From contig CALXRC010000001.1 of assembly GCA_944390865.1 (NCBI GenBank), forward strand, positions 62,001 to 126,000: DNA of 64,000 bases. The letters run 5' to 3'. Shown in pieces: positions 1 to 64,000 of the stretch. The notes under the pieces are model-generated. The model was given only the letters and a program-made list of their open reading frames with translations, was not told the origin of the DNA and did no database searches. Position 1 is the first letter of the stretch. The number at the start of each line of letters is the position of its first letter. The stretch is from an uncultured Spirochaetales bacterium (GTDB lineage: Bacteria; Spirochaetota; Spirochaetia; Sphaerochaetales; Sphaerochaetaceae). The translations under genes were made by a program, and so were the position numbers.

Positions 1-648
1 TATATCGGACATGAAAACGGAGTGGCCTTCCTGCTGAACTTCACAGATTATCTGGATACCGGAATCTTTCTTGACCACAGGCCGATCAGGAAATACATTC
101 AGGAGCACGCAGAGGGAAAGAGATTCCTCAACCTCTTCTGCTATACGGCAACAGCAAGCCTCAATGCAGTAAAGGGCGGTGCTGTCAGCACGACAAGCGT
201 GGATGCAAGCTCAACCTATCTGGACTGGGCTGTCGAGAACTTCAAGCTCAACGGCTACTCGTCGGATATCGGCAACTTCTTCTACCGCAGCGACGCTGTC
301 CAGTTCCTCTGGGACACATTCGAGCGCTATGATCTCATCTTCTGCGATCCGCCTACATTCTCAAACAGCAAAAGCCGCGGAAACTTTGATGTCCAGCGCG
401 ATCATTCAAGGCTCATTGATGCAGCCATGATGCACCTGGAAAAAGACGGTCTCATGATTTTCAGCTGCAACTACAGACGCTTCAGGCTGGATGACTATGT
501 GACTGAAAAGTACGCAGTAGAGGATATCACGCAGCAGACAATCGGAGCAGATTTCGAACGTGATGAGAAGATTCACAAGTGCTATCTGATCAGACATAAG
601 TTCAGGATCGCGAAAGAGACCAGGAAAGTCATAAAGGTGAAAAAGTGA
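1..648 (+). CDS. rlmL: 23S rRNA methyltransferase RlmL/RlmKL, C-terminal part (5' end outside window)
   Basis: The reading frame is open from base 1, so this is the 3' end of a longer gene. The visible ~215 codons match the RlmK half of RlmKL, which makes m7G2069 in 23S rRNA. Key stretches are NFTDYLDTGIFLDHRPIR, FLNLFCYTATAS (SAM-binding motif I region) and the catalytic-type DPPTFSNSK loop near base 350, followed by FDVQRDH and an IHKCYLI end, all as in the E. coli protein. GTG at 22 is an internal Val codon, not the start. Whether an RlmL (m2G2445) half and THUMP domain precede it cannot be seen. The stop overlaps the next gene by one base (TGATG), suggesting co-transcription. Confidence 0.9.
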   Translation, partial: YIGHENGVAFLLNFTDYLDTGIFLDHRPIRKYIQEHAEGKRFLNLFCYTATASLNAVKGGAVSTTSVDASSTYLDWAVENFKLNGYSSDIGNFFYRSDAVQFLWDTFERYDLIFCDPPTFSNSKSRGNFDVQRDHSRLIDAAMMHLEKDGLMIFSCNYRRFRLDDYVTEKYAVEDITQQTIGADFERDEKIHKCYLIRHKFRIAKETRKVIKVKK

Positions 649-1844
649 TGAAACTCAAGCTGCTTGCAGTGTCTTTCCTCCTCACTCTGGCCCTTCCGCT
701 GGCGGCGGCGACATCCTACTCGCTCATTGCGGGCATGGGGCACATGTCAAACTTTGCCTTCGGAAACATCACCTCCTTCCCTGCCTCGGCTGAAATCGAG
801 CAGGGAGTCAATGATCTGGGCTGGTTTGATGATGTGGACAGCTCGCTTGTCATGGATATGAGCTTCGGGCTCACGCAGCGCCGTCTGGTTCAGGATCCGC
901 TGACAGGCCATTACCTTGATTCAGCGCAGCTGGGAAACGGGCAGTTCAACTACTCCACTTTCTATTCACAGATCAGCTACTCTTTCCGCAACTCCCTGTT
1001 TGACAACATCAGGACGGAAGGCAAGTATCTAACGCTTGATGCGGCCCTCAATATCCGCTTTGAGCAGGCCTTCGACTCCTTTGACAACATCAGGACAGGA
1101 CGAAGCTTTCTTGACACCTATCTTGAGCAGCTGAATCAGGGCGATACGACATACTGGAATGCGGACCAGCATTTCATAGCGGCGCCTGACATTGAGGGAG
1201 AGGCCTACATGCTTGCAAACTCCCTCTCCCTCAGCGCATCCTGGGATGACATGTACAGGGAAGAGAACAAGATCTACCGCGAAGGCCTGACTGCTTCCGG
1301 AAAGCTGACGCTTGCCCCATGGTTCATGGCAAACAGGATGCCGAAGTTCTTTGACACGAAGGTTGACTACTATTCACTCTCTGCTGACGTGACATACGCA
1401 AAGGTCCTGTACAGCAGGGAAGACTGGAAGAGATGGAACAGGCTGTCCATTGTCATTGAGAACAGGACCTTTGCCCAGATACTGTTCGGACAGGATGTGC
1501 CGAAGTTCGCTGATACAATCTCATACCCGGGCATTGGATACACAAACCTGCCGATTGTCATCCAGAACCAGCTTAAACTTTATGTCTACGGCCCGAACTT
1601 CCTGTCAGACAATACGATTCCATACGGCTACATCTTTGTAGACACAGGTCTTGCTGCAGGTGTGCCAAACAACAGCAGCGGCGCTGACTGGGAGAATTTT
1701 GTCTATATTGAGACAGGCATCAACCTGCACTTTGAGCTTCTGGGCTCCCTCCATCTTACAGCAGAAGTCAGCTATGTCTTCAGCAACATTCCGAATTATG
1801 GAAACTTCCTGGACTGGAGAGTCGGTGCTTATTTCTCTTTCTAG
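648..1844 (+). CDS. Predicted outer-membrane beta-barrel protein (spirochaetal porin-like)
   Basis: A 398-residue protein with a clear Sec signal peptide (MKLKLLAVSF start, hydrophobic core, LAAA cleavage region) and a C-terminus RVGAYFSF ending in Phe, typical of barrel proteins recognised by BamA. Alternating aromatic/polar strands run along its length. No family name can be given with certainty. In size and segments such as 'SFGLTQRRLVQDPLTGHY' it resembles the protein at 4846-5982 ('LDFRTLRQDPDTGSFYAL'), so the two look paralogous. The ATG at 648 overlaps the rlmL stop; GTG at 645 is an alternative start. Role inferred: surface or porin function in the outer membrane. Confidence 0.7.
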   Translation: MKLKLLAVSFLLTLALPLAAATSYSLIAGMGHMSNFAFGNITSFPASAEIEQGVNDLGWFDDVDSSLVMDMSFGLTQRRLVQDPLTGHYLDSAQLGNGQFNYSTFYSQISYSFRNSLFDNIRTEGKYLTLDAALNIRFEQAFDSFDNIRTGRSFLDTYLEQLNQGDTTYWNADQHFIAAPDIEGEAYMLANSLSLSASWDDMYREENKIYREGLTASGKLTLAPWFMANRMPKFFDTKVDYYSLSADVTYAKVLYSREDWKRWNRLSIVIENRTFAQILFGQDVPKFADTISYPGIGYTNLPIVIQNQLKLYVYGPNFLSDNTIPYGYIFVDTGLAAGVPNNSSGADWENFVYIETGINLHFELLGSLHLTAEVSYVFSNIPNYGNFLDWRVGAYFSF

Positions 1845-1897
1845 CCGCATCAGGCAGAAGAAGCTGAAAATTGGCTGATTATCATCTTGACAAGGAC

Positions 1898-1926
1898 TGC
1901 TCTGATTTAAGAAAATGGTCAGAGCA
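1898..1926 (+). other. Perfect 8-bp inverted repeat just upstream of tRNA-Pro
   Basis: TGCTCTGA at 1898-1905 and TCAGAGCA at 1919-1926 are perfect inverted copies with a 13-base spacer, ending 4 bases before the tRNA. A TTGACA hexamer lies at 1887-1892. It may be a stem in the pre-tRNA leader or an operator. There is no U-tract, so it is not an evident terminator of the upstream gene. Confidence 0.45.
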
Positions 1927-1930
1927 TCAA

Positions 1931-2003
1931 CGGGCAGTAGCGCAGGGGCTAGCGCGCTTGGTTCGGGACCAAGAAGTCGGGGGTTCAAATCCCCCTTGCC
2001 CGA
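1931..2003 (+). tRNA. tRNA-Pro (anticodon CGG)
   Basis: A 73-base cloverleaf folds from the sequence. The acceptor stem CGGGCAG pairs with TTGCCCG (one G-U), the D stem is GCGC/GCGC, and the anticodon stem CTTGG/CCAAG carries loop TTCGGGA, giving anticodon CGG (reads CCG). The T arm is GGGGG-TTCAAAT-CCCCC and the discriminator base is A. The 3' CCA is not encoded, so it would be added by tRNA nucleotidyltransferase. A rho-independent terminator follows directly. Confidence 0.95.
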
Positions 2004-2010
2004 TATTGAG

Positions 2011-2039
2011 AACCCTTCCTCACAGCAGGAAGGGTTTTT
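2011..2039 (+). terminator. Rho-independent terminator after tRNA-Pro
   Basis: AACCCTTCCT and AGGAAGGGTT form a perfect 10-bp stem with a 6-base loop, followed by a run of five T on the plus strand. Confidence 0.9.
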
Positions 2040-2059
2040 GTTTGCCCGCGCACAGTAAG

Positions 2060-2839
2060 CTAGATAAGGCCGAAGTGCCTCAGCGCTTTCTGAACCCCGT
2101 CATCGTCGATGTCATCAGTAATGAAAGACGCCGCCTGCTTTGCACGTTCTGTGGCATTGCCCATTGCCACTGATTTTTCAAATGCGGCAAGCATGGATGC
2201 ATCATTATCGCCGTCGCCAAAGACAATGCAGTGCTCTTCATCCCTGCCCAGCGCCCTGAGCACATCCCTGACGCCACTGTCCTTTCCCACACCTGCAAGC
2301 ACGCAGTCGAAAGCATACTCATTCCAGCGTGTGGCAGTGCACAGAGGAAAGTTTCTCATGATCGCAGGCTCTTCTTCTCTGGATGCGTAAAACACAAGCT
2401 GGTAGATCTCCTCATCCTCTTCCGGCAGCTCATAGCAGGGAGGAGGCAGAGAGATTGAGGCAAGAACGCTGCGTGTGACCTCATTGTCCACATTTGCCAG
2501 CATGCGATCTGCAGTGAAGACAAAGAGCGGAATCCGTTTTTCATTGAGGATGCTGACCACGCTGTCTCTGGCAGCGCTGTCAAAGGGATATGCCGAGATA
2601 AACGAAAAGTCCCTGTCGTAATTGACTGCCCCGTTGAGCGTGACAAAGCCGTCAAAAAATGACCAGTCTATGTCCAGGGCTGCCATTTCCCTTCTGTGGC
2701 GGCCTGTAGCAATGAAGATCTTGTGCCCGTCTGCCTTCAGCTTCAGCAGGCTGTCCATGCAGGACGAGGGAACTTTTTTCTGCGTATGCGAAAAGAGTGT
2801 ATGGTCAATGTCAAAGAATAGTGAGTAAGAATTGCTCAT
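2060..2839 (-). CDS. Cof-type HAD-superfamily phosphatase
   Basis: A 259-residue soluble hydrolase. Motif I FFDIDHTLF (nucleophile Asp10, acid/base Asp12) is at the N-terminus, motif II is IATGR, and motif IV GDGDNDASML near the C-terminus holds the Mg-binding acidic residues. The size and the large insert between motifs II and III fit the Cof (C2B cap) family, which dephosphorylates sugar phosphates, flavin precursors or PLP. The exact substrate cannot be read from the sequence. ATG at 2839 (MSNSYSLFF) is preferred to an upstream in-frame start because motif I should begin within about ten residues. It faces the tRNA terminator. Confidence 0.85.
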   Translation of the reverse strand: MSNSYSLFFDIDHTLFSHTQKKVPSSCMDSLLKLKADGHKIFIATGRHRREMAALDIDWSFFDGFVTLNGAVNYDRDFSFISAYPFDSAARDSVVSILNEKRIPLFVFTADRMLANVDNEVTRSVLASISLPPPCYELPEEDEEIYQLVFYASREEEPAIMRNFPLCTATRWNEYAFDCVLAGVGKDSGVRDVLRALGRDEEHCIVFGDGDNDASMLAAFEKSVAMGNATERAKQAASFITDDIDDDGVQKALRHFGLI

Positions 2840-2858
2840 GGCCTGACTATAGCACAAA

Positions 2859-2882
2859 AAAAGCAGTCCGGAGACTGCTTTT
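2859..2882 (-). terminator. Rho-independent terminator downstream of the 2905-3414 gene
   Basis: A perfect 10-bp stem (AAAAGCAGTC/GACTGCTTTT) with a 4-base loop, followed on the minus strand by more T residues. It separates the small barrel gene from the HAD gene. Confidence 0.85.
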
Positions 2883-2904
2883 GCTTAAAAGTCCTGAAGT
2901 CCTG

Positions 2905-3414
2905 TCAGAAATTCCAGATGGCTCCAAGATAGACGCCATAGTCAAATTCCACATTGGCATCGCTGTTCTGGAGAATTGAGAAGCCAGGAGCGAAGCGGAA
3001 GTAGACTGTGATTGGCACATCAGCATTGAGCTGTGCGAAATTGTACTCAATTCCAATCGGGAAGAGCACGGACAGATCAGTGCTGAAGTCATTGCTGAAA
3101 TCAATAGCTACATTGGCACCTGCACCGACTGTCAGAGGGAACTGAAGGCCCCTTCCGCCGTCGATTGTATAGAAATTCCAGCTGGCTGCGACATCACCTG
3201 AAACCTTGAAATCCCCGCTGAAAGAATCAAGCAGGTCAAAGCCGATGTTTGACAGGATATCAAAGTCGCCAAGGCCGAAGCGGAGCGCAACACCTGTGTT
3301 TGTTCCGAGGTTAAGACCGACACCAACAGAATTGTCCCTTGTCGCACCGGCACTGAATGCTGGAGTCACAAGCATGGCAAAAACGAGTGCAAGCAGAACG
3401 ATTTTCTTTTTCAT
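2905..3414 (-). CDS. Small outer-membrane beta-barrel protein
   Basis: A 169-residue exported protein. The signal peptide is MKKKIVLLAL plus a hydrophobic core, cut after the AFSA region. It is followed by glycine- and aromatic-rich alternating strands and a C-terminal YLGAIWNF ending in Phe. The size suits an 8-stranded OmpW/OmpX-like barrel, but no family is recognised with certainty. It has its own promoter (3458-3486), a 5' stem-loop next to the SD (GAGGAG) and a strong terminator, so it appears to be transcribed alone, unlike the four-gene barrel operon upstream. Confidence 0.75.
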   Translation of the reverse strand: MKKKIVLLALVFAMLVTPAFSAGATRDNSVGVGLNLGTNTGVALRFGLGDFDILSNIGFDLLDSFSGDFKVSGDVAASWNFYTIDGGRGLQFPLTVGAGANVAIDFSNDFSTDLSVLFPIGIEYNFAQLNADVPITVYFRFAPGFSILQNSDANVEFDYGVYLGAIWNF

Positions 3415-3426
3415 TGAATTCTCCTC

Positions 3427-3445
3427 GCTGTCCAGAAAGGACAGC
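3427..3445 (-). promoter_or_regulatory. 5' UTR stem-loop abutting the ribosome-binding site
   Basis: GCTGTCC/GGACAGC form a perfect 7-bp stem with a 5-base loop. On the minus strand the stem ends one base before GAGGAG, the SD of the 2905-3414 gene. Such a leader hairpin commonly stabilises abundant mRNAs; a regulatory role is inference. Confidence 0.5.
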
Positions 3446-3457
3446 TTACAAAATAGT

Positions 3458-3486
3458 AATATAATAATGGAGGTCCAAGGTTACAA
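3458..3486 (-). promoter_or_regulatory. Candidate sigma70 promoter for the small barrel gene
   Basis: On the minus strand TTGTAA (3481-3486) and TATATT (3458-3463) are 17 bases apart, matching the -35 and -10 boxes at 4/6 and 5/6. The predicted start gives a 5' UTR of about 35 bases that contains the hairpin at 3427-3445. Confidence 0.5.
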
Positions 3487-3574
3487 GGATTATCGAACAA
3501 AAAAAGAAAAATCTGTCTGTTTTGTCAAATTTAATTACATTTTTCTCATTTTCAGATGGTCTTCAGGGACCTTT

Positions 3575-4213
3575 TCAGCCCAGGGTAACCCCGCCTCCAA
3601 GCGTCAGGCCATAACGGAAGGCAAAGTCAGACATGTTCTCAAGGTCATAGTAAAGCGTCGCTCCTACCTTGAAGAAGCTGCCCTTGTTCTCAAGATAGAC
3701 GCCGAAATCAGCACTCACGCCCCAGTTAGTGAAGCGTATGTACTCCACATCGGCTTTGCTGTTTGCCTTATTCTCTGTCGCAATCCTGTACCAGGAATAC
3801 ATCAGGCCGAGATCAGCAAAAAGCCCCCAGGTGCTGCTGAATGACTTCTGGAAGAAGAAATTCAGCCCCAGATCCTGCCTGAAATCGAACTTGTAGCTGA
3901 AATAGGAGCCGGAACCTCCGCCCATATAGCCGACATTGAACATCGTCGTGCTTGTTACGCCCAGCCCTGCAGGTATGCTGCTGAAGGGAAAGATGATGAG
4001 CTCAAACCTGGGCCCTACAGCATGCAGCCCGGAAATATTGCCGCCGTTGTACACATCATCTGGCAGCCCCTCCAGGCGGTCAAGATAAACGTCTGACAGC
4101 ATGTTTGCATCGTAGTTGAAGTTTGCGCCAATAAAGAACCGTGGAGCGGCGCACAGAGGAAGGCAGACAAGGGCCATGAATATGAGTGCAGTGAGTGTTT
4201 TTCTATTTATCAT
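3575..4213 (-). CDS. Outer-membrane beta-barrel protein, last gene of the barrel operon
   Basis: A 212-residue protein with a signal peptide (MINRKTLTAL, cleavage near LCAAP) and repeated amphipathic strands such as FFIGANFNYD and YFSYKFDFRQDLGLNFFFQ. The end, LTLGGGVTLG, lacks the usual terminal Phe. ATG at 4213 overlaps the preceding stop (ATGA), which fixes the start and indicates translational coupling; an in-frame codon three residues upstream is less likely. The family is not recognised. Context suggests a surface or envelope protein made with its three upstream barrel neighbours. Confidence 0.65.
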   Translation of the reverse strand: MINRKTLTALIFMALVCLPLCAAPRFFIGANFNYDANMLSDVYLDRLEGLPDDVYNGGNISGLHAVGPRFELIIFPFSSIPAGLGVTSTTMFNVGYMGGGSGSYFSYKFDFRQDLGLNFFFQKSFSSTWGLFADLGLMYSWYRIATENKANSKADVEYIRFTNWGVSADFGVYLENKGSFFKVGATLYYDLENMSDFAFRYGLTLGGGVTLG

Positions 4214-4836
4214 ACAGACCACCTATACGCTATTCCTATGTATCCGCCAAGCGTCAGCAGGAAGAAATCTTTCCTGTAAATGTTCTCTGTGTCTCCCAGA
4301 AGGAAGTCGTAAAAATGAGCGTTGTATATCATGCCGGCAGACAGGTTCCAGTTTTCGCTTCCCAGAGGAACGGTTACAAAGGGCTCGACCTGCAGCGACA
4401 GGTTCACGCTGTCCCTGAAGAGATTGATCGAGCCTATGCTGGCCCTGATGGCAACACCGAAGTCCACGCTTCCGAGCTGGGCCCTGAACATGGGTCCGAA
4501 TGAGAAAAAGATTGACGGGTCTTCGGTCAGCACCCACTCGTCAAGAGGTTCGGTGCCATAGATTCTCGTCCTGCTGGACACTGGATGACTGTAAAGGAAA
4601 GAAAAGGAAAGAGCAGTCTTTCCGTCTTCAGAGAAGAAATAATCCACATCAAGATAGCCGCCCAGACCGGTTCTCTGGAGATAGCCCTTTTCATTGTCGC
4701 GGGGAAGAGGATCAGAGAAAACATTCGTCTCATACGTCACCAGAAAGCCGGGACGGAGGAAAAGCTCTCCACTGGCACTCAATGAGGACAGGGCAAGGAC
4801 CAGGACTGAAAGAAAGATTATTAACCGCTTTTTCAC
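4210..4836 (-). CDS. Outer-membrane beta-barrel protein (operon gene 3)
   Basis: A 208-residue protein with a signal peptide (MKKRLIIFLS, cut near LSASG), barrel-like strands (GGYLDVDYFF, FFSFGPMFRAQLG, GGYIGIAYRW) and a short end AYRWSV. It begins 9 bases after the stop at 4846 and its stop overlaps the next ATG, so it sits firmly inside a four-gene operon. No named family is evident. Inferred role: outer-membrane structural or transport barrel. Confidence 0.65.
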   Translation of the reverse strand: MKKRLIIFLSVLVLALSSLSASGELFLRPGFLVTYETNVFSDPLPRDNEKGYLQRTGLGGYLDVDYFFSEDGKTALSFSFLYSHPVSSRTRIYGTEPLDEWVLTEDPSIFFSFGPMFRAQLGSVDFGVAIRASIGSINLFRDSVNLSLQVEPFVTVPLGSENWNLSAGMIYNAHFYDFLLGDTENIYRKDFFLLTLGGYIGIAYRWSV

Positions 4837-4845
4837 ACTTTCCTC

Positions 4846-5982
4846 CTAAAGCGCAAGGGTAAAGCCGATCCGGCTCACCAGACCGCCCTCTTCATTGAAC
4901 ACAGGATTCGTGACATAGCCCCACTGCCAGTAAAGCTGTGCAATGTTGAAAAGCATGAGCCTGGCCTCTGCTCCGTAGACAATGACAAACTCATTGTATC
5001 TGGCGCTGTCAGTGCTGTTAAGCGCCTTTCCGAAGGACCAGCCGAGGTTCAGGAATACTGACAGCGCAGGATAAGTGTCAACTGTGAGCTGAGGTCCGTA
5101 GAATGTGAGAGAGGATTTGTTTGTGATCACATGCTGGGTGTTCGGAGCTGCGATATCACCCCAGACATTGCCTCCCTGGATATAGACAGGGACCTTGGAT
5201 CCCATTATGTAGCGGTATGTGGTGCTGTTGTCAAAGACGATGGAAAACCAGCTCTTTCCGCTCTCGCGTTCAAATGAAAGGAAGCTCACCGCCAGATCAA
5301 CCGTATTAGATGAATAGATGAAGTCGGCAGACTTGTCATTCAGCAGCATCCAGGGGCCGGTGATTCTGAAATAAGAGGAAAACCTGAAGCCGTCCCTTCT
5401 TGTTATCCTGTCATCAAGATAGTCTGCTTCAAAAAGGGCCGAGATGTATGTCTGGAAGACAGAGCGGTTTCCCTTGAGTTCCGGAGCTCCGGTGAATGAG
5501 CTGCCGGAAAAGCGCTCATTTCCTTCATTGTCCCAGAAAAGGCCTTCATTTATGCCGTCTCTGAGGAAGGTCAGCCGTTCATATGAGTTTTCGAACCGTC
5601 CTGTTATGGCCAGGCCGATTGTGATGTGATCATCCACAAACCCCTGGTTGTAAAAGAGATTGAACTCGTCAAAGACTGTCATATAGTCCTGAGGATAACC
5701 AGCTCCTCCCGTCAGGGCATAGAAGCTGCCTGTATCAGGATCCTGCCTCAGCGTCCTGAAATCAAGGCCGTTGTTGAGGCGGAAGGCAAACTCAGTAGAG
5801 CTTCCATCCACTATGTCAGGAACAGGGAAATTGAACTGGTAATCAACGGAAAGAGGGAAAATCCCGTTTGCAAAATCAAGCTCGGCCTTTGCTTCAATGA
5901 CATGGTAGCCAAACCCGATTGCAAGGACAGGAGAAATGGCAAGTGCGGCAAGAACTGCGATGCTGATCAGCTTTCTTTTCAT
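4846..5982 (-). CDS. Outer-membrane beta-barrel protein (operon gene 2; paralogue of 648-1844)
   Basis: A 378-residue protein with signal peptide MKRKLISIAV...SPVLA. Strand-rich sequence runs to a C-terminus SRIGFTLAL, a hydrophobic rather than aromatic last residue. Internal segments such as FRTLRQDPDTGSFYAL, FRITGPWMLL and YFNL/YIMGSKVPVYIQGG resemble counterparts in the proteins at 648-1844 (RRLVQDPLTGHYL, FGQDVPKF) and 5995-7197 (FEIGPWWLGNN, WGDVIPEHR), so the three appear to be one paralogous family of about 380-400 residues. Function unknown; porin or adhesin-like roles are both possible. Confidence 0.7.
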   Translation of the reverse strand: MKRKLISIAVLAALAISPVLAIGFGYHVIEAKAELDFANGIFPLSVDYQFNFPVPDIVDGSSTEFAFRLNNGLDFRTLRQDPDTGSFYALTGGAGYPQDYMTVFDEFNLFYNQGFVDDHITIGLAITGRFENSYERLTFLRDGINEGLFWDNEGNERFSGSSFTGAPELKGNRSVFQTYISALFEADYLDDRITRRDGFRFSSYFRITGPWMLLNDKSADFIYSSNTVDLAVSFLSFERESGKSWFSIVFDNSTTYRYIMGSKVPVYIQGGNVWGDIAAPNTQHVITNKSSLTFYGPQLTVDTYPALSVFLNLGWSFGKALNSTDSARYNEFVIVYGAEARLMLFNIAQLYWQWGYVTNPVFNEEGGLVSRIGFTLAL

Positions 5983-5994
5983 TCCTCATCCTCC

Positions 5995-7197
5995 TTACAG
6001 CGAGACATAGAAGCCGAGCTGGGCATTCTGCCACCAGGACGGACCTTCAGGTTCAAAGCCCTTGATGAAATCATAGCCGAAGCGGTAATGGACATGAATG
6101 AATCCAAAAAGTCTCAGATGGATCTCAAAACTCACGCTGCTTACAAGCTCAACGCCTGAGATGCTGCCAGTGATGTCATTCTGGACCCCGCCGAAATAAA
6201 TATTGTTGTTGAGGGACACCTGGAAGTAAGGATAACAGTCGCTTGCAATGAACTGAGGTCCCGTAAAGCGCAGATAGAGCGAGTCTGAGACCTGTCCGCG
6301 CAGTCTGTCGCGCTGGATCCTGTGCTCAGGGATCACGTCTCCCCAGGTGTAGCTGACTGTATTTGAGTGTCCAAGCATGAGATTCAGCCAGTTCCACCCG
6401 TTCTCCTGCCTGATGGAAAAGACATCCATATACTGCGTCGCAGAAAAATACGCACGGTAGAAATCGCTGGTAACCGTATCAGGGAAGATATTGTTGCCAA
6501 GCCACCATGGTCCGATCTCAAAGCTGAGATCCATATACAGGCCTTCGTATGTGCTTGTTCCGGACGTTGAGCGCCTGAAATACCAGTAGGAGCTGAGCAT
6601 CAGGGAATTGTTCCACAAGTTTCCGTCCCCTTCCAGCCAGGGATAGGCCGGAATGCTCTCTCCCGTGCTGAATGGAGGCTCATTAAAGACAGCGCCACTA
6701 GGGCCATCCGAAGAAAGGCCCAGGGACTCGCCTGCATAGGCATAGCGGGTTATCCATCTCAGGTTCAGGTATACCATAGGGCCGGAGCCGGCGACCGGAT
6801 TTATGCCGAAGCCCTGCTCCAGATAAGTCTCAACCTGCGAATATACCCTGAAGTACTCAATGCCAAGAATGCTTGAACTGTCCGGGCCGTACCACCAGGG
6901 CAGACCTGTCTGGTAGTCATACCAGTGCTCTCCGTCACTGCCTGAAGGAGAAACAGTTCCCACGCCGAAATTCATGGATAGAGAGAACTCGGCCTTGTGC
7001 TCAAGAGAATCAGAAAGCGGGAACTGCGTAACATACTCAAATTCAGTTCCGATCGGAAACAGCCCCCAGCCGAATTTGTCGATGCCGTAGCTGACATTGT
7101 TGATTTCCGTACTCATTGTGAATGAGTCGGCAGGAAGAACACCAGCAAGACAGCATGCAAGAAGCATGATAAGGAAAACTCTTTTTGCCACAACCAT
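5995..7197 (-). CDS. Outer-membrane beta-barrel protein (first gene of barrel operon)
   Basis: A 400-residue exported protein: MVVAKRVFLI hydrophobic leader with an LPADS cleavage region, aromatic-rich strands, and a C-terminus NAQLGFYVSL. An AAGGGAAT-type SD lies just before ATG 7197. Thirteen bases separate its stop from the next gene, and the following genes are spaced by 9 bases or overlap, so this is the head of a minus-strand operon of four barrel proteins (7197 to 3575). The AT-rich region 7198-7261 holds the presumed promoter. No family name can be assigned. Confidence 0.7.
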   Translation of the reverse strand: MVVAKRVFLIMLLACCLAGVLPADSFTMSTEINNVSYGIDKFGWGLFPIGTEFEYVTQFPLSDSLEHKAEFSLSMNFGVGTVSPSGSDGEHWYDYQTGLPWWYGPDSSSILGIEYFRVYSQVETYLEQGFGINPVAGSGPMVYLNLRWITRYAYAGESLGLSSDGPSGAVFNEPPFSTGESIPAYPWLEGDGNLWNNSLMLSSYWYFRRSTSGTSTYEGLYMDLSFEIGPWWLGNNIFPDTVTSDFYRAYFSATQYMDVFSIRQENGWNWLNLMLGHSNTVSYTWGDVIPEHRIQRDRLRGQVSDSLYLRFTGPQFIASDCYPYFQVSLNNNIYFGGVQNDITGSISGVELVSSVSFEIHLRLFGFIHVHYRFGYDFIKGFEPEGPSWWQNAQLGFYVSL

Positions 7198-7261
7198 ATT
7201 CCCTTCAACTTATATCATAATAACATAGTTATGCTACAGTCCTCAATTGCTAAATACACAA

Positions 7262-8362
7262 TCAGCCGAGCTCCTGTCTGACAAGATCAAGAGCAGCGCG
7301 GATCGTCTTGTCCATATCAAAATAGGCATACTGGGCAAGCCTTCCGCCGAGAATCAGGCCCTTCTCGCCTTCAGCAAGGGCCCTGTAGCGGGCATAGAGT
7401 TCATTGTTGGCCCTGTCGTTTACAGGATAATAGGCTTCTCCTGTCTCACTGTAATCAACAGGATACTCTCTGCTGATCCAGGTGACTGGAGAGACAGTTT
7501 TCCTGTTGAAATGCCTGTGCTCAATCACTCTTGTATACGGCGTCTCCCTGTCAGTGTAGTTCATGACAGCCACGCCCTGCAGGTTCTCGCATTCAAACCG
7601 TTCATCCTCAAAGCGGACACTTCTGTAGCTCAGATGGCCGAGCCTGAAATCGAAGTAGGCATCAAGGGCCCCTGTGTAAAGCACTCTGTCCGCCATTGAC
7701 CTGTACTTTTCCCTGTCAGCGTTGAAGTCAGCGCCAAGCCTGACATCAGCGCCGGCAAGCAGTTTATCGATTATCGCAGTATAGCCATCCTCAGGAATCC
7801 CCTGATAAGGATCATTGAAATAGTTGTTGTCAAAAGTAAAGCGCACAGGAAGCCTTCTGATAATTTCCGGCGGAAGGTCGGCACAGTCCCTTCCCCACTG
7901 CTTTTCCGTATAGCCCTTGACCAGCGTCCTGTAGATATCTTCCCCGACAAGGCTTATGGCCTGTTTCTCAAGATTGTCGATCTCACCTGTGACGCACCGC
8001 CTCTGCTTCTCGATGATCGCTTTTGCCTCAGCAGGCGTGGTGACGCCCCACATCTGATAAAAAGTGTTCATATTGAACGGCATGCTGTACAGCTTTCCGT
8101 TGAAATTTGCCACAGGAGTATTGATGAAGCTGTTGAAGCGGGCGAACTGATTGACATACTTCCAGACCTCCTCATCACTTGTATGGAAGATATGGGCCCC
8201 GTATCTGTGAATATCGATCCCGTCGCGCTTCTCAGTATATATGTTGCCCCCGGCATGATCCCTCTTTTCCAGGACCAGACAGCGTTTTTTCCTCAATCCC
8301 GCCTCATAGGCAAACACGGCGCCGAAAAGCCCAGAACCGACAATCACGTAATCATACATCAT
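7262..8362 (-). CDS. glf: UDP-galactopyranose mutase
   Basis: This FAD enzyme interconverts UDP-galactopyranose and UDP-galactofuranose for surface glycans. The 366 residues match the usual bacterial length (about 370). The FAD-binding GSGLFGAVFA loop is at residues 8-17, followed by LEKRDHAGGN, the family-defining YGAHIFHT, the FNMNTFYQMWG loop, GYTEKQWG, the RLPVRFTFDNNYFND active-site stretch and a C-terminal GGRLAQYAYFDMD. Start is at MMYDYVIVG. It is followed at 25 bases by the glycosylase gene on the same strand but shows no operon partners for glycan export nearby. Confidence 0.95.
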   Translation of the reverse strand: MMYDYVIVGSGLFGAVFAYEAGLRKKRCLVLEKRDHAGGNIYTEKRDGIDIHRYGAHIFHTSDEEVWKYVNQFARFNSFINTPVANFNGKLYSMPFNMNTFYQMWGVTTPAEAKAIIEKQRRCVTGEIDNLEKQAISLVGEDIYRTLVKGYTEKQWGRDCADLPPEIIRRLPVRFTFDNNYFNDPYQGIPEDGYTAIIDKLLAGADVRLGADFNADREKYRSMADRVLYTGALDAYFDFRLGHLSYRSVRFEDERFECENLQGVAVMNYTDRETPYTRVIEHRHFNRKTVSPVTWISREYPVDYSETGEAYYPVNDRANNELYARYRALAEGEKGLILGGRLAQYAYFDMDKTIRAALDLVRQELG

Positions 8363-8386
8363 AAGCGAACCTCCATTGCCAGGCTG

Positions 8387-8872
8387 TCATTTTCCAAGAG
8401 CCTGACTCCATACATCATAAAGTCTGTCAAAAGACCAGGCGGCATTGGCCGGACTTGTGGAAGGCAGCTTCAGCGCCTCTCTTCCTGTCACGGGGAGAAT
8501 GTATCTTCTGTAAAGCTCGTCTGCCTTTGCCCCGTTTGTGATTATCTTCTCAATTTCTGCCCCCTCGAGTATCACCGAGATGTCATTCGGCACAACATTC
8601 CTGATGGATGAATCCGCGGAAAGAGAAAGCGTGCATGAGAAAATGACATCCCACAGCGCAAGTCCGCTGGACAGCAGGAAAGCTGTCTTTTCCTCTTTCG
8701 AGCAGAGGGAAACTGAATAGATCCTCTCCATTAGAGGCCAGAACCTGTTGCGCATGTGCGCATAGTAAAACTGGTCCAAGCGTGACTGCACGCTTGGGAA
8801 AGACCCGAGAATCAGAATCCTGCTGCCGCAGTTCCAGATTGGCGGAAAAGGATGAACCACAGTATCAGCCAT
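8387..8872 (-). CDS. DNA-deoxyinosine (hypoxanthine-DNA) glycosylase, UDG superfamily
   Basis: A 161-residue member of the uracil/hypoxanthine-DNA glycosylase superfamily. The motif-A region LILGSFPSVQSR and the family-specific FYYAHMRNRFWPLM are near the N-terminus, ALWDVIFSC lies in the middle, and LPSTSPANAAWSF is the C-terminal motif. These fit the group annotated as DNA-deoxyinosine glycosylases, which remove deaminated adenine. The start MADTVVHPFPP is only residues ahead of motif A, as usual. The gene is divergent from the ABC transporter operon at 9036. Family assignment is good; the preferred damaged base is inference. Confidence 0.85.
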   Translation of the reverse strand: MADTVVHPFPPIWNCGSRILILGSFPSVQSRLDQFYYAHMRNRFWPLMERIYSVSLCSKEEKTAFLLSSGLALWDVIFSCTLSLSADSSIRNVVPNDISVILEGAEIEKIITNGAKADELYRRYILPVTGREALKLPSTSPANAAWSFDRLYDVWSQALGK

Positions 8873-8937
8873 AGGGCTATATTATCATGAGGATGAGGCT
8901 AAAGTAATTCCGGCAGCAGCATTATTCCTCATATCTT

Positions 8938-8953
8938 TGTTATTATAATAACA
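8938..8953. promoter_or_regulatory. 16-bp perfect palindrome upstream of the ABC transporter promoter
   Basis: TGTTATTATAATAACA is an exact palindrome centred about 30 bases upstream of the -35 box at 8976, in the divergent interval between the glycosylase and the ABC transporter. Its position suits an operator for either gene. The AT-rich composition makes chance more likely than for a GC-rich site. Confidence 0.4.
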
Positions 8954-8975
8954 TAAAAGTTTTTTAAATAACATC

Positions 8976-9004
8976 TTGACACTATCATAACGAATGGGTA
9001 ATAT
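8976..9004 (+). promoter_or_regulatory. Sigma70-type promoter of the amino-acid ABC transporter operon
   Basis: TTGACA (8976-8981, perfect -35) and TAATAT (8999-9004, 5/6 -10) are exactly 17 bases apart. The start would be near 9011, followed by the SD AAGGAGGGAGGA and ATG at 9036. Confidence 0.8.
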
Positions 9005-9035
9005 CGTGCCATACCCTGAAGGAGGGAGGATTACA

Positions 9036-9887
9036 ATGATGAGAAAAAGAATTGCATTATTCACAATAGTCGCTCTGATGACAGCCGCTCTTGCCTTTGC
9101 AGGCGGAAGCAGCGAAAGCACAACAGGAGCATCAGGACGTCCGGTGCTGCGCGTTGCCATGGAATGCGGCTATGCACCATACAACTGGACACAGACAACG
9201 GATGCCAACGGTGCTGTCCAGATTTCCGGCTCCAGCGATTATGCCTACGGCTACGATGTCATGATGGCAAAGTATATCGCTGAACAGCTCGGCTATGATC
9301 TTGAAATCGTGAAGCTTGACTGGGACTCACTTGTTCCTGCTGTGCAGTCAGGTACAGTTGACTGCGTGATCGCGGGCCAGTCAATCACCTCAGAACGCCT
9401 TCAGATGGTCGATTTCACAGATCCTTATTACTATGCGTCAATCATCTGCCTTGTCGATAAGGACAGCCCGTATGCGGACGCACAGGGCGTGAGCGACCTT
9501 GCCGGCGCGACATGCACAAGCCAGATGAACACAATCTGGTACGATGTCTGCCTGCCTCAGATTCCGGATGCAAACATCCTTCCGGCCCAGGACAGCGCAC
9601 CTGCAATGCTTGTCGCTCTCAACAGCGGAAGAGTTGACCTCGTGTGCACAGACATGCCCACAGGACAGGCCGCACTCGCAGCCTACCCCGACATGGTTCT
9701 TCTGGACTTTTCAGGAAGCGATGATGACTTTGTCGTGAGCGAAGAGGAGATCAACATCGGAATCTCCGTTGCAAAGGGCAACACAGAACTGAGAGATGCA
9801 ATCAACGGAGTGCTTGCAACACTTACAGTTGACGACTACACAAGAATGATGAACGAGGCTATTTCAGTTCAGCCTCTGGCACAGTAA
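9036..9887 (+). CDS. Amino-acid ABC transporter, periplasmic substrate-binding protein
   Basis: A 283-residue SBP_bac_3 family protein that captures a polar amino acid for the permease encoded next to it. The leader MMRKRIALFT...LAFAGGSSES has no Cys lipobox; this G/S-rich cleavage region is common in spirochaetal binding proteins. The mature part starts PVLRVAMECGYAPYN and carries GYDVMMAKYIAEQLGYDLEIV, GTVDCVIAGQSITSERLQMVDFTDPYY and DLVCTDMPTGQA, as in His/Gln/Arg binding proteins. The start is set by the SD ending 6 bases upstream; an in-frame ATG at 8994 would place the promoter -10 inside the gene. Confidence 0.9.
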   Translation: MMRKRIALFTIVALMTAALAFAGGSSESTTGASGRPVLRVAMECGYAPYNWTQTTDANGAVQISGSSDYAYGYDVMMAKYIAEQLGYDLEIVKLDWDSLVPAVQSGTVDCVIAGQSITSERLQMVDFTDPYYYASIICLVDKDSPYADAQGVSDLAGATCTSQMNTIWYDVCLPQIPDANILPAQDSAPAMLVALNSGRVDLVCTDMPTGQAALAAYPDMVLLDFSGSDDDFVVSEEEINIGISVAKGNTELRDAINGVLATLTVDDYTRMMNEAISVQPLAQ

Positions 9888-9907
9888 GGACAGGTATAAA
9901 TTAGATT

Positions 9908-10708
9908 ATGACTATCGGGGAAATGAACTTTTTCCAGAGAATGGTCTACATCGTCCAGCACTACGGCGTCTCCCTTCTGGAAGGCGCCGCAACTACGATG
10001 GTGATAGCCATTGTCTGCACTTTCCTGGGCTGCGTGATCGGTTTCGCTGTAGGACTGATCCAGACAACCGAGCCCGGCAAGAACTCCGGCATTATCCGAC
10101 GGGGAATTCTTAAAATTGTCAAATTCGTGCTCACTGCCTATGTCGAGGTGTTCAGAGGCACTCCGATGATGCTTCAGGCAGCCTTTATCTACTACGGGAC
10201 AAGCCAGATCTTCTCGATCAATCTCGGAATGTGGTCTGCCGCAATCATCATTGTATCCATCAACACAGGAGCCTACATGGCAGAGACTGTGCGCGGCGGC
10301 ATCCTCTCAATCGATCCTGGCCAGAGCGAAGGCGCAAGGGCAATCGGCATGAGTCACTTCCAGACAATGCTTCTGGTTATCCTGCCGCAGTCGCTGAGAA
10401 ACATCATGCCGCAGATTGGCAACAACCTCATCATCAACATCAAGGATACCTGTGTGCTTTCCATTATCGGAACCGTCGAGCTCTTCTTCACATTCAGAAG
10501 CATTTCCGGTGCCCTTTACACATACTTTGAGGCAGCCACAGTGACAATGATCATCTACTTCATCCTCACCTTCACCTGTTCACGCATTCTCAGGTGGATT
10601 GAGAACAAGATGGACGGACCGTCCAGCTTTGATCTGGCCACGGCGGACACGCTTGCCTTCACAAGCGGAATGATGAAGTACAATGAGAAGACAGGGGGAA
10701 CACACTGA
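9908..10708 (+). CDS. Amino-acid ABC transporter permease (HisM/GlnP family)
   Basis: A 266-residue inner-membrane protein with several hydrophobic segments (for example residues 25-50 and 65-105). The EAA loop [20 protein letters not shown] contacts the ATPase, and [18 protein letters not shown] is typical of polar amino-acid permeases. It starts 21 bases after the binding-protein gene and its stop overlaps the ATPase start by one base. Only one permease gene is present, so it presumably acts as a homodimer. The substrate is not known. Confidence 0.92.
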
Positions 10709-11442
10709 TGGACAGTATTCTGAAGATTGAGCACCTTGTTAAGACCTTCGGGACAAATGAAGTCCTCAAGGACATTGACTTCAGCGTCAGCAAGGGAGAA
10801 GTGATCAGCATAATCGGTTCATCCGGAAGCGGGAAATCCACCCTGCTGCGATGCATCAACATGCTGGAAGAGGCAACAGGCGGAAAGATCCTCTATCATG
10901 GAAAGAACGTGCTGGACAAGCAGATCGATGAGGACCAGTACAGGACAAAGGTGGGCATGGTCTTCCAGTCCTTCAATCTCTTCAACAACTACAATGTCCT
11001 TGACAACTGCACTATCGGGCAGACTCACGTGCTGAAGCGCGGAAAGGAAGAAGCAAAGGCAAAGGCTGTTGATTATTTGAACAAGGTCGGCATGGGGCAG
11101 TACATCAATGCAAAGCCCCGCCAGCTGTCAGGAGGCCAGAAGCAGCGAGTGGCAATCGCAAGGGCCCTGGCAATGGATCCGGAAGTCCTGCTGTTCGACG
11201 AGCCTACGAGCGCCCTGGATCCGGAAATGGTCGGTGAAGTGCTTGATGTCATGAAGGATCTGGCAAAAAGCGGAATGACAATGCTTGTTGTCACTCATGA
11301 AATGGCCTTTGCCCGTGACATCTCGTCCCGGGTGATCTTCATGTCAGACGGAAAGATTGAGGAGGACGGCACTCCGCAGCAGATATTCCAGAGTCCGAAA
11401 AGCGAGAGGACAAAGGACTTCCTGTCACGCTTCAGCGGCTGA
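10708..11442 (+). CDS. Amino-acid ABC transporter ATP-binding protein
   Basis: A 244-residue ATPase of the HisP/GlnQ group that drives uptake with the preceding permease. Walker [10 protein letters not shown] is near residues 36-44, the Q-loop VFQSFNLF follows, the ABC signature is [16 protein letters not shown], Walker B is [11 protein letters not shown] and the switch His lies in VVTHEM. All catalytic residues are present, and the length is standard. It is the last gene of the three-gene operon and is followed at once by a terminator. Confidence 0.95.
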
Positions 11443-11448
11443 CCGGAG

Positions 11449-11475
11449 AGAGGAGAGAAATCTCCTCTTTTTTTT
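11449..11475 (+). terminator. Rho-independent terminator of the ABC operon
   Basis: AGAGGAGA and TCTCCTCT form an 8-bp stem with loop GAAA, followed by a run of eight T. It overlaps the last codons of the convergent gene ending at 11474. Confidence 0.9.
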
Positions 11476-12205
11476 AAAAGAACGCTCTGGCAATCAGGCC
11501 TGCGGGCACAACAGAGAGAGCGCTGATGAGCGATCCGGTGTAAAGTCTCAGGCCCCAGAGCTCATCCTTCCTTACGGCCAGGCAGAACAGGGCGCACTTT
11601 CCAAAGAACACAAGGGCAAAGCCGAACCAGGAGCCTGCGATGCAGAGTCCAAAATACAAAAGCCTCTCCACTACCCCTGTGAATGCCCCGCTGACATGCC
11701 TGTGTTCTGTCTCCCCTTCTGCCGCGAAGACATTCAGCTTTCTGATGATGATGTTCACAGGCCTGATCAGCACGAGTGCGGCAAAGACCCAGGAGAGCAC
11801 CTGATTGAAATTCAGGCCTGCTTCCGCGAGGAAGAAGCGCACTGGCCTCCATGGCTCAAAGGAGCCCCAGCGCACGCTGTAGAAAAAAGCCATTGCGGCA
11901 TAGCCCGCAAGGCCTGCAAGTTCAGTGATGACAAAGACAAGTGATCCTGTGCGCTCCTTTTCAGCCTTCTTTGTCACAAAGAAGACCACCGGAGCCGTGA
12001 TCAGATGAAAAAGGATAATGGTCAGCGCATATAAATAGTTGTTTCCATCAAGCACCGGCGAAAACACAAGAGCGACTGCAAACACATAGAGAACAAGCTC
12101 CGGTATCAGGCGCAGCGCGGACCTGTCCTTCCTGAATGAAGAGAAATAGTAAAAGCCCAGGACATGGGCTGACACAAACAGCATAAAAGCCTGTCGCATT
12201 TCCAT
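11474..12205 (-). CDS. Integral membrane protein, possibly DUF3307 family
   Basis: Translated from ATG 12205 this is a 243-residue, very hydrophobic protein. The N-terminal MLFVSAHVLGFYYF followed by a charged FRKDRS stretch and a string of membrane segments recalls DUF3307 proteins, whose first helix has a conserved His, but the match is weak and I do not claim it firmly. The frame stays open about 190 bases further upstream, across the divergent pfk start region, so that extension (Cys-rich, not membrane-like) is probably not translated. Function unknown. Confidence 0.55.
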   Translation of the reverse strand: MEMRQAFMLFVSAHVLGFYYFSSFRKDRSALRLIPELVLYVFAVALVFSPVLDGNNYLYALTIILFHLITAPVVFFVTKKAEKERTGSLVFVITELAGLAGYAAMAFFYSVRWGSFEPWRPVRFFLAEAGLNFNQVLSWVFAALVLIRPVNIIIRKLNVFAAEGETEHRHVSGAFTGVVERLLYFGLCIAGSWFGFALVFFGKCALFCLAVRKDELWGLRLYTGSLISALSVVPAGLIARAFF

Positions 12206-12341
12206 ATCATGTAAGATACATCTTTTCCCGCATTCACAGGAAGAGCAGATGAGAAAATGATTTTTTACATTTCTTTTACTTTGAAAGCATCTCACACAAT
12301 TCTTTTTTCTTTGATAAGATGGTAGAAAAAGGAGTACAGTC

Positions 12342-13430
12342 ATGAGAATTGGTATTTTGACAGCAGGCGGTGACTGCCCTGGCCTGAACGCAGTCATCAG
12401 AGGATTCGCAAAATATGTTTACAACCAGATTCCGGATGCAGAGATCATCGGCATCTCAGACGGCTACAGAGGCCTGATCAACGGAGAGTTTAAGAACCTG
12501 AAGGAATCTGACTTCTCCGGAATCCTGAACATAGGAGGAACGATCCTTGGAACGAGCCGCCAGCCTTTCAAGGAAATGACAAAGGGAGAAGAGAACGGAC
12601 AGACAAGGCTTGACCAGATGGTCAAGAATTACAAGAAAGCGAAGCTGGACCTTGTCGTCACGCTCGGCGGCGCAGGCACGCACAAGACCGCGGCCCTGCT
12701 TTCCGGTGCCGGCTGCAACGTCATCGGACTGCCAAAGACCATAGACAACGATATCTGGGGCACTGATATCACATTCGGCTTCCATTCAGCCGTGGACATT
12801 GACACAGAGTGCATCGACCGTCTTCACACAACGGCAGCAAGCCACGGAAGGACAATGGTCGTAGAGATCATGGGCAATAAGGTCGGCTGGCTGACACTGT
12901 ATTCAGGAATTGCAGGCGGTGCCGACATCATCCTGATTCCGGAAATCCCATTTGATCCGGATGAAGTGTGCAAGACAGTGGCAAAGCGCTACAAGAGCGG
13001 AAAGGACTTCACGATCATAGCCATTGCAGAAGGCGCAATGTCCAAGGCAGAGGCGGAAATGAAGAAAGCCGACCGCATTGAGTCGCGCGGAGGAGCCGCG
13101 ACCGCAACCAATGCGATTGCAAAATACATTCAGGACAATGTAGGCGTTGAGACAAGGACTGTTGTAATCGGCCACCTGCAGCGCGGAGGCAGCCCCTCGC
13201 CTTACGACAGACTCATCTCCACTGAACTCGGCTCTTTTGCAGGAAAGCTGGTCCAGGAAGGCAATTTCGGAACCACAGTCGCCGTGCAGAACAACTCAAT
13301 CACGTACAACTGGCTTGCGGATGTTGCCGGAAAGACCAAGTATGTCGATGAGAACAACCAGATGGTCAATGTCGCACGCTCCATCGGCATCTCATTCGGC
13401 GACGGAAAGAAATTCAGAGGTATAAAGTGA
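12342..13430 (+). CDS. 6-phosphofructokinase (phosphate donor unclear)
   Basis: A 362-residue PFK catalysing fructose-6-P to fructose-1,6-bisP in glycolysis. The N-terminal GILTAGGDCPGLN nucleotide loop, the catalytic PKTIDND motif (Asp135 as base) and MGNKVGWLT and HLQRGGSPSPYDR for substrate binding are all present. At the donor-determining sites the sequence has GGAGT (Ala111 in place of the usual metal-binding Asp, Gly112) and Lys132 in PKTIDND. Gly at the first site is ATP-like while Lys at the second is PPi-like, so ATP or PPi use cannot be decided. SD AAAAGGAG precedes the ATG. It overlaps the ppx-like gene by four bases and heads a pfk-ppx-ppk operon. Confidence 0.92.
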   Translation: MRIGILTAGGDCPGLNAVIRGFAKYVYNQIPDAEIIGISDGYRGLINGEFKNLKESDFSGILNIGGTILGTSRQPFKEMTKGEENGQTRLDQMVKNYKKAKLDLVVTLGGAGTHKTAALLSGAGCNVIGLPKTIDNDIWGTDITFGFHSAVDIDTECIDRLHTTAASHGRTMVVEIMGNKVGWLTLYSGIAGGADIILIPEIPFDPDEVCKTVAKRYKSGKDFTIIAIAEGAMSKAEAEMKKADRIESRGGAATATNAIAKYIQDNVGVETRTVVIGHLQRGGSPSPYDRLISTELGSFAGKLVQEGNFGTTVAVQNNSITYNWLADVAGKTKYVDENNQMVNVARSIGISFGDGKKFRGIK

Positions 13431-14356
13431 GAAAATATGCCATAATCGACTTCTCGGCATCCTCGCTGTCCCTGCTCATCGTGAAAATAGAGGGCTCAAG
13501 GATGGAATCAGTGCTGCACACCAGATCGCAGCTGTCATTCTCCACGTCCATTTATGAGGGAAGGATTCTCAGTGATCAGGAGATGTTTGAGATTGTCGAG
13601 ACAGCCGAAGGCATGGTCAGCCTCTGCATGCAGAACAAAGTGGAAAAAGTCTATGCAATCGCCAGTTCTACTCTGTCTTCAATGGAAGACTCCTCCCGTC
13701 TTTTTGCCCTGATAAAGAACAAGCTGGGGCTGACTGTGCAGAAAATGGACATTGCACAGGAGGGAGAGGCCAGGCTCATTGCAAATGAGCGCTACAATAT
13801 CCTGCCGAGGGCCGTGCTTGTGGACTTCGGCTCAATTTCATTGAAGCTGTACAGTTTTTCCAACTATCTGTGCACAATCCAGGTCGGTCCGCTCGGTCTG
13901 TACAAGAATAACGTCAGTCAGGTTATCCCCGATCAGAGGGAGTCTGATGCGATAAAGGCGGAAGTCAGAAAGGCGCTTGATGAGGCCAATCTGCCGGAAG
14001 AGGGGTATTTTGAGAACGCAGTGCTTGCCGGCGCATACAGCTGGGCGCTTTATCAGCTGTATGCCGAATACTATAAGCTTTCCCATCAGCATGGCGAGAA
14101 GATCATCCAGTACAAAAAGCTGAAAAAGCTGTGCAAGTACCTGATCAGGCAGGAGAACAGCCGTTCGCTGATGATCCTGAAGAGCACGCCGGAGCTCATG
14201 AACCTCATAGTGCCTGCGACAATTCTGGCCAAGGAGCTGCTCAAGCGCTTCGGCGTGTCAAACATCATTGTGTCAGATCTCGGCGTCAAGGAAGGAGTAT
14301 TGAAGCAGATTGCCTCCGGACTCAGGGAGGCGGAAGCACTGGAGCTGGAAGGTTGA
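13427..14356 (+). CDS. Ppx/GppA-like protein (possible exopolyphosphatase or sensor)
   Basis: A 309-residue single-domain protein of the ASKHA-fold Ppx/GppA family, which hydrolyses polyphosphate or pppGpp. The order of elements fits: AIIDFSASSLSLL (phosphate loop 1), YAIASSTLS, the Glu-bearing EGEARL, then VLVDFGSISLKLYSF (phosphate loop 2). Both loops deviate from the usual D-x-GSNS and D-x-GGGS patterns, losing several glycines, so catalysis may be altered or lost. The GTG start overlaps the pfk stop, and ppk follows after one base. The location beside polyphosphate kinase supports a role in polyphosphate turnover or in regulating it. Confidence 0.7.
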   Translation: MRKYAIIDFSASSLSLLIVKIEGSRMESVLHTRSQLSFSTSIYEGRILSDQEMFEIVETAEGMVSLCMQNKVEKVYAIASSTLSSMEDSSRLFALIKNKLGLTVQKMDIAQEGEARLIANERYNILPRAVLVDFGSISLKLYSFSNYLCTIQVGPLGLYKNNVSQVIPDQRESDAIKAEVRKALDEANLPEEGYFENAVLAGAYSWALYQLYAEYYKLSHQHGEKIIQYKKLKKLCKYLIRQENSRSLMILKSTPELMNLIVPATILAKELLKRFGVSNIIVSDLGVKEGVLKQIASGLREAEALELEG

Positions 14357-14357
14357 T

Positions 14358-16427
14358 ATGTCTAAAGAGTTGTCAGTATTGTCAAAATGCGTCAGGGGCG
14401 CTTATGAAAACAGGGAAATGAGCTGGCTCTCATTCAATAAGAGAGTCCTTGATCAGGCAATGGATCTGACCAATCCGCTGCTTGAGCGCTGCAAGTTTCT
14501 GTCTATCTTCATCTCTAACCTGGACGAGTTCATCCAGGTGCGTCTGGGCACTCTGATCAATCAGAGCAGCAGGGATCCCCTTGCCAGGGAGAACAAGACA
14601 GAAATGACCGCAAAGGAACAGGTCGACGCGATTCTCACCTGCCTGCCCTCCCTGTACAAGGCAAGCAACGAGACCTGGCGCTTTCTCAGGACTGAGCTTT
14701 ATGACAAAGGCGTGAGCATTCTGAAGGCAAAGGACCTGTCAGAGCGCCAGAAGCTTGTCGCCCAGGAGGTCTTTGAGAAGGAAATCCTGCCAAGAACAAC
14801 ACCCATGGTGCTTGACTCCAAGCATCCGCTGTACAGATTCGAGAACATAAAGGTCTACCTGCTCGTGAGCCTTGAGCGCAAGGGAAGGATGATGATCGGA
14901 GTCGCTTCCCTTCACTCCTCCACGCCAAGGCTCATAAGGCTGACAGGAGGGAAAAAGACTCACCTCATGCTCTGCGAGGAAATGCTTTACGGCTTTGCAG
15001 ACAAGGTCTTCCCCGGCTTCAATATTGAGTCCAAGGCGCTTGTCAGAGTCACGAGGAACGCAGACTTTGACGCGACAATGGAAGATGCGGATGATGAGTT
15101 CGGCTTTGATTTCTCACGTCTTGTGCAGACCAGGGTGGAAGGCAGGACAGGCAGCGATGTCATACGCCTTGAGTCAACAGAGCTTTCGGAGACACTGAAA
15201 GGCTTCCTGCTCAAGAATCTGGGCATCAAGAAAAGCCACTGCTTCCAGATTCAGGGCTGCTTTGATTACAAGTTCATGTTCCGGCTGGGAGACTTCATCG
15301 ACTACGAGACAGTCTCATCGCTGCGCTACAGTGCTTACAAGCCAGTGATTCCCAGAGCGCTGAGCGGCTGTACGGACCTGATTTCAGAAGTGAAGCGCCA
15401 TGATATTTTCCTGGCCTACCCGTTCCAGAGCATGGATGTGCTGCTTAACCTGCTCTCTCAGGCCGCGGATGATCCCAGAGTCACATCAGTCAAGATCACC
15501 ATTTACCGTCTGGCAGACAGATCAAAGATTATCGAGCATCTGCTGCGCGCTGCTGAAAACGGAAAGGAAGTCGTCGCAGTGATGGAGCTGTGCGCACGCT
15601 TCGATGAGGAGAACAATCTCTACAACGCAGACCTGCTGCGTGATGCAGGATGCACAGTGTTCTACGGCATTGAGGACTACAAGGTCCACTCAAAGATCAT
15701 TTCCATAACAATGGAAGATGATGAGGGAATCAGCTATATCACGCAGCTGGGAACAGGCAACTACAATGAGTCAACGGCCAAGCAGTACACTGATCTGAAC
15801 ATCATCACCGCAAATGAGGAAATAGGACAGGATGCTGTTGCCTTCTTCCGCAATCTTGCCGTCCTGAATGTTGAGTACACCTACAAGCGGCTGCTTGTCG
15901 CACCCTATTCGCTGAAATCCGGACTGCTTGCCGAAATAGACAGGGAGATAGCAAAAGGAAGCGAAGGCATGATAAGAATCAAGATCAACTCCCTGACCGA
16001 CAAGGAATGCATAGAGAAGCTGATCGAAGCCAGCAGGGCCGGCTGCACCGTTTCCATGATCGTGCGCGGCATCTGCTGCCTGGTGCCCGGAGTCGAGAAC
16101 CAGACAGAAAACATCAGCGTCATAAGCATTGTCGGACGCTTCCTTGAACATTCACGCATCTACGCCTTCGGACGCGGCGATGATGAGCGGGTTTACATCT
16201 CAAGCGCGGACATGATGACAAGAAATCTTGAAAAAAGAGTCGAGATCGCAACTCCTGTGCTCGATCCGCAGATAAAGAAGAAAGTGCTTCACATCCTCTC
16301 GCTCGCTGAGTCAGACAACGTGAAGGCACGCAGGCTGAACAGCGATGGCAGCTATTCAAAGATCCAGAATCTGTCAAGTCCGATCAACAGCCAGGAAGAG
16401 TGCATAAAAGAAGCCCTGACGCTGTGA
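14358..16427 (+). CDS. ppk: Polyphosphate kinase 1
   Basis: A 689-residue PPK1 that reversibly polymerises the gamma-phosphate of ATP into polyphosphate. The N-terminal domain starts with NREMSWLSFNKRVLDQA, and the core includes HDIFLAYPFQSMD. The phosphohistidine region ELCARFDEENNL...DYKVHSKIISI carries the conserved His, followed by GTGNYNESTAKQYTDLN and a second phospholipase-D-like half with VRGICCLVPG and RIYAFGRGDDERVYISSADMMTRNLEKRVE. The length matches the family. ATG 14358 is chosen because it lies one base after the ppx stop; a longer frame would overlap that gene. It is the last gene of the operon. Confidence 0.95.
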   Translation: MSKELSVLSKCVRGAYENREMSWLSFNKRVLDQAMDLTNPLLERCKFLSIFISNLDEFIQVRLGTLINQSSRDPLARENKTEMTAKEQVDAILTCLPSLYKASNETWRFLRTELYDKGVSILKAKDLSERQKLVAQEVFEKEILPRTTPMVLDSKHPLYRFENIKVYLLVSLERKGRMMIGVASLHSSTPRLIRLTGGKKTHLMLCEEMLYGFADKVFPGFNIESKALVRVTRNADFDATMEDADDEFGFDFSRLVQTRVEGRTGSDVIRLESTELSETLKGFLLKNLGIKKSHCFQIQGCFDYKFMFRLGDFIDYETVSSLRYSAYKPVIPRALSGCTDLISEVKRHDIFLAYPFQSMDVLLNLLSQAADDPRVTSVKITIYRLADRSKIIEHLLRAAENGKEVVAVMELCARFDEENNLYNADLLRDAGCTVFYGIEDYKVHSKIISITMEDDEGISYITQLGTGNYNESTAKQYTDLNIITANEEIGQDAVAFFRNLAVLNVEYTYKRLLVAPYSLKSGLLAEIDREIAKGSEGMIRIKINSLTDKECIEKLIEASRAGCTVSMIVRGICCLVPGVENQTENISVISIVGRFLEHSRIYAFGRGDDERVYISSADMMTRNLEKRVEIATPVLDPQIKKKVLHILSLAESDNVKARRLNSDGSYSKIQNLSSPINSQEECIKEALTL

Positions 16428-16468
16428 ATCTCAGCACATGCGCATCCAGAGCTGGCCGCAGCATACAG

Positions 16469-16495
16469 AAAGCCGCCGTTTTCATCGGCGGCTTT
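16469..16495. terminator. Bidirectional stem-loop between convergent ppk and oxidoreductase genes
   Basis: AAAGCCGCCG and CGGCGGCTTT form a perfect 10-bp GC-rich stem with a 7-base loop, flanked by A on one side and T on the other, so it can end transcription in both directions. The gap 16428-16517 holds nothing else except one GTTCATGAAC palindrome at 16499. Confidence 0.75.
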
Positions 16496-16517
16496 CCTGT
16501 TCATGAACCCATTAACG

Positions 16518-17507
16518 TCACTCAAGCTCGCTTGCAAGCCTGATGCCCCAAAGCTCGCGCAGGGCGTCCATGTAGCGCAGGACTCTGAGCGTCTCGCTGT
16601 GGCTCATGTGCTCATCTTCCAGCCTGCCTTCCTCAATACAGCGGCAGACAGACTCAAGCTCATACTCATAGCCGTTTATCTCTTCCTTGACAGGGATTGT
16701 CTCAAGCAGCACAGGATTCCTGTCTCCGGAGTATATCCTGATCTCTTCAGGATTGTTCACATTGACAACATCAATGCGCCCTTCTGTTCCATAGATCACA
16801 CCCATACGGTCCGTGACTGTCTCGGCATCACTGAAAAGCACGGCCTGAGAAGAGTCTGCAAAGCTGATCTGGATCATGTTCCTCACATCTACGCCTGTCT
16901 CACTCTTCACGCAGGTGCCGCTCATTGACTCAACGCCGACACCTTCTTTCACCATGAAGGCGAAGTTGAGCGGGTAAATGCCGATATCAAGCAGGGCGCC
17001 GCCAGCAAGGCGCGGGTCTGAGATCCTCGGCTTGTGCATTATCTTGTAGCCCAGGTTGGCGCTGACAGTCGTGACCTTTCCGATCCTGCCTGAGGCTATG
17101 ATGTCATTGATCATCTTTCTGGAAGGCATATAGCGCGTCCATATTGCCTCTGAGACAAAGCAGTTCTTCTCCTTTGCAAGGGCAAAGACTTCCTCTGCCT
17201 CCTTTGCATTAACGCAGAAAGCCTTCTCGCACAGGACATGCTTGCCATGCTCTAAGGCCGCAATCATGACATCGTGGTGATGAGAATGAGGCGTCGCCAC
17301 ATAGACAAGATCAACCTCATCATCCGCATAAAGCTCATCATAGCTGCCATAGGCTTTTTCCACGCCGAACCTTGATGCGAACTCCTCTGCCCTTGCCCTG
17401 TCGCGCGAGGCCACTGCCTCAAGCTTCATCGTCTGCGGCAGCTTCACCATGACAGAAGCCAGCGTGGATGCAATATTCCCGCAGCCTGCAATTCCTATTC
17501 TGATCAT
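16518..17507 (-). CDS. Gfo/Idh/MocA-family NAD(P)-dependent oxidoreductase
   Basis: A 329-residue dehydrogenase of sugar or inositol type. The N-terminal Rossmann fold has GIAGCGNIA (residues 4-12), then VDLVYVATPHSHHHD and HGKHVLCEKAFCVN. The usual EKP motif is EKA here: the catalytic Lys is kept and the Pro replaced. The C-terminal (GFO_IDH_MocA_C-like) half contains GGALLDIGIYPLNF, with Asp and Tyr in the usual positions; this version is common in dihydrodiol-dehydrogenase-like members. The start overlaps the stop of the membrane-protein gene (ATGA), so the two are likely co-transcribed. Substrate unknown. Confidence 0.9.
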   Translation of the reverse strand: MIRIGIAGCGNIASTLASVMVKLPQTMKLEAVASRDRARAEEFASRFGVEKAYGSYDELYADDEVDLVYVATPHSHHHDVMIAALEHGKHVLCEKAFCVNAKEAEEVFALAKEKNCFVSEAIWTRYMPSRKMINDIIASGRIGKVTTVSANLGYKIMHKPRISDPRLAGGALLDIGIYPLNFAFMVKEGVGVESMSGTCVKSETGVDVRNMIQISFADSSQAVLFSDAETVTDRMGVIYGTEGRIDVVNVNNPEEIRIYSGDRNPVLLETIPVKEEINGYEYELESVCRCIEEGRLEDEHMSHSETLRVLRYMDALRELWGIRLASELE

Positions 17508-18406
17508 AATTTCTCCTCCCTTTCCCTTCTCTCTTTCCGCTCTTCTATCTCTTTTGCCCGCAGTGCCTTTTTCTTCTGCCTGCGTTCCTTTGCCTCAAAG
17601 GCTTCCTTGTACTTCACAGTAGGTATGAACAGGCGTGCGAAACGCCCTTCTCCCCTGTTCTTGGTATAGAAGAATCCGATGAAGGAAAAGACAACAGCAC
17701 CGATGAAGTTGACAAAGAGATCTTTCATAGTGTCAATCAGCCCGATATCGAGATAGCCGCCGAGTCCCAGACTCGTGCCGTCCTGGAAGTAGACTTCCGC
17801 GATTCCGTCAATTGTGACGACCCTGTTTGACAGCGTCGGATCAAGCTCGACAGTATGTATCGTGTGTATGATTGTGTCTTTCTGCATGTCTGCTCCGAAA
17901 AGCTGGTCTCCAGAGAACTCAAAGAATTCCCAGCAGACAGCGACTGTCATTGAGAAGCAGAAAGCCACAAAGGCCAGGAAAAACGGAGAGAGGGAAAACT
18001 TTATATTGTCATTTCTGTTGAAGATATCGCACAGGCTGAAGCCGACAGCCGCCGCCAGAAAGCCTGTGATCGTATGCAGCATCGTGTCCCAGAAGGGAAC
18101 ATTGATATAATAGGCTCTCAGCTCGCCCAGAATCTCAGCCGCATAGATGAACAGAAGGACGATTATCTCCAGCGTGTCAGGAATATCAATATGCCAGTTT
18201 GTCTCAATAAAGGAGGGAACAAGCATCAGCACAAGCGCCAGCACACAGTAGAAGGCGTTCTCCCAGTCATTGTTCAGAATCTGTGCAATCAGAATAAGCA
18301 CGACTGACAGACGCAGCAGGAAATAGACAGCAAAAAGAGCCTTATGCTCCCTGGCTCTGTCTATGAATCGCGTGTTATGGATTTTATTCCTCTTTGCCAT
18401 AGGCAT
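17504..18406 (-). CDS. Integral membrane protein, DUF2238/YjdF-like
   Basis: A 300-residue protein with about seven membrane segments and a highly charged Lys/Arg/Glu-rich cytoplasmic tail (residues about 265-300, likely helical). The segment pattern WDTMLHTITGFLAAAVGF, then WEFFEFSGDQLFGADMQKD, then DTMKDLFVNFIGAVVFSFIGF follows the layout of DUF2238 (YjdF) proteins, where paired Asp/His and Glu residues are conserved. Function is unknown in that family. A second ATG two codons in is an equally good start. The downstream oxidoreductase overlaps it by four bases. Confidence 0.7.
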   Translation of the reverse strand: MPMAKRNKIHNTRFIDRAREHKALFAVYFLLRLSVVLILIAQILNNDWENAFYCVLALVLMLVPSFIETNWHIDIPDTLEIIVLLFIYAAEILGELRAYYINVPFWDTMLHTITGFLAAAVGFSLCDIFNRNDNIKFSLSPFFLAFVAFCFSMTVAVCWEFFEFSGDQLFGADMQKDTIIHTIHTVELDPTLSNRVVTIDGIAEVYFQDGTSLGLGGYLDIGLIDTMKDLFVNFIGAVVFSFIGFFYTKNRGEGRFARLFIPTVKYKEAFEAKERRQKKKALRAKEIEERKERREREEKL

Positions 18407-18489
18407 ATACTACAGTTTTTTCCTCCTTAATACAAACTCATTTAACAGTTTGTTCAGCTTGTGCTAATATCCCAGCTGAGGAGATTATT

Positions 18490-19800
18490 ATGGATCTGAT
18501 CAACGGATATAAAAATTTTCTTGACAATGGAAAAACTGAAAGGGAATGCATCTCATCAGCTGTCGCAATGGCTGAGGAGAAAGGATTCAGGAATCTTGAC
18601 AGCTGCAGGGAGGCAAAGCCCGGCGACAAAGTCTACATAGTGAACAGCGGGAAGGCTGCAGCCCTCTTCATCATAGGATCAAAGCCTCTTGATGAAGGAA
18701 TACGCTTTGTCACTTCCCATGTCGATTCTCCGAGGCTTGACCTGAAAATGAAGCCGGTCTACGAAAAGGAAGGCCTTGTATACTTCAACACCCATTACTA
18801 TGGAGGAATCAAGAAGTATCAGTGGGTCACTCATCCTCTGGCAATCCACGGAGTTGTCTGCAGGAAGGACGGCTCAAAGGTGACTGTCGTGCTGGGTGAA
18901 GATGAGATGAGTCCTTCCTTCTGCATTTCAGACATCCTGCCTCACATGGCCCAGGAGCAGATGAAGAAGACTGCAGGCGAATTCATCCCCGGCGAGAACC
19001 TTGATCTTGTCATCGGACTGAACCTCAATGCAGATGAAAAGGATGCTGGAAAGAAGAAGATTCTGAACATCATAAGAAAGGAATATGAAATAGAGGAAGA
19101 GGACTTCCTTTCCGCAGAGCTTGAAGTCGTGCCTGCCGGCAGAGCCAGAAGCCTCGGCTTTGACTCTTCAATGGTCATGGCCTATGGACAGGATGACAGG
19201 GTGTGCGCCTACACTTCCCTTCAGGCACTGCTGGATCTTCCTTCTGAGCTGGAAACAACAGCCTGCACACTCCTTGTGGACAAGGAGGAAATCGGTTCTA
19301 CAGGCATGTCAGGAATGGACAGCGAGCTGATTGCGAACCTTGTAAGCGAACTCATGGACAAGTGCGGCCAGTACTCGTCTCTCAGCCTGAGACGCTGCCT
19401 GAAGCAGTCAATGATGCTCTCAAGCGATGTCACAGCAGCCTACGACCCGCTCAATGGGGATCTGTATGACAAAGACAACGCATCAATCATGGGCAAAGGA
19501 GTCTCATTTGAGAAATACACAGGAAGCAGAGGAAAAAGCGGCTCCAGCGACGCAAACCCGGAATTCATCGCCTGGCTCAGAAAGACGCTTGATGAAGCGG
19601 GTGTAAGCTACCAGATGAATGAGATGTCCCGTGTCGATGTCGGCGGCGGCGGAACGATTGCAAAGTTCGCGGCACGCTACGGCATGAATGTCATCGACTG
19701 CGGAGTCTGCGTGCTGTCAATGCACAGCCCCTGGGAAATCACTGCCGTCCATGACATTGAAAGCGCATACAGCGCATATTCCGCCTTCTACAAGGCCTGA
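18490..19800 (+). CDS. M18-family aminopeptidase
   Basis: A 436-residue zinc aminopeptidase of the M18 (aspartyl aminopeptidase) family, cytosolic. The first metal His is in FVTSHVDSPRLDLK, and a typical NTHYYGGIKKYQW stretch follows. The catalytic Glu/metal Glu pair lies in LVDKEEIGSTGMSGMDS, DVTAAYDP resembles the bridging region, and a final His is in GVCVLSMHSPWE. Length fits the family. ATG 18490 follows a GAGGAG-type SD. It cleaves N-terminal residues from peptides; preference for acidic residues is family knowledge, not seen here. Confidence 0.92.
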   Translation: MDLINGYKNFLDNGKTERECISSAVAMAEEKGFRNLDSCREAKPGDKVYIVNSGKAAALFIIGSKPLDEGIRFVTSHVDSPRLDLKMKPVYEKEGLVYFNTHYYGGIKKYQWVTHPLAIHGVVCRKDGSKVTVVLGEDEMSPSFCISDILPHMAQEQMKKTAGEFIPGENLDLVIGLNLNADEKDAGKKKILNIIRKEYEIEEEDFLSAELEVVPAGRARSLGFDSSMVMAYGQDDRVCAYTSLQALLDLPSELETTACTLLVDKEEIGSTGMSGMDSELIANLVSELMDKCGQYSSLSLRRCLKQSMMLSSDVTAAYDPLNGDLYDKDNASIMGKGVSFEKYTGSRGKSGSSDANPEFIAWLRKTLDEAGVSYQMNEMSRVDVGGGGTIAKFAARYGMNVIDCGVCVLSMHSPWEITAVHDIESAYSAYSAFYKA

Positions 19801-19806
19801 AGAATG

Positions 19807-19837
19807 AAAGGCCGTCCCTGCTGCGGGACGGTCTCTT
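19807..19837. terminator. Stem-loop terminator between convergent aminopeptidase and glnN
   Basis: CCGTCCC and GGGACGG form a 7-bp stem (extendable by a G-T pair) with a 6-base loop, flanked by GAAAG and TCTCTTT, so it can serve both convergent genes. Confidence 0.7.
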
Positions 19838-19843
19838 TAATCA

Positions 19844-21934
19844 TCATACATAAAACAGCATCTGTCCGTATGTAGGATAAGGCCAGATCTTTTCGTCGAC
19901 AATCAGTTCCAGACTGTCGCATACTTCCCTTACGCTCTGCATCTGGGAAATCAGGCTGCGCTGGGAGAAATGGGCCAGCTCGCTGCCCTGATAGGCTGAG
20001 GCCTGATGAACAAGCTCGTCAAGCCGGTCAGTCCTGTCAGCAAGCTCATCAGTCAGGACAGACAGTTTCGAGATGCGCTCCAGAGCGCTTCTGCATTCAA
20101 GCTGAGGAATCACGGCCTTTCTGGAAGCCACGCTGCTGCTCAGCTCTGTCATATACCTGTCAACAGCAGGACGGATCTGCTTGTTGACCATGTCGACAAG
20201 AGTCACAGCCTCAATATGGACAGTCTTGCTGTACTCCTCATTGAGGATCTCGTAGCGCGCATGCATCTCAACAGAGTTGAAGATCTTGAAAGATCCGAAA
20301 AGATCAATGTTCTTCTGAAGAAGGAAAGTGTCATAGGCATCAGGAGAACTCTGAAGGTTCAGCAGTCCCCTCTTCTCTGCTTCCCTGATCCATTCAGGCG
20401 CATAGTTGTTCCCGTTGAAGACAATCCTGCGGTGCTCCTTGTATGTCCTTCTCACCAGCTCCTGAACAGCAAGGTTGAAATCCTTTGCGCCCTCAAGCTC
20501 ATTATAGAAATCTCTCAGGGAAGCCGCGACGATTGTGTTAAGAGTCGTGTTCGGATCAGCGACAGAGAACGAGGAACCCAGCATCCTGAACTCAAACTTG
20601 TTTCCTGTGAAGGCGAACGGGCTTGTCCTGTTGCGGTCAGTCGTGTCTTTCGGCACGGGAGGAAGAACGTGCACGCCGAGCTGCATCTGCATCTTGCCCC
20701 TTCCGGCAACAGGGCTGCCGCTTGCCAGTGCTTCCAGAATCTCAGTCAGCTCATCGCCAAGGAACATTGAGATGATGGCAGGCGGCGCCTCAAAGCCTCC
20801 AAGGCGATGATCATTGCCTGCAGAGGCAACGGAAATGCGCAGCAGGTCCTGGTACTCGTCAACCGCTTTAATGACCGCAACAAGGAAAAGCAGGAACTGG
20901 GCATTGTCCTGAGGACTCTCTCCCGGCTCAAGCAGGTTGATCCCCGTATCTGATTTCAGCGACCAGTTGTTGTGTTTTCCAGAACCGTTGAAGCCTGCAA
21001 AGGGCTTCTCATGCAGCAGACAGGCAAAGCCATGCTTTTCTGCCACTTTCTTCATCAGCTCCATTGTCAGCTGGTTCTGGTCAACGGCGACATTGGTCGT
21101 CGTGAAGACAGGAGCAAGCTCATGCTGGCAGGGGGCGACTTCATTGTGGCTGGTCTTGGCGTAGATTCCAAGCTTCCACAGCTGCCTGTCCAGATCTTTC
21201 ATGTAGGCAGAAACGCGCGTTCTCAATGCACCGAAGTAATGATCCTCAAGTTCCTGCCCCTTTGGACTTCTCGCTCCGATAAGCGTGCGTCCTGTGTATA
21301 TGAGATCCTTTCTCCTCTCATAGTCTTTCTTGTCAATCAGGAAGTATTCCTGCTCGGCGCCGACAGTGGTTATCACGCGCTTTACGTCAGTCTTGCCGAA
21401 AAGATGCAGGATCTTGACAGCTTCCTCGCTCAGGGCCTCCATGCTTCTCAGCAGCGGAGTCTTCTTGTCCAGAACCTCACCGGAAAAAGAACAGAAGGCG
21501 GTAGGAATGCACAGTGTCTCATCCTTGATGAAGGCATAGCTTGTCGGATCCCAGGCTGTATAGCCGCGGGCCTCAAACGTGGCCCTTATCCCGCCGGAAG
21601 GGAAACTTGAAGCATCGGGCTCACCCTTGATCAGCTCTTTGCCGCTGAACTCCATGATGACCCTGCCGCCGCCGGCAGGGTTGATGAAGGCCTCATGCTT
21701 TTCCGCAGTGATGCCTGTCATGGGCTGGAACCAGTGGGTATAATGTGTGGCTCCATTCTCAAGAGCCCAGGTCTTCATCGCATGGGCCACCCCGTTTGCA
21801 ATGTTGATATCAAGATCCTTGCCCTCTGCAATAGTCTTCTTGAGCTGACGGTAAATATCCTTTGGCAGACGAAGCCTCATCTCCTCATCGTTAAACACCA
21901 TGCAGCCGAAGTAAGCACTCACATCTTCACTCAT
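19844..21934 (-). CDS. glnN: Glutamine synthetase type III
   Basis: A 696-residue GSIII, which makes glutamine from glutamate, ammonia and ATP as a large oligomer. It has the family N-terminus (FGCMVFNDEEMRLRLPKDIYRQLK), HYTHWFQPMTG, FINPAGGGRVIMEFSGKELIKGEPDASSFPSGG, GAEQEYFLID (metal-binding Glu), NEVAPCQHELAPVF, KPFAGFNGSGKHNNWSL and NRTSPFAFTGNKFEFRMLGSS. The length matches GSIII (about 700) and is far beyond type I. ATG 21934 follows AGGAGGGCTT. It is transcribed away from the RND efflux operon; the shared 284-base interval contains inverted repeats (see 22121-22156). A nitrogen-source role is expected. Confidence 0.96.
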   Translation of the reverse strand: MSEDVSAYFGCMVFNDEEMRLRLPKDIYRQLKKTIAEGKDLDINIANGVAHAMKTWALENGATHYTHWFQPMTGITAEKHEAFINPAGGGRVIMEFSGKELIKGEPDASSFPSGGIRATFEARGYTAWDPTSYAFIKDETLCIPTAFCSFSGEVLDKKTPLLRSMEALSEEAVKILHLFGKTDVKRVITTVGAEQEYFLIDKKDYERRKDLIYTGRTLIGARSPKGQELEDHYFGALRTRVSAYMKDLDRQLWKLGIYAKTSHNEVAPCQHELAPVFTTTNVAVDQNQLTMELMKKVAEKHGFACLLHEKPFAGFNGSGKHNNWSLKSDTGINLLEPGESPQDNAQFLLFLVAVIKAVDEYQDLLRISVASAGNDHRLGGFEAPPAIISMFLGDELTEILEALASGSPVAGRGKMQMQLGVHVLPPVPKDTTDRNRTSPFAFTGNKFEFRMLGSSFSVADPNTTLNTIVAASLRDFYNELEGAKDFNLAVQELVRRTYKEHRRIVFNGNNYAPEWIREAEKRGLLNLQSSPDAYDTFLLQKNIDLFGSFKIFNSVEMHARYEILNEEYSKTVHIEAVTLVDMVNKQIRPAVDRYMTELSSSVASRKAVIPQLECRSALERISKLSVLTDELADRTDRLDELVHQASAYQGSELAHFSQRSLISQMQSVREVCDSLELIVDEKIWPYPTYGQMLFYV

Positions 21935-22120
21935 AAGCCCTCCTGATGAATGACAGAGAGAACTTTAGCAAAACATTGCAGAATATGGAATAATACAGGG
22001 CAAGAGACCAGAATGAAACGCAGCTGAGGCATCAGATGGAACTAATTGTTTCCAGACAAAGGAAATGAACGGAGGCAAAGGCGAAAACGAACAAAAGGCA
22101 GCCGCATTGCTGTCTATCTC

Positions 22121-22156
22121 AAAATCAGACATATCTGTCATTTTTTGTCTGATTTT
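22121..22156. promoter_or_regulatory. 10-bp inverted repeat in the glnN/RND divergent region
   Basis: AAAATCAGAC (22121-22130) and GTCTGATTTT (22147-22156) are perfect inverted copies 16 bases apart, and a related GTCAGAC occurs at 22168-22174. It may be an operator for the efflux operon or glnN, or a stem-loop in the leader. No dedicated regulator gene is adjacent. Confidence 0.45.
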
Positions 22157-22172
22157 AGTCAAATGTCGTCAG

Positions 22173-22220
22173 ACTTTGCCATATTCTTTGCGCTTCCAGC
22201 TTTATTATACTTTGCCATAT
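22173..22220 (+). repeat. 12-bp direct repeat, second copy overlapping the RND adaptor start codon
   Basis: ACTTTGCCATAT occurs at 22173-22184 and again at 22209-22220. The second copy includes the first two bases of the start codon of the adaptor gene, where no Shine-Dalgarno sequence is visible. It may be a regulator-binding pair. Confidence 0.45.
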
Positions 22221-23280
22221 GACTGAAAAACGCAGATCTTTAATAAAACGTGCTTTGAAATATCTTGTATTCATTATCCTCATCGCTGCAGCTGCAGCCG
22301 GTCTGAAACTCTTTTTTGATTCCAGAACCGTGACCACCTACACTGCTCCGCTGAGCAGTGTTGCAGTGATCCGGGCGGAGGAGAGAGACCTTGCCGCCTC
22401 GGCAAGTTTCTCCGGCTATATTGAATCGCAGGCGATGATCCCTGTCATTCCCTTTGTGCAGGGAACAATCACCTCCTTTGACATTGAGGCCGGCGATGCC
22501 GTGCAGAAGGATCAGGTCATAGCCCAGATCGACAAAGAACCTTACCTGCTGCAGGAAGCCCAGGCACAGGCGGCCGCAAGCACATACCAGAGTTCGTACG
22601 ACAGACTGGTTCAGTTGCAGCAGGTGCAGGCCGCAACTCAGCAGGATGCTGACACCATGCGCGGCCAGCTGGATGCGGCTAATGCGCAGCTTGAGCTGGC
22701 GCAGCTCCAGCTTTCATACACTGATGTGAAGGCGCCTGCCTCAGGCACTGTCATCATGACAAATCAGACAGCCGGAGACATTGCAAACAGCCAGACCCCG
22801 CTGGCAGTCATTGCGGATACAGACAATCTCGTGATGAACATACGGGTTCCTGAGCGTTACTACCAGATTTTCAGGAAACATGAAGATGAACTTGAAATAA
22901 GGGTGTACAGCAGTGATGCAGGAGCTGAGACAACGGCACAGCTTGTCTCAATCGCTCCGTATATTGACCCCGCATCAAAGTCCTTCGTGATGAAAGTGCG
23001 TCTGGATGATCCGGCTCCCTTCACCATCGGAATGTATGTCAGGGCCGAGGTAGTCTACCAGCATTACAGCAGCGTAATGGCGCTGCCTGAGCGCGTGATG
23101 AAGTCCGACGGCTCAATCTACTATGTGGAGGACAGCACAGCCCGCTACATCGCTCCCGCGGACAGAATCCATGCAGACGGCTGGTTCATAGCACCTGAGG
23201 GATTTGAAAACAGGCTCTTCGTCATTGAAGGACAGAATTCCATTCTGGACGGAGAGAGCGTCGTGATCAGGGAGAATTAA
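22219..23280 (+). CDS. RND efflux periplasmic adaptor (membrane fusion protein)
   Basis: A 353-residue HlyD/AcrA-type adaptor joining the inner-membrane pump to the TolC channel. One N-terminal membrane anchor (residues 13-30) replaces a lipobox. It is followed by a beta-barrel/lipoyl half (YIESQAMIPVIPFVQGTITSFDIEAGDAVQKDQVIAQID), a short coiled-coil hairpin rich in Gln and Ala (residues about 110-165), and the second lipoyl half YTDVKAPASGTVIMTNQTAGDIAN. The start ATG has no recognisable SD, which is unusual in this window. The pump gene begins one base after its stop, giving a classic adaptor-pump-channel operon. Confidence 0.92.
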   Translation: MTEKRRSLIKRALKYLVFIILIAAAAAGLKLFFDSRTVTTYTAPLSSVAVIRAEERDLAASASFSGYIESQAMIPVIPFVQGTITSFDIEAGDAVQKDQVIAQIDKEPYLLQEAQAQAAASTYQSSYDRLVQLQQVQAATQQDADTMRGQLDAANAQLELAQLQLSYTDVKAPASGTVIMTNQTAGDIANSQTPLAVIADTDNLVMNIRVPERYYQIFRKHEDELEIRVYSSDAGAETTAQLVSIAPYIDPASKSFVMKVRLDDPAPFTIGMYVRAEVVYQHYSSVMALPERVMKSDGSIYYVEDSTARYIAPADRIHADGWFIAPEGFENRLFVIEGQNSILDGESVVIREN

Positions 23281-23281
23281 A

Positions 23282-26200
23282 GTGAAAAGCGCACGTATCG
23301 CAGTAAGACATCCTGTCTATATCACGATGATTCTCATCGCCCTGATCCTTTTCGGCCTGCTTTCTCTGGGAAGCATGAACATCGAATTTGTCAGCGGCGT
23401 CAACATGCCTCAGATCATTGTCTACGCAGTCTATCCCGGAGCCAGCGCAGAGCAGGTTGAGAGCGATGTCATCGACATACTGGAGGAGAACTTCGCAACG
23501 CTTCCCAATTTCAGCTCCATGACGAGCAATGCCTACTCAAGCGTAGGCGTTGTCCAGGTTTCATTTGCAGATGGAGTTGATGCCTATGACATGCTGGATG
23601 AAGTGCGGAACAGAATAAATGAGATGTCTGACGATCTTCCCAGCAGCCTGCAGGGTGATCCCATTGCGCTTGTAGGCGGCACAGACATGCTGCCGATCTT
23701 CACCTTCTCCGTTGAGGGAGGCAGCGATCTGGCCGGCACCACAGCCTATGTGAATGACACCCTTGTTCCGCTCATCACACAGATTGAAGGTGTCAGCAGC
23801 GTCAGCGTCACAGGAGGCAGCGAAAGAGAAGTCGTGATCACGCTGGACACAGACCAGCTGGCAGCAAAGAACATCAGTCCGCTGGCAGTCTATCAGGTGC
23901 TGGGCTACTCGAACACAAACATCCCGCTGGACATGACAACCTACGAAGGAAAGAACTCTTCTCTGCGCTTTGATGCCCAGTACAAGAGTCTGGATGAGAT
24001 CAGGAACCTGACAGTAGGAGCCTCAGCCGACGGACAGGTGATCAGGCTCGGGGATGTCGCGGCAGTTGAGCTTGCCGCCAGAGAGCCGGACACAGTTGTC
24101 AAGAATGATGGAAAGAGCATTGTGCTCGTGGATGTCAGCAAGCGGAGCGACGGCAACACAATGACGATCACGTCAACAGTAAAGGACATCCTGGCAGAAC
24201 AGGAAGCCCTGATGAACGGAGCTGTCCACTTCAACACAATCGGAGACGACTCGAGGACAATCAGCGCTTCCCTGTCAACAGTAATCAACTCAGGCATCAT
24301 GGGAGTTATTGTTGCTGTTCTTGTCATCTTCCTCATACTCGGCAACATACAGGCAACGCTGACAATCGCAATTTCAATGCCGCTTTCCATCTTCTTCACT
24401 TTCATAGCAATGAAGGTCAGCGGCATCACAATAAGCCTGATGAGCATTTCAGGCCTGGTCGTTGCCCTGGGAGCAATAGTTGACGGCTCGATCGTCATGC
24501 TCGAACAGATATACAAGCACTGGCAGACAAAGCAGGACGGACGTTTCCTGTACACAGTCAACCAGAGCATATTCAAGGGTGCTGACGAAGTCGGAGTCTC
24601 CATTCTGGGCTCCGCAGTCACGACAATCATCGTCTTTATCCCTATCCTCTTCGTCGGCGGTCTGGGCGGCCAGATCATGCATGATGTCGCACTGACCTTC
24701 ATGTATGCCCTCACCGCTTCCTGCATTGTTGCGCTTGTAATCATTCCATACCTGCTGAAGAAGCTTCTGAAGGAAGAAGACAGAAAGATCACTGACAATG
24801 TGATCACCAGGACGATGGATAAAATCACAGCGGTATACGGCAGGGGCGTCAGCTGGGTTCTGAAGAACAGAAAATTCGTCATTGCGATCTCAATTGCAGT
24901 GCTTGTCCTTACAGTCTGGGCCGTAATGCAGCTCGGCGTGGCTTTCATTCCATCCACAGACAACAGCGAGTTCTATGTGAACCTCTACTTCCCTTCCAGC
25001 AATACAATGGAAGAGACAGAAGCCAGGCTGGATGAGGCCGAAGCTTACATCAGGCAGGTCATTCCGGAACTGCAGACAGTCGTCACCACAACAGGCCAGA
25101 CAAGCGGACTGAGCTTCAATTCAAGTTCATCCAACGGTTCTATCCGCGTGATTCTGCCTCCTGTCAGCGAAAGGTCTGAGGACAGGGATGTCCACACTCT
25201 GATGAATGAGACAAAGAGAGTGCTTGATGAGAACATGACAGACTGCGAGGTTGAAGTCCTCAACGGCGGCTTTGACAACCTGGTAAGCTATGTCACCGGC
25301 GGCGGAGGCTACGGAATTACGCTTGAGGGCGAGGATCTTTCTGCAGTCTATGCAGAAGCAGAGAGGATCAAGAACTATCTGCTTACGGATCCGGAGGTCC
25401 TCTCTGTGGCCATGGATTCCTCATATGACTCATATTCAGCCGTCATTCAGGCAAGCAATGACCTGCTCTCCTCTGCAGGCCTGACAGGATATGAGGCCGG
25501 CACAACGACTGCAATCCTGTTCAACGGAATGGACAGCGGCATATTCACAGATCCTGCAACAGGAGAACGCTATGATATCAGGCTTGAAAGCGACCTGATG
25601 GGCAGTGAAATGACTCAGGACGTGCTGAACAACCTCTTTGTGACGACACAGACAGGCAGCACAATCAGCTATGCCTCCCTGTCTGATCTCGTGGTTGAGA
25701 ACACGATCAGCCAGATAAACCATACAGACAGGGCCAGCACGATCAGTCTGAATGCCGCCATCACTGAAGAGGATTCTTCAAGAATCAGGAACAGGCTCTA
25801 TGATTACCTTGACCAGTATCCGCTGGCAGACGGCGTAACAATGCAGGCTGGAGGCGTCAGTTCCCTTATTCAGGACATCATGTGGCCTATCATAGGTGCG
25901 ATGCTGATCGGCTTCTTCCTCGTATTTGCAGTCATGGTCTTCCAGTTTGAGCGCTTTGATCAGCCTATCATCGTCATGCTCACCATTCCGTTCTGCTTTA
26001 TCGGAATCGCAATAGGACTGCTTGCCTTCGGCTCCACGCTGAATCTGCTCTCAATGCTCGGAGTCATCACTCTGGGAGGCACTGCCGTCAACAACGGAAT
26101 CATCCTGTTCGACTATACGAACATGACAATGAAGCGCAAGAGGACCGCGGCTGTTCAGAATGCAGGCATCACGGTTGACGAGGATACAGTCCTGACAGGC

Positions 26201-26512
26201 CGTCTTGACTACGAGAGCGAGAGGAACATTCTGAGAGACTCTATCGTGGAATCTGCAATGAACAGGCTCAAGTCAATTCTCATGACAACACTCACGACAA
26301 TGATGGGCGTCGTTCCTATGGCTGTCGCTTCAGGAGAAGGCAGCGAAATATATGCATCAATCGGACAGGCAATCGCAGGAGGCCTTTTCGCAACCACAGT
26401 CATATCACTCTTTGTGCTGCCCGTCATTTACTACACTCTTGAACGCAGAAAGATCAGGAAGGCATACAACAAGAACAGAAAGAGTGTCAAAGCAATGGAG
26501 GTAAAAGCATGA
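23282..26512 (+). CDS. RND-family efflux pump, inner-membrane transporter
   Basis: A 1076-residue proton-driven AcrB/MMPL-like HAE transporter with the duplicated 6+6 helix layout. N-terminal helix VYITMILIALILFGLLSLG is followed by a porter domain (residues about 35-330). TM4 carries LVVALGAIVDGSIVMLEQ, keeping one relay Asp where AcrB has a DD pair. A second porter domain spans about 560-850 and the C-terminal helices include ITLGGTAVNNGIILFDY. The GTG start is one base after the adaptor stop. It likely exports lipophilic compounds or drugs; the substrate cannot be deduced. Confidence 0.94.
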   Translation: MKSARIAVRHPVYITMILIALILFGLLSLGSMNIEFVSGVNMPQIIVYAVYPGASAEQVESDVIDILEENFATLPNFSSMTSNAYSSVGVVQVSFADGVDAYDMLDEVRNRINEMSDDLPSSLQGDPIALVGGTDMLPIFTFSVEGGSDLAGTTAYVNDTLVPLITQIEGVSSVSVTGGSEREVVITLDTDQLAAKNISPLAVYQVLGYSNTNIPLDMTTYEGKNSSLRFDAQYKSLDEIRNLTVGASADGQVIRLGDVAAVELAAREPDTVVKNDGKSIVLVDVSKRSDGNTMTITSTVKDILAEQEALMNGAVHFNTIGDDSRTISASLSTVINSGIMGVIVAVLVIFLILGNIQATLTIAISMPLSIFFTFIAMKVSGITISLMSISGLVVALGAIVDGSIVMLEQIYKHWQTKQDGRFLYTVNQSIFKGADEVGVSILGSAVTTIIVFIPILFVGGLGGQIMHDVALTFMYALTASCIVALVIIPYLLKKLLKEEDRKITDNVITRTMDKITAVYGRGVSWVLKNRKFVIAISIAVLVLTVWAVMQLGVAFIPSTDNSEFYVNLYFPSSNTMEETEARLDEAEAYIRQVIPELQTVVTTTGQTSGLSFNSSSSNGSIRVILPPVSERSEDRDVHTLMNETKRVLDENMTDCEVEVLNGGFDNLVSYVTGGGGYGITLEGEDLSAVYAEAERIKNYLLTDPEVLSVAMDSSYDSYSAVIQASNDLLSSAGLTGYEAGTTTAILFNGMDSGIFTDPATGERYDIRLESDLMGSEMTQDVLNNLFVTTQTGSTISYASLSDLVVENTISQINHTDRASTISLNAAITEEDSSRIRNRLYDYLDQYPLADGVTMQAGGVSSLIQDIMWPIIGAMLIGFFLVFAVMVFQFERFDQPIIVMLTIPFCFIGIAIGLLAFGSTLNLLSMLGVITLGGTAVNNGIILFDYTNMTMKRKRTAAVQNAGITVDEDTVLTGRLDYESERNILRDSIVESAMNRLKSILMTTLTTMMGVVPMAVASGEGSEIYASIGQAIAGGLFATTVISLFVLPVIYYTLERRKIRKAYNKNRKSVKAMEVKA

Positions 26513-27909
26513 CAGGAAAGAAAGCAATGCTTGTTCTGAGTTTCATGGCCCTGCTTGCCGCTCCCCTTGCAGCTCAGGATACTGTGACCTATGAGGATCT
26601 GAGCAATGCTCTGAGCTTCAATAACACAACTCTGCTTGCGGCAATGGAAGACTACAGGACAGCCGGCATTGATGTTAAAGATGCGAAGAGCAGTTATCAT
26701 CCGCAGATCAGCTATACAGTTGCAGGAAGCTATGTCTATCAGCACCAGCCGATGTTTATAGATAATAGCGATATTAATCCTTTAATAGATACAGTATCAC
26801 AAATATTTGGGAGACCTCTGCCCCACTTAAACGAACCGCTGGAACTGACAAAATGGCTTTCAGTGAATGCCCCGTATCTGAATGCCTCTGTCTCTCTGGT
26901 ACAGCCTATCTACACCTGGGGCAAAGTCACCAGCAGCGTGAAGATGTATGAAGAGATCGAAAGTGCCAGAGCCCTGCAGATCGGAGATACAGAAGCTCAG
27001 CTTGATGCACAGCTCAAGGCCTATCTGTCTTCTCTTTACTATCTTGACCAGGTACTTGTTCTGCTGGACTCCATCCAGCAGGATGCAGATGAGCTTGTCA
27101 CGATAGCTGAGCAGAGCAGCTCGACAGGAGTGCTCCTTCAGCAGGATGTCGCATCCGCCAGAGTGAGTGCAAGCCAGATAGCCCTGTCAAAGACGCAGGT
27201 TGAAAGTCAGATACAGAACATCACGACAGCACTGGAGACAATGACAGGAATTGAGAATCTTGACCAGACTGTCATCGACTACACTCCGGATGAGGCCTGG
27301 TTTGCGGAAATTGCCAATGCAGACAGAGCTCAGCTTGAGCTGATGGCGACAGGCAACAGTCAGGCATCAATCCAGATGCTTGATCATATGGCTGCAGCAG
27401 CAGGCTATGCTCAGAATGCAGCCAAGGGCTCCATGTATGTAGTCCCTGATATTGCGCTGAGCGTCAGTGCTGACTACACTGCCCCTCTGACTGACAGATT
27501 TGCTGATGAAAGCGCCTGGGGCGTCACTGTTGCAGTTGCACTGCAGGGAACAATCTGGGACGGAGGACAGCGCAGCAACGACAGGCAGAGAGCAGAAAGC
27601 GCAGTCTCAAGCGCTCAGATCACACGAACAGAAGCAGTCAACACGATAAAGACAACGCTGAATGAGAATCTGGGCAATATTGATATCGCACTGGCAAACA
27701 TCGAATACCAGAAGGCAAATATCGAACTGCTGCAAAGCGAACTTGAGCTTGAACAGTCACGCTTCGATCTCGGGGCTTCAAGCAGACAGGATATCCTTGA
27801 AAAGCGCATTGAGCTGGGTCAGGCACAGGTTGAAATGATCACCCAGAAAATGAGTCTGGCTGCAAGCTGCTTCACTGTCGATTACCTGACAGGCTATTCG
27901 TCTCTCTGA
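26509..27909 (+). CDS. TolC-family outer-membrane efflux channel
   Basis: A 466-residue OEP/TolC protein with signal peptide MTGKKAMLVL...LAAPLAAQ. Two long helical repeats follow (e.g. RALQIGDTEAQLDAQLKAYLSSLYYLDQVL and the second-half YQKANIELLQSELELEQSRFDLGASSRQDILEKRIELGQAQ), typical of the alpha-barrel hairpins. The ATG overlaps the pump stop by four bases. It completes the tripartite pump. Bases 26,755-26,830 are more AT-rich than the rest of the gene (NSDINPLIDTVSQIFGRPL), possibly a variable surface loop. Confidence 0.93.
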   Translation: MTGKKAMLVLSFMALLAAPLAAQDTVTYEDLSNALSFNNTTLLAAMEDYRTAGIDVKDAKSSYHPQISYTVAGSYVYQHQPMFIDNSDINPLIDTVSQIFGRPLPHLNEPLELTKWLSVNAPYLNASVSLVQPIYTWGKVTSSVKMYEEIESARALQIGDTEAQLDAQLKAYLSSLYYLDQVLVLLDSIQQDADELVTIAEQSSSTGVLLQQDVASARVSASQIALSKTQVESQIQNITTALETMTGIENLDQTVIDYTPDEAWFAEIANADRAQLELMATGNSQASIQMLDHMAAAAGYAQNAAKGSMYVVPDIALSVSADYTAPLTDRFADESAWGVTVAVALQGTIWDGGQRSNDRQRAESAVSSAQITRTEAVNTIKTTLNENLGNIDIALANIEYQKANIELLQSELELEQSRFDLGASSRQDILEKRIELGQAQVEMITQKMSLAASCFTVDYLTGYSSL

Positions 27910-27919
27910 GATCACTGAG

Positions 27920-27949
27920 GAGCCGGTTTTAAATCAGTAAAGCCGGCTC
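27920..27949. terminator. Stem-loop terminator after tolC-like gene
   Basis: GAGCCGG(T)TT pairs with AAAGCCGGCTC across a 9-base loop, followed by T-rich sequence on the plus strand. The convergent lipoprotein gene ends 10 bases away, so it may work in both directions. Confidence 0.7.
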
Positions 27950-27958
27950 TGTTAATTC

Positions 27959-28768
27959 CTAGTCAGAGCTTGAGGCAAAACCAGAATAGCTATATGTTCC
28001 GGCCAGATCAGAGCTGCCCTGCAGCTCGACTGCCTCATCATTGTATGAAATGACTGCAGCTATTTTTTCTTCCCCGTACTCTGGGGAGAATGAAAAGGTA
28101 CGCTTTGAACTAAAATCAGCAGGAGTCCCGTCAACAGAAGCGATAAGCCTGATTTCCTCATATTCTACAGAATACCTCTCAAGGCTGCCAGATCTGGTAT
28201 TAATACTATGAGACAACATCTCATATTGTCTTATGCTCTCATCGTTAAAAATACTCATGAATTCACCCTCTAAGGGGCTTAAATCTCCATCACATAACTT
28301 TCCATCAATAAAGACAGTTGTATCAGAAACGGTCCTTGCAATACCGCCGTCAGACAAAGATCTGATTACATGATAGGAGGTGTTATTTTTGAAGTATGTG
28401 TTTCCAGAGTCGTCAAAACCATCTCCAGTGATGATAAAAATATCCTCCAAACCATTGCCGTTTATTGTTTGCCTCGAATGCTTTATACGGAAAGCAAGCT
28501 GATTTGAACTGTCAGTATAGATATAGCCTGCATTCGTTGATTCAGTAGTTTTCTGATTTTCTAATGTCTGAGAATCAATCTTATCACAGAGAACGCTGAG
28601 TTCACTAATCAGCTCGTTTACTTTTTCTGACGGTTCAACCGCATCTGGGGTTTCTATCCTGTCAGAGAAGTTATAGTCAAACTCATCTTCCGGAGAAGGA
28701 AACTCTGCATCACAGGAGACTGTCAGAAAAGCCAGCACGATAAATAAAACGGGTATAATTTTTCTCAC
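27959..28768 (-). CDS. Hypothetical exported lipoprotein
   Basis: Translation from GTG 28768 gives a 269-residue protein starting MRKIIPVLFIVLAFLTVSC, a textbook lipoprotein signal with lipobox LTVSC. The upstream frame extension is Cys/Trp-rich and crosses a neighbour's start region, so it is rejected. The mature part is acidic and Ser-rich (FPSPEDEFDYNF...) with no recognised domain; it ends YSYSGFASSSD. The gene is visibly more AT-rich than its neighbours, a possible sign of recent acquisition or fast evolution. It probably sits at the membrane surface; function unknown. Confidence 0.6.
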   Translation of the reverse strand: MRKIIPVLFIVLAFLTVSCDAEFPSPEDEFDYNFSDRIETPDAVEPSEKVNELISELSVLCDKIDSQTLENQKTTESTNAGYIYTDSSNQLAFRIKHSRQTINGNGLEDIFIITGDGFDDSGNTYFKNNTSYHVIRSLSDGGIARTVSDTTVFIDGKLCDGDLSPLEGEFMSIFNDESIRQYEMLSHSINTRSGSLERYSVEYEEIRLIASVDGTPADFSSKRTFSFSPEYGEEKIAAVISYNDEAVELQGSSDLAGTYSYSGFASSSD

Positions 28769-28938
28769 TTCTTGTTCCTTGCCATTCCAGAAGCGCGTGG
28801 CTGCTGGAAAACAGGTCAATTGTACACTACTTCTGCGGCTGCAGATACAGAAAACAGCTATGATTTGCCATAGATACAAAATATTTGTAATTGGCAGACC
28901 ACGTGCAGTATTCTTGGTCACAGAATGGAGAAAGAAAA

Positions 28939-29472
28939 ATGAAAGTCACAGTAATATCATCCAGTCTGAGGAATCACAGCAACAGTGAAATCCTTGCTGA
29001 GAGCTTCATCAGCGGGGCCAGGGCAAAAGGCCATGACGTTGAGCTCATCAGTCTCAAAGGAAAGCATATCGAATTCTGCAGAGGCTGTCTTGCATGCCAG
29101 AAGACAGGCAGCTGTCCTGTCAGCGATGATGCTCAGGAAATCATTCAGAAAATGAAGGAAAGCGATGTGCTCGTCTTTGCCTCCCCTGTCTACTACTACA
29201 GTATCACAGGCCAGCTGAAGACACTGCTTGACAGGGCAAATCCGCTGTATGACAGCGATTACAGGTTCAGGGACATCTATCTGCTGCTTACTGCTGCGGA
29301 AGATGAAATCACAACTCCGCAGAAAGCAATTGTCACGCTTCAGGGCTGGATTGACTGCTTTGAGCGCGCAAGGCTGAAGAAAGTGATCTTCGCAGGCGGC
29401 GTCAATAATCCGGCTGAAATTGCTTCCAGCCCTGTCCTGAAGCAGGCAGAGGAAGCCGGCTCACAGATCTGA
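28939..29472 (+). CDS. NAD(P)H-dependent flavoprotein (flavodoxin-fold reductase)
   Basis: A 177-residue flavodoxin-fold oxidoreductase. The N-terminal MKVTVISSSLRNHSNSEIL is the FMN phosphate-binding loop. CRGCLACQKTGSCPVSDD has the Cys pattern of iron-sulfur-flavoprotein-like reductases. ASPVYYYSITGQLKTLLDR is the flavin-contact loop, typical of this group. ATG 28939 after GGAGAAAGAAAA is chosen; an upstream in-frame ATG at 28891 would overlap the divergent gene's leader and lacks the fold. It is a monocistronic gene whose last 12 bases overlap the convergent MATE gene. Electron acceptor unknown. Confidence 0.85.
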   Translation: MKVTVISSSLRNHSNSEILAESFISGARAKGHDVELISLKGKHIEFCRGCLACQKTGSCPVSDDAQEIIQKMKESDVLVFASPVYYYSITGQLKTLLDRANPLYDSDYRFRDIYLLLTAAEDEITTPQKAIVTLQGWIDCFERARLKKVIFAGGVNNPAEIASSPVLKQAEEAGSQI

Positions 29473-30801
29473 TGCATCCCGCCTCTTGTAGTAAAAGTAG
29501 TATGGAATCTGGAATGCAAGCATGCAGACCCATCCAATCGCACAGGCATAGCAGATGCCTGTGATTCCGAAATGCGGAACGAGGATAAAGGTGAAGATGA
29601 CACGCAGAGAGGCCTGAATGCAGGTGCCGGCAAGTGTCGTCTTCATCTTTCCCACCCCGCGGAAGAAGCCCTGAATGCCGTTGGTAAAAGCCGGAAAGAC
29701 ATACAGGAAAGCCATTGTGCGCAGATAACGCTCTCCCTCGGCTATGACAGCAGAAGCTCCATCTCCGCTGATGAACAGATGCATGATGACTTTGTTCAGC
29801 GCAAGCACCGCAGCGGCAAGAAGAATGAAGTAGACAGTCTCAATCAAAAGGCCCTTTACAAAGCCCTTATATGCTCTCTCCTTGTTTCCGGCGCCTCTGT
29901 TCTGGGCAATGAAAGTCGTCATAGCATGACTGATGTTCTGTTCCGGAGTATAGGCAAAGTCATCAATCTTCGTCACAGCATTGTAAGCCGCTATCGTGGC
30001 AACTCCAAGGCTGTTCACTGCCCCCTGTATCATCAGTTTGCCAATTGGCTGCACTGACTGCTGAAGCGCAGTTACGGCACCGTAGCTCACAGTGGCAGAA
30101 AGCATGGCCCTGTCCACCCTGAGCTCCCTCACGCGCAGGCTGAGGACAGGCACTTTTCGGTAAATATAGATAAAGCACAGCAGGGCTGAGACAATCTCTG
30201 ACACTGTCGTAGTCATTGCAGAGCACATTATTCCAAAACCGAGATAGCCGATGAAGAAAAGATCAAGGACGACATTCAGCACACTGGTCGCCATAAGGAA
30301 CTTCAAAGGCGTCTTTGAGTCCCCCACACTCTTCAGCGCCTGCGAAAGCGCATTGTAGAAATAGGTGAACGGGACTCCGATGAAAACGACTCTCAGATAT
30401 ACTGCGGTGATATCATGTATGGACTCAGGTACGTTCAGAAGCCTGAGCAGCGGGCTGATGAAAACTATGCCGAGCACAGTGAGGACAAGGGAGAAGACTG
30501 TGCCGCTGACCAGCAGCGTTGACAGCTCCCGCTTCAGCCTTTCAGTGTTTCCAGAGCCGAAAAAGGAGCTCATCAGCACACCTGCCCCAATACAGATGCC
30601 GGAAATTCCGAGGATCAGAATGTTCATCACAGGTCCGGCCATGCCTGTCGCAGCAAGGGCATCAGCTCCTATAAAGCGGCCGGCTATCATCGAGTCCGCC
30701 GCATTGTAGGCAAGCTGGAACAGATTGCCCAGAACGAGCGGAACCGTATATGAGACCAGCTGTCTGACTATGTTTCCCTTTGTCATGTCCCTTACTGCCA
30801 T
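29461..30801 (-). CDS. MATE-family multidrug/metabolite exporter (intact)
   Basis: A 446-residue membrane protein with twelve predicted helices in two homologous halves. NLFQLAYNAADSMIAGRFIGADALAATGMAGPV opens the N-half and VAGR-like and QNRGAGNKERA motifs are present, as in the DinF/MATE Na+/H+ antiporters. GIQGFFRGVGKMKTTL is the second-half motif. The ATG at 30801 fits a GAGGT SD; GTG at 30807 is an alternative. It is a full-length relative of the gene interrupted by the prophage at 44,585, so the cell may keep MATE function. The DUF554 gene lies 13 bases upstream on the same strand. Confidence 0.9.
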   Translation of the reverse strand: MAVRDMTKGNIVRQLVSYTVPLVLGNLFQLAYNAADSMIAGRFIGADALAATGMAGPVMNILILGISGICIGAGVLMSSFFGSGNTERLKRELSTLLVSGTVFSLVLTVLGIVFISPLLRLLNVPESIHDITAVYLRVVFIGVPFTYFYNALSQALKSVGDSKTPLKFLMATSVLNVVLDLFFIGYLGFGIMCSAMTTTVSEIVSALLCFIYIYRKVPVLSLRVRELRVDRAMLSATVSYGAVTALQQSVQPIGKLMIQGAVNSLGVATIAAYNAVTKIDDFAYTPEQNISHAMTTFIAQNRGAGNKERAYKGFVKGLLIETVYFILLAAAVLALNKVIMHLFISGDGASAVIAEGERYLRTMAFLYVFPAFTNGIQGFFRGVGKMKTTLAGTCIQASLRVIFTFILVPHFGITGICYACAIGWVCMLAFQIPYYFYYKRRDASDL

Positions 30802-30814
30802 AAGCACACCTCAG

Positions 30815-31498
30815 TCACAGCCCGAGCAGGGAGTAAAGATACTGGCAGACAGGGGCGAAAATCAGGGCAGGAAGGAAGTTTCCTGTCTGAATCTGCTTCA
30901 GGCCAAGCAGGCCGAAGGAAAGGAAGATCAGCAGACAGCCTCCTGCGGCTGACATTGAAGCGATGCCGGAGTCTCCCAGAACCGGCTCAATCCAGCCTCC
31001 AAGGAGAGTGAAAAAGCCCTGATAGACAATAATCGTCAGGACAGAGGCCCCAACGCCTTTGCCATAGTTTGCGGCAAAGACAACAGCCATAAAGCCGTCC
31101 ATGATGCTCTTGATCAGTATGAGTTCATAGTCTCCGGATGTGCCGGCCTCAATTGAGCCGACGATGCTCATTGAGCCTGTACAGAACAGCAGCGACGCAT
31201 TCAGAAAACCCTGGGCAAAGTCACTTCCGCCGTCCTTCCCGCCCAGAAGAGTTCCAAGAGAGAGCACCCTGTCCTCAATGCGCAGCGCAAAGCCCGTGAA
31301 GCCTCCTGCAAGCAGGGCAAACAGCATGGCGACAGCAGACGGAGTGGCAAAGGCCATCTGCAGGCCCAGCACAAGAGTGATGACGCCGGAAGATATCATC
31401 ACAATAGACCTGAAAGAGTCTGATATCCTTTTTTTCAGCAGCAGCCCGGCACAGGTTCCCAGGATAACCGCAATTGCATTGATAATAGTCGCTGTCAT
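30815..31498 (-). CDS. DUF554-family membrane protein
   Basis: A 227-residue, highly hydrophobic protein matching DUF554 (YdfK/YqgA-like). Signature segments are INAIAVILGTCAGLLLKKRI at the start, FLNASLLFCTGSMSIVGSIEAG in the centre and a small-residue-rich GLLGLKQIQTGNFLPALIFAP end. It probably has six to seven membrane helices. The transported substrate or function is not established for the family. It shares a divergent promoter region with the AEC transporter (31,499-31,592) and is followed closely by the MATE gene. Confidence 0.85.
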   Translation of the reverse strand: MTATIINAIAVILGTCAGLLLKKRISDSFRSIVMISSGVITLVLGLQMAFATPSAVAMLFALLAGGFTGFALRIEDRVLSLGTLLGGKDGGSDFAQGFLNASLLFCTGSMSIVGSIEAGTSGDYELILIKSIMDGFMAVVFAANYGKGVGASVLTIIVYQGFFTLLGGWIEPVLGDSGIASMSAAGGCLLIFLSFGLLGLKQIQTGNFLPALIFAPVCQYLYSLLGL

Positions 31499-31592
31499 GG
31501 ATAAACATTTTATTTTTCCGTCACGCTGATGTCCACATCGGGGATTCTGTTTTTTTCACTCTGCTGGTAATATTCCATACGTCGGAGGCTTT

Positions 31593-32501
31593 ATGAGCGG
31601 AATCATGATCCGGGCAGGCTTTTTCCTGCTTATGGTCGTACTCGGATATATAGTCAAGAAAACAGGCATACTGACGAAGGAAGACGGCGTTGCGCTGGCC
31701 AGAATCGTACTCAGCATCACGCTTCCATGCGCGATCCTTGTCAGCTTCAGGACCTTCGTCTTCGACTGGGCCTATATGCTTATCCCCCTCATCTCCTTCT
31801 GTGCGAACTGGCTGATGCTTCTCACCGGGTATATAATCAGCAGGAAGGGCACAAGAAATGACAGAATCTATTACATGCTTGAGCTTCCGGCCTACAACAT
31901 CGGCAACTTCACCCTTCCCTTCGTATCTGGCATTCTCGGCCCCGAAGGAGTTGTCGCAACCTGTCTTTTCGACATGGGAAACAGCCCGATGTGCCTGGGA
32001 CTGAACGCGACGGTGACAAGCTATGCCGTGGGACAGAAACCCGGAAGGACTGCCCTTGCCGCAGTGCTGTCAATTTTCAAGAAGCCGTCGTTCACCGTCT
32101 ATTTTCTCATGCTCATCCTGAGCATGTTCTCTCTCACGCTTCCTGACGTGATCTTTGATTTTGCAGGCATGATCAGCCCCGCAAACGCACCCATGGCAAT
32201 GATAATGACAGGCCTGATGCTTGAGTTCAGCCTGGACAGGTCCAAGCTCAGAAAGGTACTCAGCGTCAATATCATACGCCTTGCCCTGGCCCTGGCGATC
32301 TGTCTTGGATTCTATTTTCTTGCTCCATTCCCGTATGAGGTGAGAAAGGCTGTCGCAATCACAGCCTTTGCACCCATCTCATCGGCAAGTCCGGCCTTTG
32401 TGGCTGAGATGAAGGGAGATGTCGAAGTCGTGGGCTTCGCAAGCACAATTTCCATTTCAACGGCACTTGTGCTGATGCCAGTGCTCTTTGCGCTGCTTTG
32501 A
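31593..32501 (+). CDS. AEC-family transporter (auxin-efflux-carrier fold)
   Basis: A 302-residue, ten-helix membrane protein. GYIVKKTGILTKEDGVALARIVLSITLPCAIL is the characteristic N-terminal stretch, followed by PAYNIGNFTLPF, the broken-helix region, and a C-half with FAPISSASPAFVAEMKGD. AEC proteins export or import small organic acids such as malate; the substrate here is unknown. The next gene starts 13 bases after its stop and is probably co-transcribed. Confidence 0.87.
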   Translation: MSGIMIRAGFFLLMVVLGYIVKKTGILTKEDGVALARIVLSITLPCAILVSFRTFVFDWAYMLIPLISFCANWLMLLTGYIISRKGTRNDRIYYMLELPAYNIGNFTLPFVSGILGPEGVVATCLFDMGNSPMCLGLNATVTSYAVGQKPGRTALAAVLSIFKKPSFTVYFLMLILSMFSLTLPDVIFDFAGMISPANAPMAMIMTGLMLEFSLDRSKLRKVLSVNIIRLALALAICLGFYFLAPFPYEVRKAVAITAFAPISSASPAFVAEMKGDVEVVGFASTISISTALVLMPVLFALL

Positions 32502-32514
32502 GAGGTCAGGACAG

Positions 32515-33072
32515 ATGAAAGTCATACTTCTTGCTGCCGGGCTGTCAAAGAGAATGGGGACCAACAAGCTGGTAAGGCCTGTGCATGGCACATGTCTGCT
32601 TGAAATTGCACTCAGGGCTGCCCTCTCCTATACAGACAGGCTTGCTGTCGTCACCGGATACGAGAGAGAGAAAACAGCTTTCTTCGCCGCCAGATACAAC
32701 GCAGAGGAAATCTTCAATCCGGATTATGAGCTCGGACAGGAGAGCTCGCTGAGAAGAGCACTCCTGAGCTGTGATGAGGATATCATCGTGCTGCCGGCAG
32801 ATCTTCCGTTCATCACGAAGGAGGACTACCTCACGGCAGAAGCCATGCTCAAGGGCTATGAGGCGGCCCGCCCGCTCTATGACGGACAGCCGGGCCATCC
32901 AGTGGCGCTGGCAGAAAGCCTGATAAGGAAGTACAGAAGTGAAAGCAGGACAATGGTCAGGGACCTGATTGGACAGTCCCGCCATAATTACTATGCAAGC
33001 AGCAGAAAGGCCTGCATCCAGGACATAGATACAGAGGAAGCTTTCCAGAATTTTCTCACGGGAAAACAGTAA
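32515..33072 (+). CDS. MobA/MocA-like nucleotidyltransferase
   Basis: A 185-residue NTP-transferase-fold protein. MKVILLAAGLSKRMGTNKL is the nucleotide-binding loop, VLPADLPFITKEDY the metal-binding Asp region, and GQPGHPVAL the family motif seen in molybdenum cofactor cytidylyltransferases (MocA). These add CMP or GMP to molybdopterin. No molybdoenzyme gene is in the window, so substrate is uncertain. ATG 32515 follows GAGAGGTCAGGAC; a longer frame reaching back into the AEC gene is rejected. Confidence 0.82.
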   Translation: MKVILLAAGLSKRMGTNKLVRPVHGTCLLEIALRAALSYTDRLAVVTGYEREKTAFFAARYNAEEIFNPDYELGQESSLRRALLSCDEDIIVLPADLPFITKEDYLTAEAMLKGYEAARPLYDGQPGHPVALAESLIRKYRSESRTMVRDLIGQSRHNYYASSRKACIQDIDTEEAFQNFLTGKQ

Positions 33073-33079
33073 AAATAAA

Positions 33080-33102
33080 GACCGCCCCTTCGAGGAGCGG
33101 TC
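33080..33102. terminator. Stem-loop terminator between convergent genes
   Basis: GACCGC pairs with GCGGTC, with an inner CC/GG around a TTCG-type loop. A-rich sequence lies on the left, so it best terminates minus-strand transcripts from the lipoprotein gene, but it may also act on the MocA-like gene. Confidence 0.65.
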
Positions 33103-33122
33103 CTGCGCCATCAGTGCGCTTA

Positions 33123-33644
33123 TCAGTTATTGCTCAGGACATAAGTCACGTTCTCCGGAGCCATTGATCTGTTCACAACGACTACCTGAGACGGATCTAC
33201 AATCTTGACGGCTACAGCAGATACTGTAGTGATGATCCTTCCGCCCTCAACCTGAATTGTGTATGACGGGAATGTGACAAAGGCGGCACCGGCCTCCCTT
33301 GCATTCTTGATCATTGCGTCAATGGCATTTGCCAGAGAGACAGCATATGGATCCTCAAGATTAGGCATCTTGTCGATTCCATAGTACATTCTGTCAGCAT
33401 CCAGGATCTCAAGAGAACCATAGCCGAGAGTATCTCCGTCTTCAGGGTTCTTTGCGTTCACATTGCCTGTGCCTGTGACAGTGCCGATGATCTCAAAACT
33501 GCCGGACTGAAGATCCTCAATGCTTCTTACGGGAATTTCCCTCATCGGGAAAGTGCCGATGGCACCTTCATTGAAGGATGCACAAGATGCAAGAGCAAAG
33601 AGTGCGACTACAGCCAGAACGGAAACTTTAACAATCTTTTTCAT
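33123..33644 (-). CDS. Hypothetical outer-membrane or periplasmic lipoprotein
   Basis: A 173-residue lipoprotein: signal peptide MKKIVKVSVL... with lipobox LASC at the cleavage site. The mature region has SFEIIGTVTGTGNV and an AGAAFVTFPSYTIQVEGG stretch. No family is recognised. An AGGTTTGGATTT-type leader precedes ATG 33644. It lies 18 bases after the barrel gene at 33,663 on the same strand, so lipoprotein and barrel are probably co-expressed and may interact at the outer membrane. Confidence 0.75.
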   Translation of the reverse strand: MKKIVKVSVLAVVALFALASCASFNEGAIGTFPMREIPVRSIEDLQSGSFEIIGTVTGTGNVNAKNPEDGDTLGYGSLEILDADRMYYGIDKMPNLEDPYAVSLANAIDAMIKNAREAGAAFVTFPSYTIQVEGGRIITTVSAVAVKIVDPSQVVVVNRSMAPENVTYVLSNN

Positions 33645-33662
33645 AAATCCAAACCTCCAGAA

Positions 33663-34328
33663 TCAGAAGCTGACACCAAGTGTCACATAAGGCGTGACGG
33701 TCAGCGCAAACTCAGCGTCCGCAAAATCAATATTGCTGAGATCATCAGTCGGCAGGTATGCACCTGTCTCGACACGGGCACCTGCATTAAGCAGGAAATG
33801 ACCAAGATTCAGTCCCATTCCTGCATCCACATAGCCGCCAAGAGCAACAGAAGTGCCCATAGTGAAGCCTGCGTTCTCATAAAACAGGATGAAATCGCCA
33901 AGCGGCTGCCTCAGCGCAATGCCAAGATAACCCTGTGCGCGGAACTTGAAATCATCGAAAGCTCCTTCATCGAAAAGTCCTGTTATGAGATCTTTCTCGA
34001 ACTTTACATCCAGTCCCATGTTGATGCCAATCGTGTTGACAGGATCTGGAGCTGCTGTCTCTTCCGCAGCTGGTGTGATATAGCGGCGCGGAACATAGCC
34101 GCTGGCGCTGGCATAACTCGTGCTTAATCCAGTTCCTCCGCTTCTCTCACCGCCGAAGAAGTATCCGGTATAGCTGACGCCGGCACTGTAATAATCATCC
34201 ACATAGTCATCCCCGAAAATCGTCAGGCTCATTCCTGCCGGAGTGAGCTGGATGTAATGGTTGTCAGCCGCCATTACAGAGGATGTAGCTAAAACAAGGA
34301 TGACAAGCAAAGTCAGAATCTTCTTCAA
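33663..34328 (-). CDS. Outer-membrane beta-barrel protein (TTG start)
   Basis: A 221-residue exported protein from TTG 34328: MKKILTLLVILVLATSSVMA is a clean signal peptide, and AGGAGGG lies seven bases upstream, so this start is preferred over an upstream in-frame codon that would add a charged, non-signal stretch. The mature part has Gly/Tyr-rich strands (YYSAGVSYTGYFFGG), a conserved IGINMGLDVKFEKD and ends VTPYVTLGVSF, a barrel-type terminal Phe. It is followed closely by the lipoprotein gene. The family is not identified. Confidence 0.75.
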   Translation of the reverse strand: MKKILTLLVILVLATSSVMAADNHYIQLTPAGMSLTIFGDDYVDDYYSAGVSYTGYFFGGERSGGTGLSTSYASASGYVPRRYITPAAEETAAPDPVNTIGINMGLDVKFEKDLITGLFDEGAFDDFKFRAQGYLGIALRQPLGDFILFYENAGFTMGTSVALGGYVDAGMGLNLGHFLLNAGARVETGAYLPTDDLSNIDFADAEFALTVTPYVTLGVSF

Positions 34329-34426
34329 AACTGCCCTCCTGCTGGTCTCAGGGGACACTTCCCCCAAGACACCTTATAGGGCAAGATTAGCACGTCTTGA
34401 ATAAAAATGGAAACAAATTAATGACA

Positions 34427-34457
34427 AAACAGGGAAAGATTTGTCCTTTCCCTGTTT
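34427..34457 (-). terminator. Rho-independent terminator of clpB
   Basis: AAACAGGGAAAG and CTTTCCCTGTTT make a perfect 12-bp stem with a 7-base loop, followed on the minus strand by T-rich sequence, 9 bases after the clpB stop. Confidence 0.88.
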
Positions 34458-34465
34458 AATGCATA

Positions 34466-37036
34466 TTACTGGCTGATCCTGAGATTTCCGCCTTCCATTG
34501 AAAGGTGAACAGGCTTCTCTGTGGTCAGCGAGCCTGATAGCATTGCCTTTGCCAGAGGGTTTTCGATCTCATTCTGTATGGCCCTTCTGACAGGACGGGC
34601 GCCAAAGGTCGGATCAAAGCCGACGCCTGCGATAAAATCAGTCACGCTCTGATCCCAGTCAAGGCTGTAGCCGCGGCCCTCAAGACGCTGTCTGAGCGTA
34701 TCAAGCTGCAGCGTGACGATCTTTCCGATCTGCTCCTTTCCGAGAGGATTGAATACGATGATCTCGTCAATCCTGTTGATGAACTCTGGCTTGAATGCCG
34801 ACTCAATGATCGAGAGGATTCTTGTCTTGTCCACCTGACCGCCGCCTGCCAGGATCTCCTGGCTTCCAAGGTTGCTTGTCATGATGATGATGGTGTTGGT
34901 GAAGTCAACCAGACGGCCCTGACCGTCAGTCAGCCTTCCGTCATCCAGAACCTGCAGCAGGACATTGAACACGTCAGGATGAGCCTTCTCTATCTCATCA
35001 AAGAGGATCACGGAATAAGGCCTTCTCCTGACAACCTCAGTCAGCTGTCCGCCCTGATCATAACCCACATATCCTGGAGGCGCACCGATAAGCCTGGAGA
35101 CAGAATGCTTCTCCATATACTCTGACATATCTATTCTTGTCAGGGCCTTCTCATCGTCAAAGAGGAAAGAAGCAAGCTTCTTGGCAAGCAGTGTCTTGCC
35201 GACTCCTGTAGGACCGGCAAAGAGGAAGCTTCCAAGGGGCCTGTGCTCATCTGAGATTCCGGTCTTGTTTCTCCTGATGGCATTGGCCACAGCGCTGATC
35301 GCCTCATCCTGTCCGATCACCTCCCCTGAAAGCGTTGTCTCAAGATTGAGGTATTTCTCCATCTCGCTTGACAGCATCTTGCTGACAGGGACGCCTGTCC
35401 AGGAAGAGACAATCCTTGCAATGTCATCTTCGCTGACTTCCTCTCTTAAAAGCCTGTGATCTCCTTTCTGGATCTCCTTCAGGGCATCCTCCTTGGCCTT
35501 GATTTCCTTCTGGCGCGACGGAATCAGCGAGTATTTGATCTCTGCAGCCCTGTTGAGATTGCCCTCTCTTTCGCAAAGCTGCTGCTCTGCAGAGAGCTTT
35601 TCAATCTCAGCTTTCAGCTCCTTGACGCCATTGATGGCCTCCTTCTCGTTCGACCACTGCAGATGAAGGGCATCGTGCTTTCCGCGCAGGTCTGCAAGTT
35701 CCGCCTCAATCTTTTCAAGACGCTCCTTGCTGGCCTCATCATTCTCTCTGGAAAGAGCTGACTTCTCAACCTGAAGCTGGAGCATCTTCCTGTCGATCTT
35801 GTCAAGCTCCTCCGGCTGGCTCTCAATTTCCATCTTAAGCTGGCTGGCAGCCTCATCAACAAGATCAATTGCCTTATCCGGCAGATAGCGGTTCGTGATG
35901 TAACGGTCAGAAAGCGTGGCCGCAGCAACCAGGGCCTCATCCTTGATCCTGACTCCATGATGGACCTCGTATCTCGGCTGAAGACCGCGGAGAATCGCTA
36001 TTGTATCCTCGACAGTAGGCTCTTTCGTATAGACAGGCTGGAAACGGCGCTCCAGTGCCTTATCGCTCTCAATATACTTCCTGTACTCGTCAAGCGTTGT
36101 GGCACCGATGGCATGCAGCTCGCCTCTGGCAAGCGCCGGCTTGATCAGGTTCGACGCATCCGTGCTGCCTTCGGCGGCACCTGCACCGACAATTGTATGC
36201 AGTTCATCAATAAAGAGAATGACTTCTCCGTTGCTTCTGGCGACTTCGTTGATGACGCCCTTAAGACGCTCCTCAAACTCGCCTCTGAACTTGGCGCCTG
36301 CAACCAGCGAGCCCATATCAAGGGAAAGCAGACGCTTTGACTTGAGCGACTCAGGGACATCGCCCTTGGCGATTCTCTGCGCCAGCCCTTCGACGATGGC
36401 TGTCTTTCCCACACCCGGCTCACCAATGAGAACAGGGTTGTTCTTGGTCTTTCTGGACAGGACCTGCATCACACGTCTTATCTCTTCATCACGTCCGATG
36501 ACAGGATCCATCTTGCCCTCTCTGGCAAGTGCCGTGAGATCCTTGCAGTATTTCTTCAGCGTCTGATAGCTCTGCTCCGGATCCTGACTGGTGATCCTCT
36601 CAGATCCCCTGACCTCCCTGATGGCCTTCATGAGGCCATCTTTCGTAATGCCCATGTGAATGAAGACTTCACGTTCCGGGCAGTCGACTTCCAGAACTGC
36701 CAGCAGGAAATGCTCTGCGGAAGTGTATTCGTCCTTCAGATCCATCCTGATCTTGTCAGCACGGTTGAAAGCGTCATATGCATGCTGGGACAGGCTCCTC
36801 TGCACAGGGCCGTAAGCCTTTGGAAGAGAATCGATGATTCTCCTCAGCTCAGACTCAAAGGCAGATGATGAGACACCGATTTTATCAATCAGCGGCTTTG
36901 TCATTCCCTCTTTCTGTTCAAGAAGAGCAAGGAGAATATGTGCAATCTCAAGCTGGCTGTGGCTGCACTCTCCCGCATAAGTGTTGGCAGTCTCCACTGC
37001 TTCCTGCAGTTTGACTGTAAATTTATTGAAATCCAT
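34466..37036 (-). CDS. clpB: ATP-dependent chaperone ClpB
   Basis: An 856-residue class-1 Clp/Hsp100 disaggregase working with DnaK. The Clp-N repeats occupy residues 1-150. AAA-1 has Walker A GEPGVGKT and Walker [10 protein letters not shown]; a ClpB-type middle coiled coil (residues about 400-530, rich in Glu/Lys/Leu) distinguishes it from ClpA/ClpC. AAA-2 has [22 protein letters not shown] and the sensor [10 protein letters not shown]. Its length is normal and no catalytic residue is missing. SD GGAGGC precedes ATG. No CIRCE or sigma32-like site was recognised upstream. Confidence 0.97.
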
Positions 37037-37133
37037 TATAATGCCTCCGTTAAACGGACCGGCTGCTCACAAAATGAAAAATAATACCTGACTGGCTGAA
37101 ACGGCAAGTGAAAATATGCTTTTTTCTGCAGAT

Positions 37134-37748
37134 TCAGTGCCGCTCTGAGCTGCTGAGGCGGTAAGCATTGAGGTAGGTGGCAACAAAGTCCTTTGACTCC
37201 TCTGCCGAGAAGCTGCCAAGAAAAGCGATCTGGAAACAGAAAGCCTCAAGCAGGGTGAATATGTGATTCGAGACCTTGTTCACATCACAGTCCCTGATCT
37301 GACCGCCCTTCACTCCCGCATTCAGCAGGCGCTTGAAAAGAATCGTCAGCTTAATCGTCCTTTTCATGATGACACGGGAAAAATCGACATGATCCCGCTT
37401 GCTCTGAAGCATGACATCCATAAGGGACTGCAGGGCTGCCTCATTCTCCACAGCCTCGTCAATGATGTTGTTGCAGATGTATTCGATGCGCTGGATGCAG
37501 TCACCGTAGTTTTCATCCCAGGCAACGAGCGCATAAGTCTGGAACATGCGGCCGGTCACAAGCTTGACCGCATAGTAGAAGATTTCATCCTTGTCCTTGA
37601 AATACTGATAGATCGTAGGACGGGACAGACCGCATTCTTCAGCGATGAGAGAAAGATTCGTATCCCTGTAGCCTTCTCTGGCAAAAACTGCAAGTGCAGT
37701 CCTGAGTATCTTCACTTTCCTCTCTTCATGGTCTATCTTCTTAGGCAT
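37134..37748 (-). CDS. TetR-family transcriptional regulator
   Basis: A 204-residue regulator. The N-terminal helix-turn-helix is LSLIAEECGLSRPTIYQYFKDKDEIFYYAV (residues about 30-60), the hallmark of TetR/AcrR repressors; the C-terminal ligand domain is helical without recognisable specificity. It is followed by 97 bases to clpB and lies downstream of argF. The target genes are not evident; no TetR-like palindrome was found next to it. Effector unknown. Confidence 0.85.
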   Translation of the reverse strand: MPKKIDHEERKVKILRTALAVFAREGYRDTNLSLIAEECGLSRPTIYQYFKDKDEIFYYAVKLVTGRMFQTYALVAWDENYGDCIQRIEYICNNIIDEAVENEAALQSLMDVMLQSKRDHVDFSRVIMKRTIKLTILFKRLLNAGVKGGQIRDCDVNKVSNHIFTLLEAFCFQIAFLGSFSAEESKDFVATYLNAYRLSSSERH

Positions 37749-37816
37749 ATTGACAATAATACACTCAAATGTCTAAAAAGACAAGAAGAGAGGAATGTGT
37801 AATTAAAAAAACGGGC

Positions 37817-38836
37817 TCAGCCCTCAAAGCGCAGCGATGGACACAGATGGGCTACCAGAACAGCCTTGATCGTGTGCATCCTGTTCTCTGCCTCATCAAA
37901 GACAACACTTGCGCTGCTTCTGAAGACTTCGTCAGTGACCTCCATCTCCTTAAGGCCGAATTTCTCATAAACCATCTGTGCAGTGCTTGTGTTCAGATCA
38001 TGGAATGAAGGAAGGCAGTGTTCGAAAATGCATCCTGGGTTTCCTGTCGCTTCCATGACAGCACGCGTCACCTGATAGGGTTTCAGGAGGGCAATGCGCT
38101 CCGCCATCTTGTCTTCCTCACCCATTGAGCACCAGATGTCAGTATAGATGATGTCTGCTGACCTGACTGCCTCATTGATGTCTTGAGTTATAGTAATAGT
38201 GCTTCCGCTCTCAGCTGCATAAGCCCTGCAGCAGGCCACGAGACTCTCAGAGGGGAACAGTGAAGCCGGAGAGGCAACACCAAAGTCCATTCCGATTTTC
38301 GACGCACCGATGAACAGGGCGTTGGCAACATTGTTCCTGCCGTCACCCACATAACAGAGCTTCATCTTGTCCAGAGGCTTGCCGATGTGCTCTGAAGCTG
38401 TCAGGAAGTCGGCAAGCACCTGTGTCGGATGGTCATCATCCGTAAGGCCGTTGAAGACTGGAACTCCTGAGTACTTTGCAAGATCCTCCACGACTGAATG
38501 CTCAAAGCCCCTGTACTCTATTCCATCATAAAGACGGCCAAGGACCTTTGCCGTGTCCTCAAGCGACTCCTTCTTGCCCATCTGGCTGTTAGTCAGATAG
38601 GTAACTCCGGCACCCTCATCAAAACATGCGACTTCAAATGAGCAGCGCGTGCGTGTTGATGTCTTGTCAAAGATCAGCACGATATTCTTTCCTGAAAGGA
38701 GACGTCCCATGACAGCAGGATCGCAGGGCTTTGACTGCTTCTTGTTCTTCAGCTCTCTTGCAAGACTGATCAGATAAAGAATCTCATCCTTTGTGTAATC
38801 TTTCAGTGTCAGAAAACTTCTTCCTTTAAAATTCAT
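37817..38836 (-). CDS. argF: Ornithine carbamoyltransferase
   Basis: A 339-residue trimeric OTC joining carbamoyl phosphate and ornithine to give citrulline (or the reverse in arginine catabolism). The carbamoyl-phosphate loop STRTRCSFE, the DDDHPTQVLAD motif (with the usual HPTQ), the DGRNNVANAL stretch and the ornithine-binding HCLPSFHD motif (Cys present) are all there. The length matches the family. A strong SD (AAGGAGATAGCTT) precedes ATG 38836. Neither arcA nor arcC is in the window, so anabolic versus catabolic use is open. Confidence 0.95.
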   Translation of the reverse strand: MNFKGRSFLTLKDYTKDEILYLISLARELKNKKQSKPCDPAVMGRLLSGKNIVLIFDKTSTRTRCSFEVACFDEGAGVTYLTNSQMGKKESLEDTAKVLGRLYDGIEYRGFEHSVVEDLAKYSGVPVFNGLTDDDHPTQVLADFLTASEHIGKPLDKMKLCYVGDGRNNVANALFIGASKIGMDFGVASPASLFPSESLVACCRAYAAESGSTITITQDINEAVRSADIIYTDIWCSMGEEDKMAERIALLKPYQVTRAVMEATGNPGCIFEHCLPSFHDLNTSTAQMVYEKFGLKEMEVTDEVFRSSASVVFDEAENRMHTIKAVLVAHLCPSLRFEG

Positions 38837-38868
38837 AAGCTATCTCCTTTCATATATAGGACTTAAAT

Positions 38869-40104
38869 TTATTCTAACCTGTTTTCGGCGCCTGTTTCAA
38901 CAAGAGAGTCATCCGCCTGGGCCGGCAGTTCTATCGCCTCAAGCTTTCCTCTGATCCTCGCTGTGCGCGTAGAGACGTCCTCAAGCTTGCTGGCGGCAGA
39001 GCCAAGACTCTTTCCTGCCGCTTCCACAGAGGAGGCAAAGAGCGTGAACTGCTTCTTCATCTGGCTGAACAGCTTCCATACCTCATGACTGCGCTTTTCA
39101 ACGGCAAGCGTTCTGAAACCCATCTGGAGACTGTTCACCAGGGATGCAAGCGTTGTAGGTCCTGCCACCGTTACCCTGTAGCGGGTCTGCAGTTCCTGGG
39201 CAAAGCCTGAAATTGAGAGTATCTCAGCGTAAATGCTCTCGGAAGGAAGAAAGAGAATGGCGAAGTCCGTAGTGCGCGGAGGTGCAATGTACTTCTCGTG
39301 AATGTCGCGCGCCTCTGCCAGCACACGGTTCTTCATCGCCAGCTGGTAATACTTGATCTTCTCGATGTTTCCTTCTTCCTGCGCCCTGATGTAGTTCTCA
39401 TAGTCTTCACGCGGGAACTTGGAATCGATAGGAAGATAGACATTGTCCTCCTCACTCTTTCCAGGCAGCCTGATTGCGAACTCGACAGCTTCCTGGCTTC
39501 TCAGCTTAGGGCGGAAGTTCTTCACGTACTGTTCAGGAGCGAGAATGTCATCGAGGATGCTCTGCACCTGTATCTCGCCCCAGACTCCGCGGCTTTTCAC
39601 ATTGGAGAAGATGCGCGACAAATCTCCGACATCCTTTGCCAGATTCTGCATCTCTCCAAGTCCCTTGTATACAGACTCAAGCTGCTTCTGAACCTGCTCA
39701 AAGGACTGTGTGAGTCTTGTCTCGAGCGTATCCTTAAGCTGCTCATCGACAGTCTTTCTCATCCTGTCGATCTGCTCATTGTTCTCTTTTCTCAGCGCCT
39801 GCATGTTCCGCTCAAGCGTTTCAGTAAGCCTGTCAGATCTCTGCATCACGCTGTCAAGCTGTCTGTAATTGTCGCCTCTGATCTTTTCCAGGGCAGCCAG
39901 CTGGGCCTCCCTGAACTGATTGTTCTTCATCTCCATGGCATCAAAGCGGGACTCTATATAAGAGCGCATCTCGCTGTCGGAAATGCGCAGGGCCTCATTC
40001 ACGCCTCTGTCGCTCTTCCTGCCCGAAGAGAGCACAAACTGGACAATCAGTCCGGCTGACGAAATAAGGACAAGGACAATCAGGAGAACAGATTCAATAG
40101 TCAT
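38869..40104 (-). CDS. rmuC: DNA recombination protein RmuC homologue
   Basis: A 411-residue protein with one N-terminal membrane segment (residues 4-24), a long coiled coil (about 45-150, many Glu/Gln/Lys) and the RmuC core. Core motifs are GVWGEIQVQSILDDILAPEQY, LPIDSKFPREDYENYI, TTDFAILFLPSESIYAE and TTLASLVNSLQMGFRTLAVEKRS. RmuC limits inversions at short repeats in E. coli and has a PD-(D/E)XK-like nuclease fold. The C-terminal helix is acidic. It stands alone, with argF 32 bases downstream. Confidence 0.92.
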   Translation of the reverse strand: MTIESVLLIVLVLISSAGLIVQFVLSSGRKSDRGVNEALRISDSEMRSYIESRFDAMEMKNNQFREAQLAALEKIRGDNYRQLDSVMQRSDRLTETLERNMQALRKENNEQIDRMRKTVDEQLKDTLETRLTQSFEQVQKQLESVYKGLGEMQNLAKDVGDLSRIFSNVKSRGVWGEIQVQSILDDILAPEQYVKNFRPKLRSQEAVEFAIRLPGKSEEDNVYLPIDSKFPREDYENYIRAQEEGNIEKIKYYQLAMKNRVLAEARDIHEKYIAPPRTTDFAILFLPSESIYAEILSISGFAQELQTRYRVTVAGPTTLASLVNSLQMGFRTLAVEKRSHEVWKLFSQMKKQFTLFASSVEAAGKSLGSAASKLEDVSTRTARIRGKLEAIELPAQADDSLVETGAENRLE

Positions 40105-40139
40105 GATGAAAAGATACCTGAAAGCAGATTTAACAACAA

Positions 40140-40158
40140 CAGCCCCTTTCCGGGGCTG
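40140..40158 (-). terminator. Rho-independent terminator of metQ
   Basis: CAGCCCC and GGGGCTG form a 7-bp stem with a 5-base loop (GGAAA on the minus strand), followed by TTGTTGTT, 20 bases after the metQ stop. Confidence 0.8.
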
Positions 40159-40178
40159 CTGCCGGCTGATGCGTCAGC

Positions 40179-40985
40179 TCAGTCAACCAGAATGACTTCG
40201 CCGTTCGGATAGTTCTGTGCAACGTACTGGGCGACGACATCGCTCTTGAGAGCGCTGACAAGGGCCTGAATCTCAGGTCTGTTCTCATCGCCGTTCCTGA
40301 CTGCGATCACGTTTACGTACGGGCTGTCTCCGCCTTCAACATAAAGGCCGTCGCGTGTTGCGATAAGTCCAGCAGGAATTGCATAGTTTCCATTGATGAC
40401 TGCAGCATCAACATCCTCGATGACACGCGGAAGAGAGGCTGCCTCAATCTCACTGAACTGGAAATTGTGCGGATTGTCTGTGATGTCAGAAGGAACAGCC
40501 TCAATTCCAGCCTCATCGCTGACAGTGATCAGGCCTGCGGATTCGAGGAGAAGAAGCGCTCTTCCTTCATTGGTCGGATCGTTGGGAATTGCGATCACTG
40601 CACCATCCGGGATCTCTTCAGCTGATGCGTATTTTGTTGAATAGAGAGCCATCGGCTCAATGTGAATGCCGCCTGCTGAGACAAGATCATAGCCGTGCTC
40701 TGTATTGAATGACTCAAGATACGGAAGGTGCTGGAAATAGTTGGCATCAATCTCACCTGACTGAAGCGCCTCATTCGGCATCACGTAATCAGTGAACTCA
40801 ACAACTTCCAGTGAGATTCCCTGCTGTGCAAGAGTGTCAGCAACAAGATTGAGAAGCGTTCCATGCGGTTCTGGAGTGGCACCGACTCTCAGAACAGAAC
40901 TATCTGCACTTTCGCTGGCACCAGAAGCGAAAACGAAACCGACAGAAACAATTGCAATAATCAAAACAGATAATAATTTCTTCAT
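40179..40985 (-). CDS. metQ: Methionine-binding (NlpA/MetQ-family) ABC transporter substrate protein
   Basis: A 268-residue NlpA-family binding protein that feeds methionine to MetNI. The leader MKKLLSVLIIAIVSVGFVFASGASES lacks the usual Cys but ends in the Ser/Gly-rich region seen in other spirochaetal binding proteins. The mature part has LRVGATPEPHGTLL, DYVMPNEALQSGEIDANYFQHLPYLE (the ligand-binding NxxYFQH region) and AVINGNYAIPAGL. It is separated from metI by a terminator, a promoter and a Met-rich leader peptide (41,077-41,145), so its expression can differ from that of metNI. SD is AGGGAGAG. Confidence 0.95.
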   Translation of the reverse strand: MKKLLSVLIIAIVSVGFVFASGASESADSSVLRVGATPEPHGTLLNLVADTLAQQGISLEVVEFTDYVMPNEALQSGEIDANYFQHLPYLESFNTEHGYDLVSAGGIHIEPMALYSTKYASAEEIPDGAVIAIPNDPTNEGRALLLLESAGLITVSDEAGIEAVPSDITDNPHNFQFSEIEAASLPRVIEDVDAAVINGNYAIPAGLIATRDGLYVEGGDSPYVNVIAVRNGDENRPEIQALVSALKSDVVAQYVAQNYPNGEVILVD

Positions 40986-41076
40986 TTAGGTAAACTCTCC
41001 CTTTTGTAATTCCTGATTTTTAGATTTAAAGTTTGGCTTGGTCTGCAAAAAAACTGATTGGTTGAAAATAAGAATA

Positions 41077-41145
41077 CTATGCCCTCACGGGCATCATCAT
41101 TGAGGACATCATCATTGCATAACGTGAAGTGTAAAGCTTTGTCAT
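41077..41145 (-). CDS. Methionine-rich leader peptide upstream of metQ (22 codons)
   Basis: This short frame reads MTKLYTSRYA, then MMM-SS-MMM-PVRA and TAG. It holds 7 Met in 22 residues, six of them in two clustered triplets. A perfect SD AAGGAGG lies 8 bases upstream of the ATG (41,154-41,160). A sigma70-like promoter lies just upstream and a terminator of metI before that, so the transcript would begin with this peptide and continue to metQ, 91 bases on. Reading Met codons before a Met transporter gene strongly suggests a ribosome-stalling attenuator or translational switch controlled by charged Met-tRNA. The coding is direct observation; the regulatory role is inference. The mRNA also contains a 9-bp pairing of the SD region with the first MMM region. 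Confidence 0.8.
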   Translation of the reverse strand: MTKLYTSRYAMMMSSMMMPVRA

Positions 41146-41177
41146 TGCGATGTCCTCCTTTTTATCAAGATAGCTAG

Positions 41178-41206
41178 AGAATACAGGAAAGATAAAAGCG
41201 TTTCAA
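41178..41206 (-). promoter_or_regulatory. Promoter of the Met leader/metQ transcript
   Basis: On the minus strand TTGAAA (41,201-41,206, -35) and TATTCT (41,178-41,183, -10) are 17 bases apart, giving a start near 41,170, about ten bases before the SD of the leader peptide. Confidence 0.65.
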
Positions 41207-41292
41207 TACTTTTTATGCAAAATTTTAGATTTTTATTCAAAAATTATGAATATTGATTTATGCCAGAAAGAAATAATTCGGCAGAAAAAATT

Positions 41293-41326
41293 AAAAAACA
41301 GGGCCTTTCCGGAAAGAAAAGCCCTG
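41293..41326 (-). terminator. Rho-independent terminator after metI
   Basis: On the minus strand CAGGGC/GCCCTG enclose an inner CTTTCC/GGAAAG stem (with a TTTT bulge), followed by six T and a further T-rich run. It starts six bases after the metI stop and cuts metNI off from metQ. Confidence 0.85.
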
Positions 41327-41331
41327 CTTTG

Positions 41332-42006
41332 TCAGCGTCTTGACATCATGCGCTTCACGATTCTGTCACCTGCAACCTGAATGATCTCGACCATTATCAG
41401 GATGACAATGACAGCAGCAACAAGATAACTTGGCCTGAAGCGCTGGTAGCCGTAGCGTATGGCCAGGTCTCCCAGTCCGCCGCCGCCTATTGTGCCGGCC
41501 ATTGCAGAGTAGCCGATCAGGTTGATTATCGTCAGCGTCAGGCCGCTCATGAGTGCAGGCATGGCTTCAGGTATCAGAACCTTGTATACAAGCTGCCAGT
41601 TTGTGGATCCCATGGCTTTTGCAGCCTGGATCACACCTGGATCCACTTCCTTCAGCGCGCTTTCGATGATTCTGGCAACAAAGGGTGCCGCAGCTATGGA
41701 AAGAGGGACAATTGCAGCCTTCGTTCCGATGCTTGAACCGACTATGATGCGTGAAAGAGGAATCAGCACGATGAGAAGTATGATGAAAGGAAAGCTTCTG
41801 AGGACATTGACGATCCTCGAGAGCACGCTGTTGAAGACAGGAGAGGGAATAATGCCTCCGTCTTCCTCTTTTCCCGTTATGTGAAGAAGGACACCGATGG
41901 GGAGTCCCAGGAGCAGGGAGAAAACTGTGGAGAAGAAGACCATGACAAGAGTCTCCCCCGTCGCCTCCATTACCTGATTGATCATCTGCATATCCACTTT
42001 AGACAT
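41332..42006 (-). CDS. metI: Methionine ABC transporter permease
   Basis: A 224-residue inner-membrane permease of the MetI family with five predicted helices. TGETLVMVFFSTVFSLLLGLPIGVLL starts the membrane domain, the EAA-type loop is VDPGVIQAAKAMGSTNWQLVYKVLIPEAMP, and GYSAMAGTIGGGGLGDLAIRYGYQRF is the MetI signature. It overlaps metN by eight bases, giving translational coupling. It works as a dimer with MetN; the partner MetQ is the next gene but has its own transcript. Confidence 0.95.
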   Translation of the reverse strand: MSKVDMQMINQVMEATGETLVMVFFSTVFSLLLGLPIGVLLHITGKEEDGGIIPSPVFNSVLSRIVNVLRSFPFIILLIVLIPLSRIIVGSSIGTKAAIVPLSIAAAPFVARIIESALKEVDPGVIQAAKAMGSTNWQLVYKVLIPEAMPALMSGLTLTIINLIGYSAMAGTIGGGGLGDLAIRYGYQRFRPSYLVAAVIVILIMVEIIQVAGDRIVKRMMSRR

Positions 42007-42991
42007 CCCCCTCTATGATTACACCGTATTTCTTCAGCAGCTGGACAGCAAGCCTGACATGCTCCTCATCCGGCCCGATATCAAGGACCATGACGCCAAG
42101 CTCCTCATCGCCTACGTGCTGCACGCCTGCGGCACGGATGTTGAAGGTGGCCCCTGTCTCGATTGCGACATTGCTTATGATAGGCTCGTCAGTGCTTCCG
42201 CCTCTGAAGCGCAGCGTGAAGCGGCCGGCCTCAGTCGACCAGCGGACGATCGAATCCTTGACGTTGGTGAGGTTGGAAAGGAAGTCCTTTGTCACTTCGC
42301 TTCTGGGATTGGCAAAGATGTCAGCGACAAGTCCTTCTTCAACAATGCGTCCTGATTCCAGAACTGCGACACGCTCGCATGCATCACGGACAACTTCCAT
42401 CTGATGCGTGATCATTACGACTGTCAGATTCATCTTGGCCTGAAGCTCCTTGATCAGGGCCAGAATTGATCTTGTTGTCTGAGGATCAAGAGCGCTTGTC
42501 GCCTCATCGCAGAAAAGGATGTCAGGCTGGCAGGCTAGCGCACGCGCAATTGCCACGCGCTGCTTCTGTCCGCCGGAGAGAGTCGAGATAGGAGCATCTC
42601 CCCTGCCTTCCAGACCGACAAGGGACAGAAGTTCATTGACTCTGTTTTTTATATACGCCTTGTCCATTGCGCAGATTTCCATCGGATAGGCAATGTTGCC
42701 TGCAGCATTGCGGGATGAGAAAAGGTTGAAGTTCTGGAATATCATTCCAATATGCCTGCGCTTTTCAATCAGGGCTCCGCCTGTCAGGTTGTCAACCCTT
42801 TCATTGTCATACCATACTTCGCCTGCATCCGGCTTTTCCAGCATGCTGACAAGACGGACCAGAGTGCTCTTTCCGGCACCTGATTTTCCTATGATGCCGT
42901 AAATTGTGTTTGAGGGAATTTCCAGACTGACATCCTGCACTGCATGCAGAGAGCCGTAATCCCTCTTCAGGTTTACCAGTTTTATGTGCAT
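41999..42991 (-). CDS. metN: Methionine ABC transporter ATP-binding protein with C-terminal NIL domain
   Basis: A 330-residue ATPase. Walker A GKSGAGKST, Q-loop MIFQNFNLFSSR, signature [16 protein letters not shown], Walker B ILFCDEATSALD and switch MITHQME are intact. The C-terminal 80 residues (about 250-330, e.g. ATFNIRAAGVQHVGDEELGVMVLDIGPDEEHV) form the NIL domain that senses cytoplasmic methionine and inhibits transport in E. coli. Length is normal for MetN. Its first in-frame Met lies 193 bases from the phosphatase gene. No SAM riboswitch was recognised upstream. Confidence 0.96.
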   Translation of the reverse strand: MHIKLVNLKRDYGSLHAVQDVSLEIPSNTIYGIIGKSGAGKSTLVRLVSMLEKPDAGEVWYDNERVDNLTGGALIEKRRHIGMIFQNFNLFSSRNAAGNIAYPMEICAMDKAYIKNRVNELLSLVGLEGRGDAPISTLSGGQKQRVAIARALACQPDILFCDEATSALDPQTTRSILALIKELQAKMNLTVVMITHQMEVVRDACERVAVLESGRIVEEGLVADIFANPRSEVTKDFLSNLTNVKDSIVRWSTEAGRFTLRFRGGSTDEPIISNVAIETGATFNIRAAGVQHVGDEELGVMVLDIGPDEEHVRLAVQLLKKYGVIIEGDV

Positions 42992-43151
42992 TGCCTTATC
43001 ATTCCTGAATATGTGAATGCATTCCTTAATATCAGAAAATGAATAAAGTTACAATTATTCAGGGCTCAGGAAAGCCTGCAGGGCTGTTTTTTATCTCATC
43101 AATGACATTAGGACAAGCCTGACTGGTTTTCTGTCGGCACCTTTTAATAAT

Positions 43152-43176
43152 GGCGTACGGTCTGTGCCGTACCGCC
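43152..43176. other. Stem-loop in the metN upstream region
   Basis: GGCGTACGG and CCGTACCGCC pair over nine positions with one bulge and a 6-base loop. It has no T-run, so it may be an mRNA-stabilising or attenuating structure at the end of the phosphatase transcript rather than a terminator. Confidence 0.4.
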
Positions 43177-43184
43177 GCAGGCTG

Positions 43185-43631
43185 TCAGCCTTCCAGCCAG
43201 TCAAGCAGGGCTGAGCAGCCGCAGACAATATCATCAAAACAGGTCTCAAAGTCATCCGTGTACCAGGGATCCGCGACATCTCTTGACTCGCCTGCAAAGG
43301 AAAGCAGGAGATGTGTCTTGTCATTTGACGGAAGGAGCCTTGAAAGATACCTCAGGTTGGAAGAATCCATTGCAATGATCAGGTCCGCATCATAGTAATC
43401 ATCTTCCGTGATTCTCCGCGCAGTCTTTCCCCTGCAGGAAATGCCATGTTCCGCAAGAACTGCCCGGGCTGGAGGATAGACAGGATTGCCGATTTCCTCA
43501 CAGCTCACAGCGGCAGAGGAAACTTCGTACTTTCCTTCAAGTCCCCTGTCCTTCAGCATGGCCCTGAATATGAATTCAGCCATTGGAGAGCGGCATATGT
43601 TGCCATGACAGACAAAGATTACTTTCTTCAT
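43185..43631 (-). CDS. Low-molecular-weight protein-tyrosine phosphatase
   Basis: A 148-residue LMW-PTP. The phosphate loop CHGNICRSP (Cys8 nucleophile, Arg14) is at the N-terminus, the general acid Asp is in VADPWYTDDF, and AMDSSNLRYL is the family's central motif. The length is standard. Its ATG overlaps the stop of the broken MATE gene (ATGA), so it was co-translated with that gene. The prophage now separates both from the native promoter; expression may depend on read-through or a promoter inside the MATE remnant. Confidence 0.93.
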   Translation of the reverse strand: MKKVIFVCHGNICRSPMAEFIFRAMLKDRGLEGKYEVSSAAVSCEEIGNPVYPPARAVLAEHGISCRGKTARRITEDDYYDADLIIAMDSSNLRYLSRLLPSNDKTHLLLSFAGESRDVADPWYTDDFETCFDDIVCGCSALLDWLEG

Positions 43632-44585
43632 TCGGAACTCCTTTCTTTCCCCTTCCTGTAGATGACATAGCCTGTGATATCAGCACAGATCCAGCCGACT
43701 GCAATAGAAATCCAAATGATCTCATAGCCAAGCTCTGGAGCCAGAAGATAGGAAAGCAGCACGCGCAGGCCCAATGAGATCACTGTCAGCACAAGAGAGA
43801 CTGCAGGTCTTCCAACTGCCCTGAAATGCCCGTAGAGCAGGAAAAGGACAGCAATGCCGAAGTAGAAGCTGGCCTCCAGCCTGAGATAGCCTTTGCCGAT
43901 CTCGATGATCGCGCTCTCACCGCTGTCCATGAATAGGGAAAAAAGAGGTGCGGCAAAGACGTTTACCAGCACGCTCAGCACCAGCGAGAAGCAGACTGTG
44001 ACAAGGAGCGCGCTTCTGGTTCCCTTCCTGACTCTGTCAGGCTTCCCTGCTCCCCTGTTCTGGGAAACAAAGACAGAATATGCGTTTGCGAAATCCTGAA
44101 CAGGAAGATAGGCAAATGAATCGATCTTCACTCCTGCTGCGAAGGCCGCCATGACAGCAACGCCAAAGCTGTTCACAAGTCCCTGAATCATCAGGATGCC
44201 GAAGTTCATGACAGACTGCTGCATGCAGGTGAGGAAAGAATAGCTGAAGACATCAGAAATGTCTCTGGAAGACGGCCAGAGCTCTCCTGCTGAGGGGTAG
44301 AGATTCCTGTAGCGGATCAGGGAATGCAGCAGCAGAAGCACGGCAGCTGCATACTGCGAAATCACGGTGGCAACAGCAGCTCCGCTTACCCCCTGCTCAA
44401 GGACAAGCACATAAAAAAGGTCCAGAAAGATGTTGAGGACTACAGAGATGGCGAAATAGATGACCGGAACCCTGCTTTCCCCTGTGCTGCGCAGCATGGC
44501 TGAAAGAAAGTTTGAGATGAAGGTTGCAGGCAGGCCCATATAGATTATCATGAGATAGTCTGAGAGCATCTGCTCAATCTCTGCA
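43628..44585 (-). pseudogene. MATE-family exporter, 3' part, interrupted by the prophage
   Basis: About 318 codons of a MATE protein, the C-terminal two-thirds. The first intact helix region is MLSDYLMIIYMGLPATFISNFLSAMLRSTGESRVPV, which normally lies some 120-130 residues into a ~450-residue MATE protein. Upstream the frame continues HAEIEQ, a plausible MATE stretch, only to about 44,585, where sequence like the right end of phage Mu begins. The remainder, including QNRGAGKPDRVRKG and a full second half, is intact. The missing N-terminal third should lie beyond the far end of the prophage. A truncated protein from an internal Met cannot form the first helices, so it is probably non-functional. 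Confidence 0.8.
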
Positions 44586-44644
44586 TGTAGCGGCGCGTCA
44601 AAATTGCGGCCGGTTCGTGAGATAATCTCCCCTAGTCGTTCATT

Positions 44645-45691
44645 TCACTCTGTGAAATCCTGATTACAGTAGATGGGATGCAGAACACAGTCATCAAGAA
44701 TCTTTTCCATCGAATAGCGACCTTTGCAATGCTTCACATATCCTATATATGAAGCCATAGACCGCTTGAACTTCTCCAGATCTTCCTTCCCTTCATTCAC
44801 ATCCTTTGCCAGCTTCTTGAGTCGCCTTCTGGCCGCCTTCACGTTTCTCTTCCTTGGCTTTAGATAGGTGGGATATATCCGATAGCCACAAAAGTCCACA
44901 CCATGCTTTATTGGGAAGATGGACGTCTTCGGATTCAGCTCAAGACGCAGATCAAACTCGACAATCTTTCTGATTTCCTCGAGAAGCCACGCCAGGTATT
45001 TCTTATCTGGATGCACTATCACAAAATCGTCCATATAGCGTGCATAGCACTTCACGCGAAGTTCTTCCTTAACCTTATGGTCCAGATGATCCAGGTACAC
45101 ATTTGCGAAAAGCTGAGACGACAGTGAGCCTAAGGGCAAACCGACATTACCAGGAGAAGAGTCGATGATCCTATCAAGCATCATGAGCGTATCCGGATCC
45201 TTGATAGTCCGCCTGACGAGCCCCTTCAGCACAGTATGATCAATAGATGCAAAATAGCTGTGGATATCGCACTTCAGGACATAGCCGCCACCATGCTGCA
45301 AGACTGTTCCATGGATCATCCGCTGGACAGCTTTTACTGCAGCAAGCGTCCCTTTTCCTGCTCTACATGCGTATGAATGGTAAATGAACTTGGCCTCGAA
45401 ATACGGTCGGATCACATCGATAATCGCATGGAAGGCCACACGGTCATATGGAACCGGGGCAGAGATTTCCCTCGGCTTCGGATAGGATATGCGTTTGGTG
45501 AATGTTATGCGTGGCACCCATGTCTTGTTCGCCAGCGCATCATGCAGGGTTATAAGATTCTCATCCAGGTTTGCCGTGTAACGGAGCAGCGCCTTCTTAT
45601 ATCTTCTTCCTCTCACAGTCTCAAGATATGCCCTATAGAGGTTGTCATAATCGCATACAGCAGCCCAGAGATCCCCTTTTCGTTTTGGCAT
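44645..45691 (-). CDS. DGR reverse transcriptase
   Basis: A 348-residue reverse transcriptase of the diversity-generating retroelement type. Motif A region is VLKCDIHSYFASIDH (Asp142). LPLGSLSSQLFAN (about 195-206) has the SQ of DGR RTs where other bacterial RTs have SP. The active-site box YMDD is at 229-232, and FCGYRIYP follows. It copies the template-repeat RNA and mispairs opposite adenines. ATG 45,691 follows an AAGGTGG SD. It is the last gene of the DGR cassette, 59 bases from the likely prophage terminus. A retron or group II intron RT is unlikely: no maturase or msr/msd region is seen and the TR/VR pair is present. Confidence 0.95.
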   Translation of the reverse strand: MPKRKGDLWAAVCDYDNLYRAYLETVRGRRYKKALLRYTANLDENLITLHDALANKTWVPRITFTKRISYPKPREISAPVPYDRVAFHAIIDVIRPYFEAKFIYHSYACRAGKGTLAAVKAVQRMIHGTVLQHGGGYVLKCDIHSYFASIDHTVLKGLVRRTIKDPDTLMMLDRIIDSSPGNVGLPLGSLSSQLFANVYLDHLDHKVKEELRVKCYARYMDDFVIVHPDKKYLAWLLEEIRKIVEFDLRLELNPKTSIFPIKHGVDFCGYRIYPTYLKPRKRNVKAARRRLKKLAKDVNEGKEDLEKFKRSMASYIGYVKHCKGRYSMEKILDDCVLHPIYCNQDFTE

Positions 45692-45712
45692 GCATTTCCA
45701 CCTTAAAAAGTA

Positions 45713-45750
45713 TCACGGGAGAGTTTCATCCTCTTACTCCCCTCCCGTGA
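45713..45750 (-). other. 9-bp stem-loop in the TR-RT spacer
   Basis: TCACGGGAG (45,713-45,721) and CTCCCGTGA (45,742-45,750) are perfect inverted copies with a 20-base loop, 22 bases upstream of the RT start. In known DGRs the RNA segment between template and RT is part of the structured RNA bound by RT-Avd; this stem fits such a role by position. Bases 45,692-45,850 hold no gene. Confidence 0.5.
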
Positions 45751-45850
45751 CATTGCTTTCTTTTCCCCCATAAGGGAGAAGGGATGGCGTTCCTTTTATT
45801 TCCTGGAGGTACGTCCTTCGGTCGCAGCCACAGGCTTCAACCACCAGGCG

Positions 45851-45954
45851 AAAAGCCGCGCGAAACGCATTTGTGTTCGTTGTATCGTTATTCATGTTCA
45901 AATAGCCGAGCCCTGCATTGGATCCATTGTTATAGTTGCCGCAGCGCAAAGCTA
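45851..45954 (-). repeat. DGR template repeat (TR), 104 bp
   Basis: It aligns without gaps to 46,415-46,518. All ten differences (at 45877, 45881, 45888, 45889, 45895, 45898, 45903, 45927, 45931, 45933) are T on the plus strand here, that is A in the transcribed coding strand. Thirty of 104 template bases are such adenines; the 74 other bases are unchanged. Six altered codons are AAC/AAT (Asn), two are TAT (Tyr)/one ATG, as is typical for templates tuned for diversity. It lies between the avd stop and the RT gene and is not itself a gene, though a short frame crosses it. Confidence 0.95.
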
Positions 45955-45973
45955 ACGAAAAACAACGCCACCC

Positions 45974-46333
45974 CTAATATCTTCTCGGCTGGAAACTCTT
46001 CTTCCAACCACCAAGGATTCTACCAATTTCAATCCACTTTTCACAGATGACAAGGTAGTTTTTCTGCGAAATATAGCCGAATTTCAACGCTACCTTGAAC
46101 AATGCCCTGATCCTTCTGATACGGGAATCGAGCCGGGCCGCCATCCTCAGCTTCTGCTCTGACATCCGTTCCTCATTGATATCCAGGATCAGATTCCCGA
46201 CATCCATCACAACTTCGCGGATCTGCGCACATAGCACAAACCTTTCTTCCGATGGGAACTTGCGCAGCAGATTATAGGCGTCCTTCGCACAGTCTCCCCA
46301 CTTCTCATATATTACCAGTTTCTCATCATCCAT
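45974..46333 (-). CDS. avd: DGR accessory variability determinant (Avd-like)
   Basis: A 119-residue all-helical, Arg/Lys-rich protein (start MDDEKLVIYEKWGDC). The pattern YNLLRKFPSEERFVLCAQIREVV and the basic RMAARLDSRIRRIRALFKVALKFGYISQKNY fit the four-helix-bundle Avd family (also called the 23S-intervening-sequence-protein-like fold), which binds the DGR RNA and RT as a pentamer. It sits between the target gene and the template repeat, the usual Avd place. ATG 46,333 is chosen because the longer frame starts with GTG inside a stem-loop. The SD is weak, so it may be translated from the upstream mRNA by re-initiation. Confidence 0.85.
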   Translation of the reverse strand: MDDEKLVIYEKWGDCAKDAYNLLRKFPSEERFVLCAQIREVVMDVGNLILDINEERMSEQKLRMAARLDSRIRRIRALFKVALKFGYISQKNYLVICEKWIEIGRILGGWKKSFQPRRY

Positions 46334-46339
46334 ACGTGA

Positions 46340-46374
46340 CTTGAGCCTAGCAGACACAGCCCGCTAGGCTCAAG
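46340..46374 (-). other. 12-bp perfect hairpin downstream of the variable repeat
   Basis: CTTGAGCCTAGC (46,340-46,351) and GCTAGGCTCAAG (46,363-46,374) form a perfect 12-bp stem with an 11-base loop. It lies 41 bases past the VR end and 32 bases past the target-gene stop, before avd. Hairpin/cruciform sites just past the VR are needed for efficient retrohoming in the Bordetella phage DGR; this one may serve the same purpose. It lacks a T-run, so it is a poor terminator. Confidence 0.7.
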
Positions 46375-46405
46375 ATTCAGATTTTAGATTTCAGAATTTT
46401 CAGAG

Positions 46406-47467
46406 CTACTCGATAAAAGCCGCGCGAAACGCATTTGTGTACGTGGTATCGCCATTCAAGTACAAAAAGCCGAGCCCTGCATTGGATCCACTGTAAAAGT
46501 TGCCGCAGCGCAAAGCTATTCTCGTTCCCTGGTTCCTGAAGTAGAAAGATCCTTCAGAAAGCTTTGAGAACTCAGAAGCTCCAGCTGACTCGAGAGGTGC
46601 TATCATGAGCTGCTTTGCCAGAAGAGGCACAGGCAATCCAGACTTGAACTCGATGCTAGACCATGTCACGATACCATAATCAGGGTTCGTCCATCCTTCC
46701 TCATTCGTCTTCTTCGTGACCGCATCAGAGAAAAGCACCCCGCAGTTTGACTGCTGCGTACTATCGTTCGTTCCGGCAGTCTTGGCATCGACGTAGAGAT
46801 CCATAGCAGGCCATGACGACTCCTCTAGATCGAAGTTGTTGTCGAGAGGTGTATAGAACCTTCCCTCCCTGAGATCCAGAAGATCCACGATCTCAGAACG
46901 GCTTCCTACGACATCTGCAATGCCATTAGGCGTCTGATCATGTGTCCATTCCTTGGGACCGCTTCCAGTGAGGGTGTAAGGCTCTCCTGACGTATCCCCA
47001 GGGGCCTTTCCATCAAACCTCACGCCGGTCTCATACTTGCGGACATGGCTTCTGCCATAGTTCGTATTGCCCGTGGGCTTGATACCCCTTGCGGCACACC
47101 AGAGAGCAAGAGCAGCCCATTCATGGTTCGTCATGAGATGCCAGCCCGCACCTTTGCTCTTGCAGTAGTTCCTGGCATTCGCCCTTGTCGCAAAAGAGAA
47201 CTTCACCCCAGGCATGCTTACGGCGCGGCCATCGAGGACCACGTTCTTGTATGTACTGATGAAGATCTCGGGTTTCTCCACGCCTCCCTTTATGAAAGCC
47301 GGATGCACTCCTGTTCCAAGGCTCTCATTGACATCCTCAAGCCTGAACTTGGGAATGATGTTCATGATGCTGGGGTTTCCCTTGTCATCATAAAGGACGG
47401 TCTGCGAACCGCCAGAAGCGGCTTCAACTGAAGATCTGAGCGGATCTTTGATGATTACTGTAGGCAT
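46406..47467 (-). CDS. DGR target: phage C-type-lectin-fold/FGE-sulfatase-like variable protein
   Basis: A 353-residue probable receptor-binding protein at the tail tip. The N-terminal part (about 1-85) lacks a known domain; MPGVKFSFATRANARNYCKSKGAGWHLMTNHEWAALALWCAARG begins the lectin/formylglycine-enzyme-like domain used by many DGR targets. The last 35 residues (about 318-353) are encoded by the variable repeat, ending NAFRAAFIE. Positions changed relative to the template are F324, Y325, S326, F334, Y336, L337, G339 and Y343; Thr341 is a silent change. The start has a GAGGAGG SD and overlaps the previous stop (TAATG). It is the last structural gene of the tail-fibre cluster. Confidence 0.93.
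   Translation of the reverse strand: MPTVIIKDPLRSSVEAASGGSQTVLYDDKGNPSIMNIIPKFRLEDVNESLGTGVHPAFIKGGVEKPEIFISTYKNVVLDGRAVSMPGVKFSFATRANARNYCKSKGAGWHLMTNHEWAALALWCAARGIKPTGNTNYGRSHVRKYETGVRFDGKAPGDTSGEPYTLTGSGPKEWTHDQTPNGIADVVGSRSEIVDLLDLREGRFYTPLDNNFDLEESSWPAMDLYVDAKTAGTNDSTQQSNCGVLFSDAVTKKTNEEGWTNPDYGIVTWSSIEFKSGLPVPLLAKQLMIAPLESAGASEFSKLSEGSFYFRNQGTRIALRCGNFYSGSNAGLGFLYLNGDTTYTNAFRAAFIE
46415..46518 (-). repeat. DGR variable repeat (VR), 104 bp
   Basis: It is the 3'-terminal 104 bp of the target gene region, identical to the template except at ten sites: 46441, 46445, 46452, 46453, 46459, 46462, 46467, 46491, 46495 and 46497. All are opposite template adenines and become T, C or G in the coding strand. 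The repeat's 3' end (the first 26 plus-strand bases, GC-rich with CGCGCG) is invariant and matches the position of the initiation-of-mutagenic-homing sequence; past it the two copies diverge at once. Confidence 0.95.
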
Positions 47468-47784
47468 TACATATCCTCCTCATTTGCATTTTCTTCCTTG
47501 ACAATAGGCCAGAGCGTTATAACCACGGCCTCCATATCCAACGGTTCAGCTTCAAGCAGGATCTCGGTCTCTCCAGACTCTGCCAAAGCACCTTCCACCT
47601 GTTTGTACTTCTTCGGCGGAATCTCTATCGTGGCCGCAAAGGCCTCACCTCTGCGGATGTCCTTGATGACCTGCGAATCCTGCTGCAGATCGGCAAGATC
47701 ATAGGCCTCTCCCTCGATGGTCAGGACTGTGCCATCCTCTTCATATGTGGCATAGTCGCCACTGCCCAACCTCTTTTCTGTCAT
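47467..47784 (-). CDS. Hypothetical phage protein between tail fibre and DGR target
   Basis: A 105-residue, acidic, Glu-rich protein (MTEKRLGSGDYATYEEDGTVLTIEGEAYDL...) with no recognised domain. ATG 47,784 is fixed by AAGGAGGAGCAT upstream and by overlap with the tail-fibre stop; a slightly longer frame would overlap that gene by 28 bases. It sits between the two likely receptor-recognition genes, where phages commonly keep tail-fibre assembly chaperones, so an assembly role is possible but unproved. Confidence 0.7.
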   Translation of the reverse strand: MTEKRLGSGDYATYEEDGTVLTIEGEAYDLADLQQDSQVIKDIRRGEAFAATIEIPPKKYKQVEGALAESGETEILLEAEPLDMEAVVITLWPIVKEENANEEDM

Positions 47785-48668
47785 ATGCTCCTCCTTGTGA
47801 CTTTCCATCTCACATCCATCGCATCCACGGTTCCGTTCGTATAGATCTTAAAGCCGTTGCTCGCCCTTTCGCCTACATAGATCATTCCCTGCTGGAAGCC
47901 TCCGCCGTCATAGCCGACGACATCCAGTTGGACTTCGTAGTCGTCATCGGAGAAAGCCGTCTCGAAAGCTATCTGCGCATACGATGCCGAGGACATATAC
48001 TTCGGCCAGCCACTCTCGACCCTCCTCACATCCGTAAGCGTCACAGAAGCAAGTGAAGAATCACTCTCTGCCGTGTTGCCTGCCGGGATTGAGATCTTGT
48101 AAAGGGTCATCGAATCATCCGGGGCATCCTGACCAGGCTGGGTACATTTGAGCACAAAAACCCCGTCATCCTGCTGCAGATAAGCCCAGCACACCACGCT
48201 CTCGCCCCCGGTGTTGGACGGCACAACAGCTACATTTTCCTGTCCTTCGACAGGGATGAGCCTCGCCCCATAGAAGATCACACCCGATGCGACTGAAAGG
48301 TTCCTGGCGGCTGTGGAGCTCTTGGATACGACACATCCACTGACCACGCCACGGTTCTTGATCAAGACGCGGCCGCGCTGTGTCAGGATGCCATCGCGCA
48401 ACTCCCTGGCCAGCCTTTCCTGGTTTGCCTTCATCAGAGCATGACCAGCCACAACGCCTGCAGCAAGGATGGTTTCCGGCGAAACCTCACCAAAGCCTTC
48501 CACCTCCTCTGTGAGCTCTTCAGTTTTTTCCTTCAGATATGCAGTCCTGTTGGCAAGCTGACGGAGAGGTGTGTTGAGGACACCGTCTGCACCCGCCATC
48601 GCCTTGTCCGTCTTCTCAAGCTGATATACACCGTCTTCCCAGACTGCAGATTCAGTTAAGTTAGCCAA
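47781..48668 (-). CDS. Phage tail-fibre-like protein (TTG start)
   Basis: A 295-residue protein. The N-terminal 90 residues (WEDGVYQLEKTDKAMAGADGVLNTPLRQLANRTAYLKEKTEEL) are typical of tail-fibre connecting segments (MuS/gp49 region): an attachment part followed by a short coiled coil. The rest is beta-rich, with SLASVTLTDVRRVESGW and GWPKYMSSASYAQIAF. TTG is the start: AGGAGG lies six bases upstream and no ATG fits. In Mu this position holds the tail-fibre gene. Function is inferred from position and N-terminus. Confidence 0.75.
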   Translation of the reverse strand: MANLTESAVWEDGVYQLEKTDKAMAGADGVLNTPLRQLANRTAYLKEKTEELTEEVEGFGEVSPETILAAGVVAGHALMKANQERLARELRDGILTQRGRVLIKNRGVVSGCVVSKSSTAARNLSVASGVIFYGARLIPVEGQENVAVVPSNTGGESVVCWAYLQQDDGVFVLKCTQPGQDAPDDSMTLYKISIPAGNTAESDSSLASVTLTDVRRVESGWPKYMSSASYAQIAFETAFSDDDYEVQLDVVGYDGGGFQQGMIYVGERASNGFKIYTNGTVDAMDVRWKVTRRSI

Positions 48669-48678
48669 TATTCACCTC

Positions 48679-49119
48679 CTAAAATGCGATAGTCCATTCA
48701 CCATCGATTGTTATATCCTGCTCTTTCGCCAGAGCCTCGGATCTGATCCTCCTGGCAAACAGAGTGCCGTCTGCGCACAGCAGTCCGAACTCACGTATCT
48801 GCTTTCCGTTCGCCTCGCTGGAGCCAAGGGAGAAATGGAAAGTCACCTGCCCTGACTGCGGGTACTCCACGGCATCGACCTGCTTCTCATAGGGATCCGT
48901 GATGGAACTATCTGAAGCTGCAGGCGCTGTCCCATTCGTGCCAAATGCAACCTTTGCAATCGACCTTGACGCGACATCGCCACCTGCAAGATGAGCCATC
49001 ACTACCTTAGCGCCGTCCACAATCAAATTGTGCTCGTCGAACCGTTCGACCAGCTCCCCGTTTTTCCTTACCCAGATCCTGAGACGGCCGCAGATCCGGG
49101 CATTATCCGTCATTCTCAT
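48679..49119 (-). CDS. Phage tail/baseplate-associated protein, unknown family
   Basis: A 146-residue protein. It has a Gly/Asp-rich, beta-rich sequence (LRIWVRKNGELVERFDEHNLIVDGAKVVMAHLAGG; VAFGTNGTAPAASDSSI; IREFGLLCADGTLFARRI) resembling proteins placed between the baseplate and tail fibre in contractile-tail phages, but I cannot name its family. The ATG overlaps the preceding stop by four bases, and 10 bases separate it from the tail-fibre gene. A head- or tail-fibre role is likely by position. Confidence 0.65.
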   Translation of the reverse strand: MRMTDNARICGRLRIWVRKNGELVERFDEHNLIVDGAKVVMAHLAGGDVASRSIAKVAFGTNGTAPAASDSSITDPYEKQVDAVEYPQSGQVTFHFSLGSSEANGKQIREFGLLCADGTLFARRIRSEALAKEQDITIDGEWTIAF

Positions 49120-50057
49120 ATCGTCCTCCTGACGTTTATCTCGAAACCTTCTCCGGCAAAGACATCGCTCTCCTCTCCGAGCGAGTATTCGCCATCAAGC
49201 ATCATCCATCCATCAAGCGCAGCGACCATGAGGACCGTATCCTCAAGCCCCGCACTGACCCTGAGCACAAGAAGGTCTCCGGCTCCACCGGAAAGCGTGG
49301 CAGCACCTTCGCCCTTCTCTACTTCCACCAGGATCTCGCCATCCAGATCCTCCCTGCCATCAAGCGGCATCATTCCAGAAAGCTGGAAATCCAGCGATCT
49401 CACACCTGTCCACGTTCCAGCTACAGCCTGCACCCCATCAAGCTCTTCGCCTCCGTCAAGAAGGAAAGAGCCATCAAGCGCCACACCCTTCCCATGATCC
49501 AGCAGGATCTGACCATCCAGAGTCAGCCCCCAGTGCCAGGCATCAAGGAAAGAAGGCAAAACAGACAGGGCAAGATCCTCCTGCATCTCGAACCGTTCAA
49601 CCCACTTGAACCAATCGACAAGAGCTATAAGGATGTTGGGGTCCAGCTCAGCCTCGAGGAACTCATAGAGCCAGGCGCGATCCGCCTCTGTCATATCAAG
49701 GACCTTGACTGTAAGGTGAAGGAACTCCTCTATGAGCTCGAAGCCGCGGCTTTCGAATCGCTGCGAGATCGCAGCCTTGAAAAAGCCTCTTGTGCCACGC
49801 TGCCTTATGTAGAAAAGCGCGGTAGCAACCCTCTTCCTGTAACTCTCATCCGTGTCGTTGGAGTATCGAGGAATGGACAGCGCCTTCCCATGTGCCGCCA
49901 GGGCTTTGGCATCCGACAGATAAGGGAAGAAGTTCCTGAAGACCCTTGTCGCATCGTCGGCCGCCGAGGTTCCCAGCTCTGCAATGACCTTGTAGAGCCT
50001 TCCCAGGTTCGTCTTCTCCACACCTGGAGGTGCCATCTTCTTCAGGAGGTTCCTCAT
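49116..50057 (-). CDS. Mu gp48-like tail/baseplate protein, extended C-terminus
   Basis: A 313-residue protein at the Mu gp48 position after baseplate J. The N-terminal ~190 residues (GRLYKVIAELGTSAADDATRVFRNFFPYLSDAKALAAHGKALSIPRYSNDTDESYRKRVATALFYIRQRGT) fit tail protein I/DUF2313-like. The C-terminal part carries repeated L-DG patterns (e.g. SGMMPLDGREDLDGEILVE and LDGWMMLDGEYSLG), suggesting a beta-helical or repeat extension. Overlaps both neighbours by four bases. Repeats may mediate binding of the tail-fibre complex; that is inference. Confidence 0.72.
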   Translation of the reverse strand: MRNLLKKMAPPGVEKTNLGRLYKVIAELGTSAADDATRVFRNFFPYLSDAKALAAHGKALSIPRYSNDTDESYRKRVATALFYIRQRGTRGFFKAAISQRFESRGFELIEEFLHLTVKVLDMTEADRAWLYEFLEAELDPNILIALVDWFKWVERFEMQEDLALSVLPSFLDAWHWGLTLDGQILLDHGKGVALDGSFLLDGGEELDGVQAVAGTWTGVRSLDFQLSGMMPLDGREDLDGEILVEVEKGEGAATLSGGAGDLLVLRVSAGLEDTVLMVAALDGWMMLDGEYSLGEESDVFAGEGFEINVRRTI

Positions 50058-51103
50058 CCTTTCACGGCCTCCACAGTCGCCACGACTATCGCATCCTCAT
50101 CAGCCTGGACATCCCGGAGCGGAGAAAGTACTTCAACCGTGTCCAGGCCAAACTGCTCCAAGGTATCGTATATTCCCCTGATCTCCAGACGGCCGCCGAT
50201 GCCGAGGTCGTATACATACTGCATGACAGCCTCCTCCACCTCGTTCTCGCTTGCATCTCCTGTAAATGTGATGCTTATCTCCGCAGCCTTCTGTTCAGGC
50301 GCTTTGACCTGCAAGTCGTTGCAGATCAGAGCATGATCGTAAAGCGCATCATAGACATCCTGCAGCAGGTCTTCAGACGGCATGCCGTTCTCCGCGACCA
50401 CAATCACATCAACAGTGCCATAACCACGAGGAGTGCGTACAAGCTTGACCTCCTTCACGCCTTCCACGCTCTCGGCGTAGTAGTAGAAAGAAGGAGGCGG
50501 GTTGCCCACGCCCTGGCTGATCCAGAGGTTCTTTATGCGGGACCTGTAAGACTCGTCATCCTCCTCGTCCGTACCTGCCTCAGAGATCCAGTCCTCGCCG
50601 AACAGGATGTGGTCTACCCCGGAGACGACTTTGGTCAATATGCCTTCGTCCTCTCCGCTTATGTTGTACTCGGAACCCTCGAACTCTGCCTCGACTGAAA
50701 CCTGCGTTTCACCCTCTGAAAAATCAGCCGCCTCAAGAACCTTGAATCTGAGCTCTGTCCCAGTGACAGTGATCCAGGCTCCCGCCTCTATGGTTCCTTC
50801 CCCATAAGCCACCACAGTCGCATTCCCCCTGGTCTTTGTCGCAGCCTTCCTGGCGACACCGAGGAGCAGCCCCCACTGGTCAAGCCAGATGCCAGATGCG
50901 GAATCCAGGTTCGTCTCGTGGTAAATCGGAGAGATGTATTTGTGATAGACCTGACCAAGGAACCTGGCGAAGACTTCAAAAAGCCTTCTAAGCACACCCG
51001 TGCTCTTCAGATTCCTGAAGCCCAGCTCTTTTGTCGCAGCTTCTATCACCTCTTTTCTGATCTCTTCATCACTCTTGTCTATATATGTAGGTAAGTCACT
51101 CAT
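50054..51103 (-). CDS. Baseplate assembly protein J-like (Mu gp47)
   Basis: A 349-residue baseplate wedge protein. It has the gpJ pattern: ATKELGFRNLKSTGVLRRLFEVFARFLGQVYHKYISPIYHETNLDSASGIWLDQWGLLLGVARKAATKTRGNATV near the N-terminus, then SYRSRIKNLWISQGVGNPPPSFYYYAESVEGVKEVKLVRTPRGYGTVDVIVVAENG, typical of the family. Overlaps the gp46-like gene by eight bases. Contractile-tail baseplate assembly is the role by family and position. Confidence 0.88.
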   Translation of the reverse strand: MSDLPTYIDKSDEEIRKEVIEAATKELGFRNLKSTGVLRRLFEVFARFLGQVYHKYISPIYHETNLDSASGIWLDQWGLLLGVARKAATKTRGNATVVAYGEGTIEAGAWITVTGTELRFKVLEAADFSEGETQVSVEAEFEGSEYNISGEDEGILTKVVSGVDHILFGEDWISEAGTDEEDDESYRSRIKNLWISQGVGNPPPSFYYYAESVEGVKEVKLVRTPRGYGTVDVIVVAENGMPSEDLLQDVYDALYDHALICNDLQVKAPEQKAAEISITFTGDASENEVEEAVMQYVYDLGIGGRLEIRGIYDTLEQFGLDTVEVLSPLRDVQADEDAIVVATVEAVKG

Positions 51104-51482
51104 TTGACACTCCTGCGAACATCTCCTTCAGATCAAACAGAAGGAGGGCTGTCTCTAGGCTTCCAACAATCGAGAACGAAAGTGAAAACCTGCCGTCTGC
51201 GCGTTTCTCAGCCTTGACTGTAGATGCATCCACACGCGGGTCCTTTATGGCCACGCGCTCGATCTCCGCAATGACGACATCGTCTGCACTGGTCGAATTG
51301 AGAGTGTCCAGGAGATGGCTGCCAGCTTGCCTGTCCCATTCGACAGAAGCGAAAGCTATCGACAGCTCCTCCCTGACATCCTGTGCAACCAGCCGAGGTC
51401 CGTCCTGCAGCTCGACATCTCCATCGGGAGTAAAGATGACATCCCTGTTCTCATCGAGCTTCATGTCTTTTCCGTAATCCAT
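51096..51482 (-). CDS. Mu gp46-like baseplate protein
   Basis: A 128-residue protein, from ATG 51,482 (MDYGKDMKLDENRDVIFTPDGDVELQDGPRLVAQDVREELSIAFASVEWDRQAGSHL). It fits the gp46/W-type baseplate family: a short N-terminal beta segment with DGD, then the QDVREEL helix. GGAGG lies seven bases upstream of the ATG; a longer frame upstream is Arg-rich noise overlapping the gp45-like gene and is rejected. Function is by position between gp45-like and gp47-like genes. Confidence 0.8.
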   Translation of the reverse strand: MDYGKDMKLDENRDVIFTPDGDVELQDGPRLVAQDVREELSIAFASVEWDRQAGSHLLDTLNSTSADDVVIAEIERVAIKDPRVDASTVKAEKRADGRFSLSFSIVGSLETALLLFDLKEMFAGVSNE

Positions 51483-51483
51483 C

Positions 51484-52164
51484 TCAGCCTCCGAACACCT
51501 GGCCGACAGCCGCCTTGGCTGCAGCGCATTGTGCCGTGACGCTCGGCAGAACACTCGAAACGACAGGCGAACCCATATTGCCAGTGCCAGTCGTCTGCAG
51601 ACCGGATATGATGTCCAGGATCTGCTCAAGCAGAGTCTTGACAGAGCCAGCCGCATTCCCAACCTTCAGCTTGCTTGAATCAATAAGCATCACAGCACCA
51701 TTGTCGTCCTTGATCTCACACTTGCCGGCAGCATCCATCGTCATGCACATCTTCCCGTTGCATGATATGGACAGACCTCCATCAGCAGCGAGTTCAATCC
51801 GGAGCCCTGCCGCGTCGCAGATTGCGATCTGTCCGGCGACTGCAGTGCCGACAGGCCTATACTCCTCTCCGTATACGCCAGAAACAAAAGGATAGGCTTT
51901 GTTTCCTTCGACGAAAGAGACGACCACCATCTGGCCTTTTGTCGGAGGAATGAAAACGCCACGCCCATCTCCGTCTGCCCAGACAGGCGGGACAGGGATT
52001 TCCTTGAAAAGCTCCCCTGTCGCCTCATATGACCCAGGCTTGACGGCCTCTCCGTCGATGTAATAGCCGCGCTCTCCCGCCTCCGCATGAGTGACGCGGA
52101 CAATGCGGGGAAAGGCCAACTGGCTCAAGACAGCCTTGGCGATCTGATCGATTATTCCAGCCAT
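51484..52164 (-). CDS. Mu gp45-like baseplate spike protein
   Basis: A 226-residue baseplate assembly protein V/spike. AGERGYYIDGEAVKPGSYEATGELFKEIPVPPVWADGDGRGVFIPPTKGQMVVVSFVEGNKAYPFVSGVYGEEY carries the OB-fold pattern of the central spike, followed by repeats (LRIELAADGGLSISCNG, KCEIKDDNGAVMLIDSSKL) typical of the beta-helical needle, and a hydrophobic, Ala/Gly-rich tail. Overlaps the gpP-like gene by 13 bases with its own AGGAGG SD. Punctures the host envelope in contractile tails. Confidence 0.85.
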   Translation of the reverse strand: MAGIIDQIAKAVLSQLAFPRIVRVTHAEAGERGYYIDGEAVKPGSYEATGELFKEIPVPPVWADGDGRGVFIPPTKGQMVVVSFVEGNKAYPFVSGVYGEEYRPVGTAVAGQIAICDAAGLRIELAADGGLSISCNGKMCMTMDAAGKCEIKDDNGAVMLIDSSKLKVGNAAGSVKTLLEQILDIISGLQTTGTGNMGSPVVSSVLPSVTAQCAAAKAAVGQVFGG

Positions 52165-52883
52165 ATGCGCGTCCTCCTGGCATCTGCCGAGGCAGAGAGG
52201 ACCGCCTCTTTGACTCGTCCCCTAGGCACCCCGTCCACAATGACCTCCTGTCCATAACCGGCAGCGACGAGATGGGCTGTCAGCCTGTCCTCTCCGAGAG
52301 TCATCACGTCTTCAAGGTCAAGCTGCAGCGGGGAGGAATAATAGCTGGACAGATCATCGTATTCGCCAATCATGAGAATCCCATCAGAAGAAGGCAGAAC
52401 CACAAGTCGCAGTCCCTCCATGGCGTTTACAGCCCTCAGAAGCGATCTGAGCACCGTCCATCCATTCTGGGCCTGGCATGAGAAGTGTGGCAATCTGATT
52501 CCAGAAAGGGCTGACGAGTCGAACTCGTCGACATCACAATCGGCCATGACGGACTCCATGATCTCGGCAGCATCCGCTTTCCGCCACGCACATGCAGGAA
52601 CAATAGTCTTCAGCCTGTCCCGATACAAATCCGAGGCAAAGATGATGTTCCTGGAATCGGACCTCGGGACGGCGAACACTCTTGCAGTTGCAACAAGGGT
52701 CCGCTCTCCAGAGCCGTCGTCATATACCACATAGACTATGTCATCAACGGCCAGCCGCTCCCCCTTTGAAAGGTCCGCCTCCACATATACCCCTGCTGAA
52801 CGGCTGTGCAGCATAATCCGAGAGGTGGCGACTGCCCTGTCCTTCGTCTCAAGACTCAACGTTGCGGTTCTTGTATTGATCAT
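52152..52883 (-). CDS. Baseplate hub-like protein (Mu gpP/gp44 position)
   Basis: A 243-residue protein following the gpN-like gene. It is placed where Mu encodes the P hub. The sequence is beta-rich with YVVYDDGSGERTLVATARVFAVPRSD, SALSGIRLPHFSCQAQNGWTVLRSLLRAVNAMEGLRLVVLPSSDGILMIGEYDD and a final LTAHLVAAGYGQEVIVDGVPRGRV; the helix-plus-strand GWTVLRSLLRAVN is like those in gpP/gpD hub proteins. Start overlaps the preceding stop by four bases. Exact family membership is inferred. Confidence 0.65.
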   Translation of the reverse strand: MINTRTATLSLETKDRAVATSRIMLHSRSAGVYVEADLSKGERLAVDDIVYVVYDDGSGERTLVATARVFAVPRSDSRNIIFASDLYRDRLKTIVPACAWRKADAAEIMESVMADCDVDEFDSSALSGIRLPHFSCQAQNGWTVLRSLLRAVNAMEGLRLVVLPSSDGILMIGEYDDLSSYYSSPLQLDLEDVMTLGEDRLTAHLVAAGYGQEVIVDGVPRGRVKEAVLSASADARRTRIWLE

Positions 52884-53410
52884 CGAATCGAGTCCTCCAC
52901 TCCTTCGAGGCCTCTCACCTCCTCGTCGCTGACAGGGACCCAGTCCGCCTCCGCAGCGCTATCGTTTGATGCCGTATTCACCTGCTGTTTCTGGACGGCC
53001 GACACCTTCGGATTGTTCTCCTTGAAGGTGATGTTCACCTGCAGGGAGTCATCCATCTCTATCGAGGTCATATAACTGAAGACGACTTCACGGATGGACA
53101 GAGCATCGAACAGGCTCCCATAGATCTGGTAGACCACGGCCTCCTTGTCTTTGAGCGCCTTGAATGCAGAGCTGAGGCGCTGCATATCCGCATACCTCGC
53201 CGTGCCTCCGTCGTGCTCCTCATAGATCACAAGAGAGATGTCTATCTGAGCGTCTTGGAATCCGTTGAAGATCTTCTCATTGCCGCTTTCAAGCAGCATG
53301 GTCTGCTCTTTCCAGACGACTTCGTTGTTTACGGAAACGGAAGTGACGACAGCCTTCAGAGGCTTGTCATCAAGCTCGATGAGCCCACCATCTATCCTTA
53401 TGCTGCTCAT
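52880..53410 (-). CDS. Phage baseplate/tail protein, gpN-position, unknown family
   Basis: A 176-residue protein between the tape measure and hub genes, where Mu has N (DNA circularisation/tail). The beta-rich N-terminus (MSSIRIDGGLIELDDKPLKAVVTSVSVNNEVVWKEQTMLLESGNEKIFNGFQDAQIDISLVIYEEHDGG) and the later AVVYQIYGSLFDALSIREVVF suggest an OB/LysM-like tail component, but the family is not identified. Both ends overlap neighbours by four bases, so it belongs to the tail operon. Role inferred by position only. Confidence 0.6.
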   Translation of the reverse strand: MSSIRIDGGLIELDDKPLKAVVTSVSVNNEVVWKEQTMLLESGNEKIFNGFQDAQIDISLVIYEEHDGGTARYADMQRLSSAFKALKDKEAVVYQIYGSLFDALSIREVVFSYMTSIEMDDSLQVNITFKENNPKVSAVQKQQVNTASNDSAAEADWVPVSDEEVRGLEGVEDSIR

Positions 53411-55737
53411 GCTGTCTGCTCCCTTTCTATCTGCTCACGCAGGTCTCGGATGAATCTGATGGCCTCCTCGATGTCATCAGTCTGCGGAATGCTGAGAGAC
53501 TGGATCGTGATGGTGCTGCCCTCCTTCCTGTTCTGCACGCTCGTGCGGATATCATCGACTATGTCCCTGATTGCAGAGAGGACAGATCCAGACTCCTCGC
53601 TCGTGATGACAACCGGTGTCTGGAACTGCATGGCAGATCCGTCATCCACCACCATCTGGTCCCAGCCTGCCGGCTGCGTCCAGGTCGTGTCGGCCGTACC
53701 ATAAGTCGGAAAGTCAATGATGTTGTCAGGCATGGCCCAGGATGTGCCCATGTTCAGATCCGCTTCCAGATCGTCGATGCTTGTTGTATCGATGCCGCCC
53801 TCTACGACAGCCTGGAAAGATTCAATATCCTTGGCTATGTCTGCAGAGATGGCATCCATGTCTGCGCCTGCTTCTATTACAGGTGCCGCTGTAACAGGTT
53901 CTGCAACCTGTATCGGCTCAGACGTGTAGTCGGCATCCGCTATGAACTCGCCGATATCATCACTGTCAGTCTCCCATCCCAGAAATCCGCCTATCTTGTC
54001 TGCAAGCCACCTGAACGGTGTGGTGACCCAGTTCACAAACTTGGTCACACCTGCAGTGATTGTCTCAAAGGCAGAGGTGAAGATGCCTTTCACCGCTTCC
54101 CAGAGGTTGGCAAAGAACGCCTTGATCTGGTCCCAGTGCTTGTACACCTGATAAGCAGCCGTGCCGATGGCTATAACGGCCGCGATGACTATGCCAACAG
54201 GGCCGAGTGCTGCAGTCATGGCAGAGCCTATGGTCCTGGCGACAGCCAGGATGCCGGATCCGAACGCAGTCAGAGCCTGAAAAACAGAAGAGCCAAATCC
54301 AAGGATGATGCTGCCCATGCCTCTGAAAAGAGAGGTGACCATCGTGGCTCCTGATTTGAGAAGAGACATGACTCCCCCTGCCTGCTGTGTCATGGCAACG
54401 AAAGTCGCAAGCTGGGCAGCTACATTGAGGGCAGTTCCACCGATTCCAAGCAGGCCGTCTGCAGCCATCGCTGCCCCGCTGACAATCGTGCCAAAGAACC
54501 CTCCAATGTCAGTGTCGAGGAATGCGGATACAGTGTTGTAGAAAGATGTCTGGACATCAGCGAAGAATCCACGCATCGTCGTTGTGGAAGATCCCAGGCG
54601 TGCCTGCATGGCTGCCCTGGCATTGTCCATCCTGGCGACCTTGTCCGCGTAGGTATCACTCATGCGCTCGGCCATCGAAGCAGACTCCCCCTCCGCGTCG
54701 GCCACTGCCTGATAGTTGGATTCCAAAGATTCCAAACCGGTCATCAGGAGAGTAAGTGCCCTCGACCCTTCCTGCCCGAAAGCCGTGTCGAAAGCCATCT
54801 GCATCTGCGGAGCCATGTCCGAGATGCTGCCAAACCTGTCCTGGATGTTCTGCAGGGTGCCAATGACACTCATCTGGCCAGACTCGTCATAAGCTATGTC
54901 GAAACCCAGAGACTGCGATGCCTTGAGCATCTGTGCCATCATGGACGCGAAAGATGTTCCTGCCTGAGATCCGGTCAGGCCGCTCGTGTTCAGCTGGCCT
55001 ATGATTGTAGAGATCTCCTCCCATTCAATCTTGTAACGCTGTGCTGTCGGGATTGCATACTTCAGACCTTCTGAAAGCTGGTTCAGATTCGCTATCTGGA
55101 AGAGCCCCTGTGTCTTGGCAACGACATCCGACAGCCGCTGCAGCTCCACAGCGCTGTCTAGGCTCTTGTCGCCCATGGTATTGTACGCCATGGCAAGAAG
55201 CTCAGCCGCATCACTGGCCTCGCCCATCGTGCCTTTTGCAAGAATGAAAGCCTGGCTGGTGGCATCCATGGCCGCCCCGGCTTTCAGCCCAGCAGAAAGC
55301 ATGCTGTAAGATGTCCTGGCAAAATCGGCAGCGCTGGCCGTCGCAAGCGCCGCACCTTCGGCAGCACCGCTGCCCCAGTCCAGGGCACGCTGCCTGAGAG
55401 CTTCCATCGTCTTGGCATAGTCGCCATCGATGGACAATTCAGGAGTGACGACAGTCGAGGCTGCAGCAAGTGCGGACTCAAGAGACGAAGCCTCTTCAGC
55501 AGGGGCCCGAAGAAGATTCTGCAAGCCCTGCCTGTACTGCTCTGTCTGGCTTGCGATGATGGACAGCTGGGTGGCCGTCTGCATCGCCATTCCGCCTCTC
55601 GTCTGGAAGTCGGCCATGGCGGCATTCATCCCGTTGAAGGCGGATCTGTAGGCCTTCTGGGCTGCAGAAAGTCCAGCCGTGAACTCTCCTGCGTCGAAGG
55701 CCACTCTAACATTGGCAATGAATTCCCTGATGCTCAT
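53407..55737 (-). CDS. Phage tail tape measure protein
   Basis: A 776-residue tape measure protein setting tail length. It has the TP901-type N-terminal helical core with MGDKSLDSAVELQRLSDVVAKTQGLFQIANLNQLSEGLKYAIPTAQRYKIEWEEISTIIGQLNTSGLTGSQAGTSFASMMAQMLKASQSLGFD, repeated Ala-rich helices, and membrane-like hydrophobic segments (about 450-530, e.g. ALGPVGIVIAAVIAIGTAAY). The C-terminal part is less conserved. It starts overlapping the stop of the frameshifted chaperone, as in Mu and lambda. A tail of roughly 110-120 nm would be expected from the usual residue-to-length ratio. Confidence 0.92.
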   Translation of the reverse strand: MSIREFIANVRVAFDAGEFTAGLSAAQKAYRSAFNGMNAAMADFQTRGGMAMQTATQLSIIASQTEQYRQGLQNLLRAPAEEASSLESALAAASTVVTPELSIDGDYAKTMEALRQRALDWGSGAAEGAALATASAADFARTSYSMLSAGLKAGAAMDATSQAFILAKGTMGEASDAAELLAMAYNTMGDKSLDSAVELQRLSDVVAKTQGLFQIANLNQLSEGLKYAIPTAQRYKIEWEEISTIIGQLNTSGLTGSQAGTSFASMMAQMLKASQSLGFDIAYDESGQMSVIGTLQNIQDRFGSISDMAPQMQMAFDTAFGQEGSRALTLLMTGLESLESNYQAVADAEGESASMAERMSDTYADKVARMDNARAAMQARLGSSTTTMRGFFADVQTSFYNTVSAFLDTDIGGFFGTIVSGAAMAADGLLGIGGTALNVAAQLATFVAMTQQAGGVMSLLKSGATMVTSLFRGMGSIILGFGSSVFQALTAFGSGILAVARTIGSAMTAALGPVGIVIAAVIAIGTAAYQVYKHWDQIKAFFANLWEAVKGIFTSAFETITAGVTKFVNWVTTPFRWLADKIGGFLGWETDSDDIGEFIADADYTSEPIQVAEPVTAAPVIEAGADMDAISADIAKDIESFQAVVEGGIDTTSIDDLEADLNMGTSWAMPDNIIDFPTYGTADTTWTQPAGWDQMVVDDGSAMQFQTPVVITSEESGSVLSAIRDIVDDIRTSVQNRKEGSTITIQSLSIPQTDDIEEAIRFIRDLREQIEREQTA

Positions 55738-55943
55738 TTCCGTCTCCTTGTGGAACCGAATACCTTTGCCATGGCCTCTGCCATGACTCCCACTTCAAGG
55801 TCACGGGCGAAACTTGCTTCGGCCTGAGCCTTATAGAGCTCTTCAAGCGTTGCGTCAGACCTAAGCTCCTCGCCTGTGAACCTTCTTATGAACAGCCTTG
55901 CCTTTTCTAAATCCGAGAGCTGCGGCTTGCGATCGCAGTTCCG
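55734..55943 (-). CDS. -1 frameshift extension of the tail-assembly chaperone (gp42-like)
   Basis: Downstream of the 0-frame gp41-like gene a -1 frame is open without interruption for 69 codons (RNCDRKPQLSDLEKARLFIR...VFGSTRRRK) and stops at 55,734-55,736, overlapping the tape-measure ATG. It has no independent start codon with an SD. The slippery heptamer TTTTTTC (55,949-55,943, minus strand) is in the right phase of the 0 frame (T TTT TTC). This is the arrangement of Mu gp41/42 and lambda G/GT. The predicted fusion is about 170 residues. Confidence 0.75.
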   Translation of the reverse strand, partial: RNCDRKPQLSDLEKARLFIRRFTGEELRSDATLEELYKAQAEASFARDLEVGVMAEAMAKVFGSTRRRK

Positions 55944-56245
55944 AAAAAAGGCGAGACGTTCTCATTAACGAAATCCGCGACGACAGGCGGATATGCAGCA
56001 AGCTCATTGATGATCTCGGCCGCCGCAGGATGTACGATCAGGCCTGCCAGCAAATTGCTCTGCGCTGTGATGGACGACTTGGGCACAGCCTTCGTGTAGG
56101 CCTCCATGTCCGCAACTGATGGACGGCGGTAGATGAACTCCAGCTCGTGCTTCTTGCCCTCGTGATCACAGAAATTGATCTCTCCGAGATACAGCTCAGC
56201 ATCTGGATTCTGAGCCTTGATCTTCTCGATTGTTTCTTTGGTCAT
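55907..56245 (-). CDS. Tail assembly chaperone, 0-frame product (Mu gp41-like)
   Basis: A 112-residue small protein between the tube and the tape-measure genes. It has the size and helix-rich character of tail assembly chaperones (KAQNPDAELYLGEINFCDHEGKKHELEFIYRRPSVADMEAYTKAVPKSS). The 0-frame stops at 55,907; a -1 slip at TTTTTTC near its end adds 69 residues (see the entry at 55,734). The AAGGAG SD and ATG 56,245 are clear. Holds the tape measure in solution before tail assembly by analogy with Mu and lambda. Confidence 0.78.
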   Translation of the reverse strand: MTKETIEKIKAQNPDAELYLGEINFCDHEGKKHELEFIYRRPSVADMEAYTKAVPKSSITAQSNLLAGLIVHPAAAEIINELAAYPPVVADFVNENVSPFFGTAIASRSSRI

Positions 56246-56257
56246 ATCCTTTTCTCC

Positions 56258-56686
56258 TTATATAGCTGTGTAGATAGGCTTGCCGTTGATCTTCATCACG
56301 GCCGTCTGCTTGCCTTCGATCTTCACGGTCACCTCGTCATCTTTCGCGACGCTGGGAGTCACCTTGGTGATCTTCACAGACAGCTGATGTGTGACGATCG
56401 GGGCACCTGTCTGGGCAAAGCTGACAATGACAGGCATGGGATCCATGGCAAGAATCCCCCTGATTCCCGCAGCAGCATTGAGGAGGTTGTATTCCTCAAG
56501 GCTCATCGTGCAGTCGAAGGATCCCTCATAGGCCTTCCTGGCATATCCCCGAGGGATGCCCTTCATGTCCGTCTTGATCTCGACATCTTTTGAGCCGTCG
56601 TAGTTGATCTCGCTTATGGTGCAGGCCGTTCCAACTGGAGTCTGCAGTTTCATCGACTCGAAGTCGTATGTGCGTCCGTTTATCAT
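56258..56686 (-). CDS. Phage tail tube protein
   Basis: A 142-residue tube-type protein following the sheath gene. It has beta-rich, alternating segments: TACTISEINYDGSKDVEIKTDMKGIPRGYARKAYEGSFDCTMSLEEYNLLNAAAG and VTHQLSVKITKVTPSVAKDDEVTVKIEGKQTAVMKINGKP, with the YEGSFDCTMSLEEY pattern found in Mu-like M/FII tube proteins. The ATG overlaps the sheath stop by four bases, as is usual. Forms the inner tube of a contractile tail. Confidence 0.82.
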   Translation of the reverse strand: MINGRTYDFESMKLQTPVGTACTISEINYDGSKDVEIKTDMKGIPRGYARKAYEGSFDCTMSLEEYNLLNAAAGIRGILAMDPMPVIVSFAQTGAPIVTHQLSVKITKVTPSVAKDDEVTVKIEGKQTAVMKINGKPIYTAI

Positions 56687-58098
56687 TCGTTTCCTCCTGA
56701 AGAAAGATTCGGATTGCTGTAGCTGATGGTGTTCTCGATGAAGCTCATCTTGCCCAGAGGCACAATGCGGATCGTGGTCCTCAGGGTCTCAGTCGACAGC
56801 AGGTCCTGATCCTCGTCGATATCGACCTCATAACTGCTGATCTGTCCTGCGGCGACCATGTTGTCGAGCACCTGCTCCGTGATCGCCTTGAACATATCAA
56901 GACCTTCCGCACTTCCATCTGCGCCTATGGTCACCGTGCTGTTGATGTAGCTCAGCTGGGCGATCCTCACGTTCTTGCATGCGAGGTCCATGACCCTGCG
57001 CCTTTCCTCAAGGCCGAAGTCTGATGTCGCCTCTGCGAACATGCGGCCATGGGTGATGTACACTCCAGTAAGCCCGATATACTGGCAGAGCGTCAGATAT
57101 CCTGCATTGTCGAGCGCATTGATATGGCCGTCATTAAGACCGTCAGGCATCAGCCTCAGGATGCCGGACAGCGCCGATGAGCCTACATGGTCGACCGGTT
57201 CCATCACGTCCTTCTGGGCGCTCATGCCGCAGCTCCAGCCAAGGGCTCCCCTGACATCGATCGCGCCATAAGGGTCAGAACACTCCACCCATCCAGCACA
57301 GACCTGGACTCTTCCTCCGACAGTGGTCCCCCTCTCGCTTCCGGTCAGGGCAGTAACCCAGTCATCGACAGTCTCCTCGTCATCGAGGTAACGGGCCTGA
57401 GCCTTGAAATGGATATACCTGTAGTTGTTCATGGCTTCGGTCGCCTTGGTGTCCAGCGCGGCCCAGAGCGTGGCGTCGGAAACGCCCGCAATAGCGATCC
57501 ACTCGTAGTCATATGCAGAGTTGAGCAGCGTATCGACTGCTGCCAGAATCTCGGCATTACTTGCCTTCGGAGCCTCTGTCATGAAGGTGTAGGTGTCTCC
57601 AGCTACGAACTCGCTCTCCTCTGCTGCAGTGAAAGTGAGTGTTATCCCCGTGCCAGGGATTTCATAACTTCCTCCAGTCGGTATCGTGAAGTGCTTCTGG
57701 TCCACGCCATCGAGAGTGATGTGGGCGATGGCAGCATTGAGCAGGCCGCCCTCCTCGATCGTGATGATGACCTCATAGTCATTCCTGGGACTTCCGGACG
57801 CAACCACAGTCGCCTTGCCGGATCCGGTATGGGCAACCTGCCCGATAGCGCCCTCTGTCGTGCCTTCAAGTCCGATGGCATAAACTGTCGTGCTCGCCAT
57901 GGACAAAGCCTGGACAAGGACATCACACAGAGGCCCATCGACCAGCTTCTCCTTCGCGTCGGCGGCCGTGGTCAGCGTGATGATTCCCCCTGTCGGTGCG
58001 GCACAGACTCCGACTGCTCCGAAGATTCCAGTCGCAGATGCCGGTGACACTCCAAGAGCACCATCCAGGATAGTATTTTTGACATATCCTTTACTCAT
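56683..58098 (-). CDS. Phage tail sheath protein (DUF2586-like)
   Basis: A 471-residue contractile-sheath candidate. The N-terminal part (TILDGALGVSPASATGIFGAVGVCAAP) and SGKATVVASGSPRNDYEVIITIEEGG precede an inserted beta domain. The second half (YIHFKAQARYLDDEETVDDWVTALTGSERGTTVGGRVQVCAGWVECSDPYGAIDVRGALGWSCGMSAQKD) matches DUF2586 proteins. C-terminal SFIENTISYSNPNLSSG. It is followed by the tube gene with a four-base overlap. ATG 58,098 has a GGAGG SD; the longer frame starts with TTG and overlaps the preceding gene. A contractile tail is thus predicted. Confidence 0.8.
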   Translation of the reverse strand: MSKGYVKNTILDGALGVSPASATGIFGAVGVCAAPTGGIITLTTAADAKEKLVDGPLCDVLVQALSMASTTVYAIGLEGTTEGAIGQVAHTGSGKATVVASGSPRNDYEVIITIEEGGLLNAAIAHITLDGVDQKHFTIPTGGSYEIPGTGITLTFTAAEESEFVAGDTYTFMTEAPKASNAEILAAVDTLLNSAYDYEWIAIAGVSDATLWAALDTKATEAMNNYRYIHFKAQARYLDDEETVDDWVTALTGSERGTTVGGRVQVCAGWVECSDPYGAIDVRGALGWSCGMSAQKDVMEPVDHVGSSALSGILRLMPDGLNDGHINALDNAGYLTLCQYIGLTGVYITHGRMFAEATSDFGLEERRRVMDLACKNVRIAQLSYINSTVTIGADGSAEGLDMFKAITEQVLDNMVAAGQISSYEVDIDEDQDLLSTETLRTTIRIVPLGKMSFIENTISYSNPNLSSGGNE

Positions 58099-58283
58099 TT
58101 CTTTCTCCTCCAACTTCCTGCGGGTGCGGCAAGGAAGTCCGCAACCGCCTTGTCGTACTCGGCCTTGGTCATTGCCTTTCCATCAGCCCACCCGTTTCTG
58201 AGACAGACGGCTTCATGGATCGCGCTGTCGGTCATGAAGGTCTCTATGGGCTGCATGACCTCGCCATTTTCTTTCTTGTTCAT
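58095..58283 (-). CDS. Small phage protein, Mu gp38-position
   Basis: A 62-residue protein (MNKKENGEVMQPIETFMTDSAIHEAVCLRNGWADGKAMTKAEYDKAVADFLAAPAGSWRRKK) in the slot between the gp37-like gene and the sheath. A DUF2635 (gp38) identity would be expected by position, but the sequence does not show it, so the function is unknown. The AAGGAGG SD, four-base overlaps with both neighbours and coherent codon content make it a real gene. Confidence 0.65.
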   Translation of the reverse strand: MNKKENGEVMQPIETFMTDSAIHEAVCLRNGWADGKAMTKAEYDKAVADFLAAPAGSWRRKK

Positions 58284-59179
58284 CAAACCTCCTTGCCGAT
58301 CACGTCGGCCTTTCTGATGCTTGGTATCTCTTCAGGTGCCCTGTATGCCGGGGCTTCCAAAACGCAGACGACAGCCAGCGTTGATGCTCCGGCCATCTCT
58401 CCGCTCTCGAATCCAGCGACCTGGAGCTTGGTATTGAACGCATAATCATCCATTGAAGATGACGGAACATATGGCACCACCGGCCATATGATGTCCTCAC
58501 AGTCTGCGATGCTCTGAGCGTATGCGGTAACAGTCAGCGTCCACCTGGCGATTCCTTTTGCCTTGGCCTCCCAGCGCTTCCCATCTTTGATGCCGAAGAC
58601 ACGCCTGGCGTCACTCTTATCAAAGTCCGCCTTGGCTGCTGTGATCGTCACGAAAGGAAGCTTGTGGCCAAACAGCCAGCGCCTGGCTTCCGCCTCGCTG
58701 GTCGTGACAGCAAGACTCTCAGGAAAGAGCTGGGCTATGGACCGCATGGCCTTTGACAGCGGCTGGGAAAAAGGAGAAAAACCACTGCTGCCATCAGCCA
58801 GGTGCGGCCAAGATGTCATCAGCACCCATATCCTCAGCCCTTTCCTGAAAGCCTCATCGTCGTATGCACTTTTCGCGCTCACTTCCAAAGGAAGCCTCCC
58901 TTCTCCAGGAAGGTTCCTGATCGCATCGATTCCCCTGTCGAGGATGTCGACAATCCCCCTGTCTGACGAAACAGCCAGGAAGTAGATGGCAAGATCCACC
59001 TTCTCGCTGTCACCTGCTACAGGGCTGACCAGGAAAAGCGGCGTGGAGGCGTATCGATTGGACGCGACAGTGATGGACAGGATCCCTTCAAAGGGGTCCA
59101 CATATACAGCCGGGCAGGCTCCGTCGAAAGCCTTCTCAAGCCCCGCGACCGCCTTCATCTGCACTTCCCTCATCGTCAT
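58283..59179 (-). CDS. Mu gp37-position phage protein (possible DUF1834)
   Basis: A 298-residue protein from ATG 59,179 (MTMREVQMKAVAGLEKAFDGACPAVYVDPFEGILSITVASNRYASTPLFLVSPVAGDSEKVDLAIYFLAVSS). Its place between virion-morphogenesis G and sheath corresponds to Mu gp37 (DUF1834), though it is longer and the motif match is weak. A longer upstream frame overlaps the G gene and is rejected. Likely a neck or tail-completion protein. Confidence 0.6.
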   Translation of the reverse strand: MTMREVQMKAVAGLEKAFDGACPAVYVDPFEGILSITVASNRYASTPLFLVSPVAGDSEKVDLAIYFLAVSSDRGIVDILDRGIDAIRNLPGEGRLPLEVSAKSAYDDEAFRKGLRIWVLMTSWPHLADGSSGFSPFSQPLSKAMRSIAQLFPESLAVTTSEAEARRWLFGHKLPFVTITAAKADFDKSDARRVFGIKDGKRWEAKAKGIARWTLTVTAYAQSIADCEDIIWPVVPYVPSSSMDDYAFNTKLQVAGFESGEMAGASTLAVVCVLEAPAYRAPEEIPSIRKADVIGKEV

Positions 59180-59625
59180 ACTCTTGCCAACCTCACTGTG
59201 AAATCCTCGAGGATGTCCTCGATTCCCTGTTTCTCCTCCGGCCCCATTCCCAGATAAGGACGTGCCGGGACGTTCTTTTCTTTCCACCCCCACTGATGCA
59301 CTGCCGCATAGACCATGTTCGAGCCGTAGTAGATCCCTTCATTGGTGATCATGTAGCTGATCGAATGATGCAACCGCCTCTCAGGCCCCATGAGGATGTC
59401 CCGTCGATCTCCGGAGTTACGGACACGCTTCTCGTACTTCTCGGACCAGGGCTTCATCTGCTGCCCTTCAGGAGTCTTGTGCTCCTCGATGTGGTTCCGT
59501 GCGATCTCTGCCATCTCCAGGCCTATCGATTTCTCAAGCCTGTTGAGGTCGTCAGCTTTGAGATCCCTCGTCCACTCTTCGAAGCTGCCAGACTCGATCT
59601 TGATCTTCAGTGTCGATCCAGCCAT
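59176..59625 (-). CDS. Phage virion morphogenesis protein (Mu G-like)
   Basis: A 149-residue protein, start ATG 59,625 (MAGSTLKIKIESGSFEEWTRDLKADDLNRLEKSIGLEMAEIARNHIEEHKTPEGQQMKPWSEKYEKRVRNSGDRRDILMGPERRLHHSISYMITNEGIYYGSNMVYAAVHQWGWKEKNVPARPYLGM). It fits the phage_tail_S/gpG family: helix, then VYAAVHQWG and PARPYLG, seen in Mu G and P2 S tail completion proteins. A longer frame upstream is an artefact overlapping gp36. TGATG overlap fixes the start. Confidence 0.85.
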   Translation of the reverse strand: MAGSTLKIKIESGSFEEWTRDLKADDLNRLEKSIGLEMAEIARNHIEEHKTPEGQQMKPWSEKYEKRVRNSGDRRDILMGPERRLHHSISYMITNEGIYYGSNMVYAAVHQWGWKEKNVPARPYLGMGPEEKQGIEDILEDFTVRLARV

Positions 59626-60065
59626 CAGTGCCCTATTCCACCAGGCAGAAGGAACTCCGAATAACCATCGATGATCGCTGAGCTGTCGTCGTCCATCGCC
59701 TCTATTCCACCTCCTGACGAGGCGCTCCCATTGCTGTTCTCCACCGATGATCCGCCACTTGCCAGAGCTTCCAGAAGCATGATCGCCCTCTTGTACCTGG
59801 CATCGGCATTCTCTTCTCCTGGACGCTCGTTCAGAAGGTAGAGTGTGATGTCGCGGCATATCGGGACCAAGGAGCCTGCCAGCCTTGCAGGAGGGTCTAC
59901 AGGCTTCCCGTCCTCTCCGATGAGAACGGGAAGATATGTCCTGATGATCGATGACGCATCCGAGATGGCAGCCTTCACCCTGTCCTCGTTGAGGGAGCCG
60001 TCGCGAAGGCGCGGTAGCCTCTCCTCATCCCTCAGTTTCAATTCGTCAAGGGTGATGTAGTCCAT
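59625..60065 (-). CDS. Mu gp36-like protein (DUF1320)
   Basis: A 146-residue protein (MDYITLDELKLRDEERLPRLRDGSLNEDRVKAAISDASSIIRTYLPVLIGEDGKPVDPPARLAGSLVPICRDITLYLLNERPGEENADARYKRAIMLLEALASG). The order of helices and the ICRDITLYLL...ADARYKRAIMLLE pattern fit DUF1320 (Mu gp36), probably a head-tail connector component. The C-terminal tail is Gly/Ser/Asn-rich and likely disordered. Lies 22 bases downstream of the head gene. Confidence 0.82.
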   Translation of the reverse strand: MDYITLDELKLRDEERLPRLRDGSLNEDRVKAAISDASSIIRTYLPVLIGEDGKPVDPPARLAGSLVPICRDITLYLLNERPGEENADARYKRAIMLLEALASGGSSVENSNGSASSGGGIEAMDDDSSAIIDGYSEFLLPGGIGH

Positions 60066-60087
60066 CTCCGCACCTCCTCACTCAGCT

Positions 60088-61062
60088 CTACTCTGTGCCG
60101 CCATCAGCCTCCAGGTCCTCTTCGGGGTCCAGGTCTTCTTCGGCTGTGACGGCTTCAGCAAAAGGGGTTACAAGCAGCTCCACCCTGCGATAGTTGATGT
60201 TGCTCTCGCCGCCTGTGAGATTCTGCTTCTCAAGGATCTCCTCGGCCGCAGATCTCAGAGATGTCGGGACGACAAGGATGCTTCCCCTGGTATTCATCGG
60301 CCTGTTGCCATCAAGCTTCATTCCCTCCAGGAGTGCAAAGGCAGCGTTGAAGTTCGCAGCATTGAGAGTGTCACGGCAGCCGACCGCAAGCTGCGGGAAG
60401 CTGTAGCCGAAAGCACGCCTTGCGTCGACTCCGTACAGGTACTCATCCTTCATGAATACAGTGTCATTTGAGGGATTCGTCACAGACTGGAGACGCGCGT
60501 CCTGCCTGTTCTGGTAGATGATCGGCTTGATGACCTTCCTTGTATCAAGGAGGAACCATGCCGGCTTGGTCGTCACAGTATCATTGACGATGTTGGAGAA
60601 GGTTGTCGCAGAACCTGTTCCATCCTCCTTCGGATAGAGTGGATGGTCCTTTGCGAAGAACGGCTTACCGTCATAGCAGAGGGCCGTAAAGCCATCGAGC
60701 AGAGCCTTGAATACATTGATGTCGATATGTTCGTTGGCAGACTCGCCCATCTGCTCGAACATCGGGCCGTAGATTCCGAGGTTGTCATCCTCGATGTCCG
60801 CCCTCTTCACTCCGACTGTCGCCTCATAACTGTCGTTCTTCAGAGTGTAGTCGGAGTTCTTCATGTTCTCGATCACACGGTCTCCCGTCCACTTCTTGAG
60901 CATCGGGAAAGCTCCGAGCCATGAGTAGATGTTGCCGGAACCTGAGCTCTTGATTTCCGTTGCCACTTTCGGCCAGTCGCCAGACTTCTGCAGGCCCCTC
61001 AGATAGAGAGCCTTGAAATTGTTAAGCAATGCCTGGATGGCCGCACTTGTCACCACCGCCAT
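60088..61062 (-). CDS. Mu-like major head subunit (gpT)
   Basis: A 324-residue major capsid protein. MAVVTSAAIQALLNNFKALYLRGLQKSGDWPKVATEIKSSGSGNIYSWLGAFPMLKKWTGDRVIENMKNSDYTLKNDSYEATVGVKRADIEDDNLGIYGPMFEQMGESA is characteristic of the Mu T family (PF10124), with EPHARE-like ordering and PWFLLD-type conserved aromatic (TKPAWFLLDTRKVIKPIIYQNRQ). The C-terminal acidic tail (AVTAEEDLDPEEDLEADGG) is unusual. AAGGAGG SD; the start overlaps the protease stop by one base. Confidence 0.93.
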   Translation of the reverse strand: MAVVTSAAIQALLNNFKALYLRGLQKSGDWPKVATEIKSSGSGNIYSWLGAFPMLKKWTGDRVIENMKNSDYTLKNDSYEATVGVKRADIEDDNLGIYGPMFEQMGESANEHIDINVFKALLDGFTALCYDGKPFFAKDHPLYPKEDGTGSATTFSNIVNDTVTTKPAWFLLDTRKVIKPIIYQNRQDARLQSVTNPSNDTVFMKDEYLYGVDARRAFGYSFPQLAVGCRDTLNAANFNAAFALLEGMKLDGNRPMNTRGSILVVPTSLRSAAEEILEKQNLTGGESNINYRRVELLVTPFAEAVTAEEDLDPEEDLEADGGTE

Positions 61063-61970
61063 TATTTGTCCTCCTTAGCCTTGTTGTACTCTTCCTCGCT
61101 TACGCCGAGCGCCGCACAGAACGCCTTCTCCTCTGCGTTGAGGTCCGCCTTGTCATCAGTTCCAGGCTTGCCAGTTATGGTCTCGCCTTCACCTATGAGT
61201 CGCGGACTTTTGCCAAGCATCGCCTTGAACGAATCGAGCTGCTCCTGGCTGTTGATGGATGCCAGGAAGAAATCCTTCTGGGCGGGAGCGATTTTTCCAT
61301 CCTCGACACCCTTCTCGACTGCAGCGTTCAGCTCGGCTTTGAATGCGGCCGCCTCCTGCTCCTGGATCTTCTTCTCGGCTTCCGCAGCCTTTTCCTCAGC
61401 CGCAGCAAGTCTGGTCTTCAGCGTGTTGATCTCGGTGACGACCTCGGCTTCAGTTGCCCCCTCAGAGATCCCAAGGGAATTGCAAATGACTTTCAAATCC
61501 TTATCCATATAATCTCCTCCATTCCCTTCCGAATTGAGCGCGGGAACGCCGAGGTTGGGAACGTTTGTAAGCCCGATCGATCTGATGCCGGCAATCTCCT
61601 TTGTGGCCTTGTCGACCAGGTATGCCGGCGAGAAGTAGCGATACTTCCTTGCACTGACAAGCTCCCTGCCTTCCTCCGTCCAGCTGACGGTTCCGACAAT
61701 GCCTCCGTTCTCTGCGACGACCAAGTCAGATATCCAGCCGACGGCAGGAGCAGGCAAGCCCTGAGGTCCACGGAGCTCAGTCGAATGCTCTATATCCACA
61801 GGGATGTCATGACCGGTCTTCTTCCAGCGCTCTATGATCCGCTGCGGATTGCTGTTGATGAATGTCCGTCCGTCTATGCCGCTGAAAGATCCAGACGCAG
61901 GAACAAGAACAAGCCTGTCCGGCATGTCTGCAGTGAAGTCATAAACGGAATTGAGCAAAACACTTTCCAT
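61062..61970 (-). CDS. Mu-like head maturation protease with fused scaffold (gpI/Z)
   Basis: A 302-residue protein with two parts. The N-terminal ~160 residues (DRLVLVPASGSFSGIDGRTFINSNPQRIIERWKKTGHDIPVDIEHSTELRGPQGLPAPAVGWISDLVVAENGGIVGTVSWTEEGRELVSARKYRYFSPAYLVDKATKEIAGIRSIGLTNVPN) form the phage I protease. Residues about 175-260 are a long Ala/Glu/Lys-rich coiled coil, typical of a scaffold (Z). I and Z overlap in Mu as well. The SD is weak. It cleaves itself and the scaffold during capsid maturation. Confidence 0.9.
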   Translation of the reverse strand: MESVLLNSVYDFTADMPDRLVLVPASGSFSGIDGRTFINSNPQRIIERWKKTGHDIPVDIEHSTELRGPQGLPAPAVGWISDLVVAENGGIVGTVSWTEEGRELVSARKYRYFSPAYLVDKATKEIAGIRSIGLTNVPNLGVPALNSEGNGGDYMDKDLKVICNSLGISEGATEAEVVTEINTLKTRLAAAEEKAAEAEKKIQEQEAAAFKAELNAAVEKGVEDGKIAPAQKDFFLASINSQEQLDSFKAMLGKSPRLIGEGETITGKPGTDDKADLNAEEKAFCAALGVSEEEYNKAKEDK

Positions 61971-62042
61971 GCTTCAAATGGTAGGAAGCCGCCCGTCCAG
62001 TTTTTAGGTATGGAATTTGACAAATTTTTCCAGTGAATCCGG

Positions 62043-62078
62043 GCAAAAAAGAAGGATGCCACCCATGAAAGTGCATCC
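62043..62078 (-). terminator. Rho-independent terminator between the Mor gene and the head operon
   Basis: On the minus strand GGATGCAC and GTGGCATCC form an 8-bp stem (one bulge) with loop TTTCATGG, followed by CTTCTTTTTT. It ends the early/middle transcript so that head genes depend on their own promoter. Confidence 0.75.
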
Positions 62079-62104
62079 CTGTCATCATCCGGTTTGAAAA
62101 TCGC

Positions 62105-62125
62105 GTTCATGAACCGTTCATGAAC
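62105..62125. promoter_or_regulatory. Two tandem 10-bp palindromes (operator-like) upstream of the head operon
   Basis: GTTCATGAAC occurs at 62,105-62,114 and again at 62,116-62,125, one base apart, so the period is 11 bp, about one helical turn. Each copy is a perfect palindrome. The site lies between the Mor-like gene and the head operon, where a Mu-type late or middle promoter would be controlled. No regulator is proved to bind it. Confidence 0.6.
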
Positions 62126-62171
62126 CGCACAGGCGCGTCGGAGCGCCCAAGCCGTGTAATTTCCCCAACTA

Positions 62172-62474
62172 TCAGAAAAGACGGCCCTGTGAGGCTTCTG
62201 CGGCCGCGGCACGTCTTTTGCGCACACGCTTGATCGCTTCTCTTGCGGAGGAATTGGACATTCCGTACTTCTTGGCCACCTCCCTGAGGTTGGCTCCATT
62301 GAAGTCCCGGTAAAGCTCCTCCTCCACCTCCTTGCGGAATGCGTAGCGCTCCTGGGGAATGTATACCTGTTCGCCGCCGAAGTCCTTCGTCAGCCTCCTG
62401 ACTATCTTCTTTGCACCGTCCACATCGCCGACTTCCTTTGCGATGCTCTCGGTCAATGCGTCTACAATCTCCAT
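62172..62474 (-). CDS. Mor/C-family transcription activator
   Basis: A 100-residue DNA-binding protein like Mu Mor/C. An N-terminal dimerisation part (MEIVDALTESIAKEVGDVDGAKKIVRRLTKDFGGEQVYIPQERYAFRKEVEEELYRDFNGANLREVAKKYGMSNSSAREAIKRVRKRR) leads to a C-terminal helix-turn-helix (LREVAKKYGMSNSSAREAIKRV), as in the family. It would activate late transcription. ATG 62,474 overlaps the gp16 stop (TGATG) and follows AGGGAGGCG; a slightly longer frame is rejected. Confidence 0.87.
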   Translation of the reverse strand: MEIVDALTESIAKEVGDVDGAKKIVRRLTKDFGGEQVYIPQERYAFRKEVEEELYRDFNGANLREVAKKYGMSNSSAREAIKRVRKRRAAAAEASQGRLF

Positions 62475-62866
62475 CACGCCTCCCTTTCCAGCCACTTCTT
62501 CAGAATCTCTATCAGGTGGGACTTCTGGACATTGTTCAGGATGTCCTGGCCTGCGAACTGCCGCTTGATGAAAGCCGTCAATGCAGACCAGCTCTTGTCT
62601 TCCACCTTGCCGTCATCATAGAGGGAGCACCAGAGTGCATAGGCCTTGCCCATCTGCGGATCGTCAGAGCCCAGCGGCTTCCAATAAGGCATGCGCACAC
62701 CAAGGGCGGCGAAGGCTTTCCGGATCGCATTGTACTGTCTCCACGTCCTCACGTCCTTGCTGCTTGCCACCCCTGCCGCTCCCATGAGGAGCGCCCTGTA
62801 CGCCTCATCGTCAAGCCCTGCCCTATGAGCCGCGATATGAATGATCCTGCTGCACCCTGATGCCAT
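62474..62866 (-). CDS. Mu gp16/GemA-like regulatory protein
   Basis: A 130-residue protein of the DUF1018/GemA family. The N-terminal RIIHIAAHRAGLDDEAYRALLMGAAGVASSKDV has the conserved helix and GLDDEAYRALL pattern. QDILNNVQKSHLIEILKKWLER closes the protein. In Mu, GemA modulates host gene expression and DNA topology. It follows DUF3164 and precedes the Mor-like gene in the expected early operon order. Confidence 0.85.
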   Translation of the reverse strand: MASGCSRIIHIAAHRAGLDDEAYRALLMGAAGVASSKDVRTWRQYNAIRKAFAALGVRMPYWKPLGSDDPQMGKAYALWCSLYDDGKVEDKSWSALTAFIKRQFAGQDILNNVQKSHLIEILKKWLEREA

Positions 62867-62877
62867 GGCCGCTTCCC

Positions 62878-63501
62878 TTAGAAATCTGTCCAGTTGAGCT
62901 GGATCTGATATTCCCTTCCAGAATCATCGATCCTGAAGAACCTGATGTAGCGGCGGCGTCCCGTGACGCTCACGGAGTTGCCGATCGCCTCCATCGCCCT
63001 CTTCCATTTCTCATCCTCGATCTCATACTTCCTCAGGCCGAGGATGCGGTTCTTGTCCAGCCTGCCCTTGCGGTCGACCTTGAATGCGTCTTTGACGATG
63101 ACGGCCAGCTTCGCGTTGGCTCCGTCGCACCACTCCGTCAGGCATTCGTCGATGAGCTCCTTGGCCACCTGCAGCTGCTCGTCGAACTCGATGTTGTCGG
63201 CTGAAGCCAGACGCACCTCATACTCGCCATTGAAGGTCTTGAGAGTGATGTTGCCCTTGATCGCCTTGCTCTTCACCCCATACTGGGACGCGCTCAGTGC
63301 GAGGAAGTCGTCGACATCCTTGAATGCCTTGGCCTTCAGCTCCGCCAGCTTCTTCGAAATCTCCTCGACCTCAGGGATGAGCGAGCGGATGAGCTCATCA
63401 CGCAGAAGGTCGACAGCCCTGATCGTGTCACATGGGACATAGCGGCCCTGGGCGTCTATCATCATCTCGCTGCCATTGATCTCCGTCTTGTACTCTTTCA
63501 T
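62878..63501 (-). CDS. DUF3164 family Mu-like phage protein
   Basis: A 207-residue protein of a family found in Mu-like early operons. MIDAQGRYVPCDTIRAVDLLRDELI starts the motif, then a helical middle, and KRAMEAIGNSVSVTGRRRYIRFFRIDDSGREYQIQLN closes it. Its biochemical role is not known. AGGAGG SD precedes ATG 63,501. The neighbours (transposition ATPase upstream, GemA downstream) place it in the early, replication-associated operon. Confidence 0.85.
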   Translation of the reverse strand: MKEYKTEINGSEMMIDAQGRYVPCDTIRAVDLLRDELIRSLIPEVEEISKKLAELKAKAFKDVDDFLALSASQYGVKSKAIKGNITLKTFNGEYEVRLASADNIEFDEQLQVAKELIDECLTEWCDGANAKLAVIVKDAFKVDRKGRLDKNRILGLRKYEIEDEKWKRAMEAIGNSVSVTGRRRYIRFFRIDDSGREYQIQLNWTDF

Positions 63502-63512
63502 CTTCTATCCTC

Positions 63513-64000
63513 CTATCTGACTGAATTGATAATCTCTGCCGATACCAGCGGCTCACACAGCTCGGACGCCTCGTTCATCGCCCTCTTGACCAGGTTGTTC
63601 ACAGAAAGCGGATAGCATGAGCGGATCGTCTGCCCGCTCTTCATCCGCCTGGTCATGACGTCGACTATCGCCGAATAGGCATCAGGCGCGAAGACCCTGT
63701 CTGCCGACGACCCGACCCTGGCGAGCTTGAGCTCAAGGTAGCCACGCACATCCTTCTCATCCATGAAAGGATCAAGCTCGACGATCTCGATGCGCCTGAT
63801 CAGCTCACGGGCTTCCCAGTTGCGGCTCTCGTCCAGCTTCAGCTTCAGCTCAGGCTGTGCGATCAGCACGATGCCCAGGAGCTTTTTGAACCCGTCCTCA
63901 AGCTCCCAGAAGCGCTTGAGGTATTTCAGCGTCTGGATACTGAGGTCATGGGCCTCTTCGATCATCAGCACATGGCTCCATCCTGCCCTGGCACTCTCGC
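63513..64000 (-). CDS. Transposition ATPase, MuB/ExeA (TniB)-like, N-terminus outside window
   Basis: The frame is open to the window end; the visible ~161 codons are the C-terminal part of an AAA ATPase. WSHVLMIEEAHDLSI holds Walker B (MIEEAH), followed by LLGIVLIAQPELKLKLDESRNWEARELIRRIEIVELDPF (sensor and arginine-finger region) and YPLSVNNLVKRAMNEASEL. This matches the MuB/ExeA-like proteins that help the transposase choose targets. The GTG near 63,971 is not the start. Walker A must lie beyond 64,000. It is the most upstream gene seen of the early operon. Confidence 0.85.
   Translation of the reverse strand, partial: ESARAGWSHVLMIEEAHDLSIQTLKYLKRFWELEDGFKKLLGIVLIAQPELKLKLDESRNWEARELIRRIEIVELDPFMDEKDVRGYLELKLARVGSSADRVFAPDAYSAIVDVMTRRMKSGQTIRSCYPLSVNNLVKRAMNEASELCEPLVSAEIINSVR

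Follow-up and report, generated by a model that had tools for sequence, protein, structure and literature searches.

A methionine-rich leader ORF before metQ, conserved among gut spirochaetes and probably a ribosome-mediated attenuator

Genes for methionine uptake in a group of gut spirochaetes are preceded by a short open reading frame (ORF) rich in methionine codons, which, judged from genome comparison, is a conserved feature of that group. The example described here lies between metI and metQ in the window, the whole stretch of 64,000 nucleotides that was analysed, from the genome labelled G000, an uncultured Spirochaetales bacterium. The leader is probably a ribosome-mediated attenuator, whose methionine codons would serve as sensor and, at the same time, as 5' arm of the hairpin under their control. 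Comparison between genomes shows that an in-frame short ORF with methionine (Met) runs is kept before methionine-uptake genes. That charged Met-tRNA is the signal sensed, that metQ responds to it and that the step concerned is termination is what we infer from this arrangement.

By Pfam and NCBIfam, metN, metI and metQ form a methionine ABC importer-like set (Table 1), MetQ being the best NCBIfam name for the lipoprotein at a score below the cut-off. An earlier note on this DNA had claimed a separate transcription unit between metI and metQ, and the layout bears it out: the metI terminator is followed by a promoter, then by AAAGGAGGACATCGCA, a perfect Shine-Dalgarno (SD) sequence, and by the translated-looking ORF MTKLYTSRYAMMMSSMMMPVRA with its stop codon. 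The note was also right about the methionine-rich peptide of 22 codons, seven of them Met, and about its distance to metQ, as 91 nt separate the leader stop from the metQ ATG (40985). Its expectation that Met runs are kept despite sequence drift is upheld by comparison across the leaders of relatives, and the refutation it proposed, related intervals with missing Met codons, failed when those intervals were checked. Its interpretation as a leader peptide thus holds for the unit, the ORF and the Met runs; it overlooked that the leader SD is locked by pairing and that the second Met run supplies the 5' side of a hairpin. A promoter-like TTGAAA ... TAT(T/G/C)CT was seen by eye at the equivalent position in leaders L002-L005, L007, L008 and L010. 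The terminator scan also flags ATGCCCGTGAGGGCAT (41094..41079) as terminator-like, a stretch that forms the last part of the leader ORF itself.

Table 1. Features of the leader locus and its neighbours, in window coordinates; all lie on the minus strand.
Feature	Position	Strand	Remarks
metN, methionine ABC transporter ATPase	41999..42991	-	Pfam ABC_tran and NIL; NCBIfam best match MetN, under cut-off
metI, permease	41332..42006	-	NCBIfam MetI, over cut-off
Intrinsic terminator at metNI end	41295..41330	-	16 pairs, U-run after stem
Leader promoter TTGAAA-17-TATTCT	41178..41206	-	sigma-70-like
Arm A, leader Shine-Dalgarno GGAGGACATC	41149..41158	-	pairs with arm B
Leader ORF MTKLYTSRYAMMMSSMMMPVRA, then stop	41077..41145	-	22 codons, 7 Met; conserved family
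First Met run, 3 AUG	41107..41115	-	Met at nearby codons in most of 75 leaders
Arm B, anti-SD GATGTCCTC, within ORF	41102..41110	-	covariation with arm A
Last Met run, 3 AUG; final AUG belongs to hairpin	41092..41100	-	
Hairpin C:D, ATGCCC-GTGA-GGGCAT	41079..41094	-	codons M-P-V-R-A-stop
Lower stem partner and U-rich tract, 3' of hairpin	41064..41076	-	
G-poor spacer to metQ	40986..41076	-	metQ SD at end
metQ, methionine-binding lipoprotein	40179..40985	-	Pfam Lipoprotein_9, E=4e-92

Leaders are present in 81 of the 139 genomes of the family, a bookkeeping count over sites found by pattern, by metQ bait and by covariance model. By genus, they occur in 46/48 genomes of g16, 15/16 of g1, 10/11 of g8, 3/3 of both g10 and g5, 3/4 of g18 and 1/3 of g9. 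The 58 genomes devoid of a leader divide into 51 in the rest of the family and seven in leader-bearing genera; among the latter, the contig is cut in G013, metQ sits directly behind metI in G022, and no metQ match was obtained at 1e-60 in G088, G111, G112, G117 and G118. With metQ as bait and no leader motif used, 61 genomes (G000 and relatives) yielded 30 loci, that of G000 included, with a leader in 19, none in 10 and a cut contig in one. Twenty further metQ upstream regions, taken from genomes without the hairpin pattern, held nine more leaders, MNTSSTIMMMSFSMCMPWRA and MAINTASKMMYFSMSMTMCMAMCMPSRA being cases in point. That pattern, ATGATGCCCNNNNGGGCA, matches in 74 of the 139 family genomes, its reversed control giving two matches. 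When 80 pattern sites were read, 71 proved to be leader ORFs of 17-25 codons with an SD, two were leaders devoid of one, and seven were chance sites (L070, L076, L077, L105-L108), removed before counting. Repeats were also left out of the counts: L031-L043, which repeat the L001-L014 set, and L006 and L030, which repeat L004 and L045.

A covariance model finds the leader site as its sole match below E=1 in G000. Over 392 genomes of the phylum its strong matches fall in 25, every one within the family. Weak matches (E 0.004-0.09) appear in 14 genomes of other families, where the GC hairpin of the model does not form in the five inspected, which were rejected as leaders; no leader is present at the weak matches G003:C63 (L251) and G104:C1 (L253). 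The exact 24-base pattern, searched over GTDB contigs, returns 79 stretches. Leaders account for 58 of these, in records titled spirochaetes, Bullifex (assigned to Spirochaetaceae by NCBI), Ca. Ornithospirochaeta or Ca. Aphodenecus only; in the other 21 a script finds no such leader, and L122, L154, L176 and L191 were also read. Chance is ruled out as the origin of the leader by this conservation, because related leaders recur across the genomes of the family.

What lies behind the leader is mostly metQ. In L050, L061-L063, L109 and L254 it is a metQ paralogue that looks circularly permuted, in genus g18 it is other metQ paralogues (L252, by metQ match, and L250, by eye), and in L100 it is metN of a second system. 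The permuted MetQ-like lipoproteins carry the C-terminal half of Lipoprotein_9 first and the N-terminal half second; Pfam and NCBIfam were run on those of L050 and L109 only. An Opp-type (SBP_bac_5) binding protein with its own Met leader is found in L101 (581-2272) and L102 (554-2209), which suggests uptake of methionine-containing peptides. Because one element precedes four kinds of uptake gene, the leader fits a cis-regulator of methionine acquisition. Used as a marker, it would place the Opp-type binding protein and the circularly permuted MetQ, likely, in one methionine regulon.

Loci without a leader tell a matching story. In 21 of 24 such metQ loci metI is directly upstream; it is not in G161 and G027, and G162 is the remaining locus. 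Since leaderless metQ genes so regularly adjoin metI, the leader is, on this comparison, the companion of a metQ separated from metNI. In genomes with a metNIQ operon, metN could be placed at nine of 11 loci, and no leader with Met run and hairpin stands before it there; two short ORFs with at least three Met that a script flagged in this search, L114 and L117, look unrelated.

Two helices accompany the ORF. In the first, the leader SD pairs with codons of the ORF that usually end directly before the last Met run, as GGAGGACAU does with AUGUCCUCC; other genomes have GGAGAGUAU paired with AUGCUCUCC, GGAGGUAA with UUACCUCU or GAGAGACAU with AUGUCUCUC. Across 68 leaders the duplex of each with its own arms averages -12.7 kcal/mol, against -10.0 with arms swapped between genomes; in this free-register test z is -9.5, and none of 20,000 shuffles is as low. 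In 34 aligned leaders 97.2% of cells are paired, slid controls giving 39-53%, and changes on both sides number 16 against 4.4 in shuffles; such scores are inflated by related sequences, so that the slid controls and the varied pair types are their safer part. A fixed-register test with GGAG as anchor gave 346 paired cells against 327 +/- 5.6 in shuffles (maximum 348), a moderate result only, since several leaders are shifted in register by 1-2 nt; it is superseded by the free-register test. A leader without a ribosome is thus predicted to be closed by SD pairing. Two leaders, in G023 (L104/L125) and G096 (L084/L160), have no SD and thus no lock, while keeping the Met run and the hairpin; L084 and L104 were excluded from the SD-helix tests. 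By eye, a -10-like box lies directly before their ATG, and these versions are likely leaderless mRNAs.

The second helix is a conserved hairpin, AUGCCC-NNNN-GGGCAU, in which the last Met run provides the 5' strand and the stop codon is overlapped. It spans the final Met codon, Pro, any residue, Arg/Trp/Gly, Ala and stop, and is nearly invariant, by construction in the pattern-found set; it is also present in all 19 leaders found through metQ and in eight g8 leaders. In L211 it is reduced to GCCC/GGGC. L250 and L252 have AUGCGC/GCGCAU in its place, CCC/GGG having become CGC/GCG in a compensatory manner; here the loop contains the stop codon, and the peptides end in MMMMR or MMMR followed by stop, with P-x-R-A gone and MMM(M) kept. 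Therefore the hairpin is supported and P-x-R-A is not needed, even though this rewriting, seen in one genus, may be one event. Many members lengthen the hairpin to 10-12 bp, directly before the U tract, by a lower stem past the bulge of the remaining stop codon, AUGAUG pairing with UAU(U/C); in L050 it reads GAUGAUGCCC-UUUG-GGGCAUGACAUC-UUUUUUU. In g8 the codons are AUGUGC and the 3' arm GUAC, a change that may be a single event. A lower stem of at least three pairs is found in 49 of 68 leaders, against 41.7 +/- 1.6 when swapped (z -2.6), statistically a weak-to-moderate support.

Is this hairpin a terminator? In 75 leaders the G content from +5 to +35 after it is 0-13%, mostly below 10%, and the U content from +6 to +14 is 47-83%. 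Between the core stem and the start of the U-rich tract lie about 5 nt, which is unlike a textbook terminator, and 39 of the 75 leaders pass a loose terminator rule. Rho is encoded in the G000 genome, and instead of intrinsic-like release the transcript may be released by Rho in the G-poor spacer. A mutually exclusive antiterminator of the trp type was not found, alternative pairings being no better than swapped ones: no coevolution was detected for arm B with D, arm B with the metQ SD or the leader SD with the tail (all z > 0 against swapped), nor for arm B or the metQ SD with the tail. Control might bear on translation or message stability rather than on termination, a stalled ribosome protecting the mRNA or opening the metQ SD. 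The SD lock is, after all, a translational device, and the spacer holds no perfect terminator (another terminator-like site is seen there in only 6 of 75 leaders). Yet pairing of the leader anti-SD with the metQ SD is not beyond chance (z +2.0), and metQ has its own SD some 75-150 nt away. We consider such control unlikely.

Like an amino-acid attenuator, the leader is a small ORF equipped with a start, an SD and a stop and located ahead of a gene, and the amino acid which that gene handles is encoded in it several times in a row. Of all 746 codons located after the start and before the anti-SD core, 17.4% encode Met; counted back from the last run, Met stands at codon -3 in 59 of the 75 leaders, at -4 in 40 and at -5 in 57. 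The last run counts three Met in 58 leaders, two in 16 and four in one; length and spacing vary by whole codons, and Cys sometimes replaces Met. Some deviations weigh against attenuation: Met-Cys-Met in g8, Met-Met-Cys in G004/G007, a single Met in L211. The N-terminal half drifts freely among the close relatives L003, L005 and L007. What selection keeps, as far as these comparisons tell, is the reading frame, the two helices and the codons for Met, with some for Cys.

A peptide ending in MMMPxRA could also act by nascent-chain arrest, binding methionine or SAM in the tunnel and stalling at its own stop codon in the manner of TnaC or SpeFL. It is short, Pro is found in nearly all leaders, and Arg/Trp/Gly-Ala precede the stop in most. 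The free variation of the first half argues against this, as does the loss of P-x-R-A in five leaders (cut to P before the stop in L017, L047 and L087, with R in its stead in L250 and L252), so that no residues are conserved beyond the codon run; Ser, Pro and Ala sit where the anti-SD and the hairpin require those codons, and an importer gene is expected to be on at low, not high, methionine. Arrest is thus quite improbable. Least probable of all, indeed very unlikely, is an RNA-only element of riboswitch or thermosensor kind, its hairpins read by a ligand or protein and its Met codons a by-product of AUG stems: both helices are strongly conserved, with TGCCC/GGGCA nearly unvarying, but frame, start, SD and stop are retained, run lengths shift by whole codons, Met codons are enriched away from the anti-SD core, the two apparently leaderless versions without the SD helix still have ORF and hairpin, and the whole Rfam library, SAM riboswitch and T-box included, gives no family at the site. 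The SAM riboswitch RF00162 was not found in the G000 genome. Above cut-off, a SAM-I riboswitch is present in 19 of 138 family genomes, mainly in g16 and g10, and methionine control seems mixed within the family.

The attenuator would probably work like the trp type, with an occlusion geometry akin to that of pyrBI. With ample methionine, or with no ribosome on the leader, both hairpins would form; RNA polymerase would stop behind the second, in an intrinsic-like manner or through Rho in the spacer, the locked SD would bar ribosomes from reloading, and metQ would stay low. When charged Met-tRNA is scarce, a ribosome would halt on the last Met run and cover arms B and C. Because the run is flanked by arm B on one side and by hairpin C:D on the other, a single ribosome would cover both, keep C:D open and let transcription proceed into metQ. 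The net output would be metQ on at low methionine, with metNI, upstream and behind its own terminator, outside the control of the leader. Because no alternative switch pairing was found and expression is a matter of prediction, the leader is not filed as a trp-type attenuator. Two considerations count against attenuation. The hairpin is likewise covered by a ribosome that ends translation in the normal way at the stop codon, therefore discrimination must rest on timing; and methionine shortage also affects initiation. To be sure, methionine is awkward for sensing by a codon run, since every protein starts with it.

Leader attenuators are known for the trp, his, leu, thr and phe types. Like the Met leader, they have a short ORF that lies ahead of genes for one amino acid and carries its codons in a row, with hairpins around it; stalling is the signal, as it would be in the present proposal. 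The Met leader differs in several respects: no antiterminator partner was found for it, its regulatory codons themselves make up the 5' side of the terminator-like hairpin, codons of the ORF lock the SD, the amino acid is methionine and the host a spirochaete. In Escherichia coli pyrBI, the leader ORF runs through the terminator and a ribosome on it blocks the hairpin, as proposed here; unlike the Met leader, pyrBI senses UTP via polymerase pausing, not via a codon run. Leader-peptide attenuators in general are covered in the available parts of two papers (PMC8079986, PMC2965389). The earlier note knew of no well-characterised methionine version in a spirochaete, and this stands; yet a Met-containing leader, metL (MSTTSDRTPATEATTTPGARCMCRRMCAF), has been predicted before metNIQ in Streptomyces lividans (PMC8079986, available part). 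It is leaderless and actinobacterial, was listed from RNA-seq, and its termination is called unclear by the authors; neither a conservation test nor an SD lock nor a hairpin built on Met codons is described in the available part of that paper. A methionine leader upstream of metNIQ is thus already on record as a prediction; the SD lock and the hairpin arm made of Met codons are, on the present comparison, what sets the spirochaete leader apart as a variant. Mycobacterial polycysteine ORFs, which sense cysteine (Canestrari et al., 2020, as described in the available part of PMC9031893), are also tiny and use a codon run for a sulphur amino acid as sensor; unlike the Met leader, they concern cysteine, are leaderless, and no SD lock is described there. 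A spirochaete Met leader, or a conserved Met-leader family, was not found in the literature covered, an absence that weighs little, as most subscription journals lie outside that coverage.

Whether the leader represents a new layout is, in our judgement, evenly balanced. It would consist of one hairpin whose 5' arm is the codon run, no antiterminator, an SD locked by the leader's own codons and a stalled ribosome that opens both, the whole being a module for methionine (perhaps cysteine) uptake in one spirochaete family. Having sensor codons, SD lock and hairpin all within 70 nt would be a natural design, and the lock may limit the leader to one ribosome. If a conserved methionine attenuator is indeed at work, the leader-peptide strategy would extend to methionine, and to the spirochaetes.

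Follow-up and report, generated by a model that had tools for sequence, protein, structure and literature searches.

An intact Mu-like prophage in the genome of an uncultured bacterium of the Sphaerochaetaceae carries at its right end a complete and probably functional diversity-generating retroelement (DGR), which would diversify a TaqVP-type protein that is likely the antireceptor of the phage; we give this reading a probability of about 0.93. The element comprises a target gene ending in a variable repeat (VR), the accessory gene avd, a template repeat (TR) and a reverse transcriptase (RT) gene, which follow one another in this order on the minus strand (Table 1). Positions are those of the window, i.e., the whole 64,000-nt stretch of DNA that was analysed, unless they are prefixed with the handle of a genome or locus.

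Table 1. Features of the DGR and of the right prophage junction in the window.
Feature	Position	Strand	Remarks
Host MATE transporter gene, C-terminal part	43628..44585	-	N-terminal part at L019:18014-18403
6-bp target-site duplication TGCAGA	44580..44585		other copy outside the window, G000:C1:142,026-142,031
Right terminus of Mu-like prophage (..CTACA)	44586..44590	-	59 bp past the RT stop codon
RT gene	44645..45691	-	348 aa; YMDD, GSLSSQ
TR-RT spacer	45692..45850	-	159 nt
TR	45851..45954	-	104 nt, 30 adenines
avd (accessory variability determinant)	45974..46333	-	119 aa counted from ATG
Inverted repeat	46340..46374	-	40 nt past the VR; 12-bp perfect stem, 11-nt loop
Target (variable protein) gene	46406..47467	-	353 aa; TaqVP-like; predicted C-type-lectin fold (FGE subtype); VR at C-terminus
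Invariant VR 3′ end, TTTCGCGCGGCTTTT	46415..46429	-	probable IMH-like segment
VR	46415..46518	-	104 nt; target codons 317-351

The two repeats align without gaps over their whole length and differ at 10 positions, every one of which (10/10) is an adenine in the TR; six of the substitutions are A>T, three are A>G and one is A>C. Given the proportion of adenines in the TR (30/104), the hypergeometric probability of this confinement is 1.15e-6. In the target frame, the substitutions produce Y324F, N325Y, N326S, Y334F, N336Y, M337L, N339G and N343Y, with the change at T341 being silent. A previous sequence-only reading had given these repeat coordinates and this gene order, ten adenine-only differences over 104 bp, a chance of a few in a million, and eight amino-acid changes plus a silent one; our recomputation reproduced each of these values, and the codon lists agree exactly. 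No TR codon can be converted to a stop by adenine substitution in the target frame, and the 19 adenine-bearing codons allow at most 9.4e14 protein variants (an upper bound). A second TR/VR-like sequence or second target was not found in the rest of the genome, but because this is a draft assembly (88.5% complete), further copies elsewhere are possible. The same draft yielded no 16S gene.

The RT matches RVT_1 and PHROG 1423 (the latter at E 9e-123), and its closest solved match is 8UB7 with its sister entries (E 3.9e-44; profile search, E 1.8e-92), which we take to be structures of the Bordetella phage BPP-1 bRT. It contains both YMDDF and GSLSSQ, the latter being a form of the DGR-type GxxxSQ motif that replaces the QGxxxSP of introns; in the comparison set YxDD occurs in 148/148 RTs and GxxxSQ in 139/148. 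In the RT tree, the window sequence groups with those of L049 and L066 in a single well-supported clade (0.95), the deeper nodes being weak and the non-DGR outgroup not cleanly apart. A distantly related second RT gene (28% identity) is located elsewhere in the same genome (G000:C42:4384-5025, in L013).

The Avd protein scores above the cut-off of the Pfam bAvd model (59.5 bits; cut-off 40) and slightly below that of the NCBIfam Avd model (74.6 bits; cut-off 80), and it also matches PHROG 3206; a PDB search with avd by itself returned no solved-structure match. The mechanical open reading frame begins at a GTG at 46357, within the post-VR hairpin, and homologues align to the ATG at ~46,333, from which we count. 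The RNA formed by the TR and the TR-RT spacer has a strong predicted structure (z = -4.6), and by analogy with the BPP-1 spacer, the spacer here may serve the same function. Between the TR and the RT gene there is also an imperfect GC-rich hairpin followed by ACTTTTT (45,713-45,752, minus strand), which is terminator-like and was missed by a simple scan. Scans of the region for Sigma-70 promoters and terminators gave matches at chance level.

Repeats do occur without any retroelement, and the TR and VR might be a plain duplication that has since drifted, or a chance resemblance. Nothing further speaks for such an origin, and it would have to produce a pattern whose probability from adenine confinement alone is 1.2e-6, next to an RT and an Avd, and to do so again at 112 related loci; the adenine statistics rule it out for practical purposes, and we regard its probability as negligible. 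A true RT gene with only incidental repeats is another conceivable explanation, the enzyme then being of the group II intron, retron or defence type. The top NCBIfam match is in fact a group II RT, but it is sub-threshold (129 bits; cut-off 300), and PHROG 1423 and 8UB7 are far better matches; the GxxxSQ motif, Avd and the TR/VR pair are all present as well. On the basis of PHROG 1423, 8UB7 and the motifs, we reject these identities, to which we attach hardly any probability, and retain the DGR-type RT.

The target belongs to PHROG 2889 (function unknown) and has no Pfam match by itself; an FGE-sulfatase domain is matched in 39/45 of its homologues. A structural model built with 45 homologues (pLDDT 93.6) predicts the fold listed in Table 1, and the top solved-structure match of the model is TaqVP (5VF4; Foldseek E 1.3e-37). 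The two superpose with a VIA-align Z of 49.5 (1.6 Å over 340/353 residues, 40% identity), and TaqVP is also matched by sequence alone (E 5.8e-58). The next structural matches, FGE-type enzymes, TvpA and Mtd, are at Z 10-13. The gene is in the tail-gene block, directly behind fibre-like genes and a few genes past baseplate J, and its product is homologous to the "antireceptor" of phages ACA1 and ACA2, in whose VR most of the differences between these phages fall (PMC10612066). The target is therefore most likely a receptor-binding (antireceptor) protein, although we infer its position in the virion and its ligand. A diversified receptor-type target had also been proposed in the sequence-only reading, and the proposal is supported by the homology with TaqVP and with the ACA1/ACA2 antireceptor (PMC10612066).

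The prophage that carries the DGR is 35,440 bp long (G000:C1:106,586-142,025), with the DGR as the last module at its right end. It encodes a MuA-like transposase (PHROG 310, E 3.8e-62), a MuB-like ATPase (PHROG 296, E 2.1e-55), a Mor-like late activator and a CI-like repressor, together with portal, terminase, head protease, major head protein, sheath, tape measure and baseplate J. The prophage ends are TGTAG..CTACA, and the target duplication is 6 bp long; that of Mu itself is 5 bp. The insertion splits a host MATE transporter gene, and other genomes of the genus carry homologues without an interruption, which fix the junction; joining the two halves restores the host codons (NTPAEIEQM), consistent with the homologues. 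The Mu-like nature of the phage, already proposed in the sequence-only reading, is supported by these genes (those for the MuA- and MuB-like proteins, the Mor-like activator, portal, terminase, capsid and sheath) and by the TGTA..TACA ends with the 6-bp duplication. Just inside both ends there are TGAGATAATCTC repeats (44,586-44,630 in the window and about 17,980-18,026 in L019), which may be transposase binding sites. We had considered TGAGATAATCTC as the phage ends themselves, and dropped this assignment because the repeats are subterminal and the homologues set the ends at TGTAG..CTACA.

In DGRs, a primer adenine in the spacer starts the copying of the TR RNA by an RT-Avd complex, which misreads adenines; the VR is then replaced by the cDNA, with the IMH and a stem-loop aiding the exchange (PMC12875486). 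In the window phage, the TR transcript would be copied by RT-Avd with random insertion opposite template adenines, and the mutated cDNA would take the place of the 3′-terminal VR of the target gene; the TR itself would stay as it is. Renewal of the VR in a TaqVP-type tail-block protein with a C-type-lectin fold would vary the host recognition of the phage; as the target is most likely a receptor-binding protein, host recognition is presumably what the phage diversifies.

Both the activity of the DGR in the present host and the role of its target can be read otherwise. The DGR may have diversified the VR formerly and now be inactive in the lysogen, in a silent prophage or with an RT crippled by a missense mutation. 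The single VR of the window phage is a snapshot, prophages often decay, and a prophage with a frameshifted RT is known (proACA1-A; PMC10612066), but here all three open reading frames are open, the RT motifs and phage ends are intact, and the target duplication is perfect, so that we think it improbable that the element has fallen silent, and infer that it is active. The target could likewise be some other virion or cell-surface protein with a different ligand; the TaqVP paper names no ligand and describes the fold as one for general ligand binding (PMC6328139). However, the gene is found a few genes past baseplate J, with fibre-like genes immediately before it, and its ACA1/ACA2 homologue, in which phages of two hosts chiefly differ, was termed the antireceptor (PMC10612066). 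A role outside receptor binding is thus also rather unlikely, and we continue to treat the target as the probable antireceptor.

The closest relatives of the window phage are three sister phages: L049 (from genome G100, in the same family) and the IMG/VR contigs L065 and L066. Their targets are 57-59% identical to that of the window, and the upstream tail genes, read in L049 only, correspond to those of the window phage. The sister TRs are 98-100% identical (the same or two positions apart), while their VRs differ mutually at 16, 17 and 15 positions, all of which are TR adenines (16/16, 17/17 and 15/15). Variation of the VR confined to adenines with a constant TR, which the sequence-only reading had named as the supporting observation to look for, is therefore seen in the sister phages and not in the window phage itself. 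This near-constant TR with adenine-only VR variation is common to the sisters, which differ from the window phage in that no strong stem-loop follows the VR. The RTs of L049 (5150-6355) and L066 contain a helix pair of ~24 aa before GxxxSQ in three degenerate tandem versions, an insert of ~60 aa; the tripled pair comes from two separate sources, both with clearly diversified VRs.

The 3′ end of the VR is invariant, and relatives have a similar TTCGCnCnGCTTT at this position; TTTCGCGCGGCTTTT is probably the IMH-like segment. The inverted repeat past the VR folds strongly as DNA (z = -6.5), and is possibly a target-recognition stem-loop of non-canonical form. Many relatives have a canonical stem-loop of 8-10 bp, mostly with GATA-like 4-nt loops, about 16-61 nt past the VR. 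As the canonical form is present in many relatives, no strong stem is present in the closest sisters, and the loop here is 11 nt, the post-VR structure appears to be a variable part of the system. The window phage and L049, L065 and L066 might mark the target without the usual GRNA-tetraloop hairpin, by another structure or none, and still keep adenine diversification, but this is a tentative idea that we would sooner bet against.

The window DGR is a further example of a well-known system, with counterparts in phages of Thermus, Bacillus, Vibrio and Pseudoalteromonas. In the prophage of Thermus aquaticus Y51MC23 (PMC6328139, PMC4605624), the target (TaqVP, 40% identical over 340 residues, Z 49.5) is followed by avd, TR and RT as here, and many of the prophage genes are annotated as Mu-like, although the host is different. 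The nonvariable W349 site of TaqVP aligns in sequence with residue 324 of the window target, where the TR has a tyrosine codon and the VR encodes Phe. Bacillus phage BalMu-1 (NC_030945) has an RT that is 41% identical, an avd, and a target homologue annotated as SUMF1/EgtB-like; its RT is near the right genome end as in the window phage, but is followed by holin and endolysin genes. The gene order is the same as here in BalMu-1, VP58.5, ACA2 and Bise. Vibrio phages VHML and VP58.5, Pseudoalteromonas phages ACA1 and ACA2, and Pseudomonas phage Bise, several of which are of other phage types (Vhmlvirus, Peduoviridae), all have a target homologue (38-41% identical), a TR, an RT and adenine-confined VR differences; an avd is a further shared feature, unannotated in VHML, where the target and RT are annotated. 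For ACA2, VP58.5 and phiARM81mr (L058, L059 and L063), the TR lies within the annotated RT frame, so that a translated TR would form the RT N-terminus, as was remarked for the ACA phages (PMC10612066). The target homologue of Klebsiella phage Kp4871-1 (L062; 35%) has no TR/VR pair that we could find nearby, and is possibly a receptor protein that has lost its DGR; 24 Klebsiella records were matched.

Bordetella phage BPP-1 (Mtd/Avd/bRT) resembles the window phage in presumed mechanism, gene order and the FGE-subtype C-type-lectin target, but Mtd is only remotely similar in fold (Z about 10.8). BPP-1 is not known as a Mu-like phage. The TvpA DGR of Treponema denticola (PMC4891356, PDB 2Y3C) is from a spirochaete, and its target has a similar fold (Z 12.5) with only 14% identity. 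Neither DGRs in spirochaetes (T. denticola; PMC4891356) nor Mu-like phages with DGRs (e.g., the transposable Bacteroides hankyphage) are new, and our literature search found no DGR paper naming Sphaerochaeta. The target family already has a solved structure, and the general picture of DGRs is unchanged; what is added is one more clean DGR, carried by a transposable prophage that is intact and has exactly defined ends, together with a comparison over a large set of loci in which the TaqVP-type target and its DGR occur in many kinds of phage.

In that set, a TR/VR pair was obtained at 112 of 163 IMG/VR loci, a count that includes some contigs found twice. Our first pairing extended the repeats in an adenine-friendly way, which favours the hypothesis, and we therefore ran a symmetric extension, which reused the loci and seeds of the first. 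Across the 112 loci, 1,322 of the 1,457 mismatches from this extension (91%) concern adenines of the TR, a base that accounts for 21% of its length. The symmetric count also contains a cluster of C>T mismatches, of which only 9 are left in the core repeats, mostly at the 3′ end, and which we therefore read as the IMH/IMH* region.
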